This document shows, piece by piece, positions 1 to 58,243 of a stretch of DNA of 58,243 nt. Source of the DNA: a virus. Under the pieces are notes generated by a model, which saw only the letters and a list, made by a program, of their open reading frames with translations, did not search any database and had not been told where the DNA came from. Each line of letters starts with the position of its first letter. The stretch's first letter is position 1. The position numbers were made by a program, and so were the translations under genes. Location of the stretch: positions 1-58,243 of IMG/VR virus record IMGVR_UViG_3300034819_000005. The stretch is one strand, 5' to 3'.

Positions 1-86
1 CTGTGCTGGTGGATGAGGATGGGGAGTTTGAAGGTTACCCGCCATCTCTTCCGCAGGTGGCCACTGGTTCGCTTATTGGCCGACAT
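1..86 (-). CDS. N-terminal fragment of zinc-binding phage protein (continues at other contig end)
   Basis: Only the first 28 codons are present because the contig starts inside the gene. The full-length counterpart is at 57455-57961. The start ATG lies at 84-86 behind a GGAGGG ribosome site and overlaps the end of the next gene (stop at 73-75). The visible part is basic (SANKRTSGHLRKRWR). Function is unknown; see the 57455-57961 entry. Confidence 0.7.
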   Translation of the reverse strand, partial: MSANKRTSGHLRKRWRVTFKLPILIHQH

Positions 87-270
87 CAGTTCCCTCCTCA
101 ACCCTTAGCTTGGTGTCATTGATGATGGCATAGGATGCGGTGTAAACCTGGGTGGCCAGCTCCTTGTAGCCATACTTGAGCAACATCCCAGTGGCTTGGC
201 CAAGGACGAAGGCTTCATGTTGGAGGCTGGTTAGCTCATCAGTGGTTATTTCACGTTTGGTATCAGTCAT
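73..270 (-). CDS. Small conserved helical protein (copy 1 across contig junction)
   Basis: This 65-residue acidic protein has no recognised domain. It is probably all helical: an amphipathic N-terminal half, then GQATGMLLKYGYKELATQVY. It sits between the ParB-like gene and the zinc-protein fragment and overlaps the latter by 14 bp, which suggests translational coupling. Its copy at 57948-58145 differs at seven residues (for example I8V, S15D, S46A), so two alleles of one gene are present at the contig ends. Function unknown. Confidence 0.75.
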   Translation of the reverse strand: MTDTKREITTDELTSLQHEAFVLGQATGMLLKYGYKELATQVYTASYAIINDTKLRVEEGTDVGQ

Positions 271-272
271 GC

Positions 273-1172
273 CTAGGCTCCCCGCAACCGCTCAACCTTG
301 GAGGTTGGGTCAAATATGTTATCAGTATCTCCATCCCCTTTGGGCAGTGACTCACCCAGCTTGGCTGCCTTCAGCCGGTTGTTCCAGTCCTCGGCCCTCA
401 GGAACATACGCCGGAGGAGGTGGCCGAAGTGGTTGATGGCCCCCTGCACTGCCTCCTCGGGAAGCTCCCCATCCCGATACTCGTCAAGGGCCCGGTTGAT
501 GGCCCTGCTGGAGGCGCTGCTAAAGCCCTTGGCCAAACTGGTGAGGTTGGCGCTGATGATGGCGGCTCCAGCTTTGGACTTGGGCTTCTTACCTTCGAGC
601 TGGAGCTGGACAGCCTCCACCTTGAGGCCATGATTGCGGGCAGCAGTGGCTATGGGGATGCCATTGGTGATGTCGGTAATGGCCAGCTTGAGCCGGAGCT
701 CGTTGATCCGCTTGTTGGCCATGTTGATATATTTACGGACCACTGTCTTGGGCAACATACTCAGGCTTGACTCCACCTGGGCCTGGGTCATGCCATGTTT
801 GGTGAGGAGCTGCTCCACGGTGAAGATGATGTCCTCCCGGCTGGGTGGGAGGGCCCCTCCATAGTTGGCCTTGGTGGCCATGACCACCAGCTCGGAGGTG
901 GTCATTGGGGGGAGGACCTCAACCCTGGCTTCGGTGAGTTGGGCCAGCTCCATGGCCTCTTTCCGGTGACGGCCATCCACCAGCACACCATCATCGGTAA
1001 CTTGGATGGCCTGGACGGCCCGGCTGGCCGCCACTGAATCCCCTTTGGCCTCGGTGAGAGCAGCCTCATACAGCTCAGCCAGCATGAGGACATGATCCTG
1101 GTTGAGCCCCCGGCGGACGAAGAACGAGTATTTCAGGTCTCCTAGTTTGATTACTCGATGTTTGGTTGCCAT
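273..1172 (-). CDS. ParB-like nuclease/DNA-binding protein
   Basis: This 299-residue protein carries the ParB/sulfiredoxin fold signature: VDGRHRKEAM at residues 65-74 is the ParB box found in chromosome and plasmid ParB, Noc and phage ParB-like CTPases. Residues 115-155 look like a helix-turn-helix segment (GMTQAQVESSLSMLPKTVV). The C-terminus is charged. The start is supported by AGGAGG 4 bases upstream of the ATG at 1172. It is the most promoter-distal gene of the leftward run before the contig junction, next to the CobT-like gene. No ParA is present, so a specific DNA-binding or nicking role is more likely than classical partition. A truncated second copy of its end lies at 58148-58243. 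Confidence 0.85.
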   Translation of the reverse strand: MATKHRVIKLGDLKYSFFVRRGLNQDHVLMLAELYEAALTEAKGDSVAASRAVQAIQVTDDGVLVDGRHRKEAMELAQLTEARVEVLPPMTTSELVVMATKANYGGALPPSREDIIFTVEQLLTKHGMTQAQVESSLSMLPKTVVRKYINMANKRINELRLKLAITDITNGIPIATAARNHGLKVEAVQLQLEGKKPKSKAGAAIISANLTSLAKGFSSASSRAINRALDEYRDGELPEEAVQGAINHFGHLLRRMFLRAEDWNNRLKAAKLGESLPKGDGDTDNIFDPTSKVERLRGA

Positions 1173-1206
1173 CTAGCCTCCTATTGTCAAATTGGTTAAT
1201 AATTGG

Positions 1207-2706
1207 TTAATCCTCATAGTCAGAGTCTGAGTCATCCTCAGAGTCAGGAAGGGGGTTGCCACTCTCAATAGCCTTGAGGATTTCCTTCATCTCCCCGATG
1301 GAATGGACTTGCTTGATCAACCCTTTGGCCATGAGGCTATGTAATAGCTCTTGGGCCAGCTTATTGCAGGCCCCGGTGAAGCTGCCATCGGTCAAAAACC
1401 ACCATGGCTTGGGGTGGGTCATCATCCATTGCATGGCTTGGAGGTCGATCAGGTTGCCACTACCCCGCTCTGGCCTCCCCTTGGTGCCACACTTGATATT
1501 GGCCAAGTCAGCCTGCTTGCCCCGCTCAGCCACTACTATCAGGTCACCCCCCTTTTTGGCGGTATATTCATCAGCGCCATCGTCGATTGAATGGTAATAG
1601 GCAATCGAACCCATGGGGCATAATTCCATTAGCTCATCGAGTTGGCTATCCCTGATGCCCATACTTCCACTGGAGTCAATCAGAATGGTGCCCCCAGCCC
1701 CACCCCGAGTGTTGATCCGGCGGCGTTTGAACAGGCGGATGGGGACTGGACTGGTCAGGGCTGCCGCCAGCCGCTTGGCCCTGATCTTGGAGCCAGAGTA
1801 GGCCGAGATGGTTTTGGGCCCTTCCTCGCTCTTTTTTGGGTGGGTCAGAGCCAGCCGGTGGACCCTGACGGTGGGGATGAGCTTATCCCGATGGAGCCTA
1901 ACCAATCGTTTGTTGGTATCTTTGGGTAGGGCCCCGGTACAATCCTGGGGGAGCTTGATGTCGGCAAACTCTCCATCCCCCCAACCCATCATTTGCCAGT
2001 CTCCATCCGTCTTGACCAGACCAATGAGGGGGTTGGCTACCCCTGAGCCTTCACCACTCTTCCCCCCATTAGGGGGTTGGTCAGGTTCCAGAAAGTGCCC
2101 ACTGAGCACCTTGACCGCCTGGTCAATGCCATCCTCCTCCTTGATGTGGGTAAAGGCCCTTTTCAATGACTGGCCCAACTTAGCTTTGTTCCTGCACTCC
2201 AACCTGGAGTAGGCCCGTTTGATCAGTTTGGAGTAGCGGCTGGCCTTGCTGGAAGGGGTCCAGCCCGAGTGACCCTGGAGGATAGCTACTGACCTCAGGA
2301 ATACCCCCAGCAAGTCATCAGCTTCGGTCATCTTCCAGCCCTTGGGGGTCAGCTGGCTGATAGACCTCAGGTCGGTAACTGCCGACACAATCTCATCTCG
2401 TCTGGGCTGGCCCTCCAACTTAGCCTTGTTAAGGTGTAGCCTGAGGTCTTCGGTGGTTTGGTGGACGATGGTGTTGGCTACTCCAATCTTGGGGCTATAG
2501 ATAGCATGGAGGGCCTCATGCAATCGGATGGTACGTTCATAGGCGTTGTCGCCAATGGGGAGGGTGGCTTCCTTGGTGGCTGGGTCATATTTGTTGACCC
2601 CTGCCTCCCTCCAACCTGAAGTGATGGCTCGGGCCCTGACCTTGATGGGCTTGACCCGGATGGGGAACAGGCTCAGGGCTTCAACTAGGGGCTTGTCTCG
2701 GCTCAT
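1207..2706 (-). CDS. CobT-like VWA protein with HExxH motif
   Basis: This 499-residue protein has a von Willebrand A domain in its C-terminal half, with a complete MIDAS: ILIDSSGSM (D344, S346, S348) and a later FLTDG (D440). The N-terminal half has HEALH at 63-67 followed by TTEDLRLH (83-91), a layout typical of CobT/metallopeptidase-like VWA proteins. The tail (485-499) is almost pure Asp/Ser/Glu. Such proteins pair with MoxR/CobS AAA ATPases, and such an ATPase lies two genes upstream (3016-4098). The expected role is a metal-dependent chelatase-like or remodelling complex; a role in cobalamin synthesis is not shown. The start overlaps the previous stop (ATGA at 2703-2706). Confidence 0.82.
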   Translation of the reverse strand: MSRDKPLVEALSLFPIRVKPIKVRARAITSGWREAGVNKYDPATKEATLPIGDNAYERTIRLHEALHAIYSPKIGVANTIVHQTTEDLRLHLNKAKLEGQPRRDEIVSAVTDLRSISQLTPKGWKMTEADDLLGVFLRSVAILQGHSGWTPSSKASRYSKLIKRAYSRLECRNKAKLGQSLKRAFTHIKEEDGIDQAVKVLSGHFLEPDQPPNGGKSGEGSGVANPLIGLVKTDGDWQMMGWGDGEFADIKLPQDCTGALPKDTNKRLVRLHRDKLIPTVRVHRLALTHPKKSEEGPKTISAYSGSKIRAKRLAAALTSPVPIRLFKRRRINTRGGAGGTILIDSSGSMGIRDSQLDELMELCPMGSIAYYHSIDDGADEYTAKKGGDLIVVAERGKQADLANIKCGTKGRPERGSGNLIDLQAMQWMMTHPKPWWFLTDGSFTGACNKLAQELLHSLMAKGLIKQVHSIGEMKEILKAIESGNPLPDSEDDSDSDYED

Positions 2707-3077
2707 ATAGTTACCTCTCTCTCTCTCTCAATGGATGGCTCAGGGGCTGAATCAATGAGTGGGGGGTAGAGTTCACACCTGTACAGGTATTTTCCACTGC
2801 TATTTTTGGAGTCTTTGTAGAAGGGCCAGTGGGTGGCACAGATGTTGAACTTCATCCCGTCATAGTGGCCAAAGCCAACGATCTCGGCATGACCATCTGA
2901 GGTTGAGTAGGGGCACTTACCACTATTATAGGTAGCCCCAGCCTTCAACTTTTCCAGCTCCTCGGGGCTTACCCCTTTAGTGGCAGGGGATGACTCAGTG
3001 GCTCCTTTGGAGCGGTCAAAGCCCCTCCTTCCCTGACCGTGAGGCTGTGGCCAGGACGGACAGGATTTCTTTGCCAT
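2703..3077 (-). CDS. Hypothetical protein between the AAA and VWA genes
   Basis: This 124-residue protein has a basic, Gly/Lys-rich N-terminus (about 35 residues) and a C-terminal part with three Cys (CPYS, CATHW, YRCELY) that may bind zinc. No family is recognised. The ATG at 3077 lies 62 bp inside the end of the AAA gene, an unusually long overlap with a weak ribosome site, so the true start may be an internal non-ATG codon. Its stop overlaps the VWA start by four bases. The position suggests an accessory of the AAA-VWA pair. Confidence 0.6.
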   Translation of the reverse strand: MAKKSCPSWPQPHGQGRRGFDRSKGATESSPATKGVSPEELEKLKAGATYNSGKCPYSTSDGHAEIVGFGHYDGMKFNICATHWPFYKDSKNSSGKYLYRCELYPPLIDSAPEPSIEREREVTI

Positions 3078-4098
3078 TCTTGCCGAAGGTGGCTTCAGCC
3101 ACTACGATCTCATCCACCTTCTCCAGTTGAGAGCGGAACTTGTGGAAGGCCCGCATACGCCTGAGGGTGGCAGCTCCAGTCCACTGCCAAGCCTTGTTGT
3201 CTACGTTCTTGCTGTAGTGGCTGATGACAACGGAGCGCTCGGACTGGTGGAGGTGGCCCATGGCGTCGGGATGGGGGGTGGCGGCAATGATCACGGCCTC
3301 CATCCGGTCCAGGATGGCTTCAGGTAGGCTACTGACGTTGGCGTTGGAGGTGGCAATGACCTTGTAGCCGGGCTTGGCCTTCAAGTGTTCACCCGAGGGG
3401 AGGGTCACCTGGGGGTCATCGTCCAGGAGGGCATAGAGCAGGGAGCCCACCTCAGGGGAGTATTTGTCGATCTCATCCAAGATGAGGGCTGTGCCAGCTC
3501 GCATAGCACGGGCGGCGGGGCCATCCTTCCATACGGTCTCCCCCTTGACCAGGTGGAACATGCCAAGCAAGTCCTCAACAGCGGTCCCCTCAGTCATGGT
3601 CAGGCGCTGGGGCTGCGCCGAAGCCGCAGCTTCCGACAACAGAAGGAAGGCTGTTTGTGATTTGCCGGTACCGGGGGGGCCCACCAACATTAAGCGCCCA
3701 CTGGCTTGAGAGAGTTGCTTGAGAATATCCCACCATTGCATTGTCTTGACTCCTCCTATGGTTATGGTTACTTGTTTGAGCCGGGTATCACAGCTCCGGC
3801 AATGGGTACGCCAACCAGCTTGTGGCCTGTCCTTCAGCTTGCAGCTCTTGCTGGGGCATTGCTTGGCAGCTTTGGCTACTGGTTTGGTTGAGGGTTTGGG
3901 TTTGGGTATGGGCTTGACTATCTTCCAGCCACCACTGAGATACTCCCCCAAATGGAGCTTGCATACATCAACGGCACTAGCATCCGAGTGACCCGAAGGA
4001 GTCACCTGAACCATCCCCCGATGGGGCTGGTCGGGTTTGTGATGGCCGTAGTAGCACCGTTTGCGAGATGGTTTAGTGGTTGGCTCAGCCAATTCCAT
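3016..4098 (-). CDS. MoxR/CobS-like AAA ATPase with zinc-type N-terminal extension
   Basis: The AAA core covers about residues 125-290: Walker A GPPGTGKS (140-147), Walker B LILDEID (205-211), sensor ATSN (249-252) and arginine-finger LDRM (263-266). This matches the MoxR/CbbQ/CobS clade, which works with VWA partners such as the neighbouring 1207-2706 product. The first 118 residues add a linker with Cys/His clusters (CYYGHH; CPSKSC...CRSC). An in-frame ATG at codon 120 (3739-3741) has its own AGGAGGAG ribosome site, so a 241-residue core-only product is likely made as well. In cyanophages cobS is a known auxiliary gene; here the complex is more likely a general remodeller. Confidence 0.83.
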   Translation of the reverse strand: MELAEPTTKPSRKRCYYGHHKPDQPHRGMVQVTPSGHSDASAVDVCKLHLGEYLSGGWKIVKPIPKPKPSTKPVAKAAKQCPSKSCKLKDRPQAGWRTHCRSCDTRLKQVTITIGGVKTMQWWDILKQLSQASGRLMLVGPPGTGKSQTAFLLLSEAAASAQPQRLTMTEGTAVEDLLGMFHLVKGETVWKDGPAARAMRAGTALILDEIDKYSPEVGSLLYALLDDDPQVTLPSGEHLKAKPGYKVIATSNANVSSLPEAILDRMEAVIIAATPHPDAMGHLHQSERSVVISHYSKNVDNKAWQWTGAATLRRMRAFHKFRSQLEKVDEIVVAEATFGKNGKEILSVLATASRSGKEGL

Positions 4099-4303
4099 GT
4101 GATTCCTTATAGTCCTCCCACGTCAACAGGACCCCAGCCGCATGGCTGAGGCAATAGCTGTTGAAGTCTCGGAGGTAGTTGATTTCATACTCCAGGTTGG
4201 TTATCTCAATGGCGGTCAGCCGGACCCGGTGACGATGCCACCCTAGCGTCCCCAGGACTCCAGCCAACAGCCCACTCAATAGCCCAGTAATGAACCATGG
4301 CAA
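4085..4303 (-). CDS. Small single-pass membrane protein
   Basis: This 72-residue protein has one N-terminal transmembrane helix (residues 3-21, WFITGLLSGLLAGVLGTLGW) followed by an acidic-aromatic cytoplasmic-type segment. The start is TTG, chosen because AGGAGG lies six bases upstream and no ATG fits. It overlaps the AAA gene start by 14 bp and the upstream zinc gene by 28 bp. No family is recognised. Confidence 0.6.
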   Translation of the reverse strand: MPWFITGLLSGLLAGVLGTLGWHRHRVRLTAIEITNLEYEINYLRDFNSYCLSHAAGVLLTWEDYKESHGIG

Positions 4304-4818
4304 GTGGAGCCTCCTACCCCTTCCCGGCTAATGCTGATCTCAAACTTGTTGCCCAAGACATCACTCCTGTAGACGGTGATATCCCAGCGGTCGTCGGCCT
4401 TGGCTACTTTGGTGAGTTTGGGGTTGTCCCTGAACTCCTTGAGGATATCTTCCAACAGGTCACCCAGGCCGAGCTCAACCGATTGGGTTGGCTCCAGCAC
4501 AGGGGGAGTGCTCAACAGCTTCCGCTTGGGGGCACGGGTCTGCCTGGCCTTTTTGGCTGAACTCAATCCTTTGGCCTTGGACTTGGGCTTGGCTCCCGAA
4601 TGGGTGGGGAGTTTGTGGCGGGGGGTAAATCCAGCCGCCTCAATCCTCAGCATATGGCAGCTGGTGCCCATCCTGACGCCTCCAACCTTCCCCTTCAGAC
4701 CCACACTCTTACAGTATTCCCCGATGGCAGCGTGGCAGGTAGGACAGGGGACCTGGCGCATGGCCCCCAGGCGATTGACCCCCTTCTTAGGGGAGTTAGT
4801 AGTAATGGTGCTATTCAT
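4276..4818 (-). CDS. Phage zinc-binding protein (CPxC...C...H..R motif)
   Basis: This 180-residue protein carries near its N-terminus VPCPTCHAAIGEYC, followed about 23 residues on by CHMLR. That is the compact zinc motif frequent in phage proteins (CPxC-GxxxGxxC-...-HxxR). A lysine-rich linker follows, then an acidic helical segment (VELGLGDLLEDILKEF). The ATG at 4818 was chosen over one 8 codons upstream because AAAGGAG lies nine bases before it and it overlaps the previous gene's stop (ATGAATAG). Function unknown; probably nucleic-acid binding. Confidence 0.7.
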   Translation of the reverse strand: MNSTITTNSPKKGVNRLGAMRQVPCPTCHAAIGEYCKSVGLKGKVGGVRMGTSCHMLRIEAAGFTPRHKLPTHSGAKPKSKAKGLSSAKKARQTRAPKRKLLSTPPVLEPTQSVELGLGDLLEDILKEFRDNPKLTKVAKADDRWDITVYRSDVLGNKFEISISREGVGGSTCHGSLLGY

Positions 4819-5269
4819 TGGTGGTTTCTCCTTTACCTTCATTGGTTGTGGTGGATTCGCTATCTGGGGACGGTGGCTCCCCGCTCAGGGCTTGCTCTGC
4901 CTCGTTAGCCATTTCTCTTGCCAGTGGTAGCTCAACTCCATCCCATTTTCGGGCTATTGATCCAATTCGCTCCAGCGCCAGCCTGTACCGCTCCACTTTG
5001 GCCTCGGAGGCTTCGGCTCGCGTCATGTGGAACTTACATATAGTAGTGAACTTTTGAAGAATCTCTTCTGATTCTGTGTATTGCCGCTTGACCTCATCCA
5101 ACCGCCGCTGAAGCTCCGCGCTGTGGGCCAGAGCGAAGTCAATACTAAAACGCTTAATTGCAGCCCAGTATTCTGGAGATGATGTATCGTAAACCGTTAA
5201 TCTCCATTTATCCCACGCCGCCTCAACCACCCGCTCCCGCTCCTCACCTACCTTGGGTTTATCGTCCAT
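4811..5269 (-). CDS. Hypothetical helical/coiled-coil protein
   Basis: This 152-residue charged protein is mostly alpha-helical with heptad-like segments (AELQRRLDEVKRQYTESEEI) and an acidic, Ser/Thr-rich tail. The start at 5269 follows AAGGAGG at a spacing of six; the reading frame stays open upstream but has no comparable ribosome site. Its end overlaps the next gene by 8 bp. No family recognised. Confidence 0.65.
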   Translation of the reverse strand: MDDKPKVGEERERVVEAAWDKWRLTVYDTSSPEYWAAIKRFSIDFALAHSAELQRRLDEVKRQYTESEEILQKFTTICKFHMTRAEASEAKVERYRLALERIGSIARKWDGVELPLAREMANEAEQALSGEPPSPDSESTTTNEGKGETTNE

Positions 5270-5675
5270 ATCCAACCTCCTTCCCGCCTGAGAGCGCCGC
5301 TGCTTTAAATGTTGGGCCTGATTCGCCATCACAAAAATTGCTCATGGTATAGTGCTGGTTTAATTGGCGATGACAATTTGTGCAGATAATCTTCCCATCT
5401 AGCGCATCCTTCCCGCCTGAGAAGTGATAGGCCAGGATGGCGAGATAATCTTCGTAGCCCATATTGTCCAGTTCATTACAATTGCGCCAATGTATCTCCT
5501 TCATAATCTCCCGCGCAACCTGCTCCAGCCCTTCGCTTGGCTGTGGAGCTGCGGACAGGCGACGGAGAAGCTCTGTGTGTAACCTATTAGCACATGGCCG
5601 GTCTCCTGCCATTTCTCGTGCAATTAATTGTTGTACCAACTCTTCCGCCGTCAACTCACTCATCTTCTCAGTCAT
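5259..5675 (-). CDS. Hypothetical protein with C-terminal CxxCH motif
   Basis: This 138-residue protein has a helical N-terminal part beginning MTEKMSELTAEELVQQLIA and a C-terminal CTNCHRQLNQH...C segment that may hold a metal. AAGGAGG precedes the ATG. It overlaps both neighbours by a few bases as part of a tightly packed leftward operon. Function unknown. Confidence 0.65.
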   Translation of the reverse strand: MTEKMSELTAEELVQQLIAREMAGDRPCANRLHTELLRRLSAAPQPSEGLEQVAREIMKEIHWRNCNELDNMGYEDYLAILAYHFSGGKDALDGKIICTNCHRQLNQHYTMSNFCDGESGPTFKAAALSGGKEVGYGR

Positions 5676-5920
5676 TCTGCCCTCCTTGGTTGATGGGTAG
5701 TTGGTGGGGGATCAAACATCAGGCCAGCCTTGGCACACCCCTCTGAGCAAAAGATCAGCTCCTCCAGCTGGCCCAGGGCTGTCGAGAGGGTAAAGGGCCA
5801 ACGGCAATAGCCACACCGGGGCTTGCAGGCGGGGCAATCCATCATGGCTATTTTGACCCGGATGGGGAAGCCCTTCCGGTCCAGGGCATGGCGGTACTTT
5901 GGGTGATATTTAGTGCTCAT
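5672..5920 (-). CDS. Zinc-ribbon mini-protein
   Basis: This 82-residue protein has CPACKPRCGYC followed by a spaced FCSEGC, four to five Cys in treble-clef/zinc-ribbon spacing. The C-terminus is Pro/basic. GGAGGA precedes the ATG and the stop overlaps the next start. One of many Cys-rich small proteins in this arm; a role in nucleic-acid or host-protein binding is only inferred. Confidence 0.68.
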   Translation of the reverse strand: MSTKYHPKYRHALDRKGFPIRVKIAMMDCPACKPRCGYCRWPFTLSTALGQLEELIFCSEGCAKAGLMFDPPPTTHQPRRAE

Positions 5921-5923
5921 GCT

Positions 5924-6127
5924 TCAGTCCTCCTGCTTGTTAGGCTCATGACTATGCTCTTTCATACAACGATCCATCAATGTTCTCAGGTATGTCAGGT
6001 CAGCCTCCCACAAAGGGGTTGAACAAGCCAGCTTGATGTCCTTGGCTGCTGCTTCATTTCCTTCGAACTCGGTCAAGTAGCTGTTACGCTGGGCCAGCCA
6101 GGAGACCAGCTCATTATGCTCAATCAT
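5924..6127 (-). CDS. Hypothetical small acidic protein
   Basis: This 67-residue, probably all-helical, acidic protein has no recognised family. The ribosome site is weak (GGAG 14 bases upstream, inside the preceding stop region), so expression may depend on coupling to 6135-6350. Confidence 0.55.
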   Translation of the reverse strand: MIEHNELVSWLAQRNSYLTEFEGNEAAAKDIKLACSTPLWEADLTYLRTLMDRCMKEHSHEPNKQED

Positions 6128-6134
6128 AAGGGGG

Positions 6135-6350
6135 TCAGCTCCAATCCGTGGGATCAGGCTTGACCCCCTCCGTCACGAATTTGCCCTTGCCTTCCTCAGT
6201 AAAGGCAGAATTGGTGCCCTTAGTAGCCCATAGAACAGCATCCAGTATGCCCACGGACTCCTCGGGGGTGATGACTCCAGTACTCACATAACGGTAGAGC
6301 ACCTCGGACATCTCCTTGGCAATGGCGAGTTTGGTTTTGTTGTCAGCCAT
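6135..6350 (-). CDS. Hypothetical small protein
   Basis: This 71-residue protein has a helical N-terminal half (KLAIAKEMSEVLYRYVSTG) and the turn ITPEESVGILDAVLWA, a pattern typical of small helical phage proteins. AAGGAG lies 8 bases before the ATG. No domain recognised. Confidence 0.62.
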   Translation of the reverse strand: MADNKTKLAIAKEMSEVLYRYVSTGVITPEESVGILDAVLWATKGTNSAFTEEGKGKFVTEGVKPDPTDWS

Positions 6351-6353
6351 TCT

Positions 6354-6680
6354 TTAGTTCTCCTTCTCTGGGAGTTGGGCCATCCGCCGGAGGTCAGCCA
6401 GTTCCACATCCCCCTTGGCCGATGCCAAGGTAAAGTCAGCTAACTTCCAGCTCCCATTGTAGGTTTTGCTGACAGCTTCTCCACAGCTCTGGCAGACACT
6501 GAGGAGTTGGGTGACATCGTTCTCACAGGTGGCCTTCCCAGTCTCAAGGGAGCGGGTCTTCTGAGTCATATAGCAGATGGCGGTTGGCTTAAGGGTATGC
6601 TTATGGGATGGGTAGAGGAGGGCTATTCCAGTTAATACAACCATCCCCACCACCACCCCAACAATGAATGTTATCCACAT
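6354..6680 (-). CDS. Membrane-anchored protein with CxxC motif
   Basis: This 108-residue protein begins with a strong transmembrane helix (ITFIVGVVVGMVVLTGIALL, residues 3-22) followed by a soluble part with C(x16)C and CQSCG cysteines. Topology is uncertain; a small zinc- or thiol-containing domain tethered to the inner membrane is plausible. It lies directly downstream of the structured intergenic region at 6734-6817. Confidence 0.65.
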   Translation of the reverse strand: MWITFIVGVVVGMVVLTGIALLYPSHKHTLKPTAICYMTQKTRSLETGKATCENDVTQLLSVCQSCGEAVSKTYNGSWKLADFTLASAKGDVELADLRRMAQLPEKEN

Positions 6681-6733
6681 GGTTCAATGGCCTCCCCTAT
6701 CCACTCTATCCTTTTTGGGGGATGGAGCAGATA

Positions 6734-6817
6734 GGGGAAGAGGCCCTCTCTGTGGCTTACGCCACAAATGAGCCAGTTTTCACCGGCTCACTTCCATAGT
6801 CAAGAGGGCCAATCCCC
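6734..6817 (-). ncRNA. Three-way-junction structured RNA with two GNRA tetraloops
   Basis: Read on the minus strand, an outer helix (6813-6817 plus 6803-6810 with 6742-6749 plus 6734-6738; 13 pairs) encloses two hairpins. One has a 9-bp stem TGAGCCGGT closed by GAAA (6769-6790). The other has a 5-bp stem GTGGC closed by GTAA (6752-6765). Both loops are GNRA only when read in the direction of the neighbouring genes, which argues for a folded RNA on that strand. No terminator T-run follows. It sits between the classical AAA+ gene and a membrane-protein gene; no known riboswitch class is recognised. Confidence 0.5.
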
Positions 6818-6887
6818 CATTCCAACCGGATGAACGGGTGGAAAGTTGGTGGACCGGAGCCTTTACCCAAAGACCCGGCCCAAGGGG

Positions 6888-8456
6888 TTAACGCTGGCGC
6901 TCTTTGCCAGCGTGGTTCCCTCTGACGGAGGCTTCAGTGAGGTTGGAGACCACTGATTCGATCACCGGGGCATCATCGGATTTGTTATTAATCGAGAACT
7001 CATACCCTTGCATAGCAAACCGGATGGCCTGAGCAATCTCAGAGCCCATGTGCTGGCCGAAGACAGCCATCTCACTGGGGGTGATCTCCCTCTTCTCCTC
7101 CAACAGGTCCAGCTGCATCTTCATGGTCTTGGCTGAAGCCAGCATGGCTGCGGTGGTCAGGTGCTCGAATTCACCCAACCCGATGGCATAGAGCTTGCTT
7201 CTCTCTACGCACTCCCGGATGACGGCGGGGATGTTGCCAGCCAGCTCCTCCCCCACCCTGGTCAGGTCCTCGGTGGGTGGGAGCTTGTCCCCGGCATAGA
7301 GCCTGATGAGCCTGATGGCGGCTTCGGCATCAGGGCGTTGGACGTGGATGATGGCGTCAATCCTTCCAGGCCGTACGGCTGCCTGGTGCACCTGCTCCAC
7401 GTCATTGGTGGTGAATACGCTCATGACCTCATGGCGCTTGCCATCCACCCCATCCAGGATGTTGAGCACCTGGTCCATGGAGATGGAGCGCTCCCCCTTG
7501 AGGAGTTTGTCAATGTCCTCACAGAAGACAATGCTGATTTTGCCAGCTTCGGCATAGAGGCGGGCAAACTCCATCACCTGGTTGAACTCCTCGATGGATT
7601 CGGCGTAGATGAAGGTATGACCATGGTCCACGGCCAGCTTGGCAGCCACATAGGCAGCCAGGGTCTTGCCGGTGCCAAAGTTGCCTGCCAGCAGGATGCC
7701 CCTCTTCAGGGGAATCCCAGCTGCCCTCACCTGAGCGGTGTGCTCAATGGGGGTAAAGAGGTTGGTGCGGACGGCTGCCTCAACGTCTTCGGGGAAGATC
7801 AGGTTGGCCTTGCTCACACTGTCCAAGCGAATGAACTTGGGGGTGGGCATGGGATAGGGCAAGTTGGTGTTGGGATCAATGAACTTGATGGAAATGGCCT
7901 TGCCCTTGTAGATGGAGCTGGACTTCAGGTGTTTGCGGACACAGGCACAGAGCTTCTGGAACTCCTCCTTGTATTTCTGCTTGATCTCCCCCATCAGGCG
8001 GAACCGGCGCAGGCCAATCTCCTTGGGGCCTTTGTCCACCCCCGACTGGAGGAAGCCATCTGCCTTGGGGATGACCGGGCAGAGGAAGCGGCCCCAGGGG
8101 ACCTGGACCGTATCTCCAGCTTCATTGATCTGAACACCGACCAGTTGCGGGGGGTTGTCACCAAAGAAGCCGGGGGTGGGCTGGATGTCCACCCATCCAT
8201 AGAGCTCCTCCAGGGCCAGCTTGAGGGCATAAGCTCCCTCCAGTACGAAACAGTTGAAGTCCTCATTGAGGCCAACCACCATCTCATCCGCCTCCATGGC
8301 CCGTTTGATGACCTGGGCGGCGTCGGAGAGTTTCATCCCCTCGGGGACAACCAGGTTGGTGCCATAGCGCTCGACCTTGGCTACAACCACTTTGTCGGCT
8401 GCCTTCAGGTCGGCGATGCTATTCCCTGTTGACTTTGTTGCAGTGTTGATACCCAT
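6888..8456 (-). CDS. Classical AAA+ ATPase (Cdc48/FtsH-like core)
   Basis: This 522-residue protein has a single AAA module in its middle: Walker A GNFGTGKT (258-265), Walker B IVFCEDID (309-316), sensor TTND (349-352) and the second-region-of-homology RPGR (362-365). The roughly 240-residue N-terminal domain is unlike known adaptors. The C-terminal 120 residues contain the AAA lid and a helical tail. Such ATPases unfold or remodel proteins; the target is unknown. The start is backed by AAGGAGG nine bases upstream. Its leader carries three tandem hairpins (8473-8559). Confidence 0.85.
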   Translation of the reverse strand: MGINTATKSTGNSIADLKAADKVVVAKVERYGTNLVVPEGMKLSDAAQVIKRAMEADEMVVGLNEDFNCFVLEGAYALKLALEELYGWVDIQPTPGFFGDNPPQLVGVQINEAGDTVQVPWGRFLCPVIPKADGFLQSGVDKGPKEIGLRRFRLMGEIKQKYKEEFQKLCACVRKHLKSSSIYKGKAISIKFIDPNTNLPYPMPTPKFIRLDSVSKANLIFPEDVEAAVRTNLFTPIEHTAQVRAAGIPLKRGILLAGNFGTGKTLAAYVAAKLAVDHGHTFIYAESIEEFNQVMEFARLYAEAGKISIVFCEDIDKLLKGERSISMDQVLNILDGVDGKRHEVMSVFTTNDVEQVHQAAVRPGRIDAIIHVQRPDAEAAIRLIRLYAGDKLPPTEDLTRVGEELAGNIPAVIRECVERSKLYAIGLGEFEHLTTAAMLASAKTMKMQLDLLEEKREITPSEMAVFGQHMGSEIAQAIRFAMQGYEFSINNKSDDAPVIESVVSNLTEASVRGNHAGKERQR

Positions 8457-8472
8457 TGCTAATGACCTCCTT

Positions 8473-8559
8473 CCCAGCCAAATGTGCTGGGATGTTACCT
8501 TTCCCTCTGGTCAAGAGGGATAGGGTTGGTTGATGGTTATCCACCCTTATTGCGGGTGG
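8473..8559 (-). promoter_or_regulatory. Three tandem hairpins in the AAA+ gene leader
   Basis: Inverted repeats CCACCC/GGGTGG (8541-8559), TCCCTCT/AGAGGGA (8502-8520) and CCCAGC/GCTGGG (8473-8491) follow one another. The last abuts the AAGGAGG ribosome site. They probably shape translation or mRNA stability of the AAA+ message. No T-run follows, so they do not look like terminators. Confidence 0.5.
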
Positions 8560-8564
8560 GTTGA

Positions 8565-8816
8565 CTATTTGAGGGCCTCCGTAAGGTCATCCATGGCCGC
8601 CTTCAACAGGTTCATCTGGCTATAGAGGCCATTAAGGTGGACTTGGACGGTCACCAGGGCCAGCTGAGCTCTGGAGTTGCCCCTCCGCTGGCGCTTGATT
8701 CCTTCAGTAGGTTTGGCGGGTTTGGCTGGCCCCTTGCGTTTGGGGACAATGGGTTCATTACTCACCGCTGACCCAGTCAGGCGGGGGCCATCGGCAAACG
8801 TTTCAGTGTCGGACAT
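8565..8816 (-). CDS. Hypothetical basic/coiled-coil protein
   Basis: This 83-residue protein has a Lys/Pro-rich middle and a C-terminal helix (about residues 48-83, QLALVTVQVHLNGLYSQMNL). The ATG at 8816 has AGGAG five bases upstream. An in-frame ATG at 8891 (108 residues, starting WQPKPTIYPKWRDVP) also has AGGAG, ten bases away, so a longer form is possible. No family recognised. Confidence 0.55.
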   Translation of the reverse strand: MSDTETFADGPRLTGSAVSNEPIVPKRKGPAKPAKPTEGIKRQRRGNSRAQLALVTVQVHLNGLYSQMNLLKAAMDDLTEALK

Positions 8817-8895
8817 TGATTCTCCTCTCAAGTCCCAAGCTGAAGGTACATCTCTCCACTTAGGATAGATTGTTGGTTTAGGTTGCCACATAGGG

Positions 8896-9468
8896 TTAGA
8901 ACTCCTGGCTGATGCCATGACCTCCATTGTGGGCACAGCCTTTACAAAGGTAGATCTCACAACAAGCACACCACCAGCGGCACTTTTTGCAGACATAATC
9001 CTCACAGCTATTACACCTGTCCCACTTGTCGCCATCATCCTCCAGGTCCTCACCGCAGCTGGAGCAGGTGGGATAACAGCTGGAGCAACGGGCATCCCCA
9101 GCAAACTCCCTGCGGGGGTTGTCGGAGGTAATCTTCTGGTCGCAGTTGGGGCATTCCTCTGGCTCCTCCCCCTCCGAGTCATCAACCTCAGCTGGGTTAT
9201 CCTTTACGGGTGGGGCAGGTTCAGCAGGCTTGAGCCTTCCACAGTCCTCACAGCTCTCGACATGCTTGCCAGCTCGTATGCCATAGGTTTTACCACATTC
9301 ACATATCCAGCCACTCTCACAGATGTAATAGCTCCTTACAGCTGGTTTCCTGGGGGTCAAGCAGCTGGGACATATGGAACTCCCACAATCCCCACACCCA
9401 ATCGGCAGGAAACACTCCACCGGCTCGACTTTGCAGGTGGGACAGTTATGATAATGGCTCTCCCCCAT
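8896..9468 (-). CDS. Multi-zinc-finger Cys-rich protein
   Basis: This 190-residue protein has about 29 Cys arranged as repeated CxxC knuckles (CPTC, CGDC, CPSC, CECG, CEDC, CPNC, CSSC, CSSC, CNSC, CKKC, CACC, CKGC) with an acidic Glu/Asp linker around residue 90. This looks like an array of zinc ribbons or rubredoxin-type knuckles. The C-terminal half resembles a RING-like or FYVE-like spacing, but no specific family can be named. It could bind nucleic acid or host proteins. Confidence 0.72.
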   Translation of the reverse strand: MGESHYHNCPTCKVEPVECFLPIGCGDCGSSICPSCLTPRKPAVRSYYICESGWICECGKTYGIRAGKHVESCEDCGRLKPAEPAPPVKDNPAEVDDSEGEEPEECPNCDQKITSDNPRREFAGDARCSSCYPTCSSCGEDLEDDGDKWDRCNSCEDYVCKKCRWWCACCEIYLCKGCAHNGGHGISQEF

Positions 9469-9470
9469 GA

Positions 9471-9989
9471 CTACTCCTCCTTGGGTGTAATAGCTGAGAG
9501 AAGGGCCAGCTCATGTGATCTCCAGCCCATGAAGTAGCCCTGCTTGAGCCCCTCATTGAAGAGGCCCCAGAGCAGGAGGATGGCCTTGGTGGGGCCAAGT
9601 ATCTGAATGCCCTCCTTCATCGTCTCCTTCAGTTCGGCTGGGGCTTGGCTGAAGGCTGCCTCCGTGAGCTTATCGGTGAGCCGCTTCAAGCCCTCCGGGT
9701 CACTCTCCTCCAACTTGCTGATCATGGTGGCAAAGCCAACAGCATTAGCTACCCCAACGCCAAAGGAACCCTCCACCCAGTCCCAGATGGGGCCAGCCGG
9801 GGGGCCCAGGCCAGTCTGGGTGTTGATGATCCGGGCAATGGCTCGGACCATGGCTGTGTCACTGGCATCATGGTTGTCGTCACTGATGGTTTCAATGGCT
9901 TGTGCCATTAGGGTAGGGGTGGGGCTGAGGGACTCCATCAACTCCACCAACCCCAGCTTAACCAGTTTGTCCTCTGCTTCAGTATTCAT
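9471..9989 (-). CDS. Hypothetical protein
   Basis: This 172-residue acidic protein is mainly helical, with a Gly-rich stretch (GSFGVGVANAVGFATMI) in the middle and a hydrophobic segment (ILGPTKAILLLWGLF) near residues 130-145 that could be membrane-associated. AGGAGG lies upstream of the ATG. No family recognised. Confidence 0.65.
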   Translation of the reverse strand: MNTEAEDKLVKLGLVELMESLSPTPTLMAQAIETISDDNHDASDTAMVRAIARIINTQTGLGPPAGPIWDWVEGSFGVGVANAVGFATMISKLEESDPEGLKRLTDKLTEAAFSQAPAELKETMKEGIQILGPTKAILLLWGLFNEGLKQGYFMGWRSHELALLSAITPKEE

Positions 9990-10057
9990 CGGGTGACCTC
10001 CTAGTCACATTCATCTAAACTTGTTCAAACCTCCATTGATTAGCCAGGGGCCAGTAA

Positions 10058-10094
10058 AGGCCCACCCTATTGGAGGTCGGTATAGAGTGGGCCT
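10058..10094 (-). terminator. Possible weak terminator hairpin downstream of the tRNA-like element
   Basis: AGGCCCAC (10058-10065) pairs with GTGGGCCT (10087-10094), extended inward by four more pairs after one mismatch. On the minus strand the stem is followed by TTTA only, so it may be an attenuator, a processing signal or just a stable stem. Confidence 0.35.
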
Positions 10095-10134
10095 ACGGGT
10101 TCAACCCAATCGTGCTAGGTTGATAACTAGTTGA

Positions 10135-10205
10135 TGGAGTGGGTGGGAGTCGAACCCACCGGGCCAGTCAGCGTCCTGCTGGTGCTATACCGAGAAGCCC
10201 ACCCC
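10135..10205 (-). tRNA. Degenerate tRNA-like element
   Basis: On the minus strand GGGGTGG (10199-10205) pairs with CCACTCC (10136-10142) as a 7-bp acceptor stem. A perfect T-arm GTGGG-TTCGACT-CCCAC precedes the acceptor 3' strand, and a short D-arm GCT...AGC with GG in its loop follows the 5' strand. Positions 8-9 seem missing. The anticodon arm is abnormal: CAGC/GCTG leaves a 5-base loop, or a 7-base loop reading GGA without T33. It may be a decayed tRNA-Ser or a tRNA mimic. Confidence 0.42.
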
Positions 10206-10218
10206 AAAAGCCGTCAGT

Positions 10219-10395
10219 CTATTTTAATGCCATTACCATCGCCCACATGGTCAAGATCATACAAACTCCGGCAAAGGTCATGGCTAACCCAAACTTGATG
10301 GGGCGCTGCTGCCAGAGTCCCTCCAACCCCAGATAGCCACCTAGGATTGCTCCTGACATAAACAGGAGAGGTAGTATGAACTTGAGTATGGGCAT
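10219..10395 (-). CDS. Small two-helix membrane protein
   Basis: This 58-residue protein starts MPILKFILPLLFMSGAILGG and has two hydrophobic helices (about 3-25 and 37-56). The start lies 5 bases after the upstream stop with no good ribosome site, suggesting coupled translation. A competing 70-codon frame on the same strand has no such character. The function could be holin-like or membrane modulation; there is no direct evidence. Confidence 0.6.
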   Translation of the reverse strand: MPILKFILPLLFMSGAILGGYLGLEGLWQQRPIKFGLAMTFAGVCMILTMWAMVMALK

Positions 10396-10400
10396 AGGGA

Positions 10401-11117
10401 TCAGTTGACAGACAGGTTGGGGCCATCTGGGGCCGGTATCCCTCTCCTCCCCACCTTCATCGTGAGCTCACAAACCTCAGAGCCAAAACTGCCCATCGAC
10501 TTGGTCAGCTCAATGGTGGCTTGCTCGAATGCCTCAAACCTCCCCCGAGCCTTGGCATCAGGGTTGGTTGAGTCCAGGCTCATCCTCAGGCAGTCAATCG
10601 AGGTGTAGACATCGGCTGTCAGGGGGGCCAGCTCATGGGTCAGCTTATGCAGGCGGTTGAGGGCAGTGATGAAGGCAGCCTTGGCTGAGTCCTCGGGGAC
10701 CGGCAGGGGATCAGGTGACCGGCCCTCCATGGCCTTGAAGCAGCTGACAGCCTTCTTCAGCTGGGCGGGTTCATCCTCTTTCCCACTCCTATCCTGAAGG
10801 AGCTTGTTGAGGAAGTCCTCAGCCGAGCCACCTGAAGGAATGGGAACAACCTCCATGGAGCTAACGGTGGCCCCTTGGGGAAGAATGCCAGCCTCAGCCA
10901 GTGTCTTGGCTACAAACTCCTTCACCTGCTCATGGTTATTGGGGTCAAGGCCCTCGGGGAGTTTGCCAATCAAGCCCTTATCGGTGACCCTGATCTCCCC
11001 CTCCTTCAGGTCAAGCTCCCCCTTATGGGCTTCCCTCAGTTTCACTACAGACTTACCATCCGGGCCAGTATCTGGCCCAGCTTTGGATAGCTTTGGTTTC
11101 TTGCTAAATATTCCCAT
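10401..11117 (-). CDS. Hypothetical protein
   Basis: This 238-residue soluble protein starts [20 protein letters not shown]. It is helical in the C-terminal two-thirds, with no recognised domain. The ATG at 11117 follows GGAGGTGAGGGAG. The frame is open further upstream through the Ser-X repeat array, but that part lacks its own start signals. It is flanked by the two repeat genes. Confidence 0.65.
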
Positions 11118-11149
11118 CTCCCTCACCTCCATTGCACTGTTGTAGTTGA

Positions 11150-11323
11150 TTACTTGCGGCTCCAGCTCCGGCTCCAGCTCTGGCTCCAGCTCCAGCTCAG
11201 GCTCTGGCTCAGGCTCCGGCTCAGGCTCCAGCTCCAGCTCCGGCTCAGGCTCCAGCTCAGGCTCCGGCTCCGGCTCCGGCTCCAGCTCCGGCTCCAGCTC
11301 TGGCTCCCAAGGATGGGAGTCAT
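11150..11323 (-). CDS. Ser-X dipeptide-repeat protein 1
   Basis: The 57-residue product starts [13 protein letters not shown] and is then almost purely (Ser-Arg/Trp/Leu/Gln)n to the end. It comes from a 25-unit hexanucleotide array. Its ATG overlaps the stop of 11320-11673 (AATGA), typical of coupling. A paralogue at 11686-11865 begins MTAIIGS and has the same design, with strong ribosome signals. The frame was chosen because the two starts differ mostly by synonymous or conservative changes in it. An alternative frame would read (Glu-Pro/Leu)n into the downstream gene. Confidence 0.55.
11158..11307. repeat. Hexanucleotide tandem array 1 (25 units of RGCTCH)
   Basis: Twenty-five head-to-tail units of GGCTCC/AGCTCC/GGCTCA/AGCTCT on the plus strand fill the array without interruption. 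All units conserve GCTC, and variation is limited to the first and last base. It lies inside the Ser-X repeat gene. Length change by slippage would stay in frame. Confidence 0.95.
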
Positions 11324-11673
11324 TTCTGCACCTTAAAATGTCCATCTCTCTGAACAGCATCAATCAGGGCCGCACGGCCAACAATGACTGGCTGATCCTG
11401 GGGGAAGGGCTCTACCTCATTAGGTTCCTTCTTACCCGTGATGAAGTCACCGAAGCGGCCTGTGTCAGCAATCCAGGCAGCCTTGATAAATACCAGCTCC
11501 TGGGGGGTAACATCCACCAGCGTTCCATGAATGAACATGGTAACGGTGCGGATGAAGTAGGCTTTGCCGATCTCCCAAGGGCCTTCCTTCCGTGGGGTGT
11601 AGGTAATGGTGGGTATGGAGTCCTTCCGAACATACTCCTGGTCGTCAATCTTGATGGTTTCTGGCTTACTCAT
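11320..11673 (-). CDS. Conserved phage hypothetical protein (RTVTMF...GRF type)
   Basis: This 117-residue beta-rich protein resembles a family I recognise as widespread but uncharacterised in phage genomes. Its signature is [14 protein letters not shown], an [10 protein letters not shown] core, and NEVEPF...[11 protein letters not shown]. No catalytic residues are evident. It lies between the two Ser-X repeat genes and its stop overlaps the start of repeat gene 1. Confidence 0.75.
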
Positions 11674-11685
11674 GGGTGTTACCTC

Positions 11686-11865
11686 CTATTTGGTTTTTGA
11701 ACTTGTTGAATAGCTCAGGCTCCAGCTCCGGCTCAGGCTCCCGCTCCGGCTCCAGCTCCGGCTCCAGCGCCGGCTCCCGCTCCGGCTCCAGCTCAGGCTC
11801 CAGCTCTGGCTCAGGCTCAGGCTCCGGCTCAGGCTCCGGCTCAGGCTCCCAATAATGGCTGTCAT
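11686..11865 (-). CDS. Ser-X dipeptide-repeat protein 2
   Basis: The 59-residue product starts [15 protein letters not shown], continues as (Ser-Arg/Leu/Trp/Gln/Gly)n with one RR, and ends [15 protein letters not shown] lies a few bases before the ATG, and the ribosome site abuts a large hairpin (11875-11946). It resembles the RS-type low-complexity domains of eukaryotic proteins by composition only. It is paralogous to 11150-11323. Confidence 0.58.
11712..11849. repeat. Hexanucleotide tandem array 2 (23 units)
   Basis: About 23 units of RGCTCN in the same phase and orientation as array 1, with slightly more variation (CGCTCC, GCGCCG). The flanking start segments of the two arrays are also similar (ATGACWSCCATYMTTGGG), so the whole unit was duplicated. 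Confidence 0.93.
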
Positions 11866-11874
11866 CACTACCTC

Positions 11875-11946
11875 CAAGCTACCCTCTCTTGCCAGACTCC
11901 TTCATCTGCTACTGATGAAGGAAATCACTTGGGAAAGGGTAGCTTG
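11875..11946 (-). promoter_or_regulatory. Long nested hairpin abutting the repeat-gene ribosome site
   Basis: CAAGCTACCCT (11875-11885) pairs perfectly with AGGGTAGCTTG (11936-11946). Inside, TCCTTCATC (11898-11906) pairs with GATGAAGGA (11914-11922). On the minus-strand mRNA the base of this structure touches the GGAGG of the Ser-X gene, so folding could hide or expose the ribosome site. Confidence 0.55.
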
Positions 11947-11984
11947 CAATTAGTCATTGATCACTCATTGATTGTTACAGTTGC

Positions 11985-12488
11985 TTAGGCCATCCCCTTG
12001 CCAACAGTCCCCAGCCATTGAGGGGGGACCATCCAGCTCTCAAACCCATCAGGCTCGAACTGAGGCTCCCACTCTATCTTATTGCCATGCCGGGTGTACA
12101 TATTGACAATAGTCCGGGCTGGCTCATCCTTCCCGACCACCAGGGTAATGAGACCCTCTTTGGGCTTCAGCAGGCCCAGGTTTTTCTGCCTGATAGCCTC
12201 CTCAGGAGCCATACCCTCGGGTACAGCAGTGGCAAAGGCATCATTGATGATGACTAGGGCATTACAATGGTTAACCTCCAGGTTACGGTGGATGAGCTCA
12301 ATCTGACGCCTCCGCTCATCCCGGTCACCCGAGAGGGGGACAATGCTCATCCCACACTTGCCGTGCTCGTTAGGGGTGAGGTTGATGGGGAAGGCCACAT
12401 GCTGGAAGTCCGTCCCCTCCCGCACACAATCCTCCAGGTTTGACTTAGCCACCCGAATCAGGTCAACTACTGCTTCATCTAAGGTCAT
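11985..12488 (-). CDS. Hypothetical protein
   Basis: This 167-residue mixed alpha/beta protein starts MTLDEAVVDLIRVAKSNLED. The ATG at 12488 is preceded by GAGGAGGAGAAGG. The middle (NALVIINDAFATAVPEG) and the Cys at NEHGKCGMSI have no recognised motif. It overlaps the small membrane gene upstream by 14 bp. Confidence 0.65.
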   Translation of the reverse strand: MTLDEAVVDLIRVAKSNLEDCVREGTDFQHVAFPINLTPNEHGKCGMSIVPLSGDRDERRRQIELIHRNLEVNHCNALVIINDAFATAVPEGMAPEEAIRQKNLGLLKPKEGLITLVVGKDEPARTIVNMYTRHGNKIEWEPQFEPDGFESWMVPPQWLGTVGKGMA

Positions 12489-12633
12489 CCTTCTCCTCCT
12501 CAATAGCATCCATCAACCCCATTACAGACATGACCAACCCCACCACAGCTGGAGTACTCTTCCAGGAGATCATGGGTGGCAGGGCTATTGCTCCCAAACT
12601 AAGTAGGATCAGACAAATCCAGACTCCTCTCAT
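12475..12633 (-). CDS. Small two-helix membrane protein
   Basis: The 52-residue product begins MRGVWICLILLSLGAIALP, has a second hydrophobic helix (AVVGLVMSVMGLMDAI) and an acidic end EEEKDDLR. GGGAGGT precedes the ATG at 12633. It overlaps both neighbours by a few codons. The shape is that of a small holin or inner-membrane effector, but function is unknown. Confidence 0.58.
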   Translation of the reverse strand: MRGVWICLILLSLGAIALPPMISWKSTPAVVGLVMSVMGLMDAIEEEKDDLR

Positions 12634-12833
12634 GCTTCTACCTCCCTCTTTCCAACGTTAACAATGGCCCTAGCTCTGCCTCTAAAGGTAACCATCAGGG
12701 CCAGGATGCTGGCTGGATCAGTGGGCCAGGGGGTTACTCTGAACCATGACCCACCCCCTTGGTAGAGTCCTGGTTGCCATACCCAGAATTCCCACCCCCG
12801 TCTACTGCTGAGAGAATGGGCTATTCCTCCCAT
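12630..12833 (-). CDS. Trp-rich hypothetical protein
   Basis: This 67-residue protein is rich in Trp and Gly (GWEFWVWQPGLYQGGGSWF) and ends basic. It is probably a small beta protein. The ATG overlaps the upstream gene's end by 13 bp and no strong ribosome site is seen. No family recognised. Confidence 0.5.
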   Translation of the reverse strand: MGGIAHSLSSRRGWEFWVWQPGLYQGGGSWFRVTPWPTDPASILALMVTFRGRARAIVNVGKREVEA

Positions 12834-13276
12834 AAATATTTCCCCTTCGCTGTCTTGGTTGCTACCCCATTCCGATACATCCCACTGATGCCAGCATTAG
12901 GGGCTGACTGGGGCTGGACCCTGACCCTGGGATCAGCCTTGCCCCTCTTCTTAACTCTGACAGCTTTCTGACTGTCATACTTGAGCACCGGGATGGTGAC
13001 ATTGGTGGGGATGACCTGATTCCTCAACACTGAGGCCAGGGTCTGGGCCTCCACCTTCCGGTCACAGATACCATCCAGCTGGGTCTTCTCCCTGGCGGAG
13101 AGGATGGACTGGAACCCCTGACACCTGCACCCCTGGGTGAGGCATTGCTTCCATAGGCCCACCACCCACCCATCCCTCATCTGGTGGAGATGGTCGGTTT
13201 GGGTATGGGTGCATTGGCAGGTAAGCAATGCTCTAGTAGCCTCTGCCTTCAGTCTGTCAGCGGTTGTCTGTCTCAT
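12821..13276 (-). CDS. Hypothetical basic Cys/His-containing protein
   Basis: This 151-residue basic protein has CQCTHTQTDH and CLTQGCRCQGF in its N-terminal half, a possible zinc site, and a basic C-terminal half with a beta segment (NVTIPVLKYD). GGGAGGAGG precedes the ATG. The fold and basic charge suggest nucleic-acid binding, but this is unproven. Confidence 0.62.
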   Translation of the reverse strand: MRQTTADRLKAEATRALLTCQCTHTQTDHLHQMRDGWVVGLWKQCLTQGCRCQGFQSILSAREKTQLDGICDRKVEAQTLASVLRNQVIPTNVTIPVLKYDSQKAVRVKKRGKADPRVRVQPQSAPNAGISGMYRNGVATKTAKGKYLWEE

Positions 13277-13515
13277 CCTTGGCCTCCTCCCTCATCTACT
13301 GACGTCACTGGTTCCACAAGTTGCACCACCAGATCAGAGCGAAATTGAGCCAGTATATCCAACAACAAATCACGTCCAAGCTGTTGACACATTTCCTCCG
13401 ACAGAGCACCATTGGTGGTATCGAATATACGGGCAGCAATGAGTTCTTCGGCGGTTACTTGCTCATCTGCGTCTAGAGCGTCCGTGTAAGATAGTTTGGC
13501 CTTCGTGATAGTCAT
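13273..13515 (-). CDS. Hypothetical acidic helical protein
   Basis: This 80-residue protein starts MTITKAKLSYTDALDADEQV. It is acidic and helical, and less GC-rich at third codon positions than its neighbours, which hints at a separate origin. The ATG at 13515 has GGGGAGG upstream and overlaps the end of the next upstream gene (ATGA). Confidence 0.58.
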   Translation of the reverse strand: MTITKAKLSYTDALDADEQVTAEELIAARIFDTTNGALSEEMCQQLGRDLLLDILAQFRSDLVVQLVEPVTSVDEGGGQG

Positions 13516-13670
13516 CTCTGACCTCCCCCTCTCCAACTTGATCTCTGACCTCCATTAACACACCATGAGAACAAGGCCAGACCCAAGCCCCATAGTCCAA
13601 AGATGGTCATCATAACCACCCCCAAGCCAATGAATAGGTAAATGACCCACTCCAACAATGTCCAGATCAT
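13512..13670 (-). CDS. Small membrane protein
   Basis: The 52-residue product begins MIWTLLEWVIYLFIGLGVVM, with two close hydrophobic helices up to about residue 37, then a Gly/Arg tail. AGAGAGGTGG lies upstream. Stop and start overlap on both sides. Function unknown. Confidence 0.55.
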   Translation of the reverse strand: MIWTLLEWVIYLFIGLGVVMMTIFGLWGLGLALFSWCVNGGQRSSWRGGGQR

Positions 13671-13783
13671 GCTTTCCCACCTCTCTGGAGCCTGCCCGCT
13701 ATACTGTCAAGGAAGCTCAGGATGATTACCAGAAACACAAGTGTCCACCAGGGGTGCTCACCGATGAATTGCCATAGGGTCAT
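13667..13783 (-). CDS. Tiny single-pass membrane protein
   Basis: The 38-residue product MTLWQFIGEHPWWTLVFLVI... has one transmembrane helix (residues 13-30) and a basic tail. The ATG at 13783 follows GGAGG at about nine bases; a start five codons further upstream is also possible. It overlaps 13780-13986 as ATGA. Confidence 0.5.
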   Translation of the reverse strand: MTLWQFIGEHPWWTLVFLVIILSFLDSIAGRLQRGGKA

Positions 13784-13986
13784 GCCCCAAACCTCCATCT
13801 GGATATAGCCAACCTGATCCTCAGCCATAGCCCAACCCGGTAGGGCTTGCCGGTACAATCACAGTTCGCCACCCCACCCCCAACAAAGTATGGCTCCATA
13901 CAGAGGTGACCTTGGTGGAAGGGGTGGAGGCAATGGCTACAGCCATGGAGCCCACCCCTCATGACTCCCTTATTTGTCTGGCTCAT
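13780..13986 (-). CDS. Cys/His-rich mini-protein
   Basis: This 68-residue protein has GCSHCLHPFHQGHLC and a later NCDC, consistent with one zinc site, and an amphipathic basic tail (LWLRIRLAISRWRF). GGGGAGG lies seven bases before the ATG. Unknown function. Confidence 0.6.
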   Translation of the reverse strand: MSQTNKGVMRGGLHGCSHCLHPFHQGHLCMEPYFVGGGVANCDCTGKPYRVGLWLRIRLAISRWRFGA

Positions 13987-14180
13987 TGCAATCCCTCCCC
14001 AGTAGTTAAGGCATTGTTGACAATATCTTGGGCTGCTCTCAGATGAAGCATGAAAGAGGGATTAGCCTCTTCAAACCCTGGCCCACTCTCAGCTACCACA
14101 GCTTGAGCCTCAACAGTTAAGTGGATAAGGGCCAGCATAATGGGATTGTTGATCTCTCTACCTCGAATTGTCCGGCTCAT
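13983..14180 (-). CDS. Small helical protein
   Basis: The 65-residue product starts MSRTIRGREINNPIMLALIH. It appears all helical. The ATG at 14180 lies six bases after AAGGAG, and an ATG two codons upstream overlaps that site. No family recognised. Confidence 0.58.
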   Translation of the reverse strand: MSRTIRGREINNPIMLALIHLTVEAQAVVAESGPGFEEANPSFMLHLRAAQDIVNNALTTGEGLQ

Positions 14181-14325
14181 GCTCATCTCCTTGAGGGTGG
14201 GCAATGGACTGTTCCAGCAGCCTGATAGCCAGGAGGGCCTCAGCCTCACTCAATAGCATCCCCTGTCTACCCAAGCGGAGGAGATAGCAACGTGGGCCAA
14301 ACCTTTTAGCCTCTATCTTAAGCAT
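14158..14325 (-). CDS. Small charged hypothetical protein
   Basis: The 55-residue product MLKIEAKRFGPRCYLLRLGR... has a basic N-terminal beta-like segment and a helical acidic C-terminus (SEAEALLAIRLLEQ). AAAGGAGGT precedes the ATG. It overlaps the next gene's start region by 23 bp, as is common in this operon. Confidence 0.6.
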   Translation of the reverse strand: MLKIEAKRFGPRCYLLRLGRQGMLLSEAEALLAIRLLEQSIAHPQGDEHEPDNSR

Positions 14326-14346
14326 GACTACCTCCTTTGGGGTGGG

Positions 14347-14511
14347 TTAGGGGTTGGTGGAGCCTGAGGGGGGTGGGCCACAGGGGTCACTGATATGGCA
14401 CACTGGCCCAGTGGGTTGGGTGGGATCACCTGTTGGGCTACCATCCACAGGCAGACGGGGTTGGTTGATGGCAAAGGCAAGGATGACTCTCATAATGATG
14501 GACAGGAACAT
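14347..14511 (-). CDS. Small Pro-rich protein with hydrophobic N-terminus
   Basis: The 54-residue product begins MFLSIIMRVILAFAINQP and continues Pro/Gly/Ser-rich with two Cys. The N-terminus could be a membrane anchor or a signal peptide. GAGGT lies about eight bases upstream, just after the preceding stop. Moderately supported. Confidence 0.45.
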   Translation of the reverse strand: MFLSIIMRVILAFAINQPRLPVDGSPTGDPTQPTGPVCHISDPCGPPPSGSTNP

Positions 14512-14521
14512 TTGATTGACC

Positions 14522-14950
14522 TCAGTGGTTGGATTTGAACTCAGTACAGCTAATAACTAGCACATCCTTTACTGTCACCCCAGTAGGGTCACCCCCATTG
14601 GTACAGGTAATGGAAAGGGTAGAGGGACTGAGGCGGTGGAACTCAAGGGGTAACCGCTCCCCCCGGCCATTGGCATTGGCCCGAGCATTCAACCCATAGA
14701 GAAGGAACCCGATGAGCAATATCCATGCCAGAGCTACCAGCCACCCCTCATGCTTGGCCTTGGGGGTAGCATCCTTAGCTGGTATGCCAGTGAATGGGGT
14801 AAGGACTGGCTCCCACTTATGGCACCCACAGATGTCCCTTCCATCATAGGGGTCTTGGTTGGGGAGATAGACCAGCTCCAAGCATACCCCAGTGGAGTGG
14901 TCATGCCCACAGTGGTGACAGGTGACAATGCTAACCCCTTGCTGCTTCAT
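14522..14950 (-). CDS. Zinc-ribbon membrane protein
   Basis: This 142-residue protein has a CHHCGHDH...C...CGCH metal-binding N-terminal domain (residues 11-45), one transmembrane helix (LVALAWILLIGFLLYGL, about 71-87) and a C-terminal beta domain with two Cys that may form a disulfide. AGGAGGT precedes the ATG. The layout suggests a cytoplasmic zinc domain and a periplasmic tail. Confidence 0.65.
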   Translation of the reverse strand: MKQQGVSIVTCHHCGHDHSTGVCLELVYLPNQDPYDGRDICGCHKWEPVLTPFTGIPAKDATPKAKHEGWLVALAWILLIGFLLYGLNARANANGRGERLPLEFHRLSPSTLSITCTNGGDPTGVTVKDVLVISCTEFKSNH

Positions 14951-14969
14951 GCTAATTGACCTCCTATAG

Positions 14970-15365
14970 TTAATGACTTACATTAGTCACATCTACTACC
15001 GTGGGGATAACGAACTCTTCGGTTGGCTTACCCATCTCTTTGGCCCTGTCCCTTGTCCAACCAGAGCCATAGGTAGTGGAGTTACTAGCCACCACCCGTA
15101 CCAGATAGGTACACTCTTGGGCCATGATCAGGTTACGGGGCATGAATCCGTCATGCCAACGCTTAACCTTGGGTGGATACCCTTGGAATGGTATTCCTCT
15201 GGCCTTAGCTCTCTCTTCAGCCATGGAGTCAAGGCCGGGAGCCATGCCAGAGATGACCTTAAGGGGCTGGAGCCTGTCCAGTACCTCATCTATCACCTTA
15301 TAGGCCAATGGGTTACCCTTGAGGGATACAGAGCCAACAATACAGAGTACCTTGACTGGAATCAT
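14970..15365 (-). CDS. SLOG/DprA-like nucleotide-binding protein (DUF2493-type)
   Basis: This 131-residue protein begins MIPVKVLCIVGSVSLKGNPL. It shows the SLOG superfamily pattern: a beta strand then GS at 11-12, ISGMAPGLDSMAEERAKARG, and the HDGFMPRNLIMAQ helix. These Rossmann-like proteins bind nucleotides or derivatives, and phage members of the DUF2493/YAcAr group are common but uncharacterised. The ATG at 15365 follows TTGGAGG; a longer open frame upstream has no start signal. Confidence 0.75.
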   Translation of the reverse strand: MIPVKVLCIVGSVSLKGNPLAYKVIDEVLDRLQPLKVISGMAPGLDSMAEERAKARGIPFQGYPPKVKRWHDGFMPRNLIMAQECTYLVRVVASNSTTYGSGWTRDRAKEMGKPTEEFVIPTVVDVTNVSH

Positions 15366-15565
15366 GCTAACCTCCAAGTTAGGTGGGATAACGGGTAAAT
15401 GGTTGACAACAGGTGGGTTAATGCTATCTAACCTCCAACCCAAATTGTCTTATAGGGTGGACAGGTGGGTTAGAGGTTACAAGGCATTACCTTGCCGTTT
15501 GCATGGCTGCTCACCTCCCAAGAGCTTGCCCCTATACTTTAGGTGACCCTTAGGTCAGCAGGGGG

Positions 15566-15769
15566 TCAGGCCATGCCAATGTCCTGGGAGGTAATCCAAC
15601 ATGGCTGGGATAGCCTTAGCTGTGCTGACTCAAGGGCTCTCTCATACTCACCTGATGCCATCAGTTCAAGGGTAAACTTGACGGCATAGGTGTCATGATA
15701 CTTGGTCTTATGCTCTTGGATGAGCTTGCCAGATGCTACTGGTAAGTGTTGATGTGTTGAATGTTTCAT
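15566..15769 (-). CDS. Hypothetical small protein
   Basis: The 67-residue product begins MKHSTHQHLPVASGKLIQEH. The ATG at 15769 lies nine bases after GGAGGT. A helical segment (TYAVKFTLELMASGEYERAL) follows. The stretch 15366-15565 before it has only a five-codon frame with a ribosome site and no recognisable gene. Confidence 0.55.
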   Translation of the reverse strand: MKHSTHQHLPVASGKLIQEHKTKYHDTYAVKFTLELMASGEYERALESAQLRLSQPCWITSQDIGMA

Positions 15770-15798
15770 TGGGAGCCAACCTCCATTGGCTATTGCCT

Positions 15799-15972
15799 TT
15801 AGTACTCGTTTGCAGCAGCAATGCATCTGTTAGCAGCTACTCTAGGTGATACTCCAGCGTCATAAGCTGTGGCAAAATCCCAATCGGGAAGGTCATCTAC
15901 TCCCAATCCCACCTTAGCCATGACAATGGCATTCACTTTGGCTTTCCACTGGCAAAAGCTATCTCGTTTCAT
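15799..15972 (-). CDS. Small conserved phage protein (DUF5419-like)
   Basis: The 57-residue product MKRDSFCQWKAKVNAIVMAK... with VDDLPDWDFATAYDAGVSPR resembles small phage proteins in which a single helical domain carries L-D-W and D-A-Y/G-x-S-P motifs (DUF5419-type). The assignment is by eye and tentative. GGAGGT lies 10 bases upstream of the ATG at 15972. Confidence 0.55.
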   Translation of the reverse strand: MKRDSFCQWKAKVNAIVMAKVGLGVDDLPDWDFATAYDAGVSPRVAANRCIAAANEY

Positions 15973-16208
15973 GCTGTAGCTGACCTCCATCAGCTATTGC
16001 CCATGGTGGGCAAGGTTGAAAATTTGAATGAAAATCGTGGTTTGACCGTGCGATTAAATGCTCGCTGCTACTGCTGGCGTGACCGTGGTGCGATTTGCGA
16101 CCGTTGGTTGACACTTGACCACGTTTGACTCAAGCTGACGCGTTAAAACCGATTTTGCCGGAGTGAGCCATTACCAAGCTGGTGATGATTGGAAGCTGTT
16201 GCAAAGTG

Positions 16209-16340
16209 TCATTTCGTCCTCCGCATGTTCGAACGTATTTCCCTGTACTGTTCATCTGTTAAGGTGTTCGGCGATGCCCATAGAGCAATGGAACCGCCAC
16301 ATATAAATCCGATTACCAGAAGTAACAAAAGGTATTCCAT
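16209..16340 (-). CDS. Tiny membrane protein
   Basis: The 43-residue product MEYLLLLLVIGFICGGSIALW... is one transmembrane helix with a charged C-terminal tail (LTDEQYREIRSNMRRTK). AAAGGAA precedes the ATG at 16340. It lies in an otherwise gene-poor stretch (15973-16495), whose remainder (15973-16208) shows only a short hairpin TTGCCCA-TGG-TGGGCAA at 15997-16013 and repeated GACCGTG words. Confidence 0.55.
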   Translation of the reverse strand: MEYLLLLLVIGFICGGSIALWASPNTLTDEQYREIRSNMRRTK

Positions 16341-16412
16341 TTGAAGTTTCCTTTCCGTCAGCCCATTGCCAACCCTTTACCCGTTCCCTCATCCCATGGT
16401 GAGAGAGCCAGT

Positions 16413-16446
16413 AAAAAGGGCTAACGTCTATACCAGCACGTTAGCC
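16413..16446 (-). terminator. Int. terminator after the 16496-16867 gene
   Basis: On the minus strand GGCTAACGT (16438-16446) pairs with ACGTTAGCC (16419-16427) and is followed by CTTTTT (16413-16418). A second inverted repeat ATTAACTC/GAGTTAAT (16480-16500) overlaps the stop codon of the gene just upstream. This would end the first leftward gene's transcript before the main leftward operon. Confidence 0.6.
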
Positions 16447-16495
16447 AATTTGTCACCGTATGTTACTCATTCCAATGGAATTAACTCAAGTGGAG

Positions 16496-16867
16496 TTAAT
16501 CCACTGGAATATAAGCATTAACCCCAATGACAACCTGTTTGCCATTGACCGTGAGCGCCGTTTTGACGTTCCCATGCGTGGTTGCAACAGCCAACGTCTT
16601 GCCAGTAGATGATTTTTCCAATGGATCATTGACCGGCAGTGTCACCGTCAACATTCCATCAGCGATGGTTGCAGTCAACCCGTAACCCTTTTGCTTCCGT
16701 TCCAGCGCCACCTTCTGTGCCTGCAAGCGCTGGTTGTCGAGCTGAAACCACCTCAGCTTATCCGGCATTGCCAGATCAGCAAACTCTTGACTGGATGAGC
16801 TAGTGATGCTCATCAACATCTCATCGGTAACGGTTGACTTGGTTGCGCTATTGCTATTGTTTGCCAT
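16496..16867 (-). CDS. First leftward gene: hypothetical protein
   Basis: The 123-residue product begins MANNSNSATKSTVTDEMLMS. It has a helical middle (KLRWFQLDNQRLQAQKVALE) and a beta C-terminal domain (GLTATIADGMLTVTLPV). The ATG at 16867 has GGAGGGTTAGAG upstream. It is separated from the rest of the leftward operon by a terminator, so it may be an immediate-early or independently regulated protein. No family recognised. Confidence 0.65.
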   Translation of the reverse strand: MANNSNSATKSTVTDEMLMSITSSSSQEFADLAMPDKLRWFQLDNQRLQAQKVALERKQKGYGLTATIADGMLTVTLPVNDPLEKSSTGKTLAVATTHGNVKTALTVNGKQVVIGVNAYIPVD

Positions 16868-17278
16868 AACTCTAACCCTCCAAACTGGTTTATTATGAGT
16901 GGATTGCCAGTGTCCCCTGATTAGAGCCACCTTGCCATTGCTGGCAACGTCGAATGGCTCTTAAGACTCATCTCATTGCCGAATCCCTCTAATCTTCCCG
17001 TAATTGACCATTGCTCCAAGTTAACGGTTGGAACGGTTTGATGTGGTTCAAGTGTGAGAGAAGTGTGAGAATCCAGCCATGATGTTGCTAACAAACCCGG
17101 CATGTTGGCCTTTAGCGCTTGCGAGTTTGTTGAGATGAGCCTAAAGAGCAACTCCACCTCTCCAACCTTGATCCAATTTGTGATAGTTTGGAGTCATGGC
17201 TAGAGTGATGTATCTCCCAGTGAGCATTGCACTTAACAAGATATTGTGACCATCTCCCCGTGGACGGAGGCTTTAGTA

Positions 17279-17299
17279 CTCCAACCTTGACGGTTGGAG
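17279..17299. promoter_or_regulatory. Perfect dyad CTCCAACC-N5-GGTTGGAG
   Basis: Eight-base arms are separated by TTGAC. Related half sites occur nearby (CTCCAACCTTGATCC near 17160, CCAAGTTAACGGTTGG near 17013). It could be an operator or a short RNA hairpin. Confidence 0.5.
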
Positions 17300-17492
17300 G
17301 CGTGTGGTCAATTTCATCATCCTGGCTAGAAGTGCTATTGGCTGTGAGAAATTGCTCAAAATTGTCAAATCGCTTTACGATTCCTGAGAATCAGCGGTCG
17401 AAACTTGCGAACATGAAGCAAGTGCACGTAGAGCGCCAGGCCATAAATCCATTGTTTTCAGCGTTTTTTGATGGCAACAAACGTGCTAAATT

Positions 17493-17508
17493 GTGTCAAT
17501 CTTGACAC
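17493..17508. promoter_or_regulatory. 16-bp palindromic operator, copy 1
   Basis: GTGTCAATCTTGACAC consists of perfect 7-bp arms around TC. It is the first of a cluster of four similar sites spaced 22-61 bp apart in the divergent region. Confidence 0.65.
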
Positions 17509-17537
17509 GACTCCGGCTAAGTTGTTGAAAACAAACC

Positions 17538-17553
17538 GTGTCCGGTTTGACAC
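17538..17553. promoter_or_regulatory. 16-bp palindromic operator, copy 2
   Basis: GTGTCCGGTTTGACAC keeps the outer GTGTC/GACAC arms; the inner positions differ from copy 1. Confidence 0.55.
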
Positions 17554-17559
17554 GCGAGT

Positions 17560-17575
17560 GCGTCAAATTTGACAC
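17560..17575. promoter_or_regulatory. 16-bp palindromic operator, copy 3
   Basis: GCGTCAAATTTGACAC has a perfect 12-bp core GTCAAATTTGAC. It lies 22 bp from copy 2, about two helical turns. Confidence 0.6.
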
Positions 17576-17620
17576 GTACGCATTTTCATCGCCATCTTGA
17601 CAATTCGCCATCCATTCTCT

Positions 17621-17636
17621 GTCTACAATTTGACAC
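17621..17636. promoter_or_regulatory. 16-bp operator, degenerate copy 4
   Basis: GTCTACAATTTGACAC keeps the right half TTTGACAC while the left half is degenerate. It marks the downstream end of the cluster. Confidence 0.4.
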
Positions 17637-17844
17637 AGCTCCAACCACACTCACATAATCTGAGTCACTTACACTCACATTCTCATCCATTGGCTCATCC
17701 AAGGGCTAACTCACTCACTCCAATGGCTTTACCATCGGTTGGAGCCTCATAGACGGCTGACTGAAGCCCCATCCTCATTTACAGTTAGGGGGAGCTTGGC
17801 GTTTGGGCTAGGTACCCATATATACCAGGAATATAATATCACTC

Positions 17845-17857
17845 TAAGCGCTTATAG
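17845..17857. promoter_or_regulatory. TAAGCGCTTATAG box 1
   Basis: The box contains the 10-bp palindrome TAAGCGCTTA. It begins 8 bases after a TATAAT (17832-17837), so a bound protein would cover the presumed start site of rightward transcription. Confidence 0.55.
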
Positions 17858-17929
17858 ATAGTGGCTCCAGCAATACCGCCCACCTTGTACCAATACCCAA
17901 CCCACCTCCAGTGGGGTACAAATAGATAA

Positions 17930-17942
17930 TAAGCGCTTATAG
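17930..17942. promoter_or_regulatory. TAAGCGCTTATAG box 2
   Basis: An exact second copy of the 13-bp box, 85 bp from box 1. Confidence 0.55.
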
Positions 17943-17964
17943 AGTGGGGCTGGACAAATTTAAC

Positions 17965-17977
17965 TAAGAGCTTATAG
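17965..17977. promoter_or_regulatory. TAAGAGCTTATAG box 3
   Basis: A one-mismatch copy, 35 bp from box 2 and 9 bp before the ATG of the first rightward gene, where it could also affect translation initiation. Confidence 0.48.
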
Positions 17978-17985
17978 TCCTTACC

Positions 17986-18384
17986 ATGAAACCACCAATA
18001 ACTATTCCCTCCACCGCCGAAGCCTCCAGTGAATATCGAATAGACCAGTCAACCAACAATATGAAGAGAGAAAACCTCAAGCCAGCCTTCAAGGGTAAAG
18101 CTGGAGAGGTATTCAAACGCGGGGTAGCTTTGGAGGTTGAGAGATGTATCATGACCAGCCCACTGGATGAGTGGACCCCACCTACTAGTCATACCCCCCT
18201 CCAGAAAATGGTCCATGCCAAAGTGAGGGACAAAGTCAATAAAGACTTTAGCGCCAAGGGGTTGGCTGGCTTCATCGCCACCACTGACACCACCGCTGGA
18301 GTCAGGGAGACTATTGAATATGATGAAAACGAGGCTATCGTTAAGCCAATGATTGAGAAGGGAGAAGACAATGGCAACAGTTAA
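17986..18384 (+). CDS. First rightward gene: hypothetical protein
   Basis: This 132-residue protein is of mixed composition with a basic middle and an acidic end (EYDENEAIVKPMIEKGEDN). The ATG at 17986 has no ribosome site but follows the control boxes, as for a near-leaderless message; an internal ATG at 18061 is an alternative. A small-terminase or regulator role is possible by position only. Confidence 0.6.
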   Translation: MKPPITIPSTAEASSEYRIDQSTNNMKRENLKPAFKGKAGEVFKRGVALEVERCIMTSPLDEWTPPTSHTPLQKMVHAKVRDKVNKDFSAKGLAGFIATTDTTAGVRETIEYDENEAIVKPMIEKGEDNGNS

Positions 18385-18538
18385 TGAAGCTGGAGCTAAG
18401 GGGGGCTCAGCCAAGTCCGACAGGAAGAAGGCCAGCAGTCGGGCCAACGCCCTCCGAGCCCGAGAGGCCAAACTCACCTATCGCCTCAACCCAGAGCTAA
18501 GACCCACTAAACTAAAGGAGTTACCTCATGGCCATTAG
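18371..18538 (+). CDS. Small basic protein
   Basis: The 55-residue product MATVNEAGAKGGSAKSDRKK... has an Ala/Arg/Lys-rich helix. It overlaps the end of 17986-18384 by 14 bp, with GGAGAAG before the ATG. It may bind nucleic acid and belongs with the basic micro-proteins found later in the operon. Confidence 0.58.
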   Translation: MATVNEAGAKGGSAKSDRKKASSRANALRAREAKLTYRLNPELRPTKLKELPHGH

Positions 18539-18794
18539 AGACCGAGCCCCCGCCGACCGTCTGTCAGTCGTAACCAACCCCTGTGGCCGTTGTTCTGGCA
18601 CTGGAGTGGTCCCTTTCTGGAACGACGCCACCGGCTCAGCCGACGAAACCCACTGTGGCATCTGTGGAGGCACCGGCTATGGCACCCTCCGGTTCGACAC
18701 CATCGGAGCCCCCTCCGTTGGCATCCCCGGCAACCGCCACTTCGCCGATGGGATCAGCTCGGTAAGATCAACCGGCAAGACTGGCAAGAGGTGA
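18528..18794 (+). CDS. DnaJ-type zinc-finger mini-protein
   Basis: This 88-residue protein has CGRCSGTG and CGICGGTGYG, the CxxCxGxG repeats of the DnaJ central domain, here as a single finger. No J domain is present. GGAG lies 7 bases before the ATG. A protein-binding role is plausible but unproven. Confidence 0.68.
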   Translation: MAIRDRAPADRLSVVTNPCGRCSGTGVVPFWNDATGSADETHCGICGGTGYGTLRFDTIGAPSVGIPGNRHFADGISSVRSTGKTGKR

Positions 18795-18803
18795 GAGAAA
18801 GTG

Positions 18804-18905
18804 TTGAAGAAAATGTGGATTTTTATCCTACCCTATATAACCTACCAACCTTTCCTGAGGGTGTTCTTACGAACCCCTTGGGGTTGGTAGAGTAACATTT
18901 CATAA
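18804..18905 (-). ncRNA. Antisense structured small RNA candidate
   Basis: Read leftward from a consensus-like promoter (18912-18939), the predicted RNA folds into CTACCAACC/GGTTGGTAG (18842-18850 with 18882-18890). This encloses GGGGTTC-GTAA-GAACACCC, a GNRA-capped hairpin (18859-18877). A further GGAT-AAAA-ATCC follows. The GNRA loop occurs only on the minus strand. The 3' end is uncertain. It lies opposite to the surrounding rightward genes, in a 183-bp gap without a coding frame. Confidence 0.5.
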
Positions 18906-18911
18906 GTAAGT

Positions 18912-18939
18912 TATATAGCAGTCCAAAAACAGCTGTCAA
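18912..18939 (-). promoter_or_regulatory. Leftward sigma70-type promoter
   Basis: On the minus strand TTGACA (18934-18939) is followed after 16 bases by TATATA (18912-18917). It points into the structured stretch 18833-18905 and away from the rightward genes. The -10 lies inside GTTATATAG (18910-18918), which can also pair with CTATATAAC at 18833-18841. Confidence 0.55.
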
Positions 18940-18977
18940 GTTAAGAATTGTAAAGCACCCAAACTGGAGTGAACCCC

Positions 18978-19505
18978 ATGCCCCAACCCCGTGCCTGTAA
19001 AGAACCCGGCTGCTACTCCCTAGCTCTCCCTGGTAAAGCCTGGTATGGATATTGCCGCCCCCACTACAACCAGTTCTACCGTACCCACTATGGCCGAGCC
19101 TCCGACCTCCGTCGCCGGATCAAGCGCCGGACCCTGACCCTGGCCAAGTGGATGACCCGTCCCCACCAGCACCGTCTCGACTTCAACCGTCGCCCTTCCC
19201 CCCACCCACCGCCCACCCCCCACCAGCAACGTATATATAAGGATGAGCTCAACCGCCTCCTCACCAAGTACCCCCCTAAATCCAACATGGCCTACAAGCG
19301 CCTCTGCGTCCAGGCTGCCATCTGGGCCCGTGCCGGTGGTCGCGCCAGGTTCACACATCAAAACGCCATAGACGCCAGGAAAGCGGGATGGCGTCGAAAG
19401 TGGCTCCGGGAAGGCAGCTACGATCCAGTCCTGCTTGAGTCTGAGATCAAACGCCTGGAGGAGCTCCAAAACAAAAAGATTGCCAAACGTCAAGGTAAAT
19501 GTTAA
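18978..19505 (+). CDS. Basic zinc-containing protein
   Basis: The 175-residue product starts MPQPRACKEPGCYSLALPGK. Its N-terminal CKEPGC...YCRPHY motif is like those opening some HNH-associated phage proteins, but no HNH catalytic residues follow. The rest is very basic (RRRIKRRTLTLAKW, KAGWRRKWLRE). Probably DNA-binding, upstream of terminase; a small-terminase role cannot be excluded. The ATG at 18978 follows TGGAG. Confidence 0.6.
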   Translation: MPQPRACKEPGCYSLALPGKAWYGYCRPHYNQFYRTHYGRASDLRRRIKRRTLTLAKWMTRPHQHRLDFNRRPSPHPPPTPHQQRIYKDELNRLLTKYPPKSNMAYKRLCVQAAIWARAGGRARFTHQNAIDARKAGWRRKWLREGSYDPVLLESEIKRLEELQNKKIAKRQGKC

Positions 19506-19535
19506 CTTCCCCCATTGAGGAGGACTACTCTTCTT

Positions 19536-19796
19536 ATGGCATCCAATGATATACCCTGTTGCAGGTATTGTAGCCAGCCCTACCAACTGGTCCGGGAAAC
19601 CAGTGACTTCTGGGAGATGGCCTGTGAAACCTGCAAAGTCGGCCATGTCTTCTCCAAGCCTCGGGCCAAAGCCGCTGGCCGCTACCAAGCCAACCTCCAA
19701 CGAAAGCTGGAGATTGCCCGCCGGGTGAAGGAGTGGGAGAGCAGGCCCAAACACTTCTACCTTGACTCAACCAAAACTTCCAAAGGAGTGAACTGA
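19536..19796 (+). CDS. Zinc-ribbon protein
   Basis: The 86-residue product starts MASNDIPCCRYCSQPYQLVR. It contains CxxC...CETC in zinc-ribbon spacing, then a basic helix (AGRYQANLQRKLEIARRV). GAGGAGG precedes the ATG at 19536 by about 11 bases. Possibly DNA-binding. Confidence 0.62.
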   Translation: MASNDIPCCRYCSQPYQLVRETSDFWEMACETCKVGHVFSKPRAKAAGRYQANLQRKLEIARRVKEWESRPKHFYLDSTKTSKGVN

Positions 19797-20176
19797 TGCC
19801 ATTGAACGCCGATGAGAGGGTGGAGCGGGCCAAAACCGCAGCCGCAGCCAGGTGGGCCAAACTGGACTGGACCAAAATGAGCTTCGATGATGCTGTAGCT
19901 GGTCTAGCCGAGCTCCGTGAAGAGTACGAGCGGGCCGCCCACGCCGTCCAACTCCGAATGGTCCAACCCGCCATCCTCCACTGCTACATCTGCAAATCCG
20001 AAATCCCCCAAGGGAAGTGGGTCCAGAACATCATCTACCGTGACAAAGCCGACCAGCTCATCAAAACCATCTACTTCGACAAAGCCCGTTGTGTCAGCGC
20101 CTACAACAAGCTGGAGCAGGCCAAACGGTTCCCTGACTCTCCAGCTATCAAAGATGACATGTACCTTCCCAAATAG
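19796..20176 (+). CDS. Hypothetical protein upstream of terminase
   Basis: This 126-residue protein has an N-terminal coiled-coil-like part (residues 1-55) and a C-terminal zinc-like part (CYICKSEIPQGKWV...C). Start and preceding stop overlap (TGATG). Its position two genes before the large terminase makes it one candidate small subunit, but there is no direct sequence evidence. Confidence 0.6.
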   Translation: MPLNADERVERAKTAAAARWAKLDWTKMSFDDAVAGLAELREEYERAAHAVQLRMVQPAILHCYICKSEIPQGKWVQNIIYRDKADQLIKTIYFDKARCVSAYNKLEQAKRFPDSPAIKDDMYLPK

Positions 20177-20178
20177 CC

Positions 20179-20316
20179 ATGACTAAAATGACTAACATCG
20201 TTTGCTGGATATTCGGCCACAAATTTATGTTCCTTCAAAGTAAAACCACCAACCATTTGGGCATGTTGGCTTGCCAAAGGTGTAGTGCTCATGCAGTCGT
20301 GGAGTTACCTGAGTAA
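20179..20316 (+). CDS. Small DUF1660-like zinc protein
   Basis: The 45-residue product MTKMTNIVCWIFGHKFMFLQ... with CWIFGHKF and a later CQRC matches the C-x3-GH-K/W ... C-x-x-C pattern of DUF1660 phage proteins. It sits directly before the terminase (TAA followed by ATG). Confidence 0.6.
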   Translation: MTKMTNIVCWIFGHKFMFLQSKTTNHLGMLACQRCSAHAVVELPE

Positions 20317-22062
20317 ATGCTCAACCCATCCCAGGCCGAAGCCTTCCTGAGCAAGTTGCCAATCAGGCATCGGGACACTGGTGTCAACGTCCCCTTCAAA
20401 TTCAACCCCAACCAGCGCATCCTCCAACGCTATGCCCAAGACCTCTACGATGAGGGTAAACCCCTCTGGATCATCCTCCTCAAATCCCGGCGTGTAGGTG
20501 GCTCAGCCTGGTCCGAGGGTATGTTGACCTGCCATTGCCTGGCCAAAGCCCAAGCTGAAGCCCTGATCGTGGCTCACCAGTTCAACTCCAGCAAAGCCCT
20601 GTTCAGCATCCCCAAGGGCATCGTCAGTGGCCTGCCCTTCAAAATCCCCCTGAACAAACAGCACGAGATCGAGTTCCCCCATCCCGAGGGCCAATCCACC
20701 CTTAGGATTGCCACAGCTGGTTCCGTAACCTCTGGCCGTGGCCTGACTCTCTCAGCCCTCCACCTGAGCGAGGCAGCCCATTACCCCGGTGAAGGCAGCT
20801 TCCTCAGTCTAATCCCAGCTGTCAGCCATGACCCTTCCACCATCCTCATCATCGAGTCAACCGCCAACGGTAAGATCGGCCCCGGTGAGAGCTTCTACAA
20901 CTACTGGATGGCAGCCGAGGAGGGCCGCAACCAATTCCTCCCCGTCTTCCTCTGCTGGTTGGATGACCCAGCTTGCTTCCGCCACCCCGACGAAGCCAAA
21001 GATGCCCCCATCGACGCCGAAGAGAAAGAGCTGATAAGGGTGATGAAGCGGAGGGGCGACCACTCCGACGCCCAGATGAAGGGACGGCTGGCCTGGAGGC
21101 GGTGGGCCATTGAAACCCAAGCCCAGGGCTCCCTCCAATACTTCAACCAAGAGTACCCCACCACCCCCGAGGAAGCCTTCATCTCCACCGGCGAGCCAGC
21201 CTTTGAGAAGTCCGAGCTGGCCTATGCTCGCTCCACCGTGGTCAAGCCCCTCATGGAAGGTGGCTTCATCCGCAACCAGCTTGGCATCCCAGTCTTCGAC
21301 CCAGAGGTCGAGGGTGGCTGGCGCATCTACGGAGATGTCGTCAAAGGCGACCACTACTACATTGGCGTAGACTGTGCCCGTGGCGAGGAGATGGGAGAGT
21401 CCGGCCACATGCGCGGCACTGGCGACTTTGCTTCTGCCTGTGTCTGGTGTGGTGAGACCGGCGAACAGGTAGCCAGCCTGGTAGCCAAAATCGGCCCCGA
21501 ATCCATGGCCGACGAGCTAGACAAGGTTGGCCGCTACTACAACAAAGCCATGCTGGCAGTCGAGCTCACCGGCAACCTCGGCCTCTGGACCCAGGCCCGC
21601 CTGCGTGACAAATACAACTACGGCAACCTCTACCACTGGAAGGGCAAAGACGACAAAGTAAAAGGGATGGAGCGCTCCAAATCGCTGGGCTGGGAAACCA
21701 CTGGCCGCACCCGCGATCTCATCTTCTCAGCCTTCCGCACCGCCCTCCGCGAGGAGAGGGCCACCGTTCGGGCCAACAGCCTGCTGGTCCAGATGGAAGC
21801 CGCCAGCCGCCAGGACGGAATGAGGTGGGAAGTTCTGGTTGGCCATGATGACGAGTTAATTGCCGCCATGATCGGCTGGATTGCCCTTGAACAATGGGCC
21901 CCACCCCGTCGCCTGGGTTTCAGCAAACCCAAAGAGAATGAGACTGAACAACTCCCCATCCAGTTCCAGTCCGACCACATCTATGAGCTCAAGCGCCACT
22001 ATGACAAGATCATCAACCTCACCAAAAAGGGTAAACCCAACAACCGACTGGAGGGCATTTAA
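20317..22062 (+). CDS. terL: Terminase large subunit
   Basis: This 581-residue packaging motor has an N-terminal ATPase with a variant Walker A (LKSRRVGGSAWS, about 55-66), a Walker B-like LHLSEAAHYP (148-157) and coupling motif IIESTANG (178-185). The C-terminal RNase H-like nuclease contributes D352 (YIGVDCARG), D370, E416 (LAVELTGN) and a late HDDELIAA. The length and order are normal for the family. It is followed by the portal after three small genes. The packaging mode (pac or cos) is not determinable from the sequence alone. Confidence 0.93.
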   Translation: MLNPSQAEAFLSKLPIRHRDTGVNVPFKFNPNQRILQRYAQDLYDEGKPLWIILLKSRRVGGSAWSEGMLTCHCLAKAQAEALIVAHQFNSSKALFSIPKGIVSGLPFKIPLNKQHEIEFPHPEGQSTLRIATAGSVTSGRGLTLSALHLSEAAHYPGEGSFLSLIPAVSHDPSTILIIESTANGKIGPGESFYNYWMAAEEGRNQFLPVFLCWLDDPACFRHPDEAKDAPIDAEEKELIRVMKRRGDHSDAQMKGRLAWRRWAIETQAQGSLQYFNQEYPTTPEEAFISTGEPAFEKSELAYARSTVVKPLMEGGFIRNQLGIPVFDPEVEGGWRIYGDVVKGDHYYIGVDCARGEEMGESGHMRGTGDFASACVWCGETGEQVASLVAKIGPESMADELDKVGRYYNKAMLAVELTGNLGLWTQARLRDKYNYGNLYHWKGKDDKVKGMERSKSLGWETTGRTRDLIFSAFRTALREERATVRANSLLVQMEAASRQDGMRWEVLVGHDDELIAAMIGWIALEQWAPPRRLGFSKPKENETEQLPIQFQSDHIYELKRHYDKIINLTKKGKPNNRLEGI

Positions 22063-22311
22063 TTGAAGCCAATATCACCCGTCATTCCTGGACTACCTGA
22101 AATAGTCTATGCCAAAGACCAACCAGAGTACCTACCTCTTCCAGCTCATAGATCAGAAGATGGCTGTGTTACTACTCGCTGGAGGTTAACTTGGAAGGAG
22201 CGCCTAAGGCTGTTGGTATTTGGTGACATCTATCTCCAACTCCTTACTTTCAATCAACCTCTCCAGCCCGTAATGCTTCATACCAAACCTCCCGAGGAGT
22301 TCAACAAGTGA
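22063..22311 (+). CDS. Conserved phage hypothetical protein
   Basis: This 82-residue protein resembles a common phage family by its LPLPAHRSEDG...TTRWRLTWKERLRLL...FGDIYLQLLTF...PLQPV pattern. The start is TTG right after the terminase stop, with GGAGG eight bases upstream. Its role between terminase and portal is unknown. Confidence 0.72.
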   Translation: MKPISPVIPGLPEIVYAKDQPEYLPLPAHRSEDGCVTTRWRLTWKERLRLLVFGDIYLQLLTFNQPLQPVMLHTKPPEEFNK

Positions 22312-22724
22312 ACATCACATCATTCCTTGAGAGATGGAACCGGATGGGCAAACAACGCCAACTCATCACTGTCCTGATGTGCCTGCTCAAGCAATCCGGT
22401 AAAACCGAGTTGGCCATCCCCCTCAACATGCTGGATGACATCTCCAGTGGGGAGTCAGTACTGATGATTATGAGTGGGGAAGACCTCGTGTTAAGGTATA
22501 GCCCAGAGCAAACCGAACTGTTAACCATCCAGGAAGGAGCCCCATGGACGGCAAACGCCCCAAGTCCTTACGCGAAATCAGCCAACAGCTCAACCTTGAC
22601 GGACCAGGCTCTGGCCGAGCTGGAGAAGAAGCAGGAGAACGTCCGCAAGGTGCGAGAAGCCGCAGGGAAAATCCGGGGCCGGGGACTGGAGAACCTGACG
22701 GACGACCAGCCCCCCCTGAGCTAA
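22308..22724 (+). CDS. Hypothetical protein with overlapping reading frame
   Basis: This 138-residue protein starts at GTG (GAGGAG upstream) and overlaps the preceding stop. The first about 75 residues look like a real beta-rich domain (GESVLMIMSGEDLVLRYS). The last 60 overlap 22544-23026 in another frame. Between about 22600 and 22720 this frame has the better codon pattern (a coiled-coil DQALAELEKKQENVRKV...), while just before 22600 it looks like the shadow of the other frame. Confidence 0.6.
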   Translation: MNITSFLERWNRMGKQRQLITVLMCLLKQSGKTELAIPLNMLDDISSGESVLMIMSGEDLVLRYSPEQTELLTIQEGAPWTANAPSPYAKSANSSTLTDQALAELEKKQENVRKVREAAGKIRGRGLENLTDDQPPLS

Positions 22725-23026
22725 GCTCAACTGGCTCCCAGCGGTCGCCAGCCGTTGTGCTCAAAGAGATCGGTGAAAGGTTCACCCGCAAGCGGAAGAC
22801 CGACCGCATTGGGAGCTATCGTGGGCTCCAGGAGGACCTCATGAACAACGCCCACCTCCTTGTCCCCTTCGTGGTCAGCCTGAAGGAAGTGCTGGGCACA
22901 ACCATCGACATTGAAGACTTCCTCAAGGGTAGTGAGTCCAACACTGGCCGCTCCCCTGTGGAGGAGATTCAGGCATTCCTCAACTCCATTGGGCCAACCA
23001 CCAAACCTCCTAAGGTGGTCAACTAG
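22544..23026 (+). CDS. Pre-portal protein, frame-switch region
   Basis: This 160-residue protein starts after AAGGAGCCCC with a likely real segment (DGKRPKSLREISQQLNLD). It then passes a Gly/Arg/Pro-rich stretch that looks non-native (22600-22724), before a convincing helical C-terminal domain (VVLKEIGERFTRKRK..., IDIEDFLKGSESN). The natural product may switch frames twice or share the segment with 22308-22724. Function unknown; it sits directly before the portal. Confidence 0.6.
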   Translation: MDGKRPKSLREISQQLNLDGPGSGRAGEEAGERPQGARSRRENPGPGTGEPDGRPAPPELSSTGSQRSPAVVLKEIGERFTRKRKTDRIGSYRGLQEDLMNNAHLLVPFVVSLKEVLGTTIDIEDFLKGSESNTGRSPVEEIQAFLNSIGPTTKPPKVVN

Positions 23027-23028
23027 CC

Positions 23029-24720
23029 ATGGCCATCATAGATCGTGGAGGCAAGAGTAAGAAGTCGGAGCCTGAGGTAGCCGCCAGCAGCATCAGCCAC
23101 CAGATCGACACTCTGGAAGCCCTGGCTGCCAACTACCGTGAGGACCTATTTGGAGCCAACTGGTACCAGGACCTGCGTGAGTTCTACAACCTCACTATCA
23201 ACTCCAGCCTCTACCCATCCTTCCGCCCACCCATTGCCATCCCCCAGTTCCAAACCCTGGCCATCACCGAGGGCAGCGATCTGGCTGACATGGACCCAAA
23301 AATCTACATCACCCAGAAGGACAAGCGGGTAAAGGAGAGGGAAGTAGCACTTCAGTCCGAATGGCGTGACAGCTACATCAACAACCAACTGATGTTGGGA
23401 AGTATCTGGTCCATGCTCAATGGCAATGGCTACATGCAGATTGGCTTTGACCCCTATGCCCGAGGTGGCCAGGGCAAGGTCTGGACCAAGATGCGTGATC
23501 CAGAGACCGTCTTCGTTGACCCAGCCGCCACCTGTGAGGAGGACTGGAACTACCTGATTCTAGTGGATCGAGTCTACCCTGAGGTTGTGCGGGAGCGCTT
23601 CCCCATCACAGGCCGGGCCATCGACGCCCCACCCCCAACCATCCTCCAGCCCGCCGACGAATATCAATCCAGGAGGGCCAGGTTGAGGGTCCTGCCTGGG
23701 CCGATGAGTATTAGGAACCCCATCCAGGAAAAGCCCCAAATGTCATCGGATGGCCGGGTTAGGCTCCGGTATCTGTGGCTCTTTGATGGCCAAACGGTGG
23801 ACATAACCAAGGAAAAAGGTGGCACATCCGTCCAAACTGACAAACTGGTAACCCCCAAGTTCGAGCTCAAGTACCCCAATGGCCGTCTGGTGGTTGAGTG
23901 CGAGGGCCGCATCCTCTACGATGGGGACAACAACCTCCCCCAGCGCTCCTTCGGTCTGGTCCGCATCATGGGTATGCCAGCTCTCAACAGCTTCTATGCC
24001 CCTCCCCCTCTCCGCTTCACCCGTACCCTCCAGACGGTGGCTGAGAAGATGTACACCCAGTTCTTCGAGAATGTGGTTCGCTGCAACAATGGCGTCTGGT
24101 TCATTGAAGAAGCCACCGGCATCTCGGCTGAAGACTTCGGTGGAATCCCCGGTGAGGTTAGGATCATCTCAACCGGCAGCAAGGTACCCGAGTTCAAGGC
24201 CCCCAACGCCCTCCCCAGTCAGCTCCTGGAGATTCCCAAGACCCTCCTAGCCCTCCAGAGGGAGCTGATGGGCTTTACCCCACCCCGCCAAGGCGACCAC
24301 GGGAAAGGCAACATCGGCGTTGACCTATTCGATGCAGCTGTCTTCCAGTCCCAATCCATGACCCGCATGAGGTCCAAGCTGATGGCTGAGTCGGTCTACA
24401 AAATCGCCAAGCAAATGTTCGCCATCATGGCCACCTACTACAAAGACTATGACTACCCCGACTTCAGCAAAGAGTTCGAGATGCGGAAGTGGGAGCGCAT
24501 CACCAAGCCCGAGGACTTCCTCCTCTACCTTGACCCAGCCAGCATCCGCCCCATCAGCCAGGCTGCCATGCAGAAGATGATCCCGGTCCTTAGGAAAGAG
24601 GGGTTGATGGATGCCCGTACGGCCCTGGAGGAGATGGACATCCCCGGCTCCGGTGAAATTGCCGACAACTTGGAGAAGGAACAGGCACTCCAGGCCATCG
24701 CTCGACTGAAGAGGAGATAA
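23029..24720 (+). CDS. Portal protein (P22-like)
   Basis: This 563-residue protein has the length and composition of podoviral portals: an N-terminal region with SSISHQIDTLEALAAN, a wing with IAIPQFQTLAITEGSDL, a stem/clip part MYTQFFENVVRCNNGVWFIE, and the FDAAVFQSQSMTRMR...ESVYKIAKQMFAIM crown-side helices. It is placed directly after terminase and before scaffold and capsid, as expected. It forms the dodecameric DNA entry vertex. Confidence 0.85.
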   Translation: MAIIDRGGKSKKSEPEVAASSISHQIDTLEALAANYREDLFGANWYQDLREFYNLTINSSLYPSFRPPIAIPQFQTLAITEGSDLADMDPKIYITQKDKRVKEREVALQSEWRDSYINNQLMLGSIWSMLNGNGYMQIGFDPYARGGQGKVWTKMRDPETVFVDPAATCEEDWNYLILVDRVYPEVVRERFPITGRAIDAPPPTILQPADEYQSRRARLRVLPGPMSIRNPIQEKPQMSSDGRVRLRYLWLFDGQTVDITKEKGGTSVQTDKLVTPKFELKYPNGRLVVECEGRILYDGDNNLPQRSFGLVRIMGMPALNSFYAPPPLRFTRTLQTVAEKMYTQFFENVVRCNNGVWFIEEATGISAEDFGGIPGEVRIISTGSKVPEFKAPNALPSQLLEIPKTLLALQRELMGFTPPRQGDHGKGNIGVDLFDAAVFQSQSMTRMRSKLMAESVYKIAKQMFAIMATYYKDYDYPDFSKEFEMRKWERITKPEDFLLYLDPASIRPISQAAMQKMIPVLRKEGLMDARTALEEMDIPGSGEIADNLEKEQALQAIARLKRR

Positions 24721-24722
24721 TC

Positions 24723-24935
24723 ATGCTTCCCTGGCTGACTGAGCTAGATAGGTGGGTAGACCTGAAGGACTTCTGCCGCATCTTCAACTACAACTACGAA
24801 GGCACCGCTGTCAACCGCCGCTTGATCAGGAACGGGGCCCTCGCTGAGTTTGGGATGCAAACCTGCTTGGTCATCATCCCCGGCAAGTCCAACTTCCGCA
24901 ATCCCGAGAAGTGGTATATCAGGCTCAATGACTAG
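24723..24935 (+). CDS. Small conserved hypothetical protein
   Basis: This 70-residue protein, WLTELDRWVDLKDFCRIFNY..., follows the portal by two bases, with GAGGAG upstream. It resembles short post-portal proteins of unknown role; no motif. Confidence 0.6.
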   Translation: MLPWLTELDRWVDLKDFCRIFNYNYEGTAVNRRLIRNGALAEFGMQTCLVIIPGKSNFRNPEKWYIRLND

Positions 24936-24977
24936 CACAGGCGTCCGAGCATTGTTGAATAACTCCTTGGGGCCTCT

Positions 24978-25226
24978 ATGGTTAAGGCCATGCTAACTCC
25001 CAAAGTGGAATGGTTAAGCTACCCAACCCACAGCACTGACGGCTGGCGTGAGGTCAAGCTAGCAATAGATGGCCAAGTAGCCAGCTTTGCCGTGCGTGAA
25101 GAGGACTGGTTTCTCCACCCCACCGAGGAAGGGCGCAACGCCATGCTTGTCCGGCAGGCAACTTCCTACCTGGCTGAGTTTGGCGATTTCCGTATGCAAA
25201 AGGAGCTTCCTCAATGTTCCCAATGA
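24978..25226 (+). CDS. Hypothetical protein
   Basis: This 82-residue mixed alpha/beta protein (EVKLAIDGQVASFAVREEDW) has no recognised family. The ribosome site is weak at both in-frame ATGs (24978, 24990). Its end overlaps the start of the basic micro-gene at 25214. Confidence 0.52.
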   Translation: MVKAMLTPKVEWLSYPTHSTDGWREVKLAIDGQVASFAVREEDWFLHPTEEGRNAMLVRQATSYLAEFGDFRMQKELPQCSQ

Positions 25227-25276
25227 ACAGCACTGAGGTTCGCAACCGCAAAAAGCGGCGTCACAAGCGCAAATAG
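25214..25276 (+). CDS. Basic micro-protein A (20 residues)
   Basis: The product is MFPMNSTEVRNRKKRRHKRK, basic in its second half. AGGAG lies eight bases before the ATG and it overlaps the upstream gene by 13 bp. It shares the Lys/Arg-rich end (KRRHKRK) with micro-proteins at 25949, 26529, 30340 and 43455. A role in DNA charge compensation or RNA binding is only a guess. Confidence 0.5.
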   Translation: MFPMNSTEVRNRKKRRHKRK

Positions 25277-25444
25277 TTATTGCGCTACGGTAGCTCTGCC
25301 ATCGGCCCTGCATCCGCAGGAGCTGGGGTTTAGGCCCCAGTCGATCCGATAGGATCGGTCAGAACTGAGCCAGTGGGCAATAGCCTGCTGAAAGCATATG
25401 GCAGGGTGAAAACCCAGGGGAGCCATATGCAAGTATGACTCCCC
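25266..25444 (+). ncRNA. Multi-hairpin structured RNA with a possible pseudoknot
   Basis: In 180 bases without a gene, successive hairpins form: AGCGCAA/TTGCGCT (25266-25286), CCTGC-ATCC-GCAGG (25307-25320), CTGGGG-N6-CCCCAG (25323-25340) and CGATCC-GATA-GGATCG (25342-25357). Then comes a 9-bp stem GCATATGGC/GCCATATGC (25394-25402 with 25422-25430) around a GGGT-GAAA-ACCC tetraloop. The loop bases GGGGA (25417-25421) can pair with TCCCC (25440-25444), giving an H-type pseudoknot or an alternative stem with TTTT behind. It ends just before the next gene's ribosome site, like a riboswitch or translational control element. Confidence 0.6.
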
Positions 25445-25469
25445 ACACTTTTGATAGGAGACTAGAGCA

Positions 25470-25685
25470 ATGCCTCATGACATCAACGGTAACCTGCTGA
25501 AGGTGGGGGATAAAGTAATAATTCCTGCCACTGTTACAGCGGTTCAGGCTGGTGAGGAGTATTGCAACTTGAGTGTTGAATATGATTATTCAATGCCTCC
25601 TTACACCAGTAAAATGAGTGGAACTTTTAATACCAAACAGGTACTGCTGAGCCCAGAACAGGTTTCAGCAGAGGAGATAGCATAA
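25470..25685 (+). CDS. Small SH3-like conserved phage protein
   Basis: This 71-residue beta-rich protein has the pattern DINGNLLKVGDKVIIPATVTAV...EYCNL...TFNTKQVLL, seen in many phages as an uncharacterised small protein. ATAGGAG lies upstream, immediately behind the structured RNA, so it is the likely regulated target. Confidence 0.72.
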   Translation: MPHDINGNLLKVGDKVIIPATVTAVQAGEEYCNLSVEYDYSMPPYTSKMSGTFNTKQVLLSPEQVSAEEIA

Positions 25686-25897
25686 TGCCAAAGGAAATGG
25701 GCAAGAACCCCTACGATGACAACTTCCTGACTCCCATGGCCGAGCGCCGCCGGGGCAATGAACCAGGCCCAGAGCTAATGAGCGTTCCCCTGATCAGCCC
25801 CCCAGACCCTCTTGGCTACCTGAAGACCAAGAGTGCTGGCTCCAACAGTGAGGGCAAACACGCCAATAACAAGAATCGGGCCAAACGGAAAGCCTAG
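25685..25897 (+). CDS. Small basic-ended protein
   Basis: This 70-residue protein has a Pro/Gly-rich N-terminal half and a basic end (NNKNRAKRKA) similar to the micro-proteins. The start overlaps the preceding stop (TAATG), with AGGAG nine bases upstream. It could be a minor capsid or scaffolding-type component; unproven. Confidence 0.6.
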   Translation: MPKEMGKNPYDDNFLTPMAERRRGNEPGPELMSVPLISPPDPLGYLKTKSAGSNSEGKHANNKNRAKRKA

Positions 25898-25906
25898 CTT
25901 CGTTGG

Positions 25907-25928
25907 CTGGATTGCTACTGCAATCCAG
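25907..25928 (+). other. Perfect 9-bp hairpin between small genes
   Basis: CTGGATTGC-TACT-GCAATCCAG is followed by TTGGGAAAGG, so it is not a clear terminator. It sits 20 bases before the next ATG and may stabilise the mRNA 3' or 5' end. Confidence 0.5.
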
Positions 25929-25948
25929 TTGGGAAAGGGACAAAAACA

Positions 25949-26068
25949 ATGGCCAAGAAAATCCACACCAAGCGCAAGGGGCGGATGACCTTCAAGGGAG
26001 CTGCCCTCCGCAAACACCCCAGGGGTAAGGGTGGCAAGCACCGTGGGCGGATGAAAAGGGGTTACTGA
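25949..26068 (+). CDS. Basic micro-protein B (39 residues)
   Basis: The product MAKKIHTKRKGRMTFKGAAL... ends HRGRMKRGY. More than 40% of its residues are Lys/Arg/His. It is coupled to the next gene (TGATG). It resembles a protamine or ribosomal-protein tail in composition; no homology claim is made. Confidence 0.55.
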   Translation: MAKKIHTKRKGRMTFKGAALRKHPRGKGGKHRGRMKRGY

Positions 26069-26529
26069 TGGGATCACCTCCAATGCCGGGTGGTGGTCAG
26101 GGTCCAGTCCAAGGAGCCCTTGCCCGCAAGATCATTGAAAGCCTCAATGCCAGGGGTGTATCCCCCCAGCAACCCGGCCCCTCCGGTACCAACCCTGATG
26201 CCACTGGCGACAGCCTGAGCAAGAGCATGAGTGAGTTGAGGGGGGCTGACCCAGGGATGCTCGCCCGCACCTTCGGGGAGATGAAGAAGCAGATCGTCCA
26301 AGCCCTCCCCCAAGTCGCCTTCGTCGTTCCAGCCGCCACCAAACATCTGGGCAAAATGCTCGAAGGCTGCAATGGCTTCCTCAAAGAGATCGAACAGGCA
26401 GCCAACACTGAAGCTACCGTCAGCAAGGGTGGCAACCTCGGGCACACCGCAGCCATGGGCCAGGAAGCTGAGCCTGGTGGGCAGGGTGGAGCTATGCCAG
26501 CAATGGGTGGCATGGGTGGAGGGATGTAA
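26068..26529 (+). CDS. Hypothetical Gly/Met-rich protein
   Basis: This 153-residue protein has Gly/Pro-rich ends and a helical core (MLARTFGEMKKQIVQALPQV, then KHLGKMLEGCNGFLKEIEQA). The C-terminus reads AMPAMGGMGGGM. It lies before the presumed scaffold and may be an assembly factor. Confidence 0.6.
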   Translation: MGSPPMPGGGQGPVQGALARKIIESLNARGVSPQQPGPSGTNPDATGDSLSKSMSELRGADPGMLARTFGEMKKQIVQALPQVAFVVPAATKHLGKMLEGCNGFLKEIEQAANTEATVSKGGNLGHTAAMGQEAEPGGQGGAMPAMGGMGGGM

Positions 26530-26678
26530 TGGAAAACATGAGAGCCAAGATCAAGGCTGAGGGAGGGAAGCTGGAGCAGGGCAAGGGCCCCCAGCCAAAA
26601 CACCCCCGCCACTCTGGAGCCAAGCTGAAGCGGGGCCACCGGATCAAGAAGCACACCAAAAAAATGAAGAGAGGCTGA
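26529..26678 (+). CDS. Basic micro-protein C (49 residues)
   Basis: The product starts MENMRAKIKAEGGKLEQGKG and ends KRGHRIKKHTKKMKRG. It overlaps the previous stop (TAATG) and ends two bases before the scaffold ATG. Same composition and ending style as the other micro-proteins. Confidence 0.55.
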   Translation: MENMRAKIKAEGGKLEQGKGPQPKHPRHSGAKLKRGHRIKKHTKKMKRG

Positions 26679-26680
26679 CA

Positions 26681-27514
26681 ATGGCTAAAGACACTGGGTT
26701 GGACATCAACAAGCTGTTTAGGGACAAAAAGAACTACGCCGATGACCTGGTAATTGATCTGGGCAACGGTGCCAGCATGAGCCTGGGTGATCTCCGTGCC
26801 TATAACGATGCCATGGGTGGAGACCTGAAGAAGCAGATGCAGGCCGAGAAACAGCTGTTAGAGGCTGAGCGGGGCAAAGTCAACAAGGCTGCCGAGGAGG
26901 TTGCCAACCTCTACCTCCAGCTGGAAGAGAAGCAGAAGACCCTGGGTAACCAGCCCATCAACCGGGGCAAAGATGATGACCCTTTCGCAACCTTAGAGGG
27001 AGACCCCCTCGCCAAGGTCCTCAAAGGTTTCATGGACGAAGTGCGTGGAGAACTAAAATCCACTAGATCAGACCTGGAGAAGGTGGGCAAGAACCTCACC
27101 CAGGCTGGTCGCACCTATATGAACGATCTGGTCCGCAACCAATACGACAGCTTGCGGAAGGACCCCGACTTCAGTGAGGACATGACCCTGGATGGGGTAT
27201 TCGACTATGCCGTCAAACGTGGCTTGAAGCGTGAGGATGGCATCCCTGATGTCCGAGAAGCCTACGACCGCATGATCCAACCCAAGCGCCAGGAGAGGTT
27301 GATCAAAGAGGCCAAAGCCGAGGCCCGCAAGGAGCTGGAGCTGGAGCAGCAGAAGGCCGCCTTCATGCCTCCCCCCGGCAGCTTTGGCCAGCACATCGGC
27401 CCCCGCGATTCCATGAAAGGCGACCCCAAGCAGCCCCCGCGTACCATCCGTGAGGCTGTAGCTCGTGGGGCCAGTGATCCATCCATTTTTGGCTTTAAAG
27501 ACTCCGTCCAGTAG
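26681..27514 (+). CDS. Scaffolding protein
   Basis: This 277-residue, highly charged protein has a long coiled-coil (residues 45-110: QMQAEKQLLEAERGKVNKAA...LQLEEKQKTLG), a second helical half (LKSTRSDLEKVGKNLTQ) and a basic Pro/Gly C-terminus. The position immediately before the capsid gene and the coiled-coil content are typical of phage scaffolds. Confidence 0.7.
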   Translation: MAKDTGLDINKLFRDKKNYADDLVIDLGNGASMSLGDLRAYNDAMGGDLKKQMQAEKQLLEAERGKVNKAAEEVANLYLQLEEKQKTLGNQPINRGKDDDPFATLEGDPLAKVLKGFMDEVRGELKSTRSDLEKVGKNLTQAGRTYMNDLVRNQYDSLRKDPDFSEDMTLDGVFDYAVKRGLKREDGIPDVREAYDRMIQPKRQERLIKEAKAEARKELELEQQKAAFMPPPGSFGQHIGPRDSMKGDPKQPPRTIREAVARGASDPSIFGFKDSVQ

Positions 27515-27523
27515 GCCGGAGAA

Positions 27524-27541
27524 CCGGGGCCTAAGCCCCGG
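27524..27541 (+). promoter_or_regulatory. GC-rich hairpin in the capsid gene leader
   Basis: CCGGGGC-CTAA-GCCCCGG, a 7-bp stem with a 4-base loop, lies 30 bases before the capsid ATG. No T-run follows. It is the same style as hairpins at 25323-25340 and 56836-56876. Confidence 0.55.
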
Positions 27542-27570
27542 AATTACGTAGTAAAAGAGGAGACTCGACC

Positions 27571-28572
27571 ATGCCAGCAGTAACTGCAACTGGAGCCCAA
27601 GGAACAGGACTCGCATCACCCCCGGTCCAGCTCCTCAACACCTCCAACGCCCTTACCAACAAATACATCGCCCCAATCATTGGCGACACCGTGATGATCC
27701 CCTCCCCCATCCTGTGGGCCCTTACCCGTCTGGGCAAGGTCTTCAGTGGTGGTGAGCTGGTCTATCCCATTGTCACCCAGGAAGAGTTGACTGGTGGTGC
27801 CTACTTCGGTGCCCAGCTTCTGGATACCACCGAGGTTGACTCCGTTCAGCCTGCCGACCAGGTGTGGAAGTTCTACCGCCAGACCGTAACTATTCCCATT
27901 ACCGATGTGATCCTCAACCGGGGAATGCACGCAGGTGGGCTGGACCTGATTGCCACCAAGTTCCAGATCGCCACCGCCAGCTTCATGATGAAGTTGAGCC
28001 GGGCCCTCTGGCACACCAGCCCCCAGAACACCACCCTCGACATTGATGACGTGGACGCTTGGATCGGCCAGACCGCCAATACCATTGCCGGAATTGACCG
28101 CTCCCAGGCAGCCAATGCCTTCTGGCAACCCCCGGCCAACCAGGCTGGTGGTGGTGTAGCCCTCTCGCCCCAGGTAGCCGAGCAAGCCTACCAGACCGTA
28201 GTGTTCGCCTATGACGAGCCCGACACCATGGTCATGGACAACACCCGCTTTGCCAACTTCAAGAACAACTTCACCGGCATCATCCGTTTCACCGAGCTGG
28301 ACCAGGACCGGGAAGCACTCCAGGTTGGCTTCCGGTACCACTTCCTGTTCAACAACTGTGTAGTCATGGCTGACCGCTTCACTCCAGCCAACTCTGCCTA
28401 CATCATCAACAGCAAGTACATGTTCCCAGTGTTCCATGAGGCTGACTACTTTACCATTGACCCGTTCATAAAACCTTCAAATCAGCGGATCATCACCTCA
28501 ACCATCTACCTGACCTGGCAGCTCTCGAACGTCAGCCCTAGGATGGGCATCAAGATCGCAAATATTCTGTAA
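27571..28572 (+). CDS. Major capsid protein (HK97-fold type)
   Basis: The 333-residue length, the position after scaffold, and the mix of N-terminal loop, spine-like and beta-rich domains (VYPIVTQEELTGGAYFGAQL; TIPITDVILNRG; RALWHTS) fit a HK97-fold capsid of podoviruses. AGGAG precedes the ATG at 27571. Assigned by context and length more than by diagnostic motifs. Confidence 0.75.
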   Translation: MPAVTATGAQGTGLASPPVQLLNTSNALTNKYIAPIIGDTVMIPSPILWALTRLGKVFSGGELVYPIVTQEELTGGAYFGAQLLDTTEVDSVQPADQVWKFYRQTVTIPITDVILNRGMHAGGLDLIATKFQIATASFMMKLSRALWHTSPQNTTLDIDDVDAWIGQTANTIAGIDRSQAANAFWQPPANQAGGGVALSPQVAEQAYQTVVFAYDEPDTMVMDNTRFANFKNNFTGIIRFTELDQDREALQVGFRYHFLFNNCVVMADRFTPANSAYIINSKYMFPVFHEADYFTIDPFIKPSNQRIITSTIYLTWQLSNVSPRMGIKIANIL

Positions 28573-28584
28573 AGGAGAACCACA

Positions 28585-29016
28585 ATGGCAATCGTCAACA
28601 CAATCGCAAAAGCCCTCGGCGGGGAGATGCCAACCTGGGGTGGTCCTCCAGCGGTAACGCTGGCTGGTGGAGGCAATACTGGTCTCTTTTCCCAAGCCAT
28701 CAGTGTAGTGGTCAACGCCACCACCACCAACGTAGTCTTCAACACCTTCCCTGGCCCAGGGTTCGTGCGTTGGGGCTACATCCGGGTGAAGACCACCTCC
28801 GTCAATGGTGCCACCACCATTACCTGGAAAGCCACCGCCACCGACGGCACCACCACCCAGCAGCTAATCCCCCCAGTAGCCACCACCGCTGCTGGTACCA
28901 ACATCGACAACAACTTTTTCATCTACAGCGATCTCAACCTGACCTCCATCACTGTAGCCTTGACCAGTGGCGTCAACACTGCCACCTATGATGTGGAGTT
29001 CGCTGGAGGAGTCTAA
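28585..29016 (+). CDS. Capsid-associated beta-sandwich protein
   Basis: This 143-residue beta-rich protein (Thr/Ala/Val; FVRWGYIRVKTTSVNGAT TITWKAT) sits directly after the capsid gene and before a terminator. The composition suggests a decoration or head-vertex protein. AAAGGAG lies upstream. No specific family. Confidence 0.62.
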   Translation: MAIVNTIAKALGGEMPTWGGPPAVTLAGGGNTGLFSQAISVVVNATTTNVVFNTFPGPGFVRWGYIRVKTTSVNGATTITWKATATDGTTTQQLIPPVATTAAGTNIDNNFFIYSDLNLTSITVALTSGVNTATYDVEFAGGV

Positions 29017-29043
29017 AGCTCGGAGTGACTGTCTAACCCTGAA

Positions 29044-29075
29044 GGGGCTAGGGCGAAAACTCTGGCCCCCTTTTT
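29044..29075 (+). terminator. Intrinsic terminator after head genes
   Basis: GGGGCTAGGG (29044-29053) pairs with CTCTGGCCCC (29060-29069) with two G-U pairs, followed by CTTTTT. It divides the head genes from the tail genes, possibly giving high capsid expression and lower tail expression. Confidence 0.8.
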
Positions 29076-29091
29076 ACTGTAGGATGACCCC

Positions 29092-30330
29092 ATGGCTCTT
29101 GTCGGTGACATCATCATCAACGCTCGGGAGCAGTTCCCGGACCGCTGTGGAACCCTGGCTGCCCCCTCTGGCTTCACTGCCGCCCAGCTAGCCCAGGTCC
29201 CAACCCTGGCAGCAGGCACCTACCTGGTCAGCATCACCCTTTTCACCCAATGGGGTGAGACCCTCCCCACCGCTCTCAGCCCGGTTGTAGTAGACGGAAC
29301 CCATGGCATCCAGGTGACTGGCACAATTCCCGTAGGTGCTGTTAAACTACGGGCATACTACGGGGTGGGCGCGGTTAATCAGTTCCAGGATTTTACAAGC
29401 ACTCCTTCTAATATCACCTCACCTGGGACCGCTGGAGTTCCACCAGGAACAGCAGGTGGCGCTTTGATCAGCCGTGCCTACCTCCCCGATTCAGATGGCT
29501 CCTTCATCAGTGCAGCCACCATCTACAGGTGGTTCAACCAAGCTCTTGATGAAGCCAGTGACATCAGTGGAGGAATCCAGGACAGAACTGGAGTTGGCTC
29601 CCTGGTCGGCCAGGCCCTCTACCAGCTCCCCATCGTGGGCTGGAAAAAGATCACCAACGTCTGGTATGACGGCTATGACGTATTCAGCGGCTCCAAGCGG
29701 GATGTCTTTCGCCGCAACGTCACAGCTGCTTATTCAGTTCTAGGGGTGGCTGTCACCCTCACCCCTAACACCGTCATTGAAGCCTTCCCCCAGCCCCAAC
29801 GCACCAGTGGAACTACAACTTTGAGTGGCAACCTATCAGCCACCGCCGTCACCGCCAACATCAATGCTCCAACCGGCTTTGTGCTGCCATTTGGGGTAGC
29901 CAGCATCACCCAGGGCTCAGCCACCGAGATTGTCATGTACTCCACTGTTGGGGCTACAACCATGACTGGCCTCTCCAGGGGGCTAGGAGGGTCAGTTCCA
30001 ACCGCCTTCACCACTGGAGCCACCATCGCTGAGCTCAACTTCATGATTGACGGCTACCGCAGGGCTGTCTATGCCAATGTTGGGGACGCCAGTAAGACCA
30101 TTCAGGTCCCCCCATCCTGGGCCAGCCTGCTGCCCATCTTCCTCCTGGCCAAGTTCAGAAAGGCCGAGAAGGAGTTCAAAGAGGCCGATGGGTTGATGAA
30201 GGAGTTCACCGAGAAGATCAAAGCTGAAGCAGCCTCCACCAAGCAGTTGCTGGGTCCGGTGCAGATTGGCTCTGGCAACCGTGGACCAGAGATCAGACCC
30301 AGTGGCCCCTGGGGAGTGATTGTCCCATAG
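29092..30330 (+). CDS. Head-tail adaptor/tail accessory protein with Ig-like insert
   Basis: The 412-residue protein starts MALVGDIIINAREQFPD as many podoviral adaptors do. Residues 25-120 form an Ig/FN3-type domain inserted after the first helix. A helical adaptor-like part follows (AATIYRWFNQALDEASD). Two more beta segments precede a coiled-coil (FRKAEKEFKEADGLMKEFTE, about residue 360). It probably binds under the portal, like P22 gp4. The role is inferred from order and layout. Confidence 0.65.
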   Translation: MALVGDIIINAREQFPDRCGTLAAPSGFTAAQLAQVPTLAAGTYLVSITLFTQWGETLPTALSPVVVDGTHGIQVTGTIPVGAVKLRAYYGVGAVNQFQDFTSTPSNITSPGTAGVPPGTAGGALISRAYLPDSDGSFISAATIYRWFNQALDEASDISGGIQDRTGVGSLVGQALYQLPIVGWKKITNVWYDGYDVFSGSKRDVFRRNVTAAYSVLGVAVTLTPNTVIEAFPQPQRTSGTTTLSGNLSATAVTANINAPTGFVLPFGVASITQGSATEIVMYSTVGATTMTGLSRGLGGSVPTAFTTGATIAELNFMIDGYRRAVYANVGDASKTIQVPPSWASLLPIFLLAKFRKAEKEFKEADGLMKEFTEKIKAEAASTKQLLGPVQIGSGNRGPEIRPSGPWGVIVP

Positions 30331-30339
30331 GAGATTGAC

Positions 30340-30495
30340 ATGCAACATATGTATGACATCAAAGACCCCAAGGAGCGCAAGATTGTTGATGACCAATTCA
30401 GACAACGCAGAACCAAACAGAGAGTTGATAGAGCTAGATACCAAGGCATGAAGAAGCCATCACCTAGAATCAGGAAGAAGGCTAAGAGACGCTAA
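30340..30495 (+). CDS. Basic micro-protein D (51 residues)
   Basis: The product starts MQHMYDIKDPKERKIVDDQF and ends PRIRKKAKRR; the middle is rich in Arg/Lys/Gln. GGAG lies 6 bases before the ATG. It ends overlapping the tail hub start (TAATG). It belongs to the micro-protein series. Confidence 0.58.
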   Translation: MQHMYDIKDPKERKIVDDQFRQRRTKQRVDRARYQGMKKPSPRIRKKAKRR

Positions 30496-33065
30496 TGCCC
30501 CTCAAGACGATTCCGCAGCGCAAGTTCCTGAAGGGATTAATCAGCACAACCCCAAAATGGGAACAAAATTCCGGCTCTGTCCCCCGCTTGAGCAATCTCC
30601 TCCTGACTGATAGAGGTGGGCTATCCACCTGTGATGGTAGTGCCCTGATCAGTGCCTTTAATGGGGTGGCCCAAACCAACTTCGGCCCCTGGACCGAGAT
30701 ATTTCTCTTCCAACCCAACAACGTTGCCCGCTATTACATTGGCTTGATCAAGGCTCTGGTTGGGCTGGGGAGTGTCAGCCTCTTGGCTTTGGTTGACAAT
30801 GGGGCTGGCGGCTCCCTGGGGGCAGCCACCTACAAATATAGGGTCACAGCCCTAGATGGGGCTGGCGGTGAGTGCCTGGCTCCCACAGAGCTATCCATCG
30901 CCATTGCAGCCAACCATACCATCAAGCTCACCTGGAATGCTCTGAACAACGCCATCAGCTACAACGTCTATCGCACAGCTCCCAATGGAGTCACTGGAAC
31001 TGAAACCCTCCAGCTCAACACCACCCTGCTCCAGTTCATTGACGATGGCAGCATTGCTCCAGGTAGTCAGATACTTCCAACAGTAGACACCAGCCAAACC
31101 GTCTCCTTCACCAAAATTCCAGCCACCAGCTGGTCCGGCGCTGATGTCATCACAACCTTCCCCGCCGATCCCTTCATCCCAGTGGATGGCACTCCAGGTG
31201 GAGATGGTGGTGGTGGGGGTGGGACGGGTGGCACTGGTGGCGGTTCTGGTGGACCTCCCACCCCCTCAGGTGGCAACACCGGCAATACCAGCCCTATCCC
31301 TCAAATCGTCCAGTTCGCCAACAAGGCCATCCTGGCTCTGGGGAATGGCTTTGCTCCCCGCCTGTTCACCGATCCTGCAACCATAGCTGCTATCACCAAC
31401 ACCTTCACTGCCATCTACCCTCCATGGATAACCGCTGTGGTGTTCAATGCTGGAGCCGTCATCCTGCCCACAGTTGGCAATGCTGGCAACTTCATCTTCA
31501 CCGCCCAGCAGGGTGGGACCACCGGAGGAGCTCAGCCCACCTGGCCCCAAACCCCCAACCAGATCGTCAACGACAACAACATCATCTGGAAGAACACTGG
31601 AGCAGCCTCCACCACCCCAGCCCCCCGTGGTGCAGCCCATGCCGAGGTCTATGCTGGGAGCCTATGGCTAGCCAACACCAGCCCCACCACTACAGCCGAC
31701 AACTTCGACGGGCCCACCTGCCTCAAGATGAGCGATCTCAACAACCCCACCAGCTGGAACCCTCTCAACGTGGCCTTCCTGGGCAAGGACGATGGTGATC
31801 AGATCACTGGGTTGAAGGCGTTTACCATTGCAGCTGATGGCATCACTCCAACCGGCTCTCTGGTGGTGTTCAAATATTTCAAAACCTTCCAGGTCATTGG
31901 CGTGTTTGGAGCAGCCGACTTCGCTATCCAGGAGGCCAAGACGGACATGGGTTGTATTGCCTCCAGGAGCATCCAGTTCCTCCCCGGCTTTGGCCTCGCT
32001 CGCCTAACCCATCTGGGAGTAGCCATCTTTGATGGCACCAACGACCGGCTGATCAGCGAGGAGATCAGACCTTACCTATTCTTTCAGCCCGACCTGGCCC
32101 CTGACATCCAGGCTCTGGACCAAAACTTTGCCTACCTGAGCAAGGGTGCTCAATCGGCTGACCCGCCCATGTACATGCTGGCCATCCCCCTGGCATTGGC
32201 TCCCCTGCCTGAAGCAACTGTCAGTGTGGTTGGGGACTTCAGCTCCAGCTGGAACGTACCCATCTTCCTCAAAGTCACCCGCCTCTCCATTGTCAATGGG
32301 GTATCCCAAGAGGTAGCTGTCAGCATTGAGTTCACCCCCCACCCCCTATTCGGGGTCAGCTCCCCCAGAGTGCAGGGAACCCCCAATGTCTCAGCTGTTG
32401 CCTACCGCATCTACTATGGCAGCCGCTCCTTCACCTACACCAACTTTGTTCAAGTGACTCCAGCCCAATTCCAGGGTGGCATTGTCTTTAGTGGGGTCTC
32501 CTCATTCACCAGCACCGGCAGCCCAGCCATTGGTACTGGCGGCTTGACTAGAATCCTCTGCTATGACCTGGTGTTAAAGGCATGGGTCATCATCGACCTC
32601 CCCTTTGCCATCAGTGTGCTCAAGCAGGTCCGGGCGGTGGGCACCAATCCCATCACCATTGCCGGTGGCTTCAGTGACAGTGTTGTACGCAGGCTCCAGT
32701 CCAACGACCTGACCTGGGACAATGGCACCCCCGTGGCTTGGTCCATGCGCTCAGCCGAGGTCTTTGGCAAGCTCTCCGACAGCCGTATCTACTACCGCCG
32801 CCTGACCATTCAGGGGACAACCACCCAATCCAACCTGACCATGAATGCTCTCTTCAACTTGGATGGGGCCGATGGCTCAATCATCCCCGTCAACATGTAC
32901 ATCCTGGGCAATCAGTTGGGCACCTTTGACTTTCTGGCCCAGGTTGACATTGGCTTCACCAACTACACCACCCATGTCACCCTCTCTGGCACCGGCAATG
33001 TGGAGATCACAGCTCTGAGCTGGGAGGCAGCTACCCTTCGGGAGGGGGTTCCACCCGTCATATGA
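30495..33065 (+). CDS. Tail hub/nozzle protein (P22 gp10- or T7 gp12-like)
   Basis: This is an 856-residue protein. Residues 95-165 hold an FN3-like insert (YKYRVTALDGAGGE...YNVYRTAPNG), residues 235-265 a Gly-rich linker (GGDGGGGGGTGG), and the remainder beta-rich blades typical of the propeller-type tail hub (CLKMSDLNNPTSWNPL, then GCIASRSIQFLPGFGLAR). It is expected to close the head after packaging and form the nozzle. The pattern fits, though no catalytic or invariant motif exists for proof. Confidence 0.72.
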   Translation: MPLKTIPQRKFLKGLISTTPKWEQNSGSVPRLSNLLLTDRGGLSTCDGSALISAFNGVAQTNFGPWTEIFLFQPNNVARYYIGLIKALVGLGSVSLLALVDNGAGGSLGAATYKYRVTALDGAGGECLAPTELSIAIAANHTIKLTWNALNNAISYNVYRTAPNGVTGTETLQLNTTLLQFIDDGSIAPGSQILPTVDTSQTVSFTKIPATSWSGADVITTFPADPFIPVDGTPGGDGGGGGGTGGTGGGSGGPPTPSGGNTGNTSPIPQIVQFANKAILALGNGFAPRLFTDPATIAAITNTFTAIYPPWITAVVFNAGAVILPTVGNAGNFIFTAQQGGTTGGAQPTWPQTPNQIVNDNNIIWKNTGAASTTPAPRGAAHAEVYAGSLWLANTSPTTTADNFDGPTCLKMSDLNNPTSWNPLNVAFLGKDDGDQITGLKAFTIAADGITPTGSLVVFKYFKTFQVIGVFGAADFAIQEAKTDMGCIASRSIQFLPGFGLARLTHLGVAIFDGTNDRLISEEIRPYLFFQPDLAPDIQALDQNFAYLSKGAQSADPPMYMLAIPLALAPLPEATVSVVGDFSSSWNVPIFLKVTRLSIVNGVSQEVAVSIEFTPHPLFGVSSPRVQGTPNVSAVAYRIYYGSRSFTYTNFVQVTPAQFQGGIVFSGVSSFTSTGSPAIGTGGLTRILCYDLVLKAWVIIDLPFAISVLKQVRAVGTNPITIAGGFSDSVVRRLQSNDLTWDNGTPVAWSMRSAEVFGKLSDSRIYYRRLTIQGTTTQSNLTMNALFNLDGADGSIIPVNMYILGNQLGTFDFLAQVDIGFTNYTTHVTLSGTGNVEITALSWEAATLREGVPPVI

Positions 33066-33466
33066 TCACTGATACCACTGTCGTCAAGTTGTTATGGGAG
33101 CATGATCCTGAGGTGTTGGAGGAGCTCAGGGAGCTGGAGACGGGGATGGAAAACTACCCCGCCCTCGACCAGGATTGGGTATGGGTTATTGAAGAGAATG
33201 GCCGGATTGTTGCCAGTCTCTTTGCAGCCCCCGCTCATGGCACCGTCATCCTCCTCCGGTTGAACAGCAAAGCCGCCAGCCCCTATGCCATCAGAAGGCT
33301 ATTGGGAGAAGCACTCCAGTCCATGAAGGCTAGGGGTTACCCCATGTTCATCTCATTCTTGGATGCTACCCAAGTGAAAGAGCTTAAGTTGGCCCGGCTC
33401 ATCCAGCATTACGGTGGGCAGCTCATCCCTTTCAGTGGTTTCATTGGGTGTGGACGGATCAAGTAG
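33062..33466 (+). CDS. GNAT-like acetyltransferase domain protein
   Basis: This 134-residue protein follows the GNAT order: a beta pair VWVIEENGRIVASLFAAPAH, a helix AIRRLLGEALQSMKARGY, a strand MFISFLDAT and a final GGQLIPFSGFIGCGR. The acetyl-CoA-binding Q/R-x-x-G-x-A/G signature is not obvious, so it may be a catalytically weak structural homologue, as seen in other podoviral tail operons. It overlaps the hub gene by 4 bases. Confidence 0.6.
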   Translation: MITDTTVVKLLWEHDPEVLEELRELETGMENYPALDQDWVWVIEENGRIVASLFAAPAHGTVILLRLNSKAASPYAIRRLLGEALQSMKARGYPMFISFLDATQVKELKLARLIQHYGGQLIPFSGFIGCGRIK

Positions 33467-33473
33467 GTTGACA

Positions 33474-33962
33474 ATGCCCCAAATTATCCCCTTCATCCCG
33501 TTGATCATCGCTGGTGTGGGGACTGGTGTGTCTACCTTTGAAGCCCTCAACCAGCCAGGGGCCCCCAAACCTCAAGCCCAAGAGGCCCCCAAACCCCCCG
33601 ACCAGACCCAGGAGAAGGAACAACTGGCAGCGGCTGCTCCCTCCGTCCAGGAGAGGTTGGGTGGGGCTGTTGCTCCTGACTTCTTTGCCAGTGAGGTGGC
33701 CAGAGTCAGTGGCAATCCCCAGGACACCGAGCTGGCCAAGCAGGTGCTGAGCCAGTTCCTTGGCCTTGGTGGTACCCCTGATAAGATGGGAGCCTCCGAA
33801 GGGACAGTAGGGCAAGGGGCAACTGGCGGGCAAAACTTCAGCCCCTTCACCGCTACTGGACCAACCCCCGGAGCTGGCCAGCCTAACTTCTTTGAGGGTC
33901 TGCTGGGAGGTGGGGGATCAGGTGGGGATGGTATGAATGAGTTTAGTGGAGGGACCGCTTAA
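33474..33962 (+). CDS. Internal virion/ejection-type protein with membrane segment
   Basis: The 162-residue product starts MPQIIPFIPLIIAGVGTGVS, a hydrophobic N-terminal segment, followed by a long Pro/Gln/Gly-rich disordered part. Placement right after the tail hub, before three further internal-protein candidates, fits an ejection protein or chaperone. The ATG at 33474 was chosen over an out-of-context frame extension. Confidence 0.55.
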   Translation: MPQIIPFIPLIIAGVGTGVSTFEALNQPGAPKPQAQEAPKPPDQTQEKEQLAAAAPSVQERLGGAVAPDFFASEVARVSGNPQDTELAKQVLSQFLGLGGTPDKMGASEGTVGQGATGGQNFSPFTATGPTPGAGQPNFFEGLLGGGGSGGDGMNEFSGGTA

Positions 33963-34600
33963 TGCCACAAATAGCTGGCGCATTGCCGATGTTGACCAAG
34001 ATTGCTCCCTTGATTACCCAGGGAGTGGGCACAGTCTCTAATGTCATTCGGGGCAACCGGGTCAACGAAGCCCAGAAGGCGGCCCTCCAACGTCAGAAGG
34101 AGCTGGACCAGCTGATCAAGAACCCAGCCCTCCTTGCCCAGAAGGTCCAATCCATGACCCAGCCCCTCAACCAGGGGCTAGTTCAGGGGGTTGAGAACCA
34201 AGCCCAAGGTGGACTGGCTGAGCGTGGTCTGGGCACCAGCCCCCAGATTGCCAACGAGGTATTCGCCCAAGCCCTCGGCCCTTACCAGCATCAAAACCAG
34301 ATGGAAGCCCTCCGTTCTGTCCTCCAGATGTATGGCATTGATGAGTCTATGCTGAACACCATCATTGGAGCTGAAGGTCAGCCAACTGATACCAGTGGCC
34401 TATGGGGAGCCATGCAAAAGCCTCCTCAACAACCCTGGCAGAACACCAACACCAGCAAGATTCCCACCTCCACAGGGGGTGATCCGGATGTCCCTGTACC
34501 AGGGCTAGAGGTACCAGGGGGTGATCCCAACCAGCCCAGCCCATTCCCTGGAGCAGGTGCAGGTGATGGCAACTTCCCTGGAGCTGAGGGCCTCTTCTAA
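33962..34600 (+). CDS. Internal virion/ejection protein
   Basis: This 212-residue protein has a helical N-terminal half (AQKAALQRQKELDQLIKNPA) and a Pro/Gly-rich end. Start and stop overlap both neighbours by a few bases. The pattern is that of small internal head proteins of P22/T7-like phages; inferred. Confidence 0.58.
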   Translation: MPQIAGALPMLTKIAPLITQGVGTVSNVIRGNRVNEAQKAALQRQKELDQLIKNPALLAQKVQSMTQPLNQGLVQGVENQAQGGLAERGLGTSPQIANEVFAQALGPYQHQNQMEALRSVLQMYGIDESMLNTIIGAEGQPTDTSGLWGAMQKPPQQPWQNTNTSKIPTSTGGDPDVPVPGLEVPGGDPNQPSPFPGAGAGDGNFPGAEGLF

Positions 34601-35895
34601 TGAGCCTCACCGGCATAATCCAAGGCATCGGCAGTGAAGCCCCCTTTGTTGAGAAGGGCCGCCAACAGCGCAGACAGGAGAAGCGCGAGGACATCTCTGA
34701 CCAGATGGCCCAGGAGGAGCTTGGTCTCAGCCGCAGGCGGGTGGGTATTCAGGAGCAGGGAGTCCAACAGAGGCTGGCTGAGCTCCAACGCCGCCTCCAG
34801 AAGGACCAGGAATGGAAACCAGTCGGCACCGCCAAACAGATGAAGGATGGCACCTGGGCCCAGATGGAGTTTCAAGCTGAAACCGGGCATACCCGCTTCT
34901 CCCCTGTCCCAGCTCCTGAGGGTGGATCATTCGATACAACTGAGGATGCAGCCACCAACCGGGCAATGGCCAAGTTCAATGCCTACCGCCAGGCTAAGGA
35001 GAAGGGAGCCAGCCAAGAGGAGCTCGACCGTATCTGGCCCACCGCCGACCGTATGCACTGGATGAACACCCAACAGGGGATTGTTGGCTTTCACACTCAA
35101 CCCAGTGCAGCCAACGCCATTCCTCCAACCGTGACACCATTCCAAGGCTACCCCCCTGGCTATGGCTCCACCATCCCATCCAACAACAACGCCCCCTTGG
35201 ATGATACTGACATGGGCTATGTGGAGCAGCTGGGCAAGAACCAGATGACTCTGGACATGCTCAAGAAGGTGTATGCCGGTAAGAACGAGTACAAACTCCC
35301 CTTCATGGTTGGAGAGGCCATCAAGCGGGGCTTTGATCCGAACCTCCAGCTAAGCTCGGTGGCTGCCCAGAACGTAGCCACAGCCCAGTCCCAGATTGAT
35401 GTGAACAAGCCCCTCATTGACCTGATTGATAAGCTAGGTCTCAAGAACAACAACCAAATGGGCTATCTCACCTGGTCCAGGATAAAGTATGGAGCTGGCC
35501 GCAACACTCCAGGCGGGCTGGCCGATGAGATCGCCAACCTTGAGCTGTCCAAAGTGACCAGCGCGGCCAGTGCCTTGAAGGGTAGCTCCCGTGCCTGGGC
35601 GGCCCTTGACCTGGCCCTCAAGCACACCCCCAACGTCTGGGTGGACAGCCCCATGCAGATCAGGCGGAAGCTAGAGACCATCAACCAACGCCTTCAGGAT
35701 GTGATCATGGAGCAGCGCCGGTTTGGCACCAAGAGTGGGCTTCCGGCCCAGTCCAGCTCTCGCCAGCCCCAGGCCCCCGATATGAGCAACATCAGTGGGC
35801 ATATCGAGCTGCCGGGAAAGGGTAAGATACAACTGGGTGGGGGCCAACAACCCCTTGAACAACCCATAGCCCCCGTCCGTCAACCCCAACAATAA
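34600..35895 (+). CDS. Internal virion/ejection protein
   Basis: This 431-residue protein begins with a charged coiled-coil (residues 15-75: RQQRRQEKREDISDQMAQEE...), has a Pro-rich centre, and then a helical half with ASALKGSSRAWAALDLALK, which resembles partly disordered DNA-ejection proteins. Inferred from order. Confidence 0.58.
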   Translation: MSLTGIIQGIGSEAPFVEKGRQQRRQEKREDISDQMAQEELGLSRRRVGIQEQGVQQRLAELQRRLQKDQEWKPVGTAKQMKDGTWAQMEFQAETGHTRFSPVPAPEGGSFDTTEDAATNRAMAKFNAYRQAKEKGASQEELDRIWPTADRMHWMNTQQGIVGFHTQPSAANAIPPTVTPFQGYPPGYGSTIPSNNNAPLDDTDMGYVEQLGKNQMTLDMLKKVYAGKNEYKLPFMVGEAIKRGFDPNLQLSSVAAQNVATAQSQIDVNKPLIDLIDKLGLKNNNQMGYLTWSRIKYGAGRNTPGGLADEIANLELSKVTSAASALKGSSRAWAALDLALKHTPNVWVDSPMQIRRKLETINQRLQDVIMEQRRFGTKSGLPAQSSSRQPQAPDMSNISGHIELPGKGKIQLGGGQQPLEQPIAPVRQPQQ

Positions 35896-35897
35896 CC

Positions 35898-38213
35898 ATG
35901 CCAAACCCCCAACAATCCGACAAGAGCCAGCCCTTCGCGGAGCAGCTCAGCCGAACCAGCCAGTTGGCCAAGGGGGATGACCCCTCCACTGGCACCTATG
36001 ACTTTGGACCCAGGGTTGGGAAGGTAACTGGTTTGAAGATTGGAGGCCGTCCTGCTACTCGAGCTGAAGCCCTCCAGGTTATCCAACAGCAATCGGGGCT
36101 GCCACAGGAGATGGGTGAAGCTGAGGGTGGACGGCAGGCTGAACTTGAACAGTTATTGAGTAGCCGTGAGCCCGACCAGCAGATGCGCGATACCATGCGG
36201 GATTTGGTTCCTATGGCCTTGTTCCCTATGCTCAGCAGGGCTGGCTTCGTTAGGGGAATGGCTGGTGGAGCTGCGGCTGGTGCTTTGGGTGGCCAAGCTG
36301 GAGAGATGATTGATAAATCCACCGGGAGTCCAGGCCCAGGAGGAGACTTTGTAGACTGGCTCAGCCGTCGAGGTGAGGATGCAGCCATGGGAGCTGGAAC
36401 TGAAGGGCTTGGCAGGGTGGCTGGAGCTGGTTTGAGGGGAGTTGGTAAGGCACCCAAACGCCTACTTGGAGGGGCTTTCCAGGATTCTCCACCAACCCTT
36501 CGTGAGAACGTTGCCAAAACCTATGGTATCCACTTCACCCCCAGCCAAGCCATGGACGAATTCAGTGCCATGACCGGCGAGCCCAAAGGCTCTATCATGC
36601 GTGGTGAAGAGTCCAGGGCCTTTCACAACCCCTACAGCCGCTCCATTGCTCAATCAGGAGCCAGGGTCAGGAACATGGCCAGCCGCGCTACCGTTACAGG
36701 ATTGGTCAACGATCTGGGCCCTCAAGTCCCAGCCAACATCACAGGCCAGCGGGTAGCTGACATCATTCAACGGGTGGGCAAACCCACCTGGCAACGTCAG
36801 GTGGAGAAGCTCAAATCAGTTGTCAACGCCCGCTCCCATGGAGTGATGGTTGACACCGCCCCCTTGCGTGAGGCCGCCCAGCATGATCTTGATGAGATGG
36901 GCTCCAAGCTGGTTGGTCTAGGCCAGGTGGACGATGAGGGCAACCCCCTCTGGCCCAACACCGCCAAGATGAAAATGCTCCGTGAAGTGGCAGCTTTCCC
37001 CGAGCAGATGAGCTTTGCCAACCTCTCCAGCAAACGCACCGACTGGATGAATGTCAGCCCCCAGATGACAGAGTTGATCAGTGGAGAGGCCAAAGGAACA
37101 GCCAAGCACTTTACCCAATTGAGCACGGAGATGCTGGATGAGGCAGCTAAGGGGAAAGCCATGGCTGTAGGTGGCACCAAGGATGAGGGTAAGTTCATCC
37201 AACAAGCACTCGATCAGCTGGCTCCAGGCAAGAAAATGGCCGATCTTTGGGGCCTACCTCCAGACATCCGCTCCAAAGTCATTGAGCTGTCCAACAAGTT
37301 CAAGGCCGAAGCTGGAGCAGCCAGTAAAGGAGTCAGGACAGGTGGCTTCGAGAAGGAGTGGAATACCTTCCGCAACTTCACCCGCAAAGGGGCTGACGTG
37401 TTTGAGAGCCAGGTAATCACCGATGCCGTCAACAAAAACCCCGAGTCAGTCCTCCGTCTGATCAAGGGGGATGACATCACTGATGCCCTTCGGGTCCGGC
37501 GGGCCATCAAAGGCTATGCTGAGATGTTTGGCGAGCCAGCCGACAAGCTGAAGGCTGAAGCTGCCTGGAAGAAGTTCCAGGTGGGTTACTTGAGGGAGAA
37601 TGTGCTCGGCCCACTGGACGGTGACATGACCCGTCTGGCTGACACTTTGGACAAGATGACCCCAGCCCTTAAGAAGACCATCTTTGACGACCCCCAGAGC
37701 CAGCACACCCTCCTGAGGTTGACCCAGGTGGGCAAAGCTCTGAAGGATGCCGACAAAAACCTGGGTGTGCTGATGGGCCATCAAGACCCCTTGGCTGACA
37801 TCGACAAAACCAAAGGGTGGTTGAGGTCTATCCGCCCCTACATCGTCGCCAAGGTAGCCTGGGACCCAACCGCTACCCGCTTCTTCCTCCGGGGGCTGGC
37901 TGGACTGGCTGACTCAGCCCCCACCGACAGCAAGCTCAAGGATTTTGTCACCCAAACCCTGTTGGGTAAGGGCTCCAAAGCAGCCCTGAAGGCTGGTGGG
38001 TTCTTCAACAACAGGCGGTTGGGTGCAGCCATGGCTGACATCCTCCGGGCCTATGACATCGCTAACATCTACGACGAAGCCAAGAGGCGGGAAGAGATGG
38101 CTGATGAATACCTGAAGTCAGTGGGCAAAGGCCAGGGTCAGAGCCCTCTCATGCAGCTACAGCAGGATCAAGATGGGGAGAGTATAGGAGTCCCACCCCC
38201 TCAGCCCCAATAG
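35898..38213 (+). CDS. Large internal virion/ejection protein
   Basis: This 771-residue protein has a Gly/Ala-rich hydrophobic segment (residues 114-135: GFVRGMAGGAAAGALGGQ) of the kind that inserts in the envelope, and long helical stretches to the end. It has no lysozyme or transglycosylase motif, so cell-wall cutting is not evident. It is probably the pore-forming ejection protein. Confidence 0.62.
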   Translation: MPNPQQSDKSQPFAEQLSRTSQLAKGDDPSTGTYDFGPRVGKVTGLKIGGRPATRAEALQVIQQQSGLPQEMGEAEGGRQAELEQLLSSREPDQQMRDTMRDLVPMALFPMLSRAGFVRGMAGGAAAGALGGQAGEMIDKSTGSPGPGGDFVDWLSRRGEDAAMGAGTEGLGRVAGAGLRGVGKAPKRLLGGAFQDSPPTLRENVAKTYGIHFTPSQAMDEFSAMTGEPKGSIMRGEESRAFHNPYSRSIAQSGARVRNMASRATVTGLVNDLGPQVPANITGQRVADIIQRVGKPTWQRQVEKLKSVVNARSHGVMVDTAPLREAAQHDLDEMGSKLVGLGQVDDEGNPLWPNTAKMKMLREVAAFPEQMSFANLSSKRTDWMNVSPQMTELISGEAKGTAKHFTQLSTEMLDEAAKGKAMAVGGTKDEGKFIQQALDQLAPGKKMADLWGLPPDIRSKVIELSNKFKAEAGAASKGVRTGGFEKEWNTFRNFTRKGADVFESQVITDAVNKNPESVLRLIKGDDITDALRVRRAIKGYAEMFGEPADKLKAEAAWKKFQVGYLRENVLGPLDGDMTRLADTLDKMTPALKKTIFDDPQSQHTLLRLTQVGKALKDADKNLGVLMGHQDPLADIDKTKGWLRSIRPYIVAKVAWDPTATRFFLRGLAGLADSAPTDSKLKDFVTQTLLGKGSKAALKAGGFFNNRRLGAAMADILRAYDIANIYDEAKRREEMADEYLKSVGKGQGQSPLMQLQQDQDGESIGVPPPQPQ

Positions 38214-38237
38214 CTCCTCCCTTACAGTGGAGGAACC

Positions 38238-38534
38238 ATGATCATCAGTCCAGTTGGAAGCATTGCCGTAACCCAGGCCCAGATCAACGCTGGAGCGGTT
38301 GTCCTAAGGGTGGGCCCTGGGATGCTCTGCAATATCCTGGTGACCACCATCACCGCCGTCCAGGCCCTCAACTTCTTTGACAACGCCACCACTGCTACTG
38401 GAGTCCAGATTGGGCTGGTCATCACCGGCACCGCTGCTGGTCAGCTACTCACCTTCAACATGCCCTTCGTCAATGGGCTGGTAATCCAGCAGGCAGCCGC
38501 CTTCACTGGAGCCATCACTGTGAGTATCGGCTAA
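38238..38534 (+). CDS. Small beta-rich virion protein
   Basis: This 98-residue hydrophobic beta protein (MIISPVGSIAVTQAQINAGA) has no signal peptide. It lies between internal proteins and fibre genes and is probably a tail-associated minor protein. Overlaps the next start (TAATG). Confidence 0.6.
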   Translation: MIISPVGSIAVTQAQINAGAVVLRVGPGMLCNILVTTITAVQALNFFDNATTATGVQIGLVITGTAAGQLLTFNMPFVNGLVIQQAAAFTGAITVSIG

Positions 38535-39871
38535 TGACTCTGGTTACGGCAACGGTAAAGGATCAGGCCAACAACATCTACGCCAATGCGTTGGTGGAAG
38601 CCATCTTTATCCCTGCCCCCGGAATTACCACCCTCAGCTTAGCCAGTGGCTCAGTGTTCTCCACCTTCACGGCTGGGCAGACAGACAGCTTTGGCGCTCT
38701 GACCATGACCCTGACGGGGAGTGATCTCATCACCCCAGCTGGCTCAGTCTGGCGTTTCAACGTTCTGAACAATGCCCGAACGGTTGGCTTTAGCACTCAG
38801 ATCAGCATCACTGGAGCCACCCAAGACATCACCGCTGCGCTCCAGGCAGCCGCAGCTCTCATCAACACCCCAACCGGCTTCGGCAACATCACCACCCAGA
38901 GCATCATCAACAGTGGGGCTTTCTCATCTTTTGACGCTACCATTGGGCCAGGTAACCTTAACCTTAGTGGCCCCTTCCTCGCAACCAACATCATCAGCAC
39001 CAGCAGTACAATCAACACCGGCACCGGATACCTGTTTAGTGGGGATACCAACCTATCGCGGGATGCTGCGGGGGTTGTAGACGTTGGCAATGGAACTGCG
39101 GGTAACAAAAGTGGAAGAGTCAACCTCACCACCTTAGGCGTCTACAAATCAGACGGCACTGTTCCCGCAACTATTACCAATGACACATCGGGTGGGATCA
39201 ACCTAACCAACAATGCCGGTAACACCTGGCAGTTGAATAGCTTGGGTAGCTGGGTGAGCCCCCCAGGCAAAGTTATAGCCCTGTCTGGCTCATCCTCAGG
39301 ATCAACCGTCCTACAACCAGCAGCCGTTGCTAGTGGAACTTGGACTTTACCTGCAGCCACCGATACCTTTGTGGGCAAAAGCACCACCGATGTTCTTGGA
39401 AACAAGGATATAACTGGCGCTGGGAGCAACAACAAAATCACCCTGCTCAACTTCCAAGGGCCAGCAGCTGCCAAGGTGGGCAACTCCACCGACCAGACTT
39501 TGTTCACCTTCACTATCCCAGCCAATGTCGTCCAGACCAACAAGGGTTTGAAGCTCTATACCTCTTTCCAGCAAACCACAGGGGCTGGGGCCATCACCTA
39601 TAAGCTCATTCTTGGGGGCACCACCATATTTTCTATTGTCGATTCGGGCACCTCGTTGATCACAACCACGGTCTATATATGGGCCAATGGGAGCCAAACG
39701 GTGCAGACTGGAAGTATATTTGGTGCAGATGGGAGCACCATCATTATAAACAATTTGCTGACAACGGGTGGAGAAAACTTTGCCAATGCTCTGGCATTGA
39801 AGTGGACCTTCAATGTGGCCAATACCAGTTCAGTTACCCCAGATGTGTGGGTTTTGGAGTTAGTGCAATGA
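38534..39871 (+). CDS. Tail fibre/receptor-binding protein
   Basis: This 445-residue protein is rich in Thr/Ser/Asn/Gly. It opens with a CarD/Ig-like domain (VTATVKDQANNIYANALVEA) and has a repetitive beta-helix-like centre (NTGTGYLFSGDTNLSRDA). The C-terminal part is a beta domain like other podoviral fibre tips. The composition and place just before lysis-type genes support fibre function. Confidence 0.68.
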   Translation: MTLVTATVKDQANNIYANALVEAIFIPAPGITTLSLASGSVFSTFTAGQTDSFGALTMTLTGSDLITPAGSVWRFNVLNNARTVGFSTQISITGATQDITAALQAAAALINTPTGFGNITTQSIINSGAFSSFDATIGPGNLNLSGPFLATNIISTSSTINTGTGYLFSGDTNLSRDAAGVVDVGNGTAGNKSGRVNLTTLGVYKSDGTVPATITNDTSGGINLTNNAGNTWQLNSLGSWVSPPGKVIALSGSSSGSTVLQPAAVASGTWTLPAATDTFVGKSTTDVLGNKDITGAGSNNKITLLNFQGPAAAKVGNSTDQTLFTFTIPANVVQTNKGLKLYTSFQQTTGAGAITYKLILGGTTIFSIVDSGTSLITTTVYIWANGSQTVQTGSIFGADGSTIIINNLLTTGGENFANALALKWTFNVANTSSVTPDVWVLELVQ

Positions 39872-40143
39872 AAGACTGGAAGACAAAAGTAATGCTGGCC
39901 CTGATCTGGTTGGGGTCATTGGGCCTGATGGGAGCCAAGGATGTTGGGGGGAAGACCCCCTGGGAATGGCTCCTGTGGGCCATTGATGCTGGCTTGTTGG
40001 CTGGGCTGGCGGTTACCCTCAGGCATTATTACCGCCAAATCAGGCAGAATGCGGTGTGGGAATACCGAAGGAACCTGATGTGGGCCCAGTTTGTCAGGGA
40101 CCATGAGCTGAGCAATGGAGACCTGGGGCCAAAGGATGACTAA
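39868..40143 (+). CDS. Two-helix membrane protein (lysis candidate)
   Basis: The 91-residue product begins MKDWKTKVMLALIWLGSLGL, has two transmembrane helices (about 8-24 and 38-56) and a charged tail. TGGAG lies upstream and the start overlaps the fibre stop (ATGA). It could be a holin or antiholin; it is paired with 40159-40419. Confidence 0.6.
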   Translation: MKDWKTKVMLALIWLGSLGLMGAKDVGGKTPWEWLLWAIDAGLLAGLAVTLRHYYRQIRQNAVWEYRRNLMWAQFVRDHELSNGDLGPKDD

Positions 40144-40158
40144 TATGGCAGGCGTACA

Positions 40159-40419
40159 ATGATCACTGAGCCAGTGCCGATGGGTGGGATAAGCTTTGAT
40201 CAAGCCATCTGGCTCCATGCCATCGCTGCCCTCCCCCCAACTTTGGTGGCCCTGGCTGCCCTGGTGAAAGTGGTAAAGGGGCGGAAGGAAACCAAGGCCG
40301 ATATTAGAGATGTTCATATAAGCATCAACAGCCGGATGACCCAGCTCCTCCAGGAAGCCAAGGAGGGTAGTTATGCCGCTGGGCAAAAGGCTGAGCAAGA
40401 CCTTCATAAAGGTAGTTAG
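40159..40419 (+). CDS. Holin-like single-pass membrane protein
   Basis: This 86-residue protein has one transmembrane helix (about 16-38: AIWLHAIAALPPTLVALAAL), then a charged coiled-coil-like tail (SRMTQLLQEAKEGSYAAGQK). The N-terminus-out, short-tail layout is shared with class III holins and spanin-type proteins. No endolysin gene was found nearby. Confidence 0.6.
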   Translation: MITEPVPMGGISFDQAIWLHAIAALPPTLVALAALVKVVKGRKETKADIRDVHISINSRMTQLLQEAKEGSYAAGQKAEQDLHKGS

Positions 40420-40442
40420 GTGTTGTTAAGAGGAGCAATCAT

Positions 40443-41075
40443 ATGTCAGGAGCAGTTGTCAGCTACCTGGCCACCATGTTTAATCGGCTGGTCAGCAGAC
40501 CCACCAGCGCCATAGCCAGAACAGTCTATGGAGCTATGTTAGATATGAAAGCCTACCGGCCATCTGGGGAGGACCGCTCCCTCCTGGCTGATGTTACCTA
40601 CCATTTTGCCATGTACGACGAGTTTGGCACCCCCCGCTGGAACAATGAGATTCATGGAACAGTGGTCACCGAGGGCCTGAATAAGCTCCTGGATTGCACC
40701 TTCGTCACTGGCTCGGGCACACCAGCCTGGTTTGCCTTCCTGCTGGACGGCAGCGGTGGTCCCATTGTGATTGACCCTGGGGACACCCTCACGGGCAGTC
40801 ATGCGGGTTGGGTTGAGGATACTGACTACACCGGCAACCGCCCTGCCATCACCTTTGGAGCCATCTCTGGAGGGTCCGTGGACAACTCAGCTAGCCAGGC
40901 CCAGTTTGTCTTTACTGGAACGGGCTCGATTGCTGGAGCTGGGGTAGCCAGCTCAACCACCAAGGGGGCCAATGGGTTGCTCTATGATGTTGGCCTGTTC
41001 CCGGATGGGTATCGCAATTATGGCGTGGGCTGGAACCTCTACCTGTCCGTGACCTGTTCCGTAGCAGCAGCATAA
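40443..41075 (+). CDS. Virion beta-protein (tail or fibre component)
   Basis: This 210-residue protein matches a pattern seen in several phage structural genes: VVTEGLNKLLDCTFVTGS..., HAGWVEDTDYTGNRPAI TFG, SVDNSASQAQFVF. AGGAG lies upstream. It is the first gene of the distal group of fibre-like proteins; the receptor or head position is unknown. Confidence 0.65.
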   Translation: MSGAVVSYLATMFNRLVSRPTSAIARTVYGAMLDMKAYRPSGEDRSLLADVTYHFAMYDEFGTPRWNNEIHGTVVTEGLNKLLDCTFVTGSGTPAWFAFLLDGSGGPIVIDPGDTLTGSHAGWVEDTDYTGNRPAITFGAISGGSVDNSASQAQFVFTGTGSIAGAGVASSTTKGANGLLYDVGLFPDGYRNYGVGWNLYLSVTCSVAAA

Positions 41076-41100
41076 CCAATATTCATAAGGAGTAATACGT

Positions 41101-41523
41101 ATGGCTCATACACCGAGAATTACAGCAGCCGTCGCCAATGCTGGCATGGATGCTATGTTTGGGGGCACGATTTCAGACCTTGGAATCATTGAGATATGGT
41201 CCGATGCCGGGGCCCAACCAGCAGCGGGCGGGGGGTCCAGTGGAACCTCTGTCCTGTTGGCCGAACTGACCATGAATGCCACTGCCTGGACAGCACCAGC
41301 ATCAGGTGGGGTGTTGACGGCAGCCGCCATCACTCAGGACAGCTCAGCCAATGCCAGTGGGACTGCCAGCTGGTTCCGGCTGAAGACTGCTGGGGGTACA
41401 GCCTTGATTGATGGATCGGTGGGGGTAGGTTCGGGCTTTGACCTGAACATCAACTCCACAGCCATTACCAGTGGTGGGATTGTAGCAGCCAACAGCCTGA
41501 CCATAACTCACCCGCTATTGTAG
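41101..41523 (+). CDS. Minor tail/fibre-like protein
   Basis: This 140-residue beta protein has the recognisable pattern GIIEIWSDAGAQPAAGGGSS...LLAELTMNATAW...GVLTAAAITQDS...TASWFRLKTAGGTALIDGSV found in many phage tail-associated proteins. AGGAG lies upstream. Confidence 0.68.
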   Translation: MAHTPRITAAVANAGMDAMFGGTISDLGIIEIWSDAGAQPAAGGGSSGTSVLLAELTMNATAWTAPASGGVLTAAAITQDSSANASGTASWFRLKTAGGTALIDGSVGVGSGFDLNINSTAITSGGIVAANSLTITHPLL

Positions 41524-41528
41524 AGATA

Positions 41529-41894
41529 ATGCCCACTCTCACCCAGCTCTACGCCGAAGCAGAAGCCATCACCAAGCCGCTCTGCCTGGGTGGAGTTGGG
41601 TGTGGGGCCCTGGCCGATAGGCCATACCACTGCTGTGAACGGCAATACTGTGAGATGGCCCAGAGGTTTGCTCGGGATGAATATGGCCTGGAGCTAGAAC
41701 CAACCAACCACCCCACGATCCCTTTCATGGGACCAGAGGGGTGTATAGTTCCCAGCCACCTCAGGCCCATCTGTACCCTCCATGCCTGCGCTTTCAGCTA
41801 TGCGCCGGTCAGCAACCCAACCGAACCCTATTGGCAGTTGCGCCAGCAGATACTTGAGGCTGAAGCCGCAGCAGGAAGAAGGATTGAATCATGA
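41529..41894 (+). CDS. Conserved Cys-rich phage protein
   Basis: This 121-residue protein is of a type I recognise as common but uncharacterised in phages: LCLGGVGCGAL...YHCCERQYCEMA, and GPEGCIVPSHLRPICTLHAC. The eight or so Cys suggest a zinc or Fe-S site. Conserved next to tail fibres in other phages. Confidence 0.7.
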   Translation: MPTLTQLYAEAEAITKPLCLGGVGCGALADRPYHCCERQYCEMAQRFARDEYGLELEPTNHPTIPFMGPEGCIVPSHLRPICTLHACAFSYAPVSNPTEPYWQLRQQILEAEAAAGRRIES

Positions 41895-42232
41895 TAAAGA
41901 AGCTGAGTTTGCTTTGTGCGTTGTTGGCGGCTGCCTGCATCGGGCGGGCGACCACCCATTGGGCTGCTTATGACCCTGCTCCGGCTTATGTTTGTGGGTT
42001 TGGCCCTGGCGGGAACAATTCCACCTCCCCCTGTACCCAGTACATCGTGGAGGTCTCAACCGCTCGGTTGGGTGGTGGGGCAATCATCTACCAGGTGACA
42101 GAGAGCCCGTTCGCTGTGGATGGAGCTAACATCCGGTTGGTTGCTGCCAGCCAGATCAGTGACACTCATACCCAACAGCCGTTGCCCAACAATACTGGCG
42201 ACACTTTTACCATCGCTATCAGTAAGCCCTGA
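41891..42232 (+). CDS. Secreted small protein
   Basis: The 113-residue product begins with a signal peptide MIKKLSLLCALLAAACIGRA (a C after AAA weakly resembles a lipobox). The mature part is beta-rich with one possible disulfide (VCGFGPGGNNSTSPC). It overlaps both neighbours, in the fibre operon. Periplasmic or surface role unknown. Confidence 0.62.
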   Translation: MIKKLSLLCALLAAACIGRATTHWAAYDPAPAYVCGFGPGGNNSTSPCTQYIVEVSTARLGGGAIIYQVTESPFAVDGANIRLVAASQISDTHTQQPLPNNTGDTFTIAISKP

Positions 42233-43455
42233 TGACAACCCTGGTCCAAAGCGCGTTTGCAGCAGGTAGCCCGCTGGCGTTTGCTACACCGAACGTTGTA
42301 CCCAATACAGCGGGCAACTTTCTGGCGGTGGTGATCTATATGGAAGCTACTATTGCTAATCCATCCATCACCTGCTCGGACCTCTTAGGTAATGTCTATC
42401 AGGGGCTGGGGCTGAGGGTAAATGACAACGCCACAGCTTATGCTGAGCTGTTCATTGTCCCCAGTTGCCTGGCTGGGATCAATGAGGTGACGGGGACTGT
42501 GTTTGATGGAGCCACACCATTGGCAGGGGAGCGGTTGCTGATCCATGAGTTTACCCCCGTCCCCACCTTCTACCGTAGTGTTCATGCCTCTGGAACTGGG
42601 CTTACCCAAAGCTCTGGGCCGGTGGTTGCGGGTGATAATAGCTTCCTGTTTGGTTATGAGATGGCAAACATTACTAGTGGCCAGACCGCTGTCACCCCTG
42701 GTGTGGGGTGGACCCAAGCTATAGTCTTCTCTCCAGCTCCGGCGGTTATTACCCAATACAAGGACATTGTTTCTGCCGGGAATTACGACTCAACCACAAC
42801 CTCCACGGTGAGCAAGGGCAGTGCTTGCCATTGGGTGGCGGAAATTCTTGCATTTGATGAGGTACCTCCTATGTCAACAGCAGATATTGCATTAACAGTT
42901 CCAGCCGTAGCCATCTCAAGCGTGGCTTGGGTTCCTGTGACAGCAGATGTGGCCCTGACTACCCCAGCTGTAGCCATTGCTGGTGCAGCTCAGGATGGGC
43001 AGCAAGGGGCTATAGCGATGACCCTGACAAAGGTGTCCCCAACCGTTGTTGGCCAGGTGGGGGTACAGCTGGCTGGGGCCCTAGTTGTTAAGAAGGCATC
43101 CATATCGGTGAGTGGGCATTTAAGCACTGACCCGCCCGGCCAGGTGGGTATTCCACCTCTGGCCCTCTCCGTCAATGCCCAGACAGGGACTGCCTACACC
43201 ATTCAGCACAATGACCGAGAGAGGCTGGTTACCTTTCTCAACTCATCTCCTGTAGCTGTGACAGTGCCCGAAGCGGTAGCGGCTTTTGGCTATGGCTGGC
43301 GCTGTGCTGTCCACAACAAGGGAGCAGGGACAGTGACCATTACCCCTTCTGCGGGCAAGATCAACGAAGCCAGTAATATTGCCCTGACCACAGGGCAGGG
43401 GTTTGACATTGTATCGGATGGCAAGGACTGGCAGATTGAGGGTGATCTGACCTGA
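42232..43455 (+). CDS. Tail fibre protein
   Basis: This 407-residue protein has an N-terminal lectin-like beta domain, then two imperfect repeats (TADIALTVPAVAIS and TADVALTTPAVAIA), and a C-terminal domain resembling common phage fibre tips (YTIQHNDRERLVTFLNSS...VTVPEA...HNKGAGTVTITPSAGKINEA). It is coupled to micro-protein E at its end. Confidence 0.7.
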   Translation: MTTLVQSAFAAGSPLAFATPNVVPNTAGNFLAVVIYMEATIANPSITCSDLLGNVYQGLGLRVNDNATAYAELFIVPSCLAGINEVTGTVFDGATPLAGERLLIHEFTPVPTFYRSVHASGTGLTQSSGPVVAGDNSFLFGYEMANITSGQTAVTPGVGWTQAIVFSPAPAVITQYKDIVSAGNYDSTTTSTVSKGSACHWVAEILAFDEVPPMSTADIALTVPAVAISSVAWVPVTADVALTTPAVAIAGAAQDGQQGAIAMTLTKVSPTVVGQVGVQLAGALVVKKASISVSGHLSTDPPGQVGIPPLALSVNAQTGTAYTIQHNDRERLVTFLNSSPVAVTVPEAVAAFGYGWRCAVHNKGAGTVTITPSAGKINEASNIALTTGQGFDIVSDGKDWQIEGDLT

Positions 43456-43610
43456 TGCCCTACTCCAGTGATGCCCAACGGAGCTATTTCAATGCCAACC
43501 GGGAAAAGATCGGGGGAGCCACCGTGGATGAGTTCAACCGCTCATCCAAGGGTAAGAAACTCCCCCGGCGCAAGGGCAAACGCCATAAGCGGAAGGCTAA
43601 GCGAGGGTGA
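43455..43610 (+). CDS. Basic micro-protein E (51 residues)
   Basis: The product starts MPYSSDAQRSYFNANREKIG and ends LPRRKGKRHKRKAKRG. It overlaps the fibre stop (TGATG) and converges by 14 bp with the leftward gene at 43597. It is the last rightward gene of the morphogenesis operon. Confidence 0.6.
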   Translation: MPYSSDAQRSYFNANREKIGGATVDEFNRSSKGKKLPRRKGKRHKRKAKRG

Positions 43611-44376
43611 CCTCTACCTGGCCCAGCTTGACGGTGTAGGGTTTGGCGGTTGAGCGGGAGTCCAGCTGACAGGCCACATTAAAGGCTGTAGCCATGGTCT
43701 TCGAGGTGAAGACGGGCTGGCTGAAGCCTACTGGTTGGGTGGGTCCGTCCCCAAACCTGATGGACTCGTGGGTCTCACTGGTACTGGAGAGGGTGTAGGT
43801 GGAGGTTATTCCCACGGTCCTACCTCCAGTGATCAGGTCAGGATTGAAGCTGACTCCAGTTGTCACCCACCTTTTTTCAGTGTAGTTAAAGGCCCTCACC
43901 ACCCAACTCCCTCCACCTGATGGGAGGAGCTGATAGCCCATATTCCAAACCTTAAACCCCAGCTGGCGCTGGAAGTCGGATTCGATGGCCTGGACAGCTG
44001 AGAGGTCGTTGATGCTGAGCTGATAGCTGAGGCTGAAGCGGGTGGCTTGCTGGAGACGGGTCAGGTTGACATAGGGGGCCAGCCTCCGAAGGCAGTAGAG
44101 GTTGTCGGAGTCACCATCAATGACGGCTGGGTGGTAGTCAATGATAGCTGGCTCCCCAGGGATCATGGTGGCTGTGCCATGAACTGGAGGGTTGTTGATG
44201 GGCTTGGACCTGCCCACTCCCCACAACAGCTCCCAGGGGCTTGACTGGAGGGCAATCAGGGTAAGGACAGGGTTGGCGGTGATGGCCTGGAGCTGGGCAA
44301 TCTGAGCATCCTTGTCGGAGTCAGTCTTGATGGCGGCAGCTAGGTCATTGACGATGGCTTGGAGGGCTGGGTTCAT
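43597..44376 (-). CDS. LamG/concanavalin-like beta-sandwich protein
   Basis: This 259-residue protein has a helical N-terminal part (IVNDLAAAIKTDSDKDAQIA) and a large beta part (SDFQRQLGFKVWNMGYQLLP, WVVRAFNYTEKRWVTTGV, STYTLSSTSETHESIRFG) that looks like LamG/ConA-like carbohydrate-binding sandwiches I associate with Acidobacteria-type proteins. No signal peptide. A virion or host-surface role is possible; no catalytic residues seen. Confidence 0.55.
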   Translation of the reverse strand: MNPALQAIVNDLAAAIKTDSDKDAQIAQLQAITANPVLTLIALQSSPWELLWGVGRSKPINNPPVHGTATMIPGEPAIIDYHPAVIDGDSDNLYCLRRLAPYVNLTRLQQATRFSLSYQLSINDLSAVQAIESDFQRQLGFKVWNMGYQLLPSGGGSWVVRAFNYTEKRWVTTGVSFNPDLITGGRTVGITSTYTLSSTSETHESIRFGDGPTQPVGFSQPVFTSKTMATAFNVACQLDSRSTAKPYTVKLGQVEVTLA

Positions 44377-44379
44377 GGG

Positions 44380-44538
44380 CTACTTCACCACGCTGATGAA
44401 GTATTTGCCTGCCAGCAGGAAGGCCAGCAACCCAGTCCAGAACATGATCTCGCCAATCCTGACCAGCTTGGGGTTGGCACAGACAATGAACATGATGACA
44501 CCAATGATGGCGATAAGTAGAGGGAAGTAAATAGTCAT
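44380..44538 (-). CDS. Small two-helix membrane protein
   Basis: The 52-residue product begins MTIYFPLLIAIIGVIMFIVC and has a second helix (FWTGLLAFLLAGKYFISVV). AAGGAG lies upstream of the ATG at 44538. It resembles small holin-like proteins and sits immediately upstream of the LamG-like gene. Confidence 0.6.
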   Translation of the reverse strand: MTIYFPLLIAIIGVIMFIVCANPKLVRIGEIMFWTGLLAFLLAGKYFISVVK

Positions 44539-44572
44539 GGAGCTCCTTGGGGTGGGCAAGGATGATGGTTAT

Positions 44573-44603
44573 AAAAGGTAAGGCCCACCAGGTTTGATGG
44601 GCC
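44573..44603 (-). terminator. Possible terminator after the coiled-coil gene
   Basis: On the minus strand GGCCCA (44598-44603) pairs with TGGGCC (44582-44587), followed by TTACCTTTT. Only six pairs, so a weak or attenuating terminator. Confidence 0.45.
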
Positions 44604-44638
44604 CACTTTAACACCCCGCCACTGGGATCGCCAAGAGC

Positions 44639-44944
44639 TTAAACAGCTGGAGGGGCAGGGGTGTTGGCTTGGATGGCAGCTGCGATGGCTGCTTTGTTGG
44701 CATTGATGGCTGCATCCAGGGCATCCAGTTTGGCCTGATCATTACCAGCTGCCTTCAGTTGGGCTGAGATATTGTCCAACAGGGCAATAATGGAGGCGTC
44801 AAGGGTTGTCTCATCAGCAACATCCTGAGTGAGTGTGTCGAGGGTTACCAGGGCCATTTTCAAGTCTCCTTTTATTTGTTTGAGGTCCTTTAGAATCTGG
44901 GTCAGGCGCTCGTCAAAGTTGACGAAGTGGAGATAGACATCCAT
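44639..44944 (-). CDS. Small helical protein with alternative internal start
   Basis: This 101-residue, almost entirely helical protein (SIIALLDNISAQLKAAGNDQ) ends NTPAPPAV, a pattern common to small phage coiled-coil proteins. Two in-frame ATGs have their own ribosome sites: 44944 (AAAGGAC) and 44857 (AAAGGAG at nine bases; MALVTLDTL, 72 residues). The shorter start matches the usual family start. Both products may be made. Confidence 0.58.
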   Translation of the reverse strand: MDVYLHFVNFDERLTQILKDLKQIKGDLKMALVTLDTLTQDVADETTLDASIIALLDNISAQLKAAGNDQAKLDALDAAINANKAAIAAAIQANTPAPPAV

Positions 44945-44969
44945 GTTTAGTCCTTTGGCTCCTGGCCGA

Positions 44970-45593
44970 TTATAGCTCACCCATCAGCATCACTGGCATG
45001 GGGGTTAGACGGAGGATACCCACCAACCAGCTGAGCTGGAGACAGAGGAAGCCAAGCTGGCTCACCATGGTGACCATGAGCTGGGACTCCCCTCTGACCT
45101 CAAACCATCCTCCAACCCATTGGGTGATCAGGCTGATGGCGATGCCGAAGCCGATCCATTTGGCCAAGGGGGTCCACCTATCACCCAGGACCATGGCCAT
45201 CAGCAATAGGAAGAGGGCTGAGAGGCGGGCCGTGATACCCACCCTCCACAAACTGTGCAAAGAAAGGGGGTGAGGCAGCCGCCAGAGGGCTGTGACAGTG
45301 ACTATGATTGCTATGGAAGCATAGAAGGTGGCGGTGTTGACGTGTTTATGGAGGAGGCGCTCGGTCACTCCAGCAATGAGGATGATGACCACGATGTATC
45401 CCACCAGCTCTCCCCACCAATAAACCATCCGCCACCCTTCAATAGTCATAAACCATTGCGCGTAGGCGCGGATCAAGGAGCGCACGAGCGTGAAGATGAG
45501 GTAGTTTTTAGCCATCCCAGCTGGAAACTGGGTAATCAGGTAGACATCAAGGAGAACTACTAGGAGCTGAAGGAAAGGGGGTAGGAGGTCCAT
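44970..45593 (-). CDS. Multi-pass membrane protein
   Basis: This 207-residue, very hydrophobic protein has about six to seven predicted membrane helices (for example LLVVLLDVYLITQF, YIVVIILIAGVTER, FLLLMAMVLGDRW, LCLQLSWLVGILRL). No transporter motif is recognised. A phage-encoded polytopic membrane protein is unusual and may alter the host envelope or exclude superinfection. Confidence 0.65.
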   Translation of the reverse strand: MDLLPPFLQLLVVLLDVYLITQFPAGMAKNYLIFTLVRSLIRAYAQWFMTIEGWRMVYWWGELVGYIVVIILIAGVTERLLHKHVNTATFYASIAIIVTVTALWRLPHPLSLHSLWRVGITARLSALFLLLMAMVLGDRWTPLAKWIGFGIAISLITQWVGGWFEVRGESQLMVTMVSQLGFLCLQLSWLVGILRLTPMPVMLMGEL

Positions 45594-45609
45594 CAGACCC
45601 CCTTACCCA

Positions 45610-45750
45610 TTAACGGGGCGGTAGACAGTGGAGCGGGGGACCGCATTTGGGCACCGGATCGCCCCCATCTCCAAACATGGTTGCTGGAGCTAGAGCGATG
45701 GTTCCAAAGGCCAACAGGACAACAAGGATTGCTTTGATGGTTTTTGACAT
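45610..45750 (-). CDS. Small secreted peptide
   Basis: The 46-residue product begins with a signal-like segment MSKTIKAILVVLLAFGTIAL and ends in a short Gly/Pro/Cys-rich part (CGPPLHCLPPR). The ribosome site (GGGGGA) is rather distant, so the start is uncertain. It may be a periplasmic peptide. Confidence 0.45.
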   Translation of the reverse strand: MSKTIKAILVVLLAFGTIALAPATMFGDGGDPVPKCGPPLHCLPPR

Positions 45751-45844
45751 GCCTCATTGTCGGTTCCCCCTTCTCTCATTGTATCCAAGTATGGACTGAT
45801 GTGCTAGTGATGATGACTGGGCCTATTTCAACCAGCCAAACAGT

Positions 45845-46204
45845 TTAGTGAACCACCGACACAACCCCCGTTGGGGCTGCTGGAAGTACCACCGCTGGGG
45901 TGAGATTGGAAGCCAGCGACTCGGTGCCATTGACGGTGAAGGTCACGATGTAGCAATAGGTGCCCAAGGCTATTGGAGGAGCATCGGTGAACTTGGTGGC
46001 TGTGGCTGGAGCAGTGCCCACCTTGAGGAAGGCGGTCAATGGGGGGTTGGTGGAGCAAGCGGCTGGGGCCCGGTAGATGGTATAGGTGCCGGTTGGGTTA
46101 CCCGCAGCATCAGAGCTGGCGGTCCAAGTTAGATCGACGGAGTGGGTGGATTGGGCCATTCCCCCGATGGGGAGGAGTAGTAGTAGCCATAATACTTGTC
46201 TCAT
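45845..46204 (-). CDS. Secreted FN3-type domain protein
   Basis: The 119-residue product starts with a signal peptide MRQVLWLLLLLPIGGMAQ, then a single FN3-like domain: SVDLTWTASSDAAGNPTGTY TIYRA...C..., ALGTYCYIVTFTVNGTESLA SN. Such domains are abundant in Acidobacteria-like secreted proteins. AAAAGGAG lies upstream. It could be displayed on the host surface or on the virion. Confidence 0.65.
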   Translation of the reverse strand: MRQVLWLLLLLPIGGMAQSTHSVDLTWTASSDAAGNPTGTYTIYRAPAACSTNPPLTAFLKVGTAPATATKFTDAPPIALGTYCYIVTFTVNGTESLASNLTPAVVLPAAPTGVVSVVH

Positions 46205-46355
46205 TGATTGCTCCTTTTGGGCACTTCATTGGGCAGGGGCACAGGTGTTGCTAATGCCATCTCACCCGTAAGGGATATAGGAAACCGAGCAGCTATTGCC
46301 CCTTTTACCACTGGTTTCTTAACAACACCTGGCATGTCATAGTCCGTTGGAGAAG

Positions 46356-46578
46356 GGGGAGGGAGTCATTGTTTTTGAGTAGGAGGCGACCCCCTCCCCG
46401 GTCGGGAGTGCCCTTGAGCACCCTCAGCCTAACCCCACCACGCCAGTGGGGTCAAGACCTTTCATCGGGAATATTCCACGCTCTTGGGGCGGCTGGCTAA
46501 AACCGAGGTACCCTGGGCCGGACTAGCCCCCTGTGTTCCCTTGTCCTCCCTCAGTCCGGTGAAACCCTCCCGATGAAA
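46356..46578. ncRNA. Large structured intergenic region
   Basis: The 377-bp gap 46205-46581 has no coding frame but many complementary arms. TTTCATCGGGA (46460-46470) pairs perfectly with TCCCGATGAAA (46568-46578) and encloses CCGGACT/AGTCCGG (46518-46524, 46553-46559). Upstream are ACCCCAC/GTGGGGT (46432-46452), GTGC/GCAC (46408-46421) and GGGGAGGG/CCCTCCCC (46356-46363, 46392-46399). No terminator signature. The strand is unknown; minus is likelier by gene direction. It resembles a structured phage RNA of unknown class. Confidence 0.5.
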
Positions 46579-46581
46579 CCG

Positions 46582-47142
46582 TTAAATTTTGGAGCCCGGA
46601 TACTTCACCTTGACGGCATCATTCCAAGCCTTCTTGAGGTCGGCTGGGCTGGCGCTGTCAAGGGTGGGCAGCTTACCTCCAACCTTGGCTGACTGGATGG
46701 TAACTGGTTGGGGGAGATGGTTGAGCACTACGCCCAAAGCGGTGTTGACCACTGCCACAGCAATGCCCACGATGACGATCAGCTCATGATTCTTGACTCC
46801 AACTGCATCAAGGATGGCTGTCAGGTTGGCTTGAATGGCCCCAGCGGTGGAGCGGATGAGGTCAGCATTGGTTGGGGTCTGGCCCGCAGCGGTGTCATAT
46901 TCGGTGTAGACCTTGATGACCAGCTGGATACTGGTATCAACCCTGCTCATAAGGATTGGCAAGTTACCACCGATGGGAGTGAGGATGGGCACCAGGGCCT
47001 GGATGGTCTGATCAGCCACTTTCAAGTCCTCGACCACCTGATCGACGATGGGGGGTTGGTTGGGCTTTGGGTTGCATCCAGTCAGCAGGGATGGAGATAT
47101 GGCAACCAATGCTCCCCCCTTAATTAGGTCTCGTCTATTCAT
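46582..47142 (-). CDS. Tat-type lipoprotein candidate
   Basis: The 186-residue product starts MNRRDLIKGGALVAISPSLL with a twin-arginine motif (NRRDLIK) and a lipobox LLTGC. The mature part is helical with a second hydrophobic stretch (LIVIVGIAVAVVNTALGVVL, residues 115-134). The ATG at 47142 has AAGGAG upstream. A phage-encoded surface lipoprotein could serve superinfection exclusion, but that is inference. Confidence 0.62.
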   Translation of the reverse strand: MNRRDLIKGGALVAISPSLLTGCNPKPNQPPIVDQVVEDLKVADQTIQALVPILTPIGGNLPILMSRVDTSIQLVIKVYTEYDTAAGQTPTNADLIRSTAGAIQANLTAILDAVGVKNHELIVIVGIAVAVVNTALGVVLNHLPQPVTIQSAKVGGKLPTLDSASPADLKKAWNDAVKVKYPGSKI

Positions 47143-47214
47143 GAGCACTCCTTCATTCATACTTGATGGTTGGTAATAGAAATGAGGGGCCAACCTTTGG
47201 GCTGACCCCATTCC

Positions 47215-48516
47215 TCACTTTCCGGTTGTTACATGGCCGTTGCCCCCCACTCTATCCACCTCTGGGGCTGGTGTCAATCCTGATGTTGGAGGGTGCCAGG
47301 TGTCCATATTGCTTTTGCGGAGGTCGGTGCCAATGGCTATTTCAACCCCAATGGCCTCTCCTCCAAGCTCAACCCTGGGCTTGCTCATTATCTGGTGGAG
47401 CTGCCCGCAGACATAATCCACCAGCTCCAAGGGAACATGGAGCACCTTGCTATCGTGGATGACCAGCCTCAGCAGGGGCTCAATGATGGGATCAGCTGCC
47501 AGTTGGATGAGGTCAGCATTCTGAATACAGCTGCCATCCGATTGGGGGATAAAGGCAACAGCCCGTTTGGCATCATCCCCCAGCTTGGTGTAGTCCCTGG
47601 TGGTTGGGTCCCAGTTGAGGACGTTATAGAAGTAATGGCGGACACCGAAGTGGTTATCCAGGTAGGTCTGGCGGCTGGCCAAGCGGAGGACATTCTGGTG
47701 CCACCGCCGGATGGGCGCAAACTCACTGAAATACAGCTCGATGTAGTCTTTGGCTGCCTTCTGGGTTGGAAAAGTCTCCGGGTGCTCATCAACCAGGCCA
47801 TAGGGGGAGAGCAGGTAGTTGACCCCATGGTTCCCCCTCTTGGCATCATCGTATTCCTTGGGGAAGTTCTTCTTGATGGCCTTGCACTGGCGACGGAGCT
47901 CGGCAAAGGGGAGGTTGGGGTCGATGGGTGTACCCATCCGGCGTGCAGCCATGTAGCCATGAAGGCTGGCTTTGCAGATGCGGATGTAGCTGGGGTCTCC
48001 AGCCAATACCCCAACAATGACCGCCTCGATGCCCTCGTAGTCAGCCTCAACCAGGACATGCCCAGGACTGGCAACCATGGTCCCACGGATGGCCTCAGCC
48101 AGCTCATGGTTGCGGATGGGGATATTCTGGAGGTTGTCGTTGCGGCTGGACTTGCGCCAGGTTGAGGGGTGGAAGCCATACTGGGTGGTGACATGACCCT
48201 CAGCATTGACCTGGTAGATATACCTGGAGATGGCTGTCTTTTTCTCCCGGCAATCCAGGATGGTCCTGAAGACTGGGTGGCGCTTGGCGAATCGCTTGAG
48301 ATGTTTGGCCTCGGTGGTTGTCCGGTCCTCACCCCTCTTTTTGGGCATCTTCAACTTGAGACTGGTGATTAGACGGCCAACGTCCCCCTCCTCCCCTGGG
48401 CTACCTGGGTTGAAGGGTTGCCGGAGGCTGTATTTGGTAACTAGCCCAGTCCCCTTACAGGTTGAACAGGTTTTGGGCTTTGGGGGCTTCCTCGGCTTTC
48501 GGGGGGACTTTGGCAC
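47215..48516 (-). CDS. DNA polymerase A family, polymerase half
   Basis: This part is 433 residues from the GTG at 48516 (frame open from 48528). It carries family A motifs: SSRNDNLQNIP (about 127-137), motif A LVEADYEGIE (D163), an O-helix-like AKRGNHGVNYLLSPYG and motif C VIHDS (H358-D359, Ser instead of the usual Glu). It lacks an exonuclease. Its first residues complete a CxxC pair (CSTCKGTG) whose first half CEKCGG ends the preceding frame. An internal GGAGG lies before the GTG. See the finding on the split. Confidence 0.85.
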   Translation of the reverse strand: MPKSPRKPRKPPKPKTCSTCKGTGLVTKYSLRQPFNPGSPGEEGDVGRLITSLKLKMPKKRGEDRTTTEAKHLKRFAKRHPVFRTILDCREKKTAISRYIYQVNAEGHVTTQYGFHPSTWRKSSRNDNLQNIPIRNHELAEAIRGTMVASPGHVLVEADYEGIEAVIVGVLAGDPSYIRICKASLHGYMAARRMGTPIDPNLPFAELRRQCKAIKKNFPKEYDDAKRGNHGVNYLLSPYGLVDEHPETFPTQKAAKDYIELYFSEFAPIRRWHQNVLRLASRQTYLDNHFGVRHYFYNVLNWDPTTRDYTKLGDDAKRAVAFIPQSDGSCIQNADLIQLAADPIIEPLLRLVIHDSKVLHVPLELVDYVCGQLHQIMSKPRVELGGEAIGVEIAIGTDLRKSNMDTWHPPTSGLTPAPEVDRVGGNGHVTTGK

Positions 48517-49849
48517 CAATTCCTCCACATTTCTCGCAGGTTAGGGTCTCGGTGATGTGTTGGGGGGTGATAGTCTTGGGCCCCTTCTTCCACGTTTTCA
48601 GCTTGCGGACGGACTCAGGGACCTCAAGCTGGAGCCTGGCTAGAGCTAACTGGTGTTCAACCTCCAGCCTGGCCTTTAGCTCGGCTTGTTTGGAGGGGTC
48701 GATGAGGATTCCCCTTGGGCCCATTCGTTTGAGGATTGAGCCAGTGGCTTGGCAATGGGTTTGGAATGCCTGCCATCTACCCTGTTTATCCAAAGCTGAC
48801 CTGATGCCAAGATAATTACGATAAGTGGCGTCACTATCAATGGCACTATAGAGTGGAAGATCAGACTCAGACAAGTGCTTCCAAGCAGCAAGATCAGTGA
48901 AAAAAGGAGACACAAACCCCAACGATTTGGGAAGGTCCGACTGTAGAAAATGCCACATCCACATCGCATCTATCACCTCTCCGTTGATGTTACAGCCATT
49001 GGCTATCAGGCGGGGTTCGTCAAAGCTGGCGTTCCACATGATCAGTTGACGGCGGGTTGGAAGCATGGCCCTGAGCCAGCTGATGTAGGGCTCTGACCAG
49101 GGGAAGGTTGCAGCCGTCATGGGAGCCACACTGATGCTCACTCTGACGATGGTGTAGGAGGGGTCTTCTTCGGCTTCTTCCTCATCCACCTTTGAGCTGA
49201 TGGGGGTTTCGATGTCGATGCCCATAGGACCAGACCCGGAAGTAACATACTTTTCAAGATGTTCTGGCGGGGCATCAATGAGGTAGCTGATGGACTGGCG
49301 GGTGAATCCACCTTTGGCAATCTCCTCAGCACGTTTAAAGGCATAAGCGGCGGCTCCAAAATATTTGTGGTTGGACTGCATGATAAAGCTGGGGTGGAAG
49401 GTGGGGACAGCTGGAATCCCCCAGTGGGTGTCATGAACATAGGCTTGGCGGGCCTGGATACCACTGACTCCACAGCACCTCCTCAACGCTACGTTCCCCA
49501 ATGGAATGATGACCTTGGGCTTCATGGCCCGAATAGTGTCGTCCAGATAGGGCCCACATTGGGTAATGGCTGGGGCTGACTCATCACTGTCGGTCCAGCC
49601 CAGGCGAGGGGGACGGCAACACATGGTATTGGTGATCAGGAAGTCGCTCCGGCTCCGGCCAATCATCCTGATGAGCCGGTCCAGGTATGACCCAGCAGCT
49701 CCTGCAAAGGGCTTCCCCTGCCTGATCTCGTCATTCCATGGGCTATCCCCGACAATGAGGATGCCCGAGCTGCCCCTGCCATCGGGAAGGAGGCGCTTTT
49801 CTCCTACCTCTTGTTGGGAACAGCCCGAGCAATAGGGACCCTCAACCAT
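48455..49849 (-). CDS. UDG-like domain fused to 3'-5' exonuclease (polymerase N-half)
   Basis: This 464-residue protein has a family 4-type uracil-DNA glycosylase-like N-terminus (GDSPWNDEIRQGKPFAGAAG, ITNTMCCRPPR, LGNVALRRC, FHPSFIM, with C7/C10/C78/C98 in Fe-S positions). A DEDDy exonuclease follows (GIDIET with D212/E214, NASFDE with D277, YSAIDSDATY with D338). It ends in the CEKCGG half-knuckle, a Lys/Pro linker and a stop at 48455, in the +1 frame relative to the polymerase half. Confidence 0.85.
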   Translation of the reverse strand: MVEGPYCSGCSQQEVGEKRLLPDGRGSSGILIVGDSPWNDEIRQGKPFAGAAGSYLDRLIRMIGRSRSDFLITNTMCCRPPRLGWTDSDESAPAITQCGPYLDDTIRAMKPKVIIPLGNVALRRCCGVSGIQARQAYVHDTHWGIPAVPTFHPSFIMQSNHKYFGAAAYAFKRAEEIAKGGFTRQSISYLIDAPPEHLEKYVTSGSGPMGIDIETPISSKVDEEEAEEDPSYTIVRVSISVAPMTAATFPWSEPYISWLRAMLPTRRQLIMWNASFDEPRLIANGCNINGEVIDAMWMWHFLQSDLPKSLGFVSPFFTDLAAWKHLSESDLPLYSAIDSDATYRNYLGIRSALDKQGRWQAFQTHCQATGSILKRMGPRGILIDPSKQAELKARLEVEHQLALARLQLEVPESVRKLKTWKKGPKTITPQHITETLTCEKCGGIGAKVPPKAEEAPKAQNLFNL

Positions 49850-50451
49850 TAGCTATGTCTTGGGAGACGGTAGATGGCCAGCTCCTCCCGCCCTGTGGCT
49901 ACCTCTCCTGAGGGGAAGGTAACAGTCTGGGCATACTTGCCATCCGCTCCCTTGGGCCAAGGGAGGTCATTCTTTCCCCGAGGGTGGGTGCGGTAGCTGA
50001 TTTTGTCGTCCTTGCTGTAGGCCCGAAGGCCAACCGTGGCGGTGAATTTGGCCCTCCCATCCGCCTCTTTGAATGCCTGCTTGATGTTGTCCCAGGTCAT
50101 CCGGTCCAGCTTCAGATTGAGTGAGCGCATCAACTCCTCGGCATCAGAGTTGACCCGTTTCTCCACCATCTTCTGGGTCTTGAAGAACTCGGCTTGCTGA
50201 AAGCGGAGGGTGGTCTCCTTCTCCTCCCCACTGGCATCTGTGTAGGTGGTAGTGGCTTTGAAGTGGATACCTTTGATGGGTTTGTGGTCATACTCCCGCT
50301 CCAGCCAGGGTTCGTCCTCCAGCTCGAAGGTGAACAGGTGGGTGGAGCCGGGTTCGAGCTTGGGGCTGAAGGTCCCTCGTTCAGGGGCGTCCCAGTTGAT
50401 CTCCCCCAGGATTTCGTCGGATTGCAGGTTCAATTCGGATAGGTCGGGCAT
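49849..50451 (-). CDS. Replication-block protein, possibly ssDNA-binding
   Basis: This 200-residue acidic-basic mixed protein starts PDLSELNLQSDEILGEINWD. It has no recognised OB-fold motif but sits between polymerase and Sak4, where phages often keep an SSB-like gene. The middle (FQQAEFFKTQKMVEKRVN) is helical. Function uncertain. Confidence 0.55.
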   Translation of the reverse strand: MPDLSELNLQSDEILGEINWDAPERGTFSPKLEPGSTHLFTFELEDEPWLEREYDHKPIKGIHFKATTTYTDASGEEKETTLRFQQAEFFKTQKMVEKRVNSDAEELMRSLNLKLDRMTWDNIKQAFKEADGRAKFTATVGLRAYSKDDKISYRTHPRGKNDLPWPKGADGKYAQTVTFPSGEVATGREELAIYRLPRHS

Positions 50452-50454
50452 GTG

Positions 50455-50787
50455 TTATTTAGTCTCCATTGTAGTTTTTGTAGTAGTGGTTGAAGTGGTT
50501 GATGATGGTTCTAAGGATTCCAGCTCCATAGGTGTGAATCCTAAGCGTCTGCAATGCCTATCCCACATATCCTTACGGTACTGTGGGATATATACAGAGG
50601 CTCCAGCGTGTACACATTTTGTGGCGTGTTTTCCATCGGTCAGCCCTTGGGCATATCCAGCCCTATAAGCCTCCTCCCGCAATTCCTGTTCATGGTTGAA
50701 GTTGAGCCTGACGCCCTCTGGCATAATCCAACGTATCCCCCTGTCACGCAGGAATTTGGGTACCTTTTTTCCAGTCAATTTAGGCAT
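50455..50787 (-). CDS. Hypothetical protein
   Basis: The 110-residue product starts MPKLTGKKVPKFLRDRGIRW. It is basic in the middle (EEAYRAGYAQGLTDGKHATK) and ends in a Thr/Ser-rich tail. AAAGGGG lies upstream and it overlaps the Sak4 gene by 8 bases. It is coupled into the replication operon. Confidence 0.58.
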   Translation of the reverse strand: MPKLTGKKVPKFLRDRGIRWIMPEGVRLNFNHEQELREEAYRAGYAQGLTDGKHATKCVHAGASVYIPQYRKDMWDRHCRRLGFTPMELESLEPSSTTSTTTTKTTMETK

Positions 50788-51697
50788 TTGTGGCCCCTTT
50801 GAGTTTGGCAGTGGCTTTGGCCTTGAGGTCGTCCAGGAGCTGATACAGACGGCCAGCGTCTGGCGGATCAAGGTAGGCTGGCACCTCATGGGCAAACTCG
50901 AAGGGGGCTCGGGTCCCAGCGGGGATGGTCATTTTGGTGGCTGGGTCCTGGTGGTGACGGAGGAACATGACGGGTTTGGTGGTGATCATGTCCACCTCTT
51001 TGTCACCTACTTTGGCCTTTGTGCTGGTCTCCAGCAGGTCCAGGTGGATCATGTTGCCGAAGTATTGGCCAGCTCGGTCTACCTTCTTGTTGCCCACCAG
51101 GGAGGGGCCAATCATGGCTTCTCCACTAATGGAGTCTTTGGTTTTGGTTTCCAGGCTGGTCCATATGACCCGGCTGACAGGGAGGCTGGAGCTGTTGACT
51201 ACACATCGGAGGAGGTGGCCCTGGACATAGCCATAGTGGTCCTGGCCTAGTCCTGAGTAGTTGGTATCCCCAATCTTAATGTTGTTGAAGGACTGGCTCA
51301 TTCCCAGCTTTTGCCCACTGCTGGAGAAATAATCCATCATCCACTCCCCAGCACTGGCCAGGCCCTCGAAGGCTACAGCTGAGTATTGGGCCCAGAACTT
51401 GGGGTCTGGGGGTTGCCACTTCCTGGTGGTCTCGTTGAAGGTCCACCCCTGGCTGAGCTTGTCCAGGGCTTCAGGGGCATAAGGGAGGTGGCGGATGGAT
51501 TTGGCTACTACAATGCCAGCCTCCACCAGGGAGTCGATGGGGTCCCAGCCCCCGTTATCGGCTGAGTAGAGGAGGAGGGGTTTGCCCCCAGACTTCTTGT
51601 GGAAGTACATAGCAGATCGCCCGATCTGGCTGGTTTTGGTGGTTTTGGTAGCGCCATAAAAAAGGTCAGCCTTTGACCCCATGGTACTAACAATCAT
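50780..51697 (-). CDS. Sak4-like RecA-fold ATPase
   Basis: This 305-residue protein has Walker A FYGATKTTKTS near its N-terminus (residues 13-23) and a following LLLYSADNGG strand. This matches the compact RecA-like ATPases of phages (AAA_24/Sak4), which promote single-strand annealing. AAAGGAGGAACA precedes the ATG at 51697. The location beside polymerase and nuclease supports a recombination role. Confidence 0.75.
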   Translation of the reverse strand: MIVSTMGSKADLFYGATKTTKTSQIGRSAMYFHKKSGGKPLLLYSADNGGWDPIDSLVEAGIVVAKSIRHLPYAPEALDKLSQGWTFNETTRKWQPPDPKFWAQYSAVAFEGLASAGEWMMDYFSSSGQKLGMSQSFNNIKIGDTNYSGLGQDHYGYVQGHLLRCVVNSSSLPVSRVIWTSLETKTKDSISGEAMIGPSLVGNKKVDRAGQYFGNMIHLDLLETSTKAKVGDKEVDMITTKPVMFLRHHQDPATKMTIPAGTRAPFEFAHEVPAYLDPPDAGRLYQLLDDLKAKATAKLKGATNA

Positions 51698-51873
51698 TGT
51701 TCCTCCTTTGGCTTCCAACGGTCATACTCTCCCTGGTCCACTGGTACACACCAGCAACATAGGCCAATCTCATCCATATGATCAGGGCAAAAGCCCCTCC
51801 TGCACCTGCGGCATGGTTCAATCCCTTTGGTGTTGATACAGGTATTTTCCCAGCACACCCTCAGCACTCCCAC
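51694..51873 (-). CDS. Small zinc-knuckle protein
   Basis: The 59-residue product starts at GTG (MGVLRVCWENTCINTKGIEP) and has CRRCRRGFCPDH and CCWC cysteines, probably two zinc sites. The start is not certain; a second GTG two codons later is possible. It overlaps the Sak4 start (ATGA). Confidence 0.52.
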   Translation of the reverse strand: MGVLRVCWENTCINTKGIEPCRRCRRGFCPDHMDEIGLCCWCVPVDQGEYDRWKPKEEQ

Positions 51874-51876
51874 CCT

Positions 51877-52140
51877 TTAGCTCCACTTCGACTGGTAGCT
51901 GGAGACTGGGAGGTGCTTACCTTTCTTGTAGTGGCGGGGGCGCTGGTGCTCTACCTTTCTGGTTGGCTCGCCAGCTGGGAACCACCCTAGCTCACACTCA
52001 CGGCTGCAATACTCTGTTCGGCCCCCATTGGTATTGGGGAACTCCCGGTCACACCGGTGGCAGTGGGTGGTGGGTTGTTTGGCATACCAGCGCTCATGGG
52101 CCACCCTAGTGTTGTTATCCTCTTTTAGGCTTAGTTCCAT
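51877..52140 (-). CDS. Zinc-finger protein (HNH-like knuckle without HNH)
   Basis: This 87-residue protein has CHRCDREFPN...YCSRECELGW, a treble-clef-like knuckle, and a basic tail (HQRPRHYKKGKHLP). GGGGGTT precedes the ATG. No catalytic His/Asn of HNH enzymes is visible, so DNA binding without cutting is more likely. Confidence 0.6.
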   Translation of the reverse strand: MELSLKEDNNTRVAHERWYAKQPTTHCHRCDREFPNTNGGRTEYCSRECELGWFPAGEPTRKVEHQRPRHYKKGKHLPVSSYQSKWS

Positions 52141-52396
52141 GCAGCAACCCCCTTAGCTTAATTCCAGCAACGATTCTGGTTATTTCTGGCATCTCCCAGG
52201 CTTTCTTATACTCACTGGGAGAGGGCAAACGTTGGGTCAAGTCAGTGCTGAAAACGGTTATTTCACCACAATTCAGACATACGCTCAGATCACCTGGGTG
52301 GGGCTTGGCGTCAGGGGTTGAAGCACAAGTAGTGGCCTCTTGGGTATAGCCACAGAAGGGGCATTGGTTTAGAGGTATAGCGTAGCTTTCCATCAT
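52115..52396 (-). CDS. Conserved zinc-ribbon phage protein
   Basis: This 93-residue protein has CPFCGYTQEA...PKPHPGDLSVCLNCGE, followed by FSTDLTQRLPSPSEYKKAWE, a pattern common in phage early regions. GGAGGT lies 6 bases before the ATG. It overlaps both neighbours. Function unknown. Confidence 0.72.
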   Translation of the reverse strand: MMESYAIPLNQCPFCGYTQEATTCASTPDAKPHPGDLSVCLNCGEITVFSTDLTQRLPSPSEYKKAWEMPEITRIVAGIKLRGLLHGTKPKRG

Positions 52397-52539
52397 TTGG
52401 TCACCTCCACAGCTTCAATCCTGACCACCTTTACATCACCCATCTCTTCAATGGTTTCTTTGACAAATTCCTGAACCTGCTCTGGAGTCAGGCTGGGGAG
52501 TTCATCCTCTAGGGTCATCATCACGCGCCATTTCCTCAT
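52393..52539 (-). CDS. Small hypothetical protein
   Basis: The 48-residue product MRKWRVMMTLEDELPSLTPE... is a short alpha/beta protein (PEQVQEFVKETIEEMGDVKV). GGAGGGAGAG lies upstream. It overlaps both neighbours by four bases. Confidence 0.58.
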   Translation of the reverse strand: MRKWRVMMTLEDELPSLTPEQVQEFVKETIEEMGDVKVVRIEAVEVTK

Positions 52540-53726
52540 TTGATCTCTCCCTCCTGGGGGTGGTTGAGCACTCTGGGCATATATAACTCTGGGTCATCGG
52601 GGCTGGCTCCTTCCCAGCAAATACTGAAGAAGGGGCAGGTGGATTGGCCAAACCCCAAGCAGTTGCCACCAGCTGTGTGTTTGGGAAATAGCACAGGGAG
52701 ATTGAGCACTCCCTCATTGAGCAAGTCAATAGAGGCTCTATTGCCCACTTCCATCTCAATGGTGGAGACTTTCCACTCCTCGATCTCAGCCTCGTTCCTC
52801 AAGACTGGGGGAAGGGTGACAAACTGGGCCTCCAGCACCTCTGGAGCCTCAGCCATCAGCTTGTCGAGCCATTCTCGAATAGGCATAACTGTATAGGCTG
52901 GGACCCTCTGGTAGGTTGGGCCAAGCCGACGATTACGCCCTTCACTATCCGTGTACTCATATTTGATCCTGACATCAGCTGGAAACGGATGGTTATCTGG
53001 TCCAACCCAAGCCCAAACCAATGGGCTGTTGTTATACCTGATCCCGGAGCCCCGAGGATATTCAACATTCTTGGTCCCTTTAACGAGTCCTTCAATGATG
53101 ACTCCTCCAAACTTCCGGCCATACCTCTCCTCCGGCCCTAGTAGTTCGGAGAGGGTTTGCTGGTCATAGTGGAACTTCTTCCTCCAAGCCCCATCGGGCC
53201 ACTTGACGCTCTTGAGGTTGTGGATGAATAGTTCGTCATCACTCCGGCGCTTGGATATGAAGTCGGAGCGGCTGAGGAAGGTCAGGTCGGAGGTGAGCTG
53301 GTAGGTCTCCTCCCGCTCTACTTCCATGATTTCGTACTGCTCCAGCAATTTAGGCAATCGCACGCGGGCAAACCCACGAACCAAAGCCTCGACCAGGTTG
53401 ACCATGAATACCTGTTGGGCACTACTGGCTGGCACCAGCTCAAACCCATCCGCTGTCTCCATGACCATAGGGGCCAAGCCAACTTCATTGATGGCCAGAC
53501 TGAACTTGCGAATTGCTTCACAAGCAGCCTCATCTTCCTTTACTTCTCCCGTCAAAGCGTGATAGGAGAGCAGGCTCTCTATGCCAGTGTGAATAGCAGT
53601 GCCCATCAAGAGGTCTGGGTCAAAGCCCTTCCGGCTGATACCTAGCTTGTTGTGGAGGTAGGCATAGTAGCCCCGGCGGGGGCAGGCTTGGAATGCTTCC
53701 AGGCGGGAGCGTTGGGTGATAATCAT
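52536..53726 (-). CDS. PD-(D/E)XK nuclease, Cas4/RecB-like
   Basis: This 396-residue protein has a RecB/Cas4-type core: an N-terminal ACPRRGYYAYLHN with C15, nuclease region SRSDFISKRR...IHNLKS (D155, K172; Asn at 170 where Asp/Glu is usual), and a C-terminal CLGFGQSTCPFFSIC cluster (C356, C364, C370), matching the four-Cys Fe-S site of AddB/Cas4 enzymes. Probably a 5'-3' exonuclease acting with Sak4 in recombination. Confidence 0.78.
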   Translation of the reverse strand: MIITQRSRLEAFQACPRRGYYAYLHNKLGISRKGFDPDLLMGTAIHTGIESLLSYHALTGEVKEDEAACEAIRKFSLAINEVGLAPMVMETADGFELVPASSAQQVFMVNLVEALVRGFARVRLPKLLEQYEIMEVEREETYQLTSDLTFLSRSDFISKRRSDDELFIHNLKSVKWPDGAWRKKFHYDQQTLSELLGPEERYGRKFGGVIIEGLVKGTKNVEYPRGSGIRYNNSPLVWAWVGPDNHPFPADVRIKYEYTDSEGRNRRLGPTYQRVPAYTVMPIREWLDKLMAEAPEVLEAQFVTLPPVLRNEAEIEEWKVSTIEMEVGNRASIDLLNEGVLNLPVLFPKHTAGGNCLGFGQSTCPFFSICWEGASPDDPELYMPRVLNHPQEGEIK

Positions 53727-54058
53727 TGATCACCCTTAGCCAGCTTTAGGGCCACCTGATGGCCAGCAATGGCATCTTCCTTGGAGGTATAGCGATCCTG
53801 GTATTGGTCATGGGGTCCACCAAATATCATGGTTTCCCACAGAACTGGCAGTACATCTTTGCCGGTAATCTCCTTGAAGCTGTGGTCTAGGCCAAGGAAT
53901 ACAGTGGAGACCAGAATGGATTGGTCCCCTTGGTCGAACCTGTCTTGCTGAACAATCTTGTTCTCGATGGTTTCCATCCATTGGGCCCACTTCATCAGGT
54001 TAGGCTCAGGCTGGGGATTTCCAGCTTCATCAAGTGTGTATCTGTAGTCCATTCTCAT
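53723..54058 (-). CDS. Conserved phage hypothetical protein (FLGLDH type)
   Basis: This 111-residue protein has ILVSTVFLGLDHSF, VLWETMIFGG and the RYTSKEDAIAGHQ pattern, widespread in phage genomes. No function known. GGGGG lies upstream and it overlaps the nuclease start. Confidence 0.72.
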   Translation of the reverse strand: MRMDYRYTLDEAGNPQPEPNLMKWAQWMETIENKIVQQDRFDQGDQSILVSTVFLGLDHSFKEITGKDVLPVLWETMIFGGPHDQYQDRYTSKEDAIAGHQVALKLAKGDQ

Positions 54059-54061
54059 TGG

Positions 54062-54277
54062 CTAGTTCCCCCTAAACTTCTGGATGAACTCTTCCATGGC
54101 CCGGATCATATCTTCACGGTCGGAGTTGGAGGTATAGAACATATCCCCACCAGGGCCGAAGGAGAAAATCAGGAGGGAGAAGCCATAGCCATCGGGCATG
54201 GCACTTCTGAGAGATTCTCCAATATCCTTGAGAACTTTCTCAGCTTTCTCATTGCGTACTTCAAACTTGCCAAACAT
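54062..54277 (-). CDS. Conserved phage hypothetical protein (GYGFSLLIF type)
   Basis: This 71-residue protein has DGYGFSLLIFSFGPGGDMFY TSNS and REDMIRAMEEFIQKF, a frequent but uncharacterised small phage family. GGAGG lies upstream. First gene of the leftward replication operon. Confidence 0.72.
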   Translation of the reverse strand: MFGKFEVRNEKAEKVLKDIGESLRSAMPDGYGFSLLIFSFGPGGDMFYTSNSDREDMIRAMEEFIQKFRGN

Positions 54278-54449
54278 TGGGTAGCCTCCATGGGCTCATC
54301 TAGAGCCCCAATTAAAGACCTGTTTAGCATATCCGTCAATCCCCAAGATGTGGGGTGTGTCAATCCTGCAACGCTATAAAAAGTTGTAGCCCAGCAGCCG
54401 GGAGGGGGTGTAAAGTAGGGGCCTCGTCAAGCCCTGGAGCAACCCAAGA
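54278..54449. promoter_or_regulatory. Divergent promoter region of replication block
   Basis: The gap separates the leftward replication genes from the rightward RepA-like gene. It holds GGGGCTC/GAGCCC and CCCCA/TGTGGGG hairpins and a GTGTCAA half-site (54357-54363) of the 16-bp palindrome. No clear -35/-10 pair could be fixed. Confidence 0.5.
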
Positions 54450-55289
54450 ATGAGTGACCCCGGCAAGCCCTTACAGCTGAAGGAATTGTCCACCAAAGTC
54501 TTCACCCAAGCCCCCTTCATCATTGGAGATGGCCTATTGAACCAGAAAGCGGTCATGGTGGTGGGTGGGCCTCCCAAGTCATTCAAGTCATTCCTGGTCA
54601 ATACCATTGCCTACCACCTGACCACTGGAACGCCATTATTCAGCCACTTTGAGAGCCACCATGTTTACTTCCCCATACCCAGGGCTGTCAGGGTGCTGGT
54701 GCTGGAGCAGGAGATTGGGGAGGTTGACCTCCAGCTCCGGCTCAATCAGCTATTGGGGGAGGTCCATAGTGACCATCAGGAGAGGATGAAGGAGAACCTG
54801 TGGAGCCACTCTGATGATGATCGTGTCAAACTTGACACAATCGCCGGGCGCACCCATGCAGCTGAGTTGATAGCTTATGTCAAACCTGAGGTGGTGGTGC
54901 TTGATCCATTGGTTGAGTTCCATGGAGGGGATGAGAACAGTAGCCGGGATATGGCTAACCTGCTGAGGAACCTGGACTGGCTCCGGCACCGCTTTAACTT
55001 TGCCACCATCATCGTCCACCACACCTCCAAGCCCAATGACGCCAGCTTTATGAGACAGGGCCCGGAAATGCTCCGGGGCAGCTCAGTCCTCCATGGCAAG
55101 GCTGACACCTTCCTGATGCTCCATTGCCAGCATGATGCCCCACCCCAGCTGAAGGTCAGGTACACCATGCGCCGGGGCAGACCCATTCCTCCAATGATCT
55201 TGCGGGCAGATGATAGTTGTTTATTCAGGTTTCAGGGGTGGGATAAGGAAACTGGAGTGCAAAAGGCCCCCAGTGCCAAGATCAACTAG
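54450..55289 (+). CDS. RepA-like RecA-fold ATPase/helicase
   Basis: This 279-residue protein has Walker A VGGPPKSFKS (38-47), Walker B VVVLDPL (148-154, D152), and a conserved IIVHHTSKPN (187-196). It belongs to the AAA_25/RepA family of hexameric replicative helicases. It is alone in rightward orientation inside a leftward block. A 16-bp palindrome lies within codons 124-130 (54823-54838). Probably the replication helicase or its loader. Confidence 0.8.
   Translation: MSDPGKPLQLKELSTKVFTQAPFIIGDGLLNQKAVMVVGGPPKSFKSFLVNTIAYHLTTGTPLFSHFESHHVYFPIPRAVRVLVLEQEIGEVDLQLRLNQLLGEVHSDHQERMKENLWSHSDDDRVKLDTIAGRTHAAELIAYVKPEVVVLDPLVEFHGGDENSSRDMANLLRNLDWLRHRFNFATIIVHHTSKPNDASFMRQGPEMLRGSSVLHGKADTFLMLHCQHDAPPQLKVRYTMRRGRPIPPMILRADDSCLFRFQGWDKETGVQKAPSAKIN
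54823..54838. promoter_or_regulatory. Distant exact copy of the 16-bp palindrome
   Basis: GTGTCAAACTTGACAC lies inside the RepA-like coding region and matches the perfect arms of the 17.5-kb cluster (GTGTCAA-NN-TTGACAC). By rough count an exact 14-base arm match would rarely occur by chance in 58 kb. Confidence 0.55.
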
Positions 55290-55587
55290 TCTTCTTGGCC
55301 AGCGCTTTCTCCACGTACTCACTCAAAGTGTTCACCATGTCTACATACTCCTCTGGAGGGACTTCAGCAACTACATACACTCCTCCTCCAGGGGTGGAGG
55401 TGGTTATGGGCAGAAGACGCCTCTGTTGGTGGTCATAACGTAGGCCATTAGCCCTGAAGAAGGGCCTAAGTTCCCCATCCTCGGTGAGCTTTCTGAACAA
55501 TAAGTCAAATCTGTAGTGGCCTGATTTGGTGCGCTTGAGCTCCCCTTGGGAGTCCTTATAGAAGAATATTTCTGGCTCAATAGACAT
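55282..55587 (-). CDS. Hypothetical basic protein
   Basis: The 101-residue product starts MSIEPEIFFYKDSQGELKRT. A basic helical part and a beta segment (GGGVYVVAEVPPEEYVDMVN) follow. GAGG lies upstream of the ATG at 55587. It converges by 8 bp with the RepA-like gene and has its own strong promoter (55658-55685). Confidence 0.6.
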   Translation of the reverse strand: MSIEPEIFFYKDSQGELKRTKSGHYRFDLLFRKLTEDGELRPFFRANGLRYDHQQRRLLPITTSTPGGGVYVVAEVPPEEYVDMVNTLSEYVEKALAKKTS

Positions 55588-55657
55588 CAATAACCTCAAA
55601 ATACTATATATATATTGGGTGGCTCTGGCGAGCCCCCCATCAAAAGGGGGTAAGCTA

Positions 55658-55685
55658 ATTATAGGGCTCTGGCTCGCGTTGTCAA
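55658..55685 (-). promoter_or_regulatory. Perfect sigma70 promoter
   Basis: On the minus strand TTGACA (55680-55685) is followed after 16 bases by TATAAT (55658-55663). It drives 55282-55587. Its leader contains CCCCC/GGGGG and GGCTC-GCCA-GAGCC hairpins. Confidence 0.85.
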
Positions 55686-55722
55686 TAGCTCTGACGGGTT
55701 CCAATGGAGGAATTAACAATTC

Positions 55723-56061
55723 TTAACACTTCCTGGTGGGATCATCTTCCATTGGGGTTGGGGTGCCAATTCCCAGTGCTAGCCCTGCCTCCCTCAGTCC
55801 CAGCTGGAAGCCAATACTGGCTCCAGCCATGATGCCCATCTGGCTGGTATTGCCGACCAGGGTGAGGATGTCCATTTTGCCGGACTCAATGCTCTTAGCC
55901 AGCATCATGGTGCTCATGGTGGAGGCAAGTTCGGTCCAGTATTTGCTGTTGACCATCAGCTCGTTCAATTCGGTGATGAGGTCTTTCAACTGGGGGGTTA
56001 GCTCAGTTGCAGAGCGGCTGGTGAACATAATGGCGTTTACGTCTTCAACTGTGATTTTCAT
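55723..56061 (-). CDS. Hypothetical helical protein
   Basis: This 112-residue protein is helical (TELTPQLKDLITELNELMVN) with a hydrophobic Gly-rich end (MGIMAGASIGFQLGLREAGL). AAGGAGACC precedes the ATG. No family recognised. Confidence 0.6.
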   Translation of the reverse strand: MKITVEDVNAIMFTSRSATELTPQLKDLITELNELMVNSKYWTELASTMSTMMLAKSIESGKMDILTLVGNTSQMGIMAGASIGFQLGLREAGLALGIGTPTPMEDDPTRKC

Positions 56062-56237
56062 TCGGGGTCTCCTTCATGGTTGTCAACTAATTGATTAGTT
56101 GATTGGCGGTTGAGCACCTGGGCCAATGACAATAGCCCCTTGCTCAAACAAAGGGGGCAGCTATTGGTTGGGTTGGTGCTGGTGATAATGGAACAGTCAG
56201 GGCAGAGCCAGGAGTCAGTTAGTTTCAGAGTTATCAT
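56058..56237 (-). CDS. Small conserved zinc-ribbon phage protein
   Basis: The 59-residue product MITLKLTDSWLCPDCSIITS... has CPDC...CPLC spaced by 14, then LLSLAQVLNR, a pattern I recognise from short phage zinc proteins. The ribosome site is weak (TTAAGG). It overlaps both neighbours. Confidence 0.62.
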   Translation of the reverse strand: MITLKLTDSWLCPDCSIITSTNPTNSCPLCLSKGLLSLAQVLNRQSTNQLVDNHEGDPE

Positions 56238-56559
56238 CGCTGTCGATCATAGCCTTAACGGTGGCCAGGCCCTCTTTGAAGGTCATCCGGGCCCCTCCAA
56301 CCAGAGCACCAGACTCCCGGTGGTCAAAGTCAGGGGACCACAGTTCAGCCATGAAGCAGGGACCGCAGATGGGGACCAAATGGCTGGCCAGCTCCACGTT
56401 GTTAGCATCCATGTGGACAACCTGGTGGCATAGGCCACACTCCCGCAGCACAATGTCCATCTTCAGTTGGGGGGTGGAGCCAGGGGCACACACAAGCACC
56501 CCAACCTCCTCATCCCGGATCATCCTGAGCAATTCGTTACGCTCATACCTGGCTTGCAT
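56215..56559 (-). CDS. Hypothetical protein with zinc-like Cys
   Basis: This 114-residue protein has RECGLCHQVVH...ICGPCFM, probably one zinc site, inside a mixed alpha/beta protein. GGGAGG lies upstream. Function unknown. Confidence 0.65.
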   Translation of the reverse strand: MQARYERNELLRMIRDEEVGVLVCAPGSTPQLKMDIVLRECGLCHQVVHMDANNVELASHLVPICGPCFMAELWSPDFDHRESGALVGGARMTFKEGLATVKAMIDSDDNSETN

Positions 56560-56573
56560 AATTGCCTCCCTGT

Positions 56574-56768
56574 TTAAGCAGTCTCAATCAACTCCATCAA
56601 AGCTCTACCTGGGGCTGTGTCCAAACACTCCCCCAAGTCACAAGCCCTCCTACGCTCCTCTGGGGTCATGGCATCCCACAGGTGAAACTCCAGCAGGACA
56701 GCAATGATCAGGGCCTTGTCTGGGCGGAAGTGGTAAATTACCTTTGGCTCAACCTTAGTGGTGTGCAT
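56574..56768 (-). CDS. Hypothetical protein
   Basis: The 64-residue product MHTTKVEPKVIYHFRPDKAL... is a short alpha/beta protein (LWDAMTPEERRRACDLGECL). GGAGGA lies upstream of the ATG. No family recognised. Confidence 0.58.
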   Translation of the reverse strand: MHTTKVEPKVIYHFRPDKALIIAVLLEFHLWDAMTPEERRRACDLGECLDTAPGRALMELIETA

Positions 56769-56817
56769 AACAGTCCTCCTCCATTATCCATTGATCGAAT
56801 ATCTATAGGCTTATCCC

Positions 56818-56876
56818 TGACCCAATCTGGGTCAGCACCCGGATAACCGGGTGAGCAGTTGCGGCCTTAGCCGCAA
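56818..56876 (+). promoter_or_regulatory. Three tandem hairpins before a rightward virion-type gene
   Basis: TGACCC-AATCT-GGGTCA (56818-56834), CACCCGG-ATAA-CCGGGTG (56836-56853) and TTGCGGC-CTTA-GCCGCAA (56859-56876) follow each other directly before GGAGG and the ATG at 56892. Such 5' stem-loops can protect mRNA of highly expressed structural genes. Confidence 0.55.
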
Positions 56877-56891
56877 GGAGGCCGTCAGGCC

Positions 56892-57458
56892 ATGGGCTCA
56901 TTTCCCGGTACCCCCAATCCAACCCCCATTCCACCTGGACTAAGCCCTTCTGGCAACTTTCCCCCCATCTTTCTGGGTGGGGCTGGACCCATCACTGTGG
57001 CAGCAGCCAACCTTGGGACCATTGCCATTATCCCGATGAACACCCTTTGGATTGAAATTACCCTCACTGGCTTCAGTGGGAGTGACCAGCTGGGGATCAG
57101 GTTTAATGGTGATACTGGGGCCAACTATGTTAGCCGGTTTCTGACGGCTGCTGCTGGAGTGGCTACCTTGACCGATGCTCCCTTTGTCAGTGCAACTGCC
57201 ATGAGGTTGACAGCTGCGGCTGGAACCCTTGGAGCCCACGTTAGCTTGAGGATCAACAATATCCTTGGAGTCAGCAAGCAGACCCTCATCCAGTCTCAGA
57301 CTACCAGCGGTGCAGCAGGCACCGCCCCGGCGCTAGCCGTGAGCGCCAGTGGGGAGTGGGTCAATACCACTGCCCAAATCACCAGCGTCCAGGTGTTGGT
57401 GGTTGGAGCTAACAACCTAAGTGTTGGCTCATCGGTGAGCATATGGGGAACTAACTAG
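56892..57458 (+). CDS. Beta-rich virion protein
   Basis: This 188-residue protein has a Pro/Gly-rich start (MGSFPGTPNPTPIPPGLSPS) and a beta-sandwich body ending QITSVQVLVVGANNLSVGSS VSIWGTN, a motif common in decoration or fibre-like phage proteins. It stands alone on the plus strand among leftward genes and has the three-hairpin leader, so it is likely expressed late and strongly. Confidence 0.62.
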   Translation: MGSFPGTPNPTPIPPGLSPSGNFPPIFLGGAGPITVAAANLGTIAIIPMNTLWIEITLTGFSGSDQLGIRFNGDTGANYVSRFLTAAAGVATLTDAPFVSATAMRLTAAAGTLGAHVSLRINNILGVSKQTLIQSQTTSGAAGTAPALAVSASGEWVNTTAQITSVQVLVVGANNLSVGSSVSIWGTN

Positions 57459-57961
57459 CCCTCAGTAGGTATATCCATCTCTGGCTCCCCCTCAACTGGT
57501 TGGGCTGGCTCCCCCAGGCCAATACAACACTCGCCAACCATATGCTTGGTAAAGGCCAGTGACTTTCTTGGATACTCGGTAATATCAGCTTTACAGTAAG
57601 GGCAAGTGATGGAGCCAATTTCCTCTTCCTCAGGTTTCAGAGGAGGCTCGGTAGAGGCTCCCTCAAGCGCAGCTTGGGTAGCCTTGTCCAGGGCCTCTTG
57701 AGCCTTGCTATAGTAGCCCAGACACTTGACGGTGATGAAGCAATCCCGGATGATGGCTCCCTTTAGCTCTGGCTCCTTCCTCAGCTTCAGGGATGCCCGG
57801 TTGATGGCTGCGCCAAAGCTGGAGCCCAGGGCCTCATAGGTGTATTCATTAACCTCAAGGTCCATGGGGCGCTGGCTGTGCTGGTGGATGAGGATGGGGA
57901 GTTTGAAGGTTACCCGCCATCTCTTCCGCAGGTGGCCACTGGTTCGCTTATTGACCGACAT
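57455..57961 (-). CDS. Zinc-binding phage protein
   Basis: The 168-residue product starts MSVNKRTSGHLRKRWRVTFK. The middle is helical (SFGAAINRASLKLRKEPELK) and the C-terminal part has CPYCKADITEYP...HMVGECC, one zinc site. The ATG at 57961 is preceded by GGAGGG. Its 5' part is repeated in the contig start (1-86). Converges by 4 bp with 56892-57458. Confidence 0.7.
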   Translation of the reverse strand: MSVNKRTSGHLRKRWRVTFKLPILIHQHSQRPMDLEVNEYTYEALGSSFGAAINRASLKLRKEPELKGAIIRDCFITVKCLGYYSKAQEALDKATQAALEGASTEPPLKPEEEEIGSITCPYCKADITEYPRKSLAFTKHMVGECCIGLGEPAQPVEGEPEMDIPTEG

Positions 57962-58145
57962 CAGTTCCCTCCTCAACCCTGAGCTTGGGGTCATTGATGA
58001 TGGCATAGGCTGTGGTGTAAACCTGGGTGGCCAGCTCCTTGTAGCCATACTTGAGCAACATTCCAGTGGCTTGGCCAAGGATGAAGGCTTCATGTTGGAG
58101 GTCGGTTAGTTCCTCAGTGGTCACTTCGCGTTTGGTATCAGTCAT
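57948..58145 (-). CDS. Small conserved helical protein (copy 2 across contig junction)
   Basis: The allelic copy of 73-270, also 65 residues, with seven amino-acid differences, mostly conservative. GGGGAG lies nine bases upstream. Its presence at both contig ends reflects circular overlap rather than a real duplication. Confidence 0.75.
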   Translation of the reverse strand: MTDTKREVTTEELTDLQHEAFILGQATGMLLKYGYKELATQVYTTAYAIINDPKLRVEEGTDVGQ

Positions 58146-58147
58146 GC

Positions 58148-58243
58148 CTAGGCTCCCCTTGATCGTTCAACCTTGGAGGTTGGGTCAAATATGTTATCAG
58201 TATCTCCATCCCCTTTGGGCAGTGACTCACCCAGCTTGGCTGC
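58148..58243 (-). CDS. C-terminal fragment of the ParB-like protein
   Basis: Only the last 31 codons are present because the contig ends here; the full gene is 273-1172. The end reads VERSRGA where the other copy reads VERLRGA. Confidence 0.65.
   Translation of the reverse strand, partial: AAKLGESLPKGDGDTDNIFDPTSKVERSRGA

Follow-up and report, generated by a model that had tools for sequence, protein, structure and literature searches.

A putative structured leader RNA in the capsid gene cluster of an unclassified phage

The mRNA leader of T4 gene 32 contains a pseudoknot that has counterparts in T2 and RB69, is followed by A+U-rich UUAA repeats, and binds gp32 (PMC3014915). The manA and wcaG motifs of cyanophages are candidate structured leaders that are carried by phages and form conserved families (PMC2864571). 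The RNA described here lies in a virus record of 58,243 bases, which was analysed over its whole length and is called the window below. Like the T4 gene 32 leader, the window RNA is part of a phage mRNA and has a candidate pseudoknot upstream of a ribosome site. However, it is not conserved, its tail (25445-25469, ACACTTTTGATAGGAGACTAGAGCA) contains no UUAA repeats, and a hairpin (hairpin B) competes with the knot. It resembles the manA and wcaG motifs in being a phage-carried candidate leader, but it has no second member. A similar arrangement was found in the RNA that we call R2 (L061-L099), which is a structured RNA in the corresponding part of the operon and likewise stands immediately behind a tiny basic ORF and close in front of a Shine-Dalgarno sequence. 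Unlike the window RNA, R2 shows covariation and contains an invariant core (UGGUGGGGGACU ... GCAAGACAGG). The window RNA was rejected as a member of R2 because it scored at most 0.8 bits with the filters off, compared with 82-138 bits for the members.

Genome setting and fold strength

The terminase, portal and major head protein genes of the virus stand in line on the + strand, with several small genes between the portal gene and a scaffold-like gene. The structured RNA is located in this capsid gene cluster, between a 20-codon ORF and a 71-codon gene (gene 25470; Table 1). No match came from phage records searched with the DNA and the portal protein, from viral contigs scanned for portal and terminase, or from a host search by capsid alignment against cellular genomes, and a tRNA/tmRNA search found none. 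On the - strand at 47215-49849, a PHROG 17 DNA polymerase is divided between two overlapping ORFs (47215-48528 and 48455-49849), which match different parts of the PHROG 17 profile.

The predicted fold of 25266-25480 has an energy of -97.2 kcal/mol, compared with -69.8 +/- 4.7 kcal/mol in dinucleotide-preserving shuffles (z -5.84, 0/200). For the exact gap between the two genes, 25277-25469, the + strand has z -5.23 and the - strand no more than -3.26; the + strand is therefore the likelier functional strand. The difference fits the G-U pairs of H2 and H5, which are possible on the + strand alone. This gap has the third strongest fold (z -5.9) among 32 intergenic gaps of the window, in a ranking that covers gaps longer than about 55 bases and is approximate because the gene calls came from a simple script. 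Only 6681-6887 and 11878-11984, both on the - strand, are stronger, and 8457-8564 comes next. This phage has four strongly structured gaps, of which 25277-25469 is one. The gap 6681-6887 (- strand, z -7.7), which folds most strongly in the window, is a multi-hairpin leader with a 16-bp stem at its end. The 3' arm of this stem carries GGGGAGG, the likely Shine-Dalgarno sequence of gene 6354-6680, and its loop ATCCCCCA is complementary to the upstream TGGGGGAT. At the gap 11878-11984, a long stable hairpin (z about -4 to -7) precedes an ORF at about 11688-11865 (- strand) that has serine at nearly every second residue.

All hairpins listed in a first-pass annotation of the stretch were found in place, including the 9-bp stem with a GAAA-capped inner helix, and the downstream ORF and its ribosome site were confirmed as well. 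With about even confidence, we regard the stretch between the tiny ORF and gene 25470 as a cis-acting structured leader, i.e., a translation or mRNA element, in the structural-gene operon. Its structure, position and comparison with relatives were obtained by computation, and we infer that it affects expression.

Table 1. Coordinates of the leader, its neighbouring genes, and structured RNAs of related phages
Feature	Coordinates	Strand	Remarks
Tiny ORF	25214-25276	+	20 codons, Lys/Arg-rich (MFPMNSTEVRNRKKRRHKRK); gene preceding the structured RNA
H0	25266-25286	+	7-bp hairpin across the stop codon of the tiny ORF
Segment matching L008	25304-25323	+	GGCCCTGCATCCGCAGGAGC; 17/20 bases match the ribosome-site region of the next gene in L008; contains H1
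H1	25307-25320	+	hairpin inside 25304-25323
H2	25322-25341	+	8-bp hairpin with G-U pairs
H3	25342-25357	+	6-bp hairpin
H4	25359-25368	+	3-bp hairpin
H5	25371-25390	+	8-bp hairpin with two G-U pairs
Hairpin A	25394-25430	+	9-bp stem 25394-25402/25422-25430; inner GGGT-GAAA-ACCC helix 25404-25415
Hairpin B	25417-25444	+	GGGGAGCCATA/TATGACTCCCC, 10/11 pairs; arms 25417-25427/25434-25444; excludes A
Shine-Dalgarno of gene 25470	25456-25460	+	AGGAG, 11 nt past hairpin B
Gene 25470	25470-25685	+	71 aa (MPHDINGN...); transferable small phage protein
Gene 25685	25685-25897	+	next gene; directly behind the tiny ORF in the close relatives L005, L007, L008
R2 examples	L080 3939-4068; L096 3115-3247; L072 7958-8087
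Leaders complementary to a Shine-Dalgarno	L004 7606-7690; L017, L019, L020, L023, L024, L043, L055, L060, L090, L095 and others		just upstream of a tiny ORF

Alternative hairpins at the 3' end of the leader

The first-pass annotation had pointed to complementarity between GGGGA (25417-25421) and TCCCC (25440-25444). This complementarity holds but was understated, as it is part of an 11-nt inverted repeat (25417-25427/25434-25444, 91% complementary), which forms hairpin B. Because hairpins A and B both use 25422-25427, they are mutually exclusive. For the full RNA, the predicted energies are -86.0 kcal/mol with B and -80.5 kcal/mol with A, favouring B by 5.5 kcal/mol with the pseudoknot energy not included. 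Length-by-length folding predicted A for RNAs ending no later than 25441 and B for those that reach 25445, and B is predicted to replace A once transcription passes 25444. The hallmark of an expression platform, i.e., exclusive structures near a ribosome site, is thus seen in the A/B exchange at 25441-25445, by prediction only.

For the same complementarity, two alternatives had been proposed, an H-type pseudoknot and a mutually exclusive, terminator-like stem. The pseudoknot is sterically possible together with A, and the energy of its stem was reached by 3/500 shuffles. However, 151 of 2586 windows along this genome contain stems as strong, which makes the knot unremarkable, and we therefore place little weight on it. 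The nested hairpin B is a strong competitor of A combined with the GGGGA/TCCCC pseudoknot. The exclusive stem corresponds to the predicted hairpin B, but its reading as a terminator fails. With its G+C-rich stem and nearby T's, B resembles intrinsic terminators; unlike them, it has no T run immediately after the stem, the TTTT at 25449-25452 beginning 4 nt past it. A terminator scan of the window gave no match on the + strand and a single one on the - strand, fewer than by chance. An intrinsic terminator was rejected on these grounds.

The same observations bear on a transcription attenuator, in which B would terminate transcription and A would prevent termination. Such a device could make use of the G+C-rich stem of B, its exclusion of A and the TTTT, but we consider it most improbable in view of the empty + strand scan and the run of only four T's, which starts past the stem. 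The sequence does not show how hairpin B would act on expression, because B leaves the Shine-Dalgarno sequence uncovered and has no T run at its end.

Searches for relatives of the RNA and of gene 25470

An Rfam search with gathering and permissive thresholds found no family for the window RNA, in line with the earlier remark that no known aptamer is recognised. The comparison covered 80 relatives of the major head protein in the viral collection, down to 54% identity. In these loci, blastn returned short weak pieces of the window RNA at most, and L004-L008, the phages closest by capsid protein, lack it. The exact pattern GGGGAGCCATATGC had 39 matches in viral contigs, none of them with matching flanks. 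R1, a covariance model with the window RNA as its single sequence, gave no convincing match in 89 other loci; its matches in L073 and L079 (E = 0.1) were taken as chance because they were not repeated in 16 sister loci.

Gene 25470, described at first as a small conserved gene, does have relatives elsewhere, at 15 other viral loci (38-59% identical). They lie in other contexts. The window RNA was not found at these loci, and it is absent before the gene in each of the 12 whose upstream sequence was read; for the remaining three, L030-L032, which equal L028-L029 in identity and coverage, the judgement is based on the match table and on blastn. The label "riboswitch-like" is not borne out, as there is no conserved aptamer and no copy of the RNA was found in the 80 capsid relatives or the 15 gene 25470 loci. 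The first-pass annotation had named related phages without the stem and the pseudoknot complementarity as evidence against its reading, and by this measure the reading as a conserved riboswitch fails. The window RNA is an orphan in the data searched. Because it has no homologue there, no covariation can back the pairings of A, B or the pseudoknot.

The 71-aa protein has a small beta fold in its predicted model, which gave no significant fold match. All Pfam matches were below threshold (PF24203, E 0.029; YjdM, E 0.019, for a relative). On these results, we rejected a role in RNA binding. A ligand-binding riboswitch or a protein-binding autoregulatory leader would use H1-H5 as the sensor and either the A/B pair or the pseudoknot as the expression platform. 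The sensor-like multi-hairpin part and the exclusive end hairpins suit this explanation, and T4 gene 32 offers an example of a phage leader pseudoknot that serves autoregulation (PMC3014915). We nevertheless consider it unlikely for the window RNA, which has neither an Rfam match nor relatives, is not linked to gene 25470 at other loci, and precedes a gene whose product belongs to no convincing RNA-binding family or fold.

The same operon interval in related phages

The gene order is kept in the relatives: portal gene, small genes, tiny basic ORF, a spacer, the homologue of gene 25685, scaffold gene and capsid gene. The three close relatives L005, L007 and L008 have a spacer of only about 30-72 nt at this place, from the tiny ORF to the homologue of gene 25685. 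In 13 relatives, which were picked for a clear start of the next gene and not randomly, the gene after the tiny ORF has a strong hairpin 5-17 nt upstream of its Shine-Dalgarno sequence. The spacing of hairpin B, 11 nt before AGGAG, falls within this range, and we therefore take B as the functional core and H2-H5 and A as an addition. Across the 14 genomes, including the window, the best hairpin at this point had a mean energy of -20.5 kcal/mol versus -11.9 kcal/mol in shuffles. It reached p <= 0.05 in 10/14 genomes, compared with 1/14 for control positions before the capsid gene and 1/14 for those inside it. The window's own best hairpin is only marginal when taken alone (p 0.073).

The segment of the window that resembles L008 (Table 1) is equally far from the end of the tiny ORF in both phages, as counted from the stop codon, and 1/500 mononucleotide shuffles reach this similarity. 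If this short match to one relative, judged against mononucleotide shuffles, marks the old ribosome site of gene 25685, then the about 360 bp past it (H2 to B together with gene 25470) would be a later arrival, which is suggestive only. The upstream hairpins and gene 25470 look like a lineage-specific insertion. By eye, LAGLIDADG-like ORFs were noticed in the operon interval of L004 (8029-8460) and L020 (7773-8225), and because of them we regard the interval as an insertion hot spot. It is possible, though doubtful, that the leader is mainly insertion debris, i.e., that a gene 25470 cassette entered where gene 25685 once had its ribosome site and that the hairpins are inverted repeats of the cassette with little or no regulatory role. 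The similarity to L008, the extra ORF in L004, and the occurrence of gene 25470 relatives in other contexts without the RNA point that way. However, the excess stability, the + strand bias with its G-U pairs, and the positionally equivalent hairpin in relatives speak against debris, and the L008 match is short and comes from one relative. Two further observations were made in capsid relatives. In L020 (10001-11186), the major head protein gene is broken after codon 27 by about 200 bp, with the reading resuming at about 10293, and L062 has a match to the Rfam abiF RNA (RF03085, 40.2 bits) at 16253-16299 on the - strand.

For the cis-acting leader that we favour, the hairpin before the ribosome site would block run-on, so that the tiny ORF and the next gene are translated separately. 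It would also keep the ribosome site exposed, and may protect its segment of the late mRNA and so shape stability. The extra hairpins (H2-H5 and A) may have come with gene 25470 in the window lineage. They would make B depend on the folding order, with A forming first and B replacing it after about 25445. The choice between A and B could add timing and tune the amount of the 71-aa protein relative to the tiny peptide. No ligand would be required for this action.

Tiny ORFs of 11-24 codons, very rich in Lys, Arg and His, were seen in the portal-to-scaffold interval of most capsid relatives (e.g., MARRKRHSKRK, MARRGRKHRRGGKRK and MASRGGRRSTRRRRTAARK), and gene callers easily miss them. Most capsid relatives encode one or two such Lys/Arg-rich ORFs. 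R2 is a separate structured RNA of about 130 nt that lies after the second tiny ORF in L061-L099, between the tiny basic ORFs and the next gene, and ends beside the Shine-Dalgarno sequence (z down to -7.7). It has the core UGGUGGGGGACU ... GAAAGCGUUCGAUGCGCAAGACAGGA and occurs in at least 28 distinct versions. Base pairs changed on both sides were found at 9 pairs (30 cells versus 13.4 in shuffles). The R2 model recovered 27 members with E <= 1e-16 among the loci and none in the window. R2 is not in Rfam, and the matches of the pattern GATGYGCAAGACAGG in cellular genomes all lacked the second core motif, as by chance. We consider R2 a candidate riboswitch or protein-leader RNA.

In many other relatives, a stem loop upstream of the tiny basic ORF is complementary to its Shine-Dalgarno sequence and could form a translation-blocking pseudoknot; in L061-L099, an extended hairpin hides this Shine-Dalgarno sequence instead. 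As a group, the leaders are more complementary to their own Shine-Dalgarno sequences than capsid-gene leaders (median p 0.24 versus 0.70), with single leaders rarely significant. Pairing in the pseudoknot is preserved in 86.5% of cells versus 79.7% in shuffles, and three pairs changed on both sides. The control is modest; on covariation, one slid version came close to the same score. In the leaders of the tiny ORFs, a pseudoknot apparently masks the Shine-Dalgarno sequence. Homology of the window RNA with these leaders was rejected: the order of the elements differs, the inner hairpin standing before the knot strand in the window RNA and after it in the relatives, and CTCCCC is not a Shine-Dalgarno sequence.

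A broader idea, which we regard as improbable, is that the window RNA is a rewired version of a control module of the phage group, in which mutual regulation links the tiny Arg/Lys-rich peptides (11-24 aa) with the structured RNAs around their genes. The peptide would bind the pseudoknot and hairpin leaders of its operon and thereby set the ratio of peptide to neighbouring virion proteins during assembly. R2 and the Shine-Dalgarno-hiding leaders are more interesting than the window RNA itself. This phage group packs structured RNAs around tiny basic peptide genes, including a covariation-supported family new to Rfam. A two-state folded leader in a capsid operon, if true, would be a further example of virion protein ratios being controlled at the RNA level.
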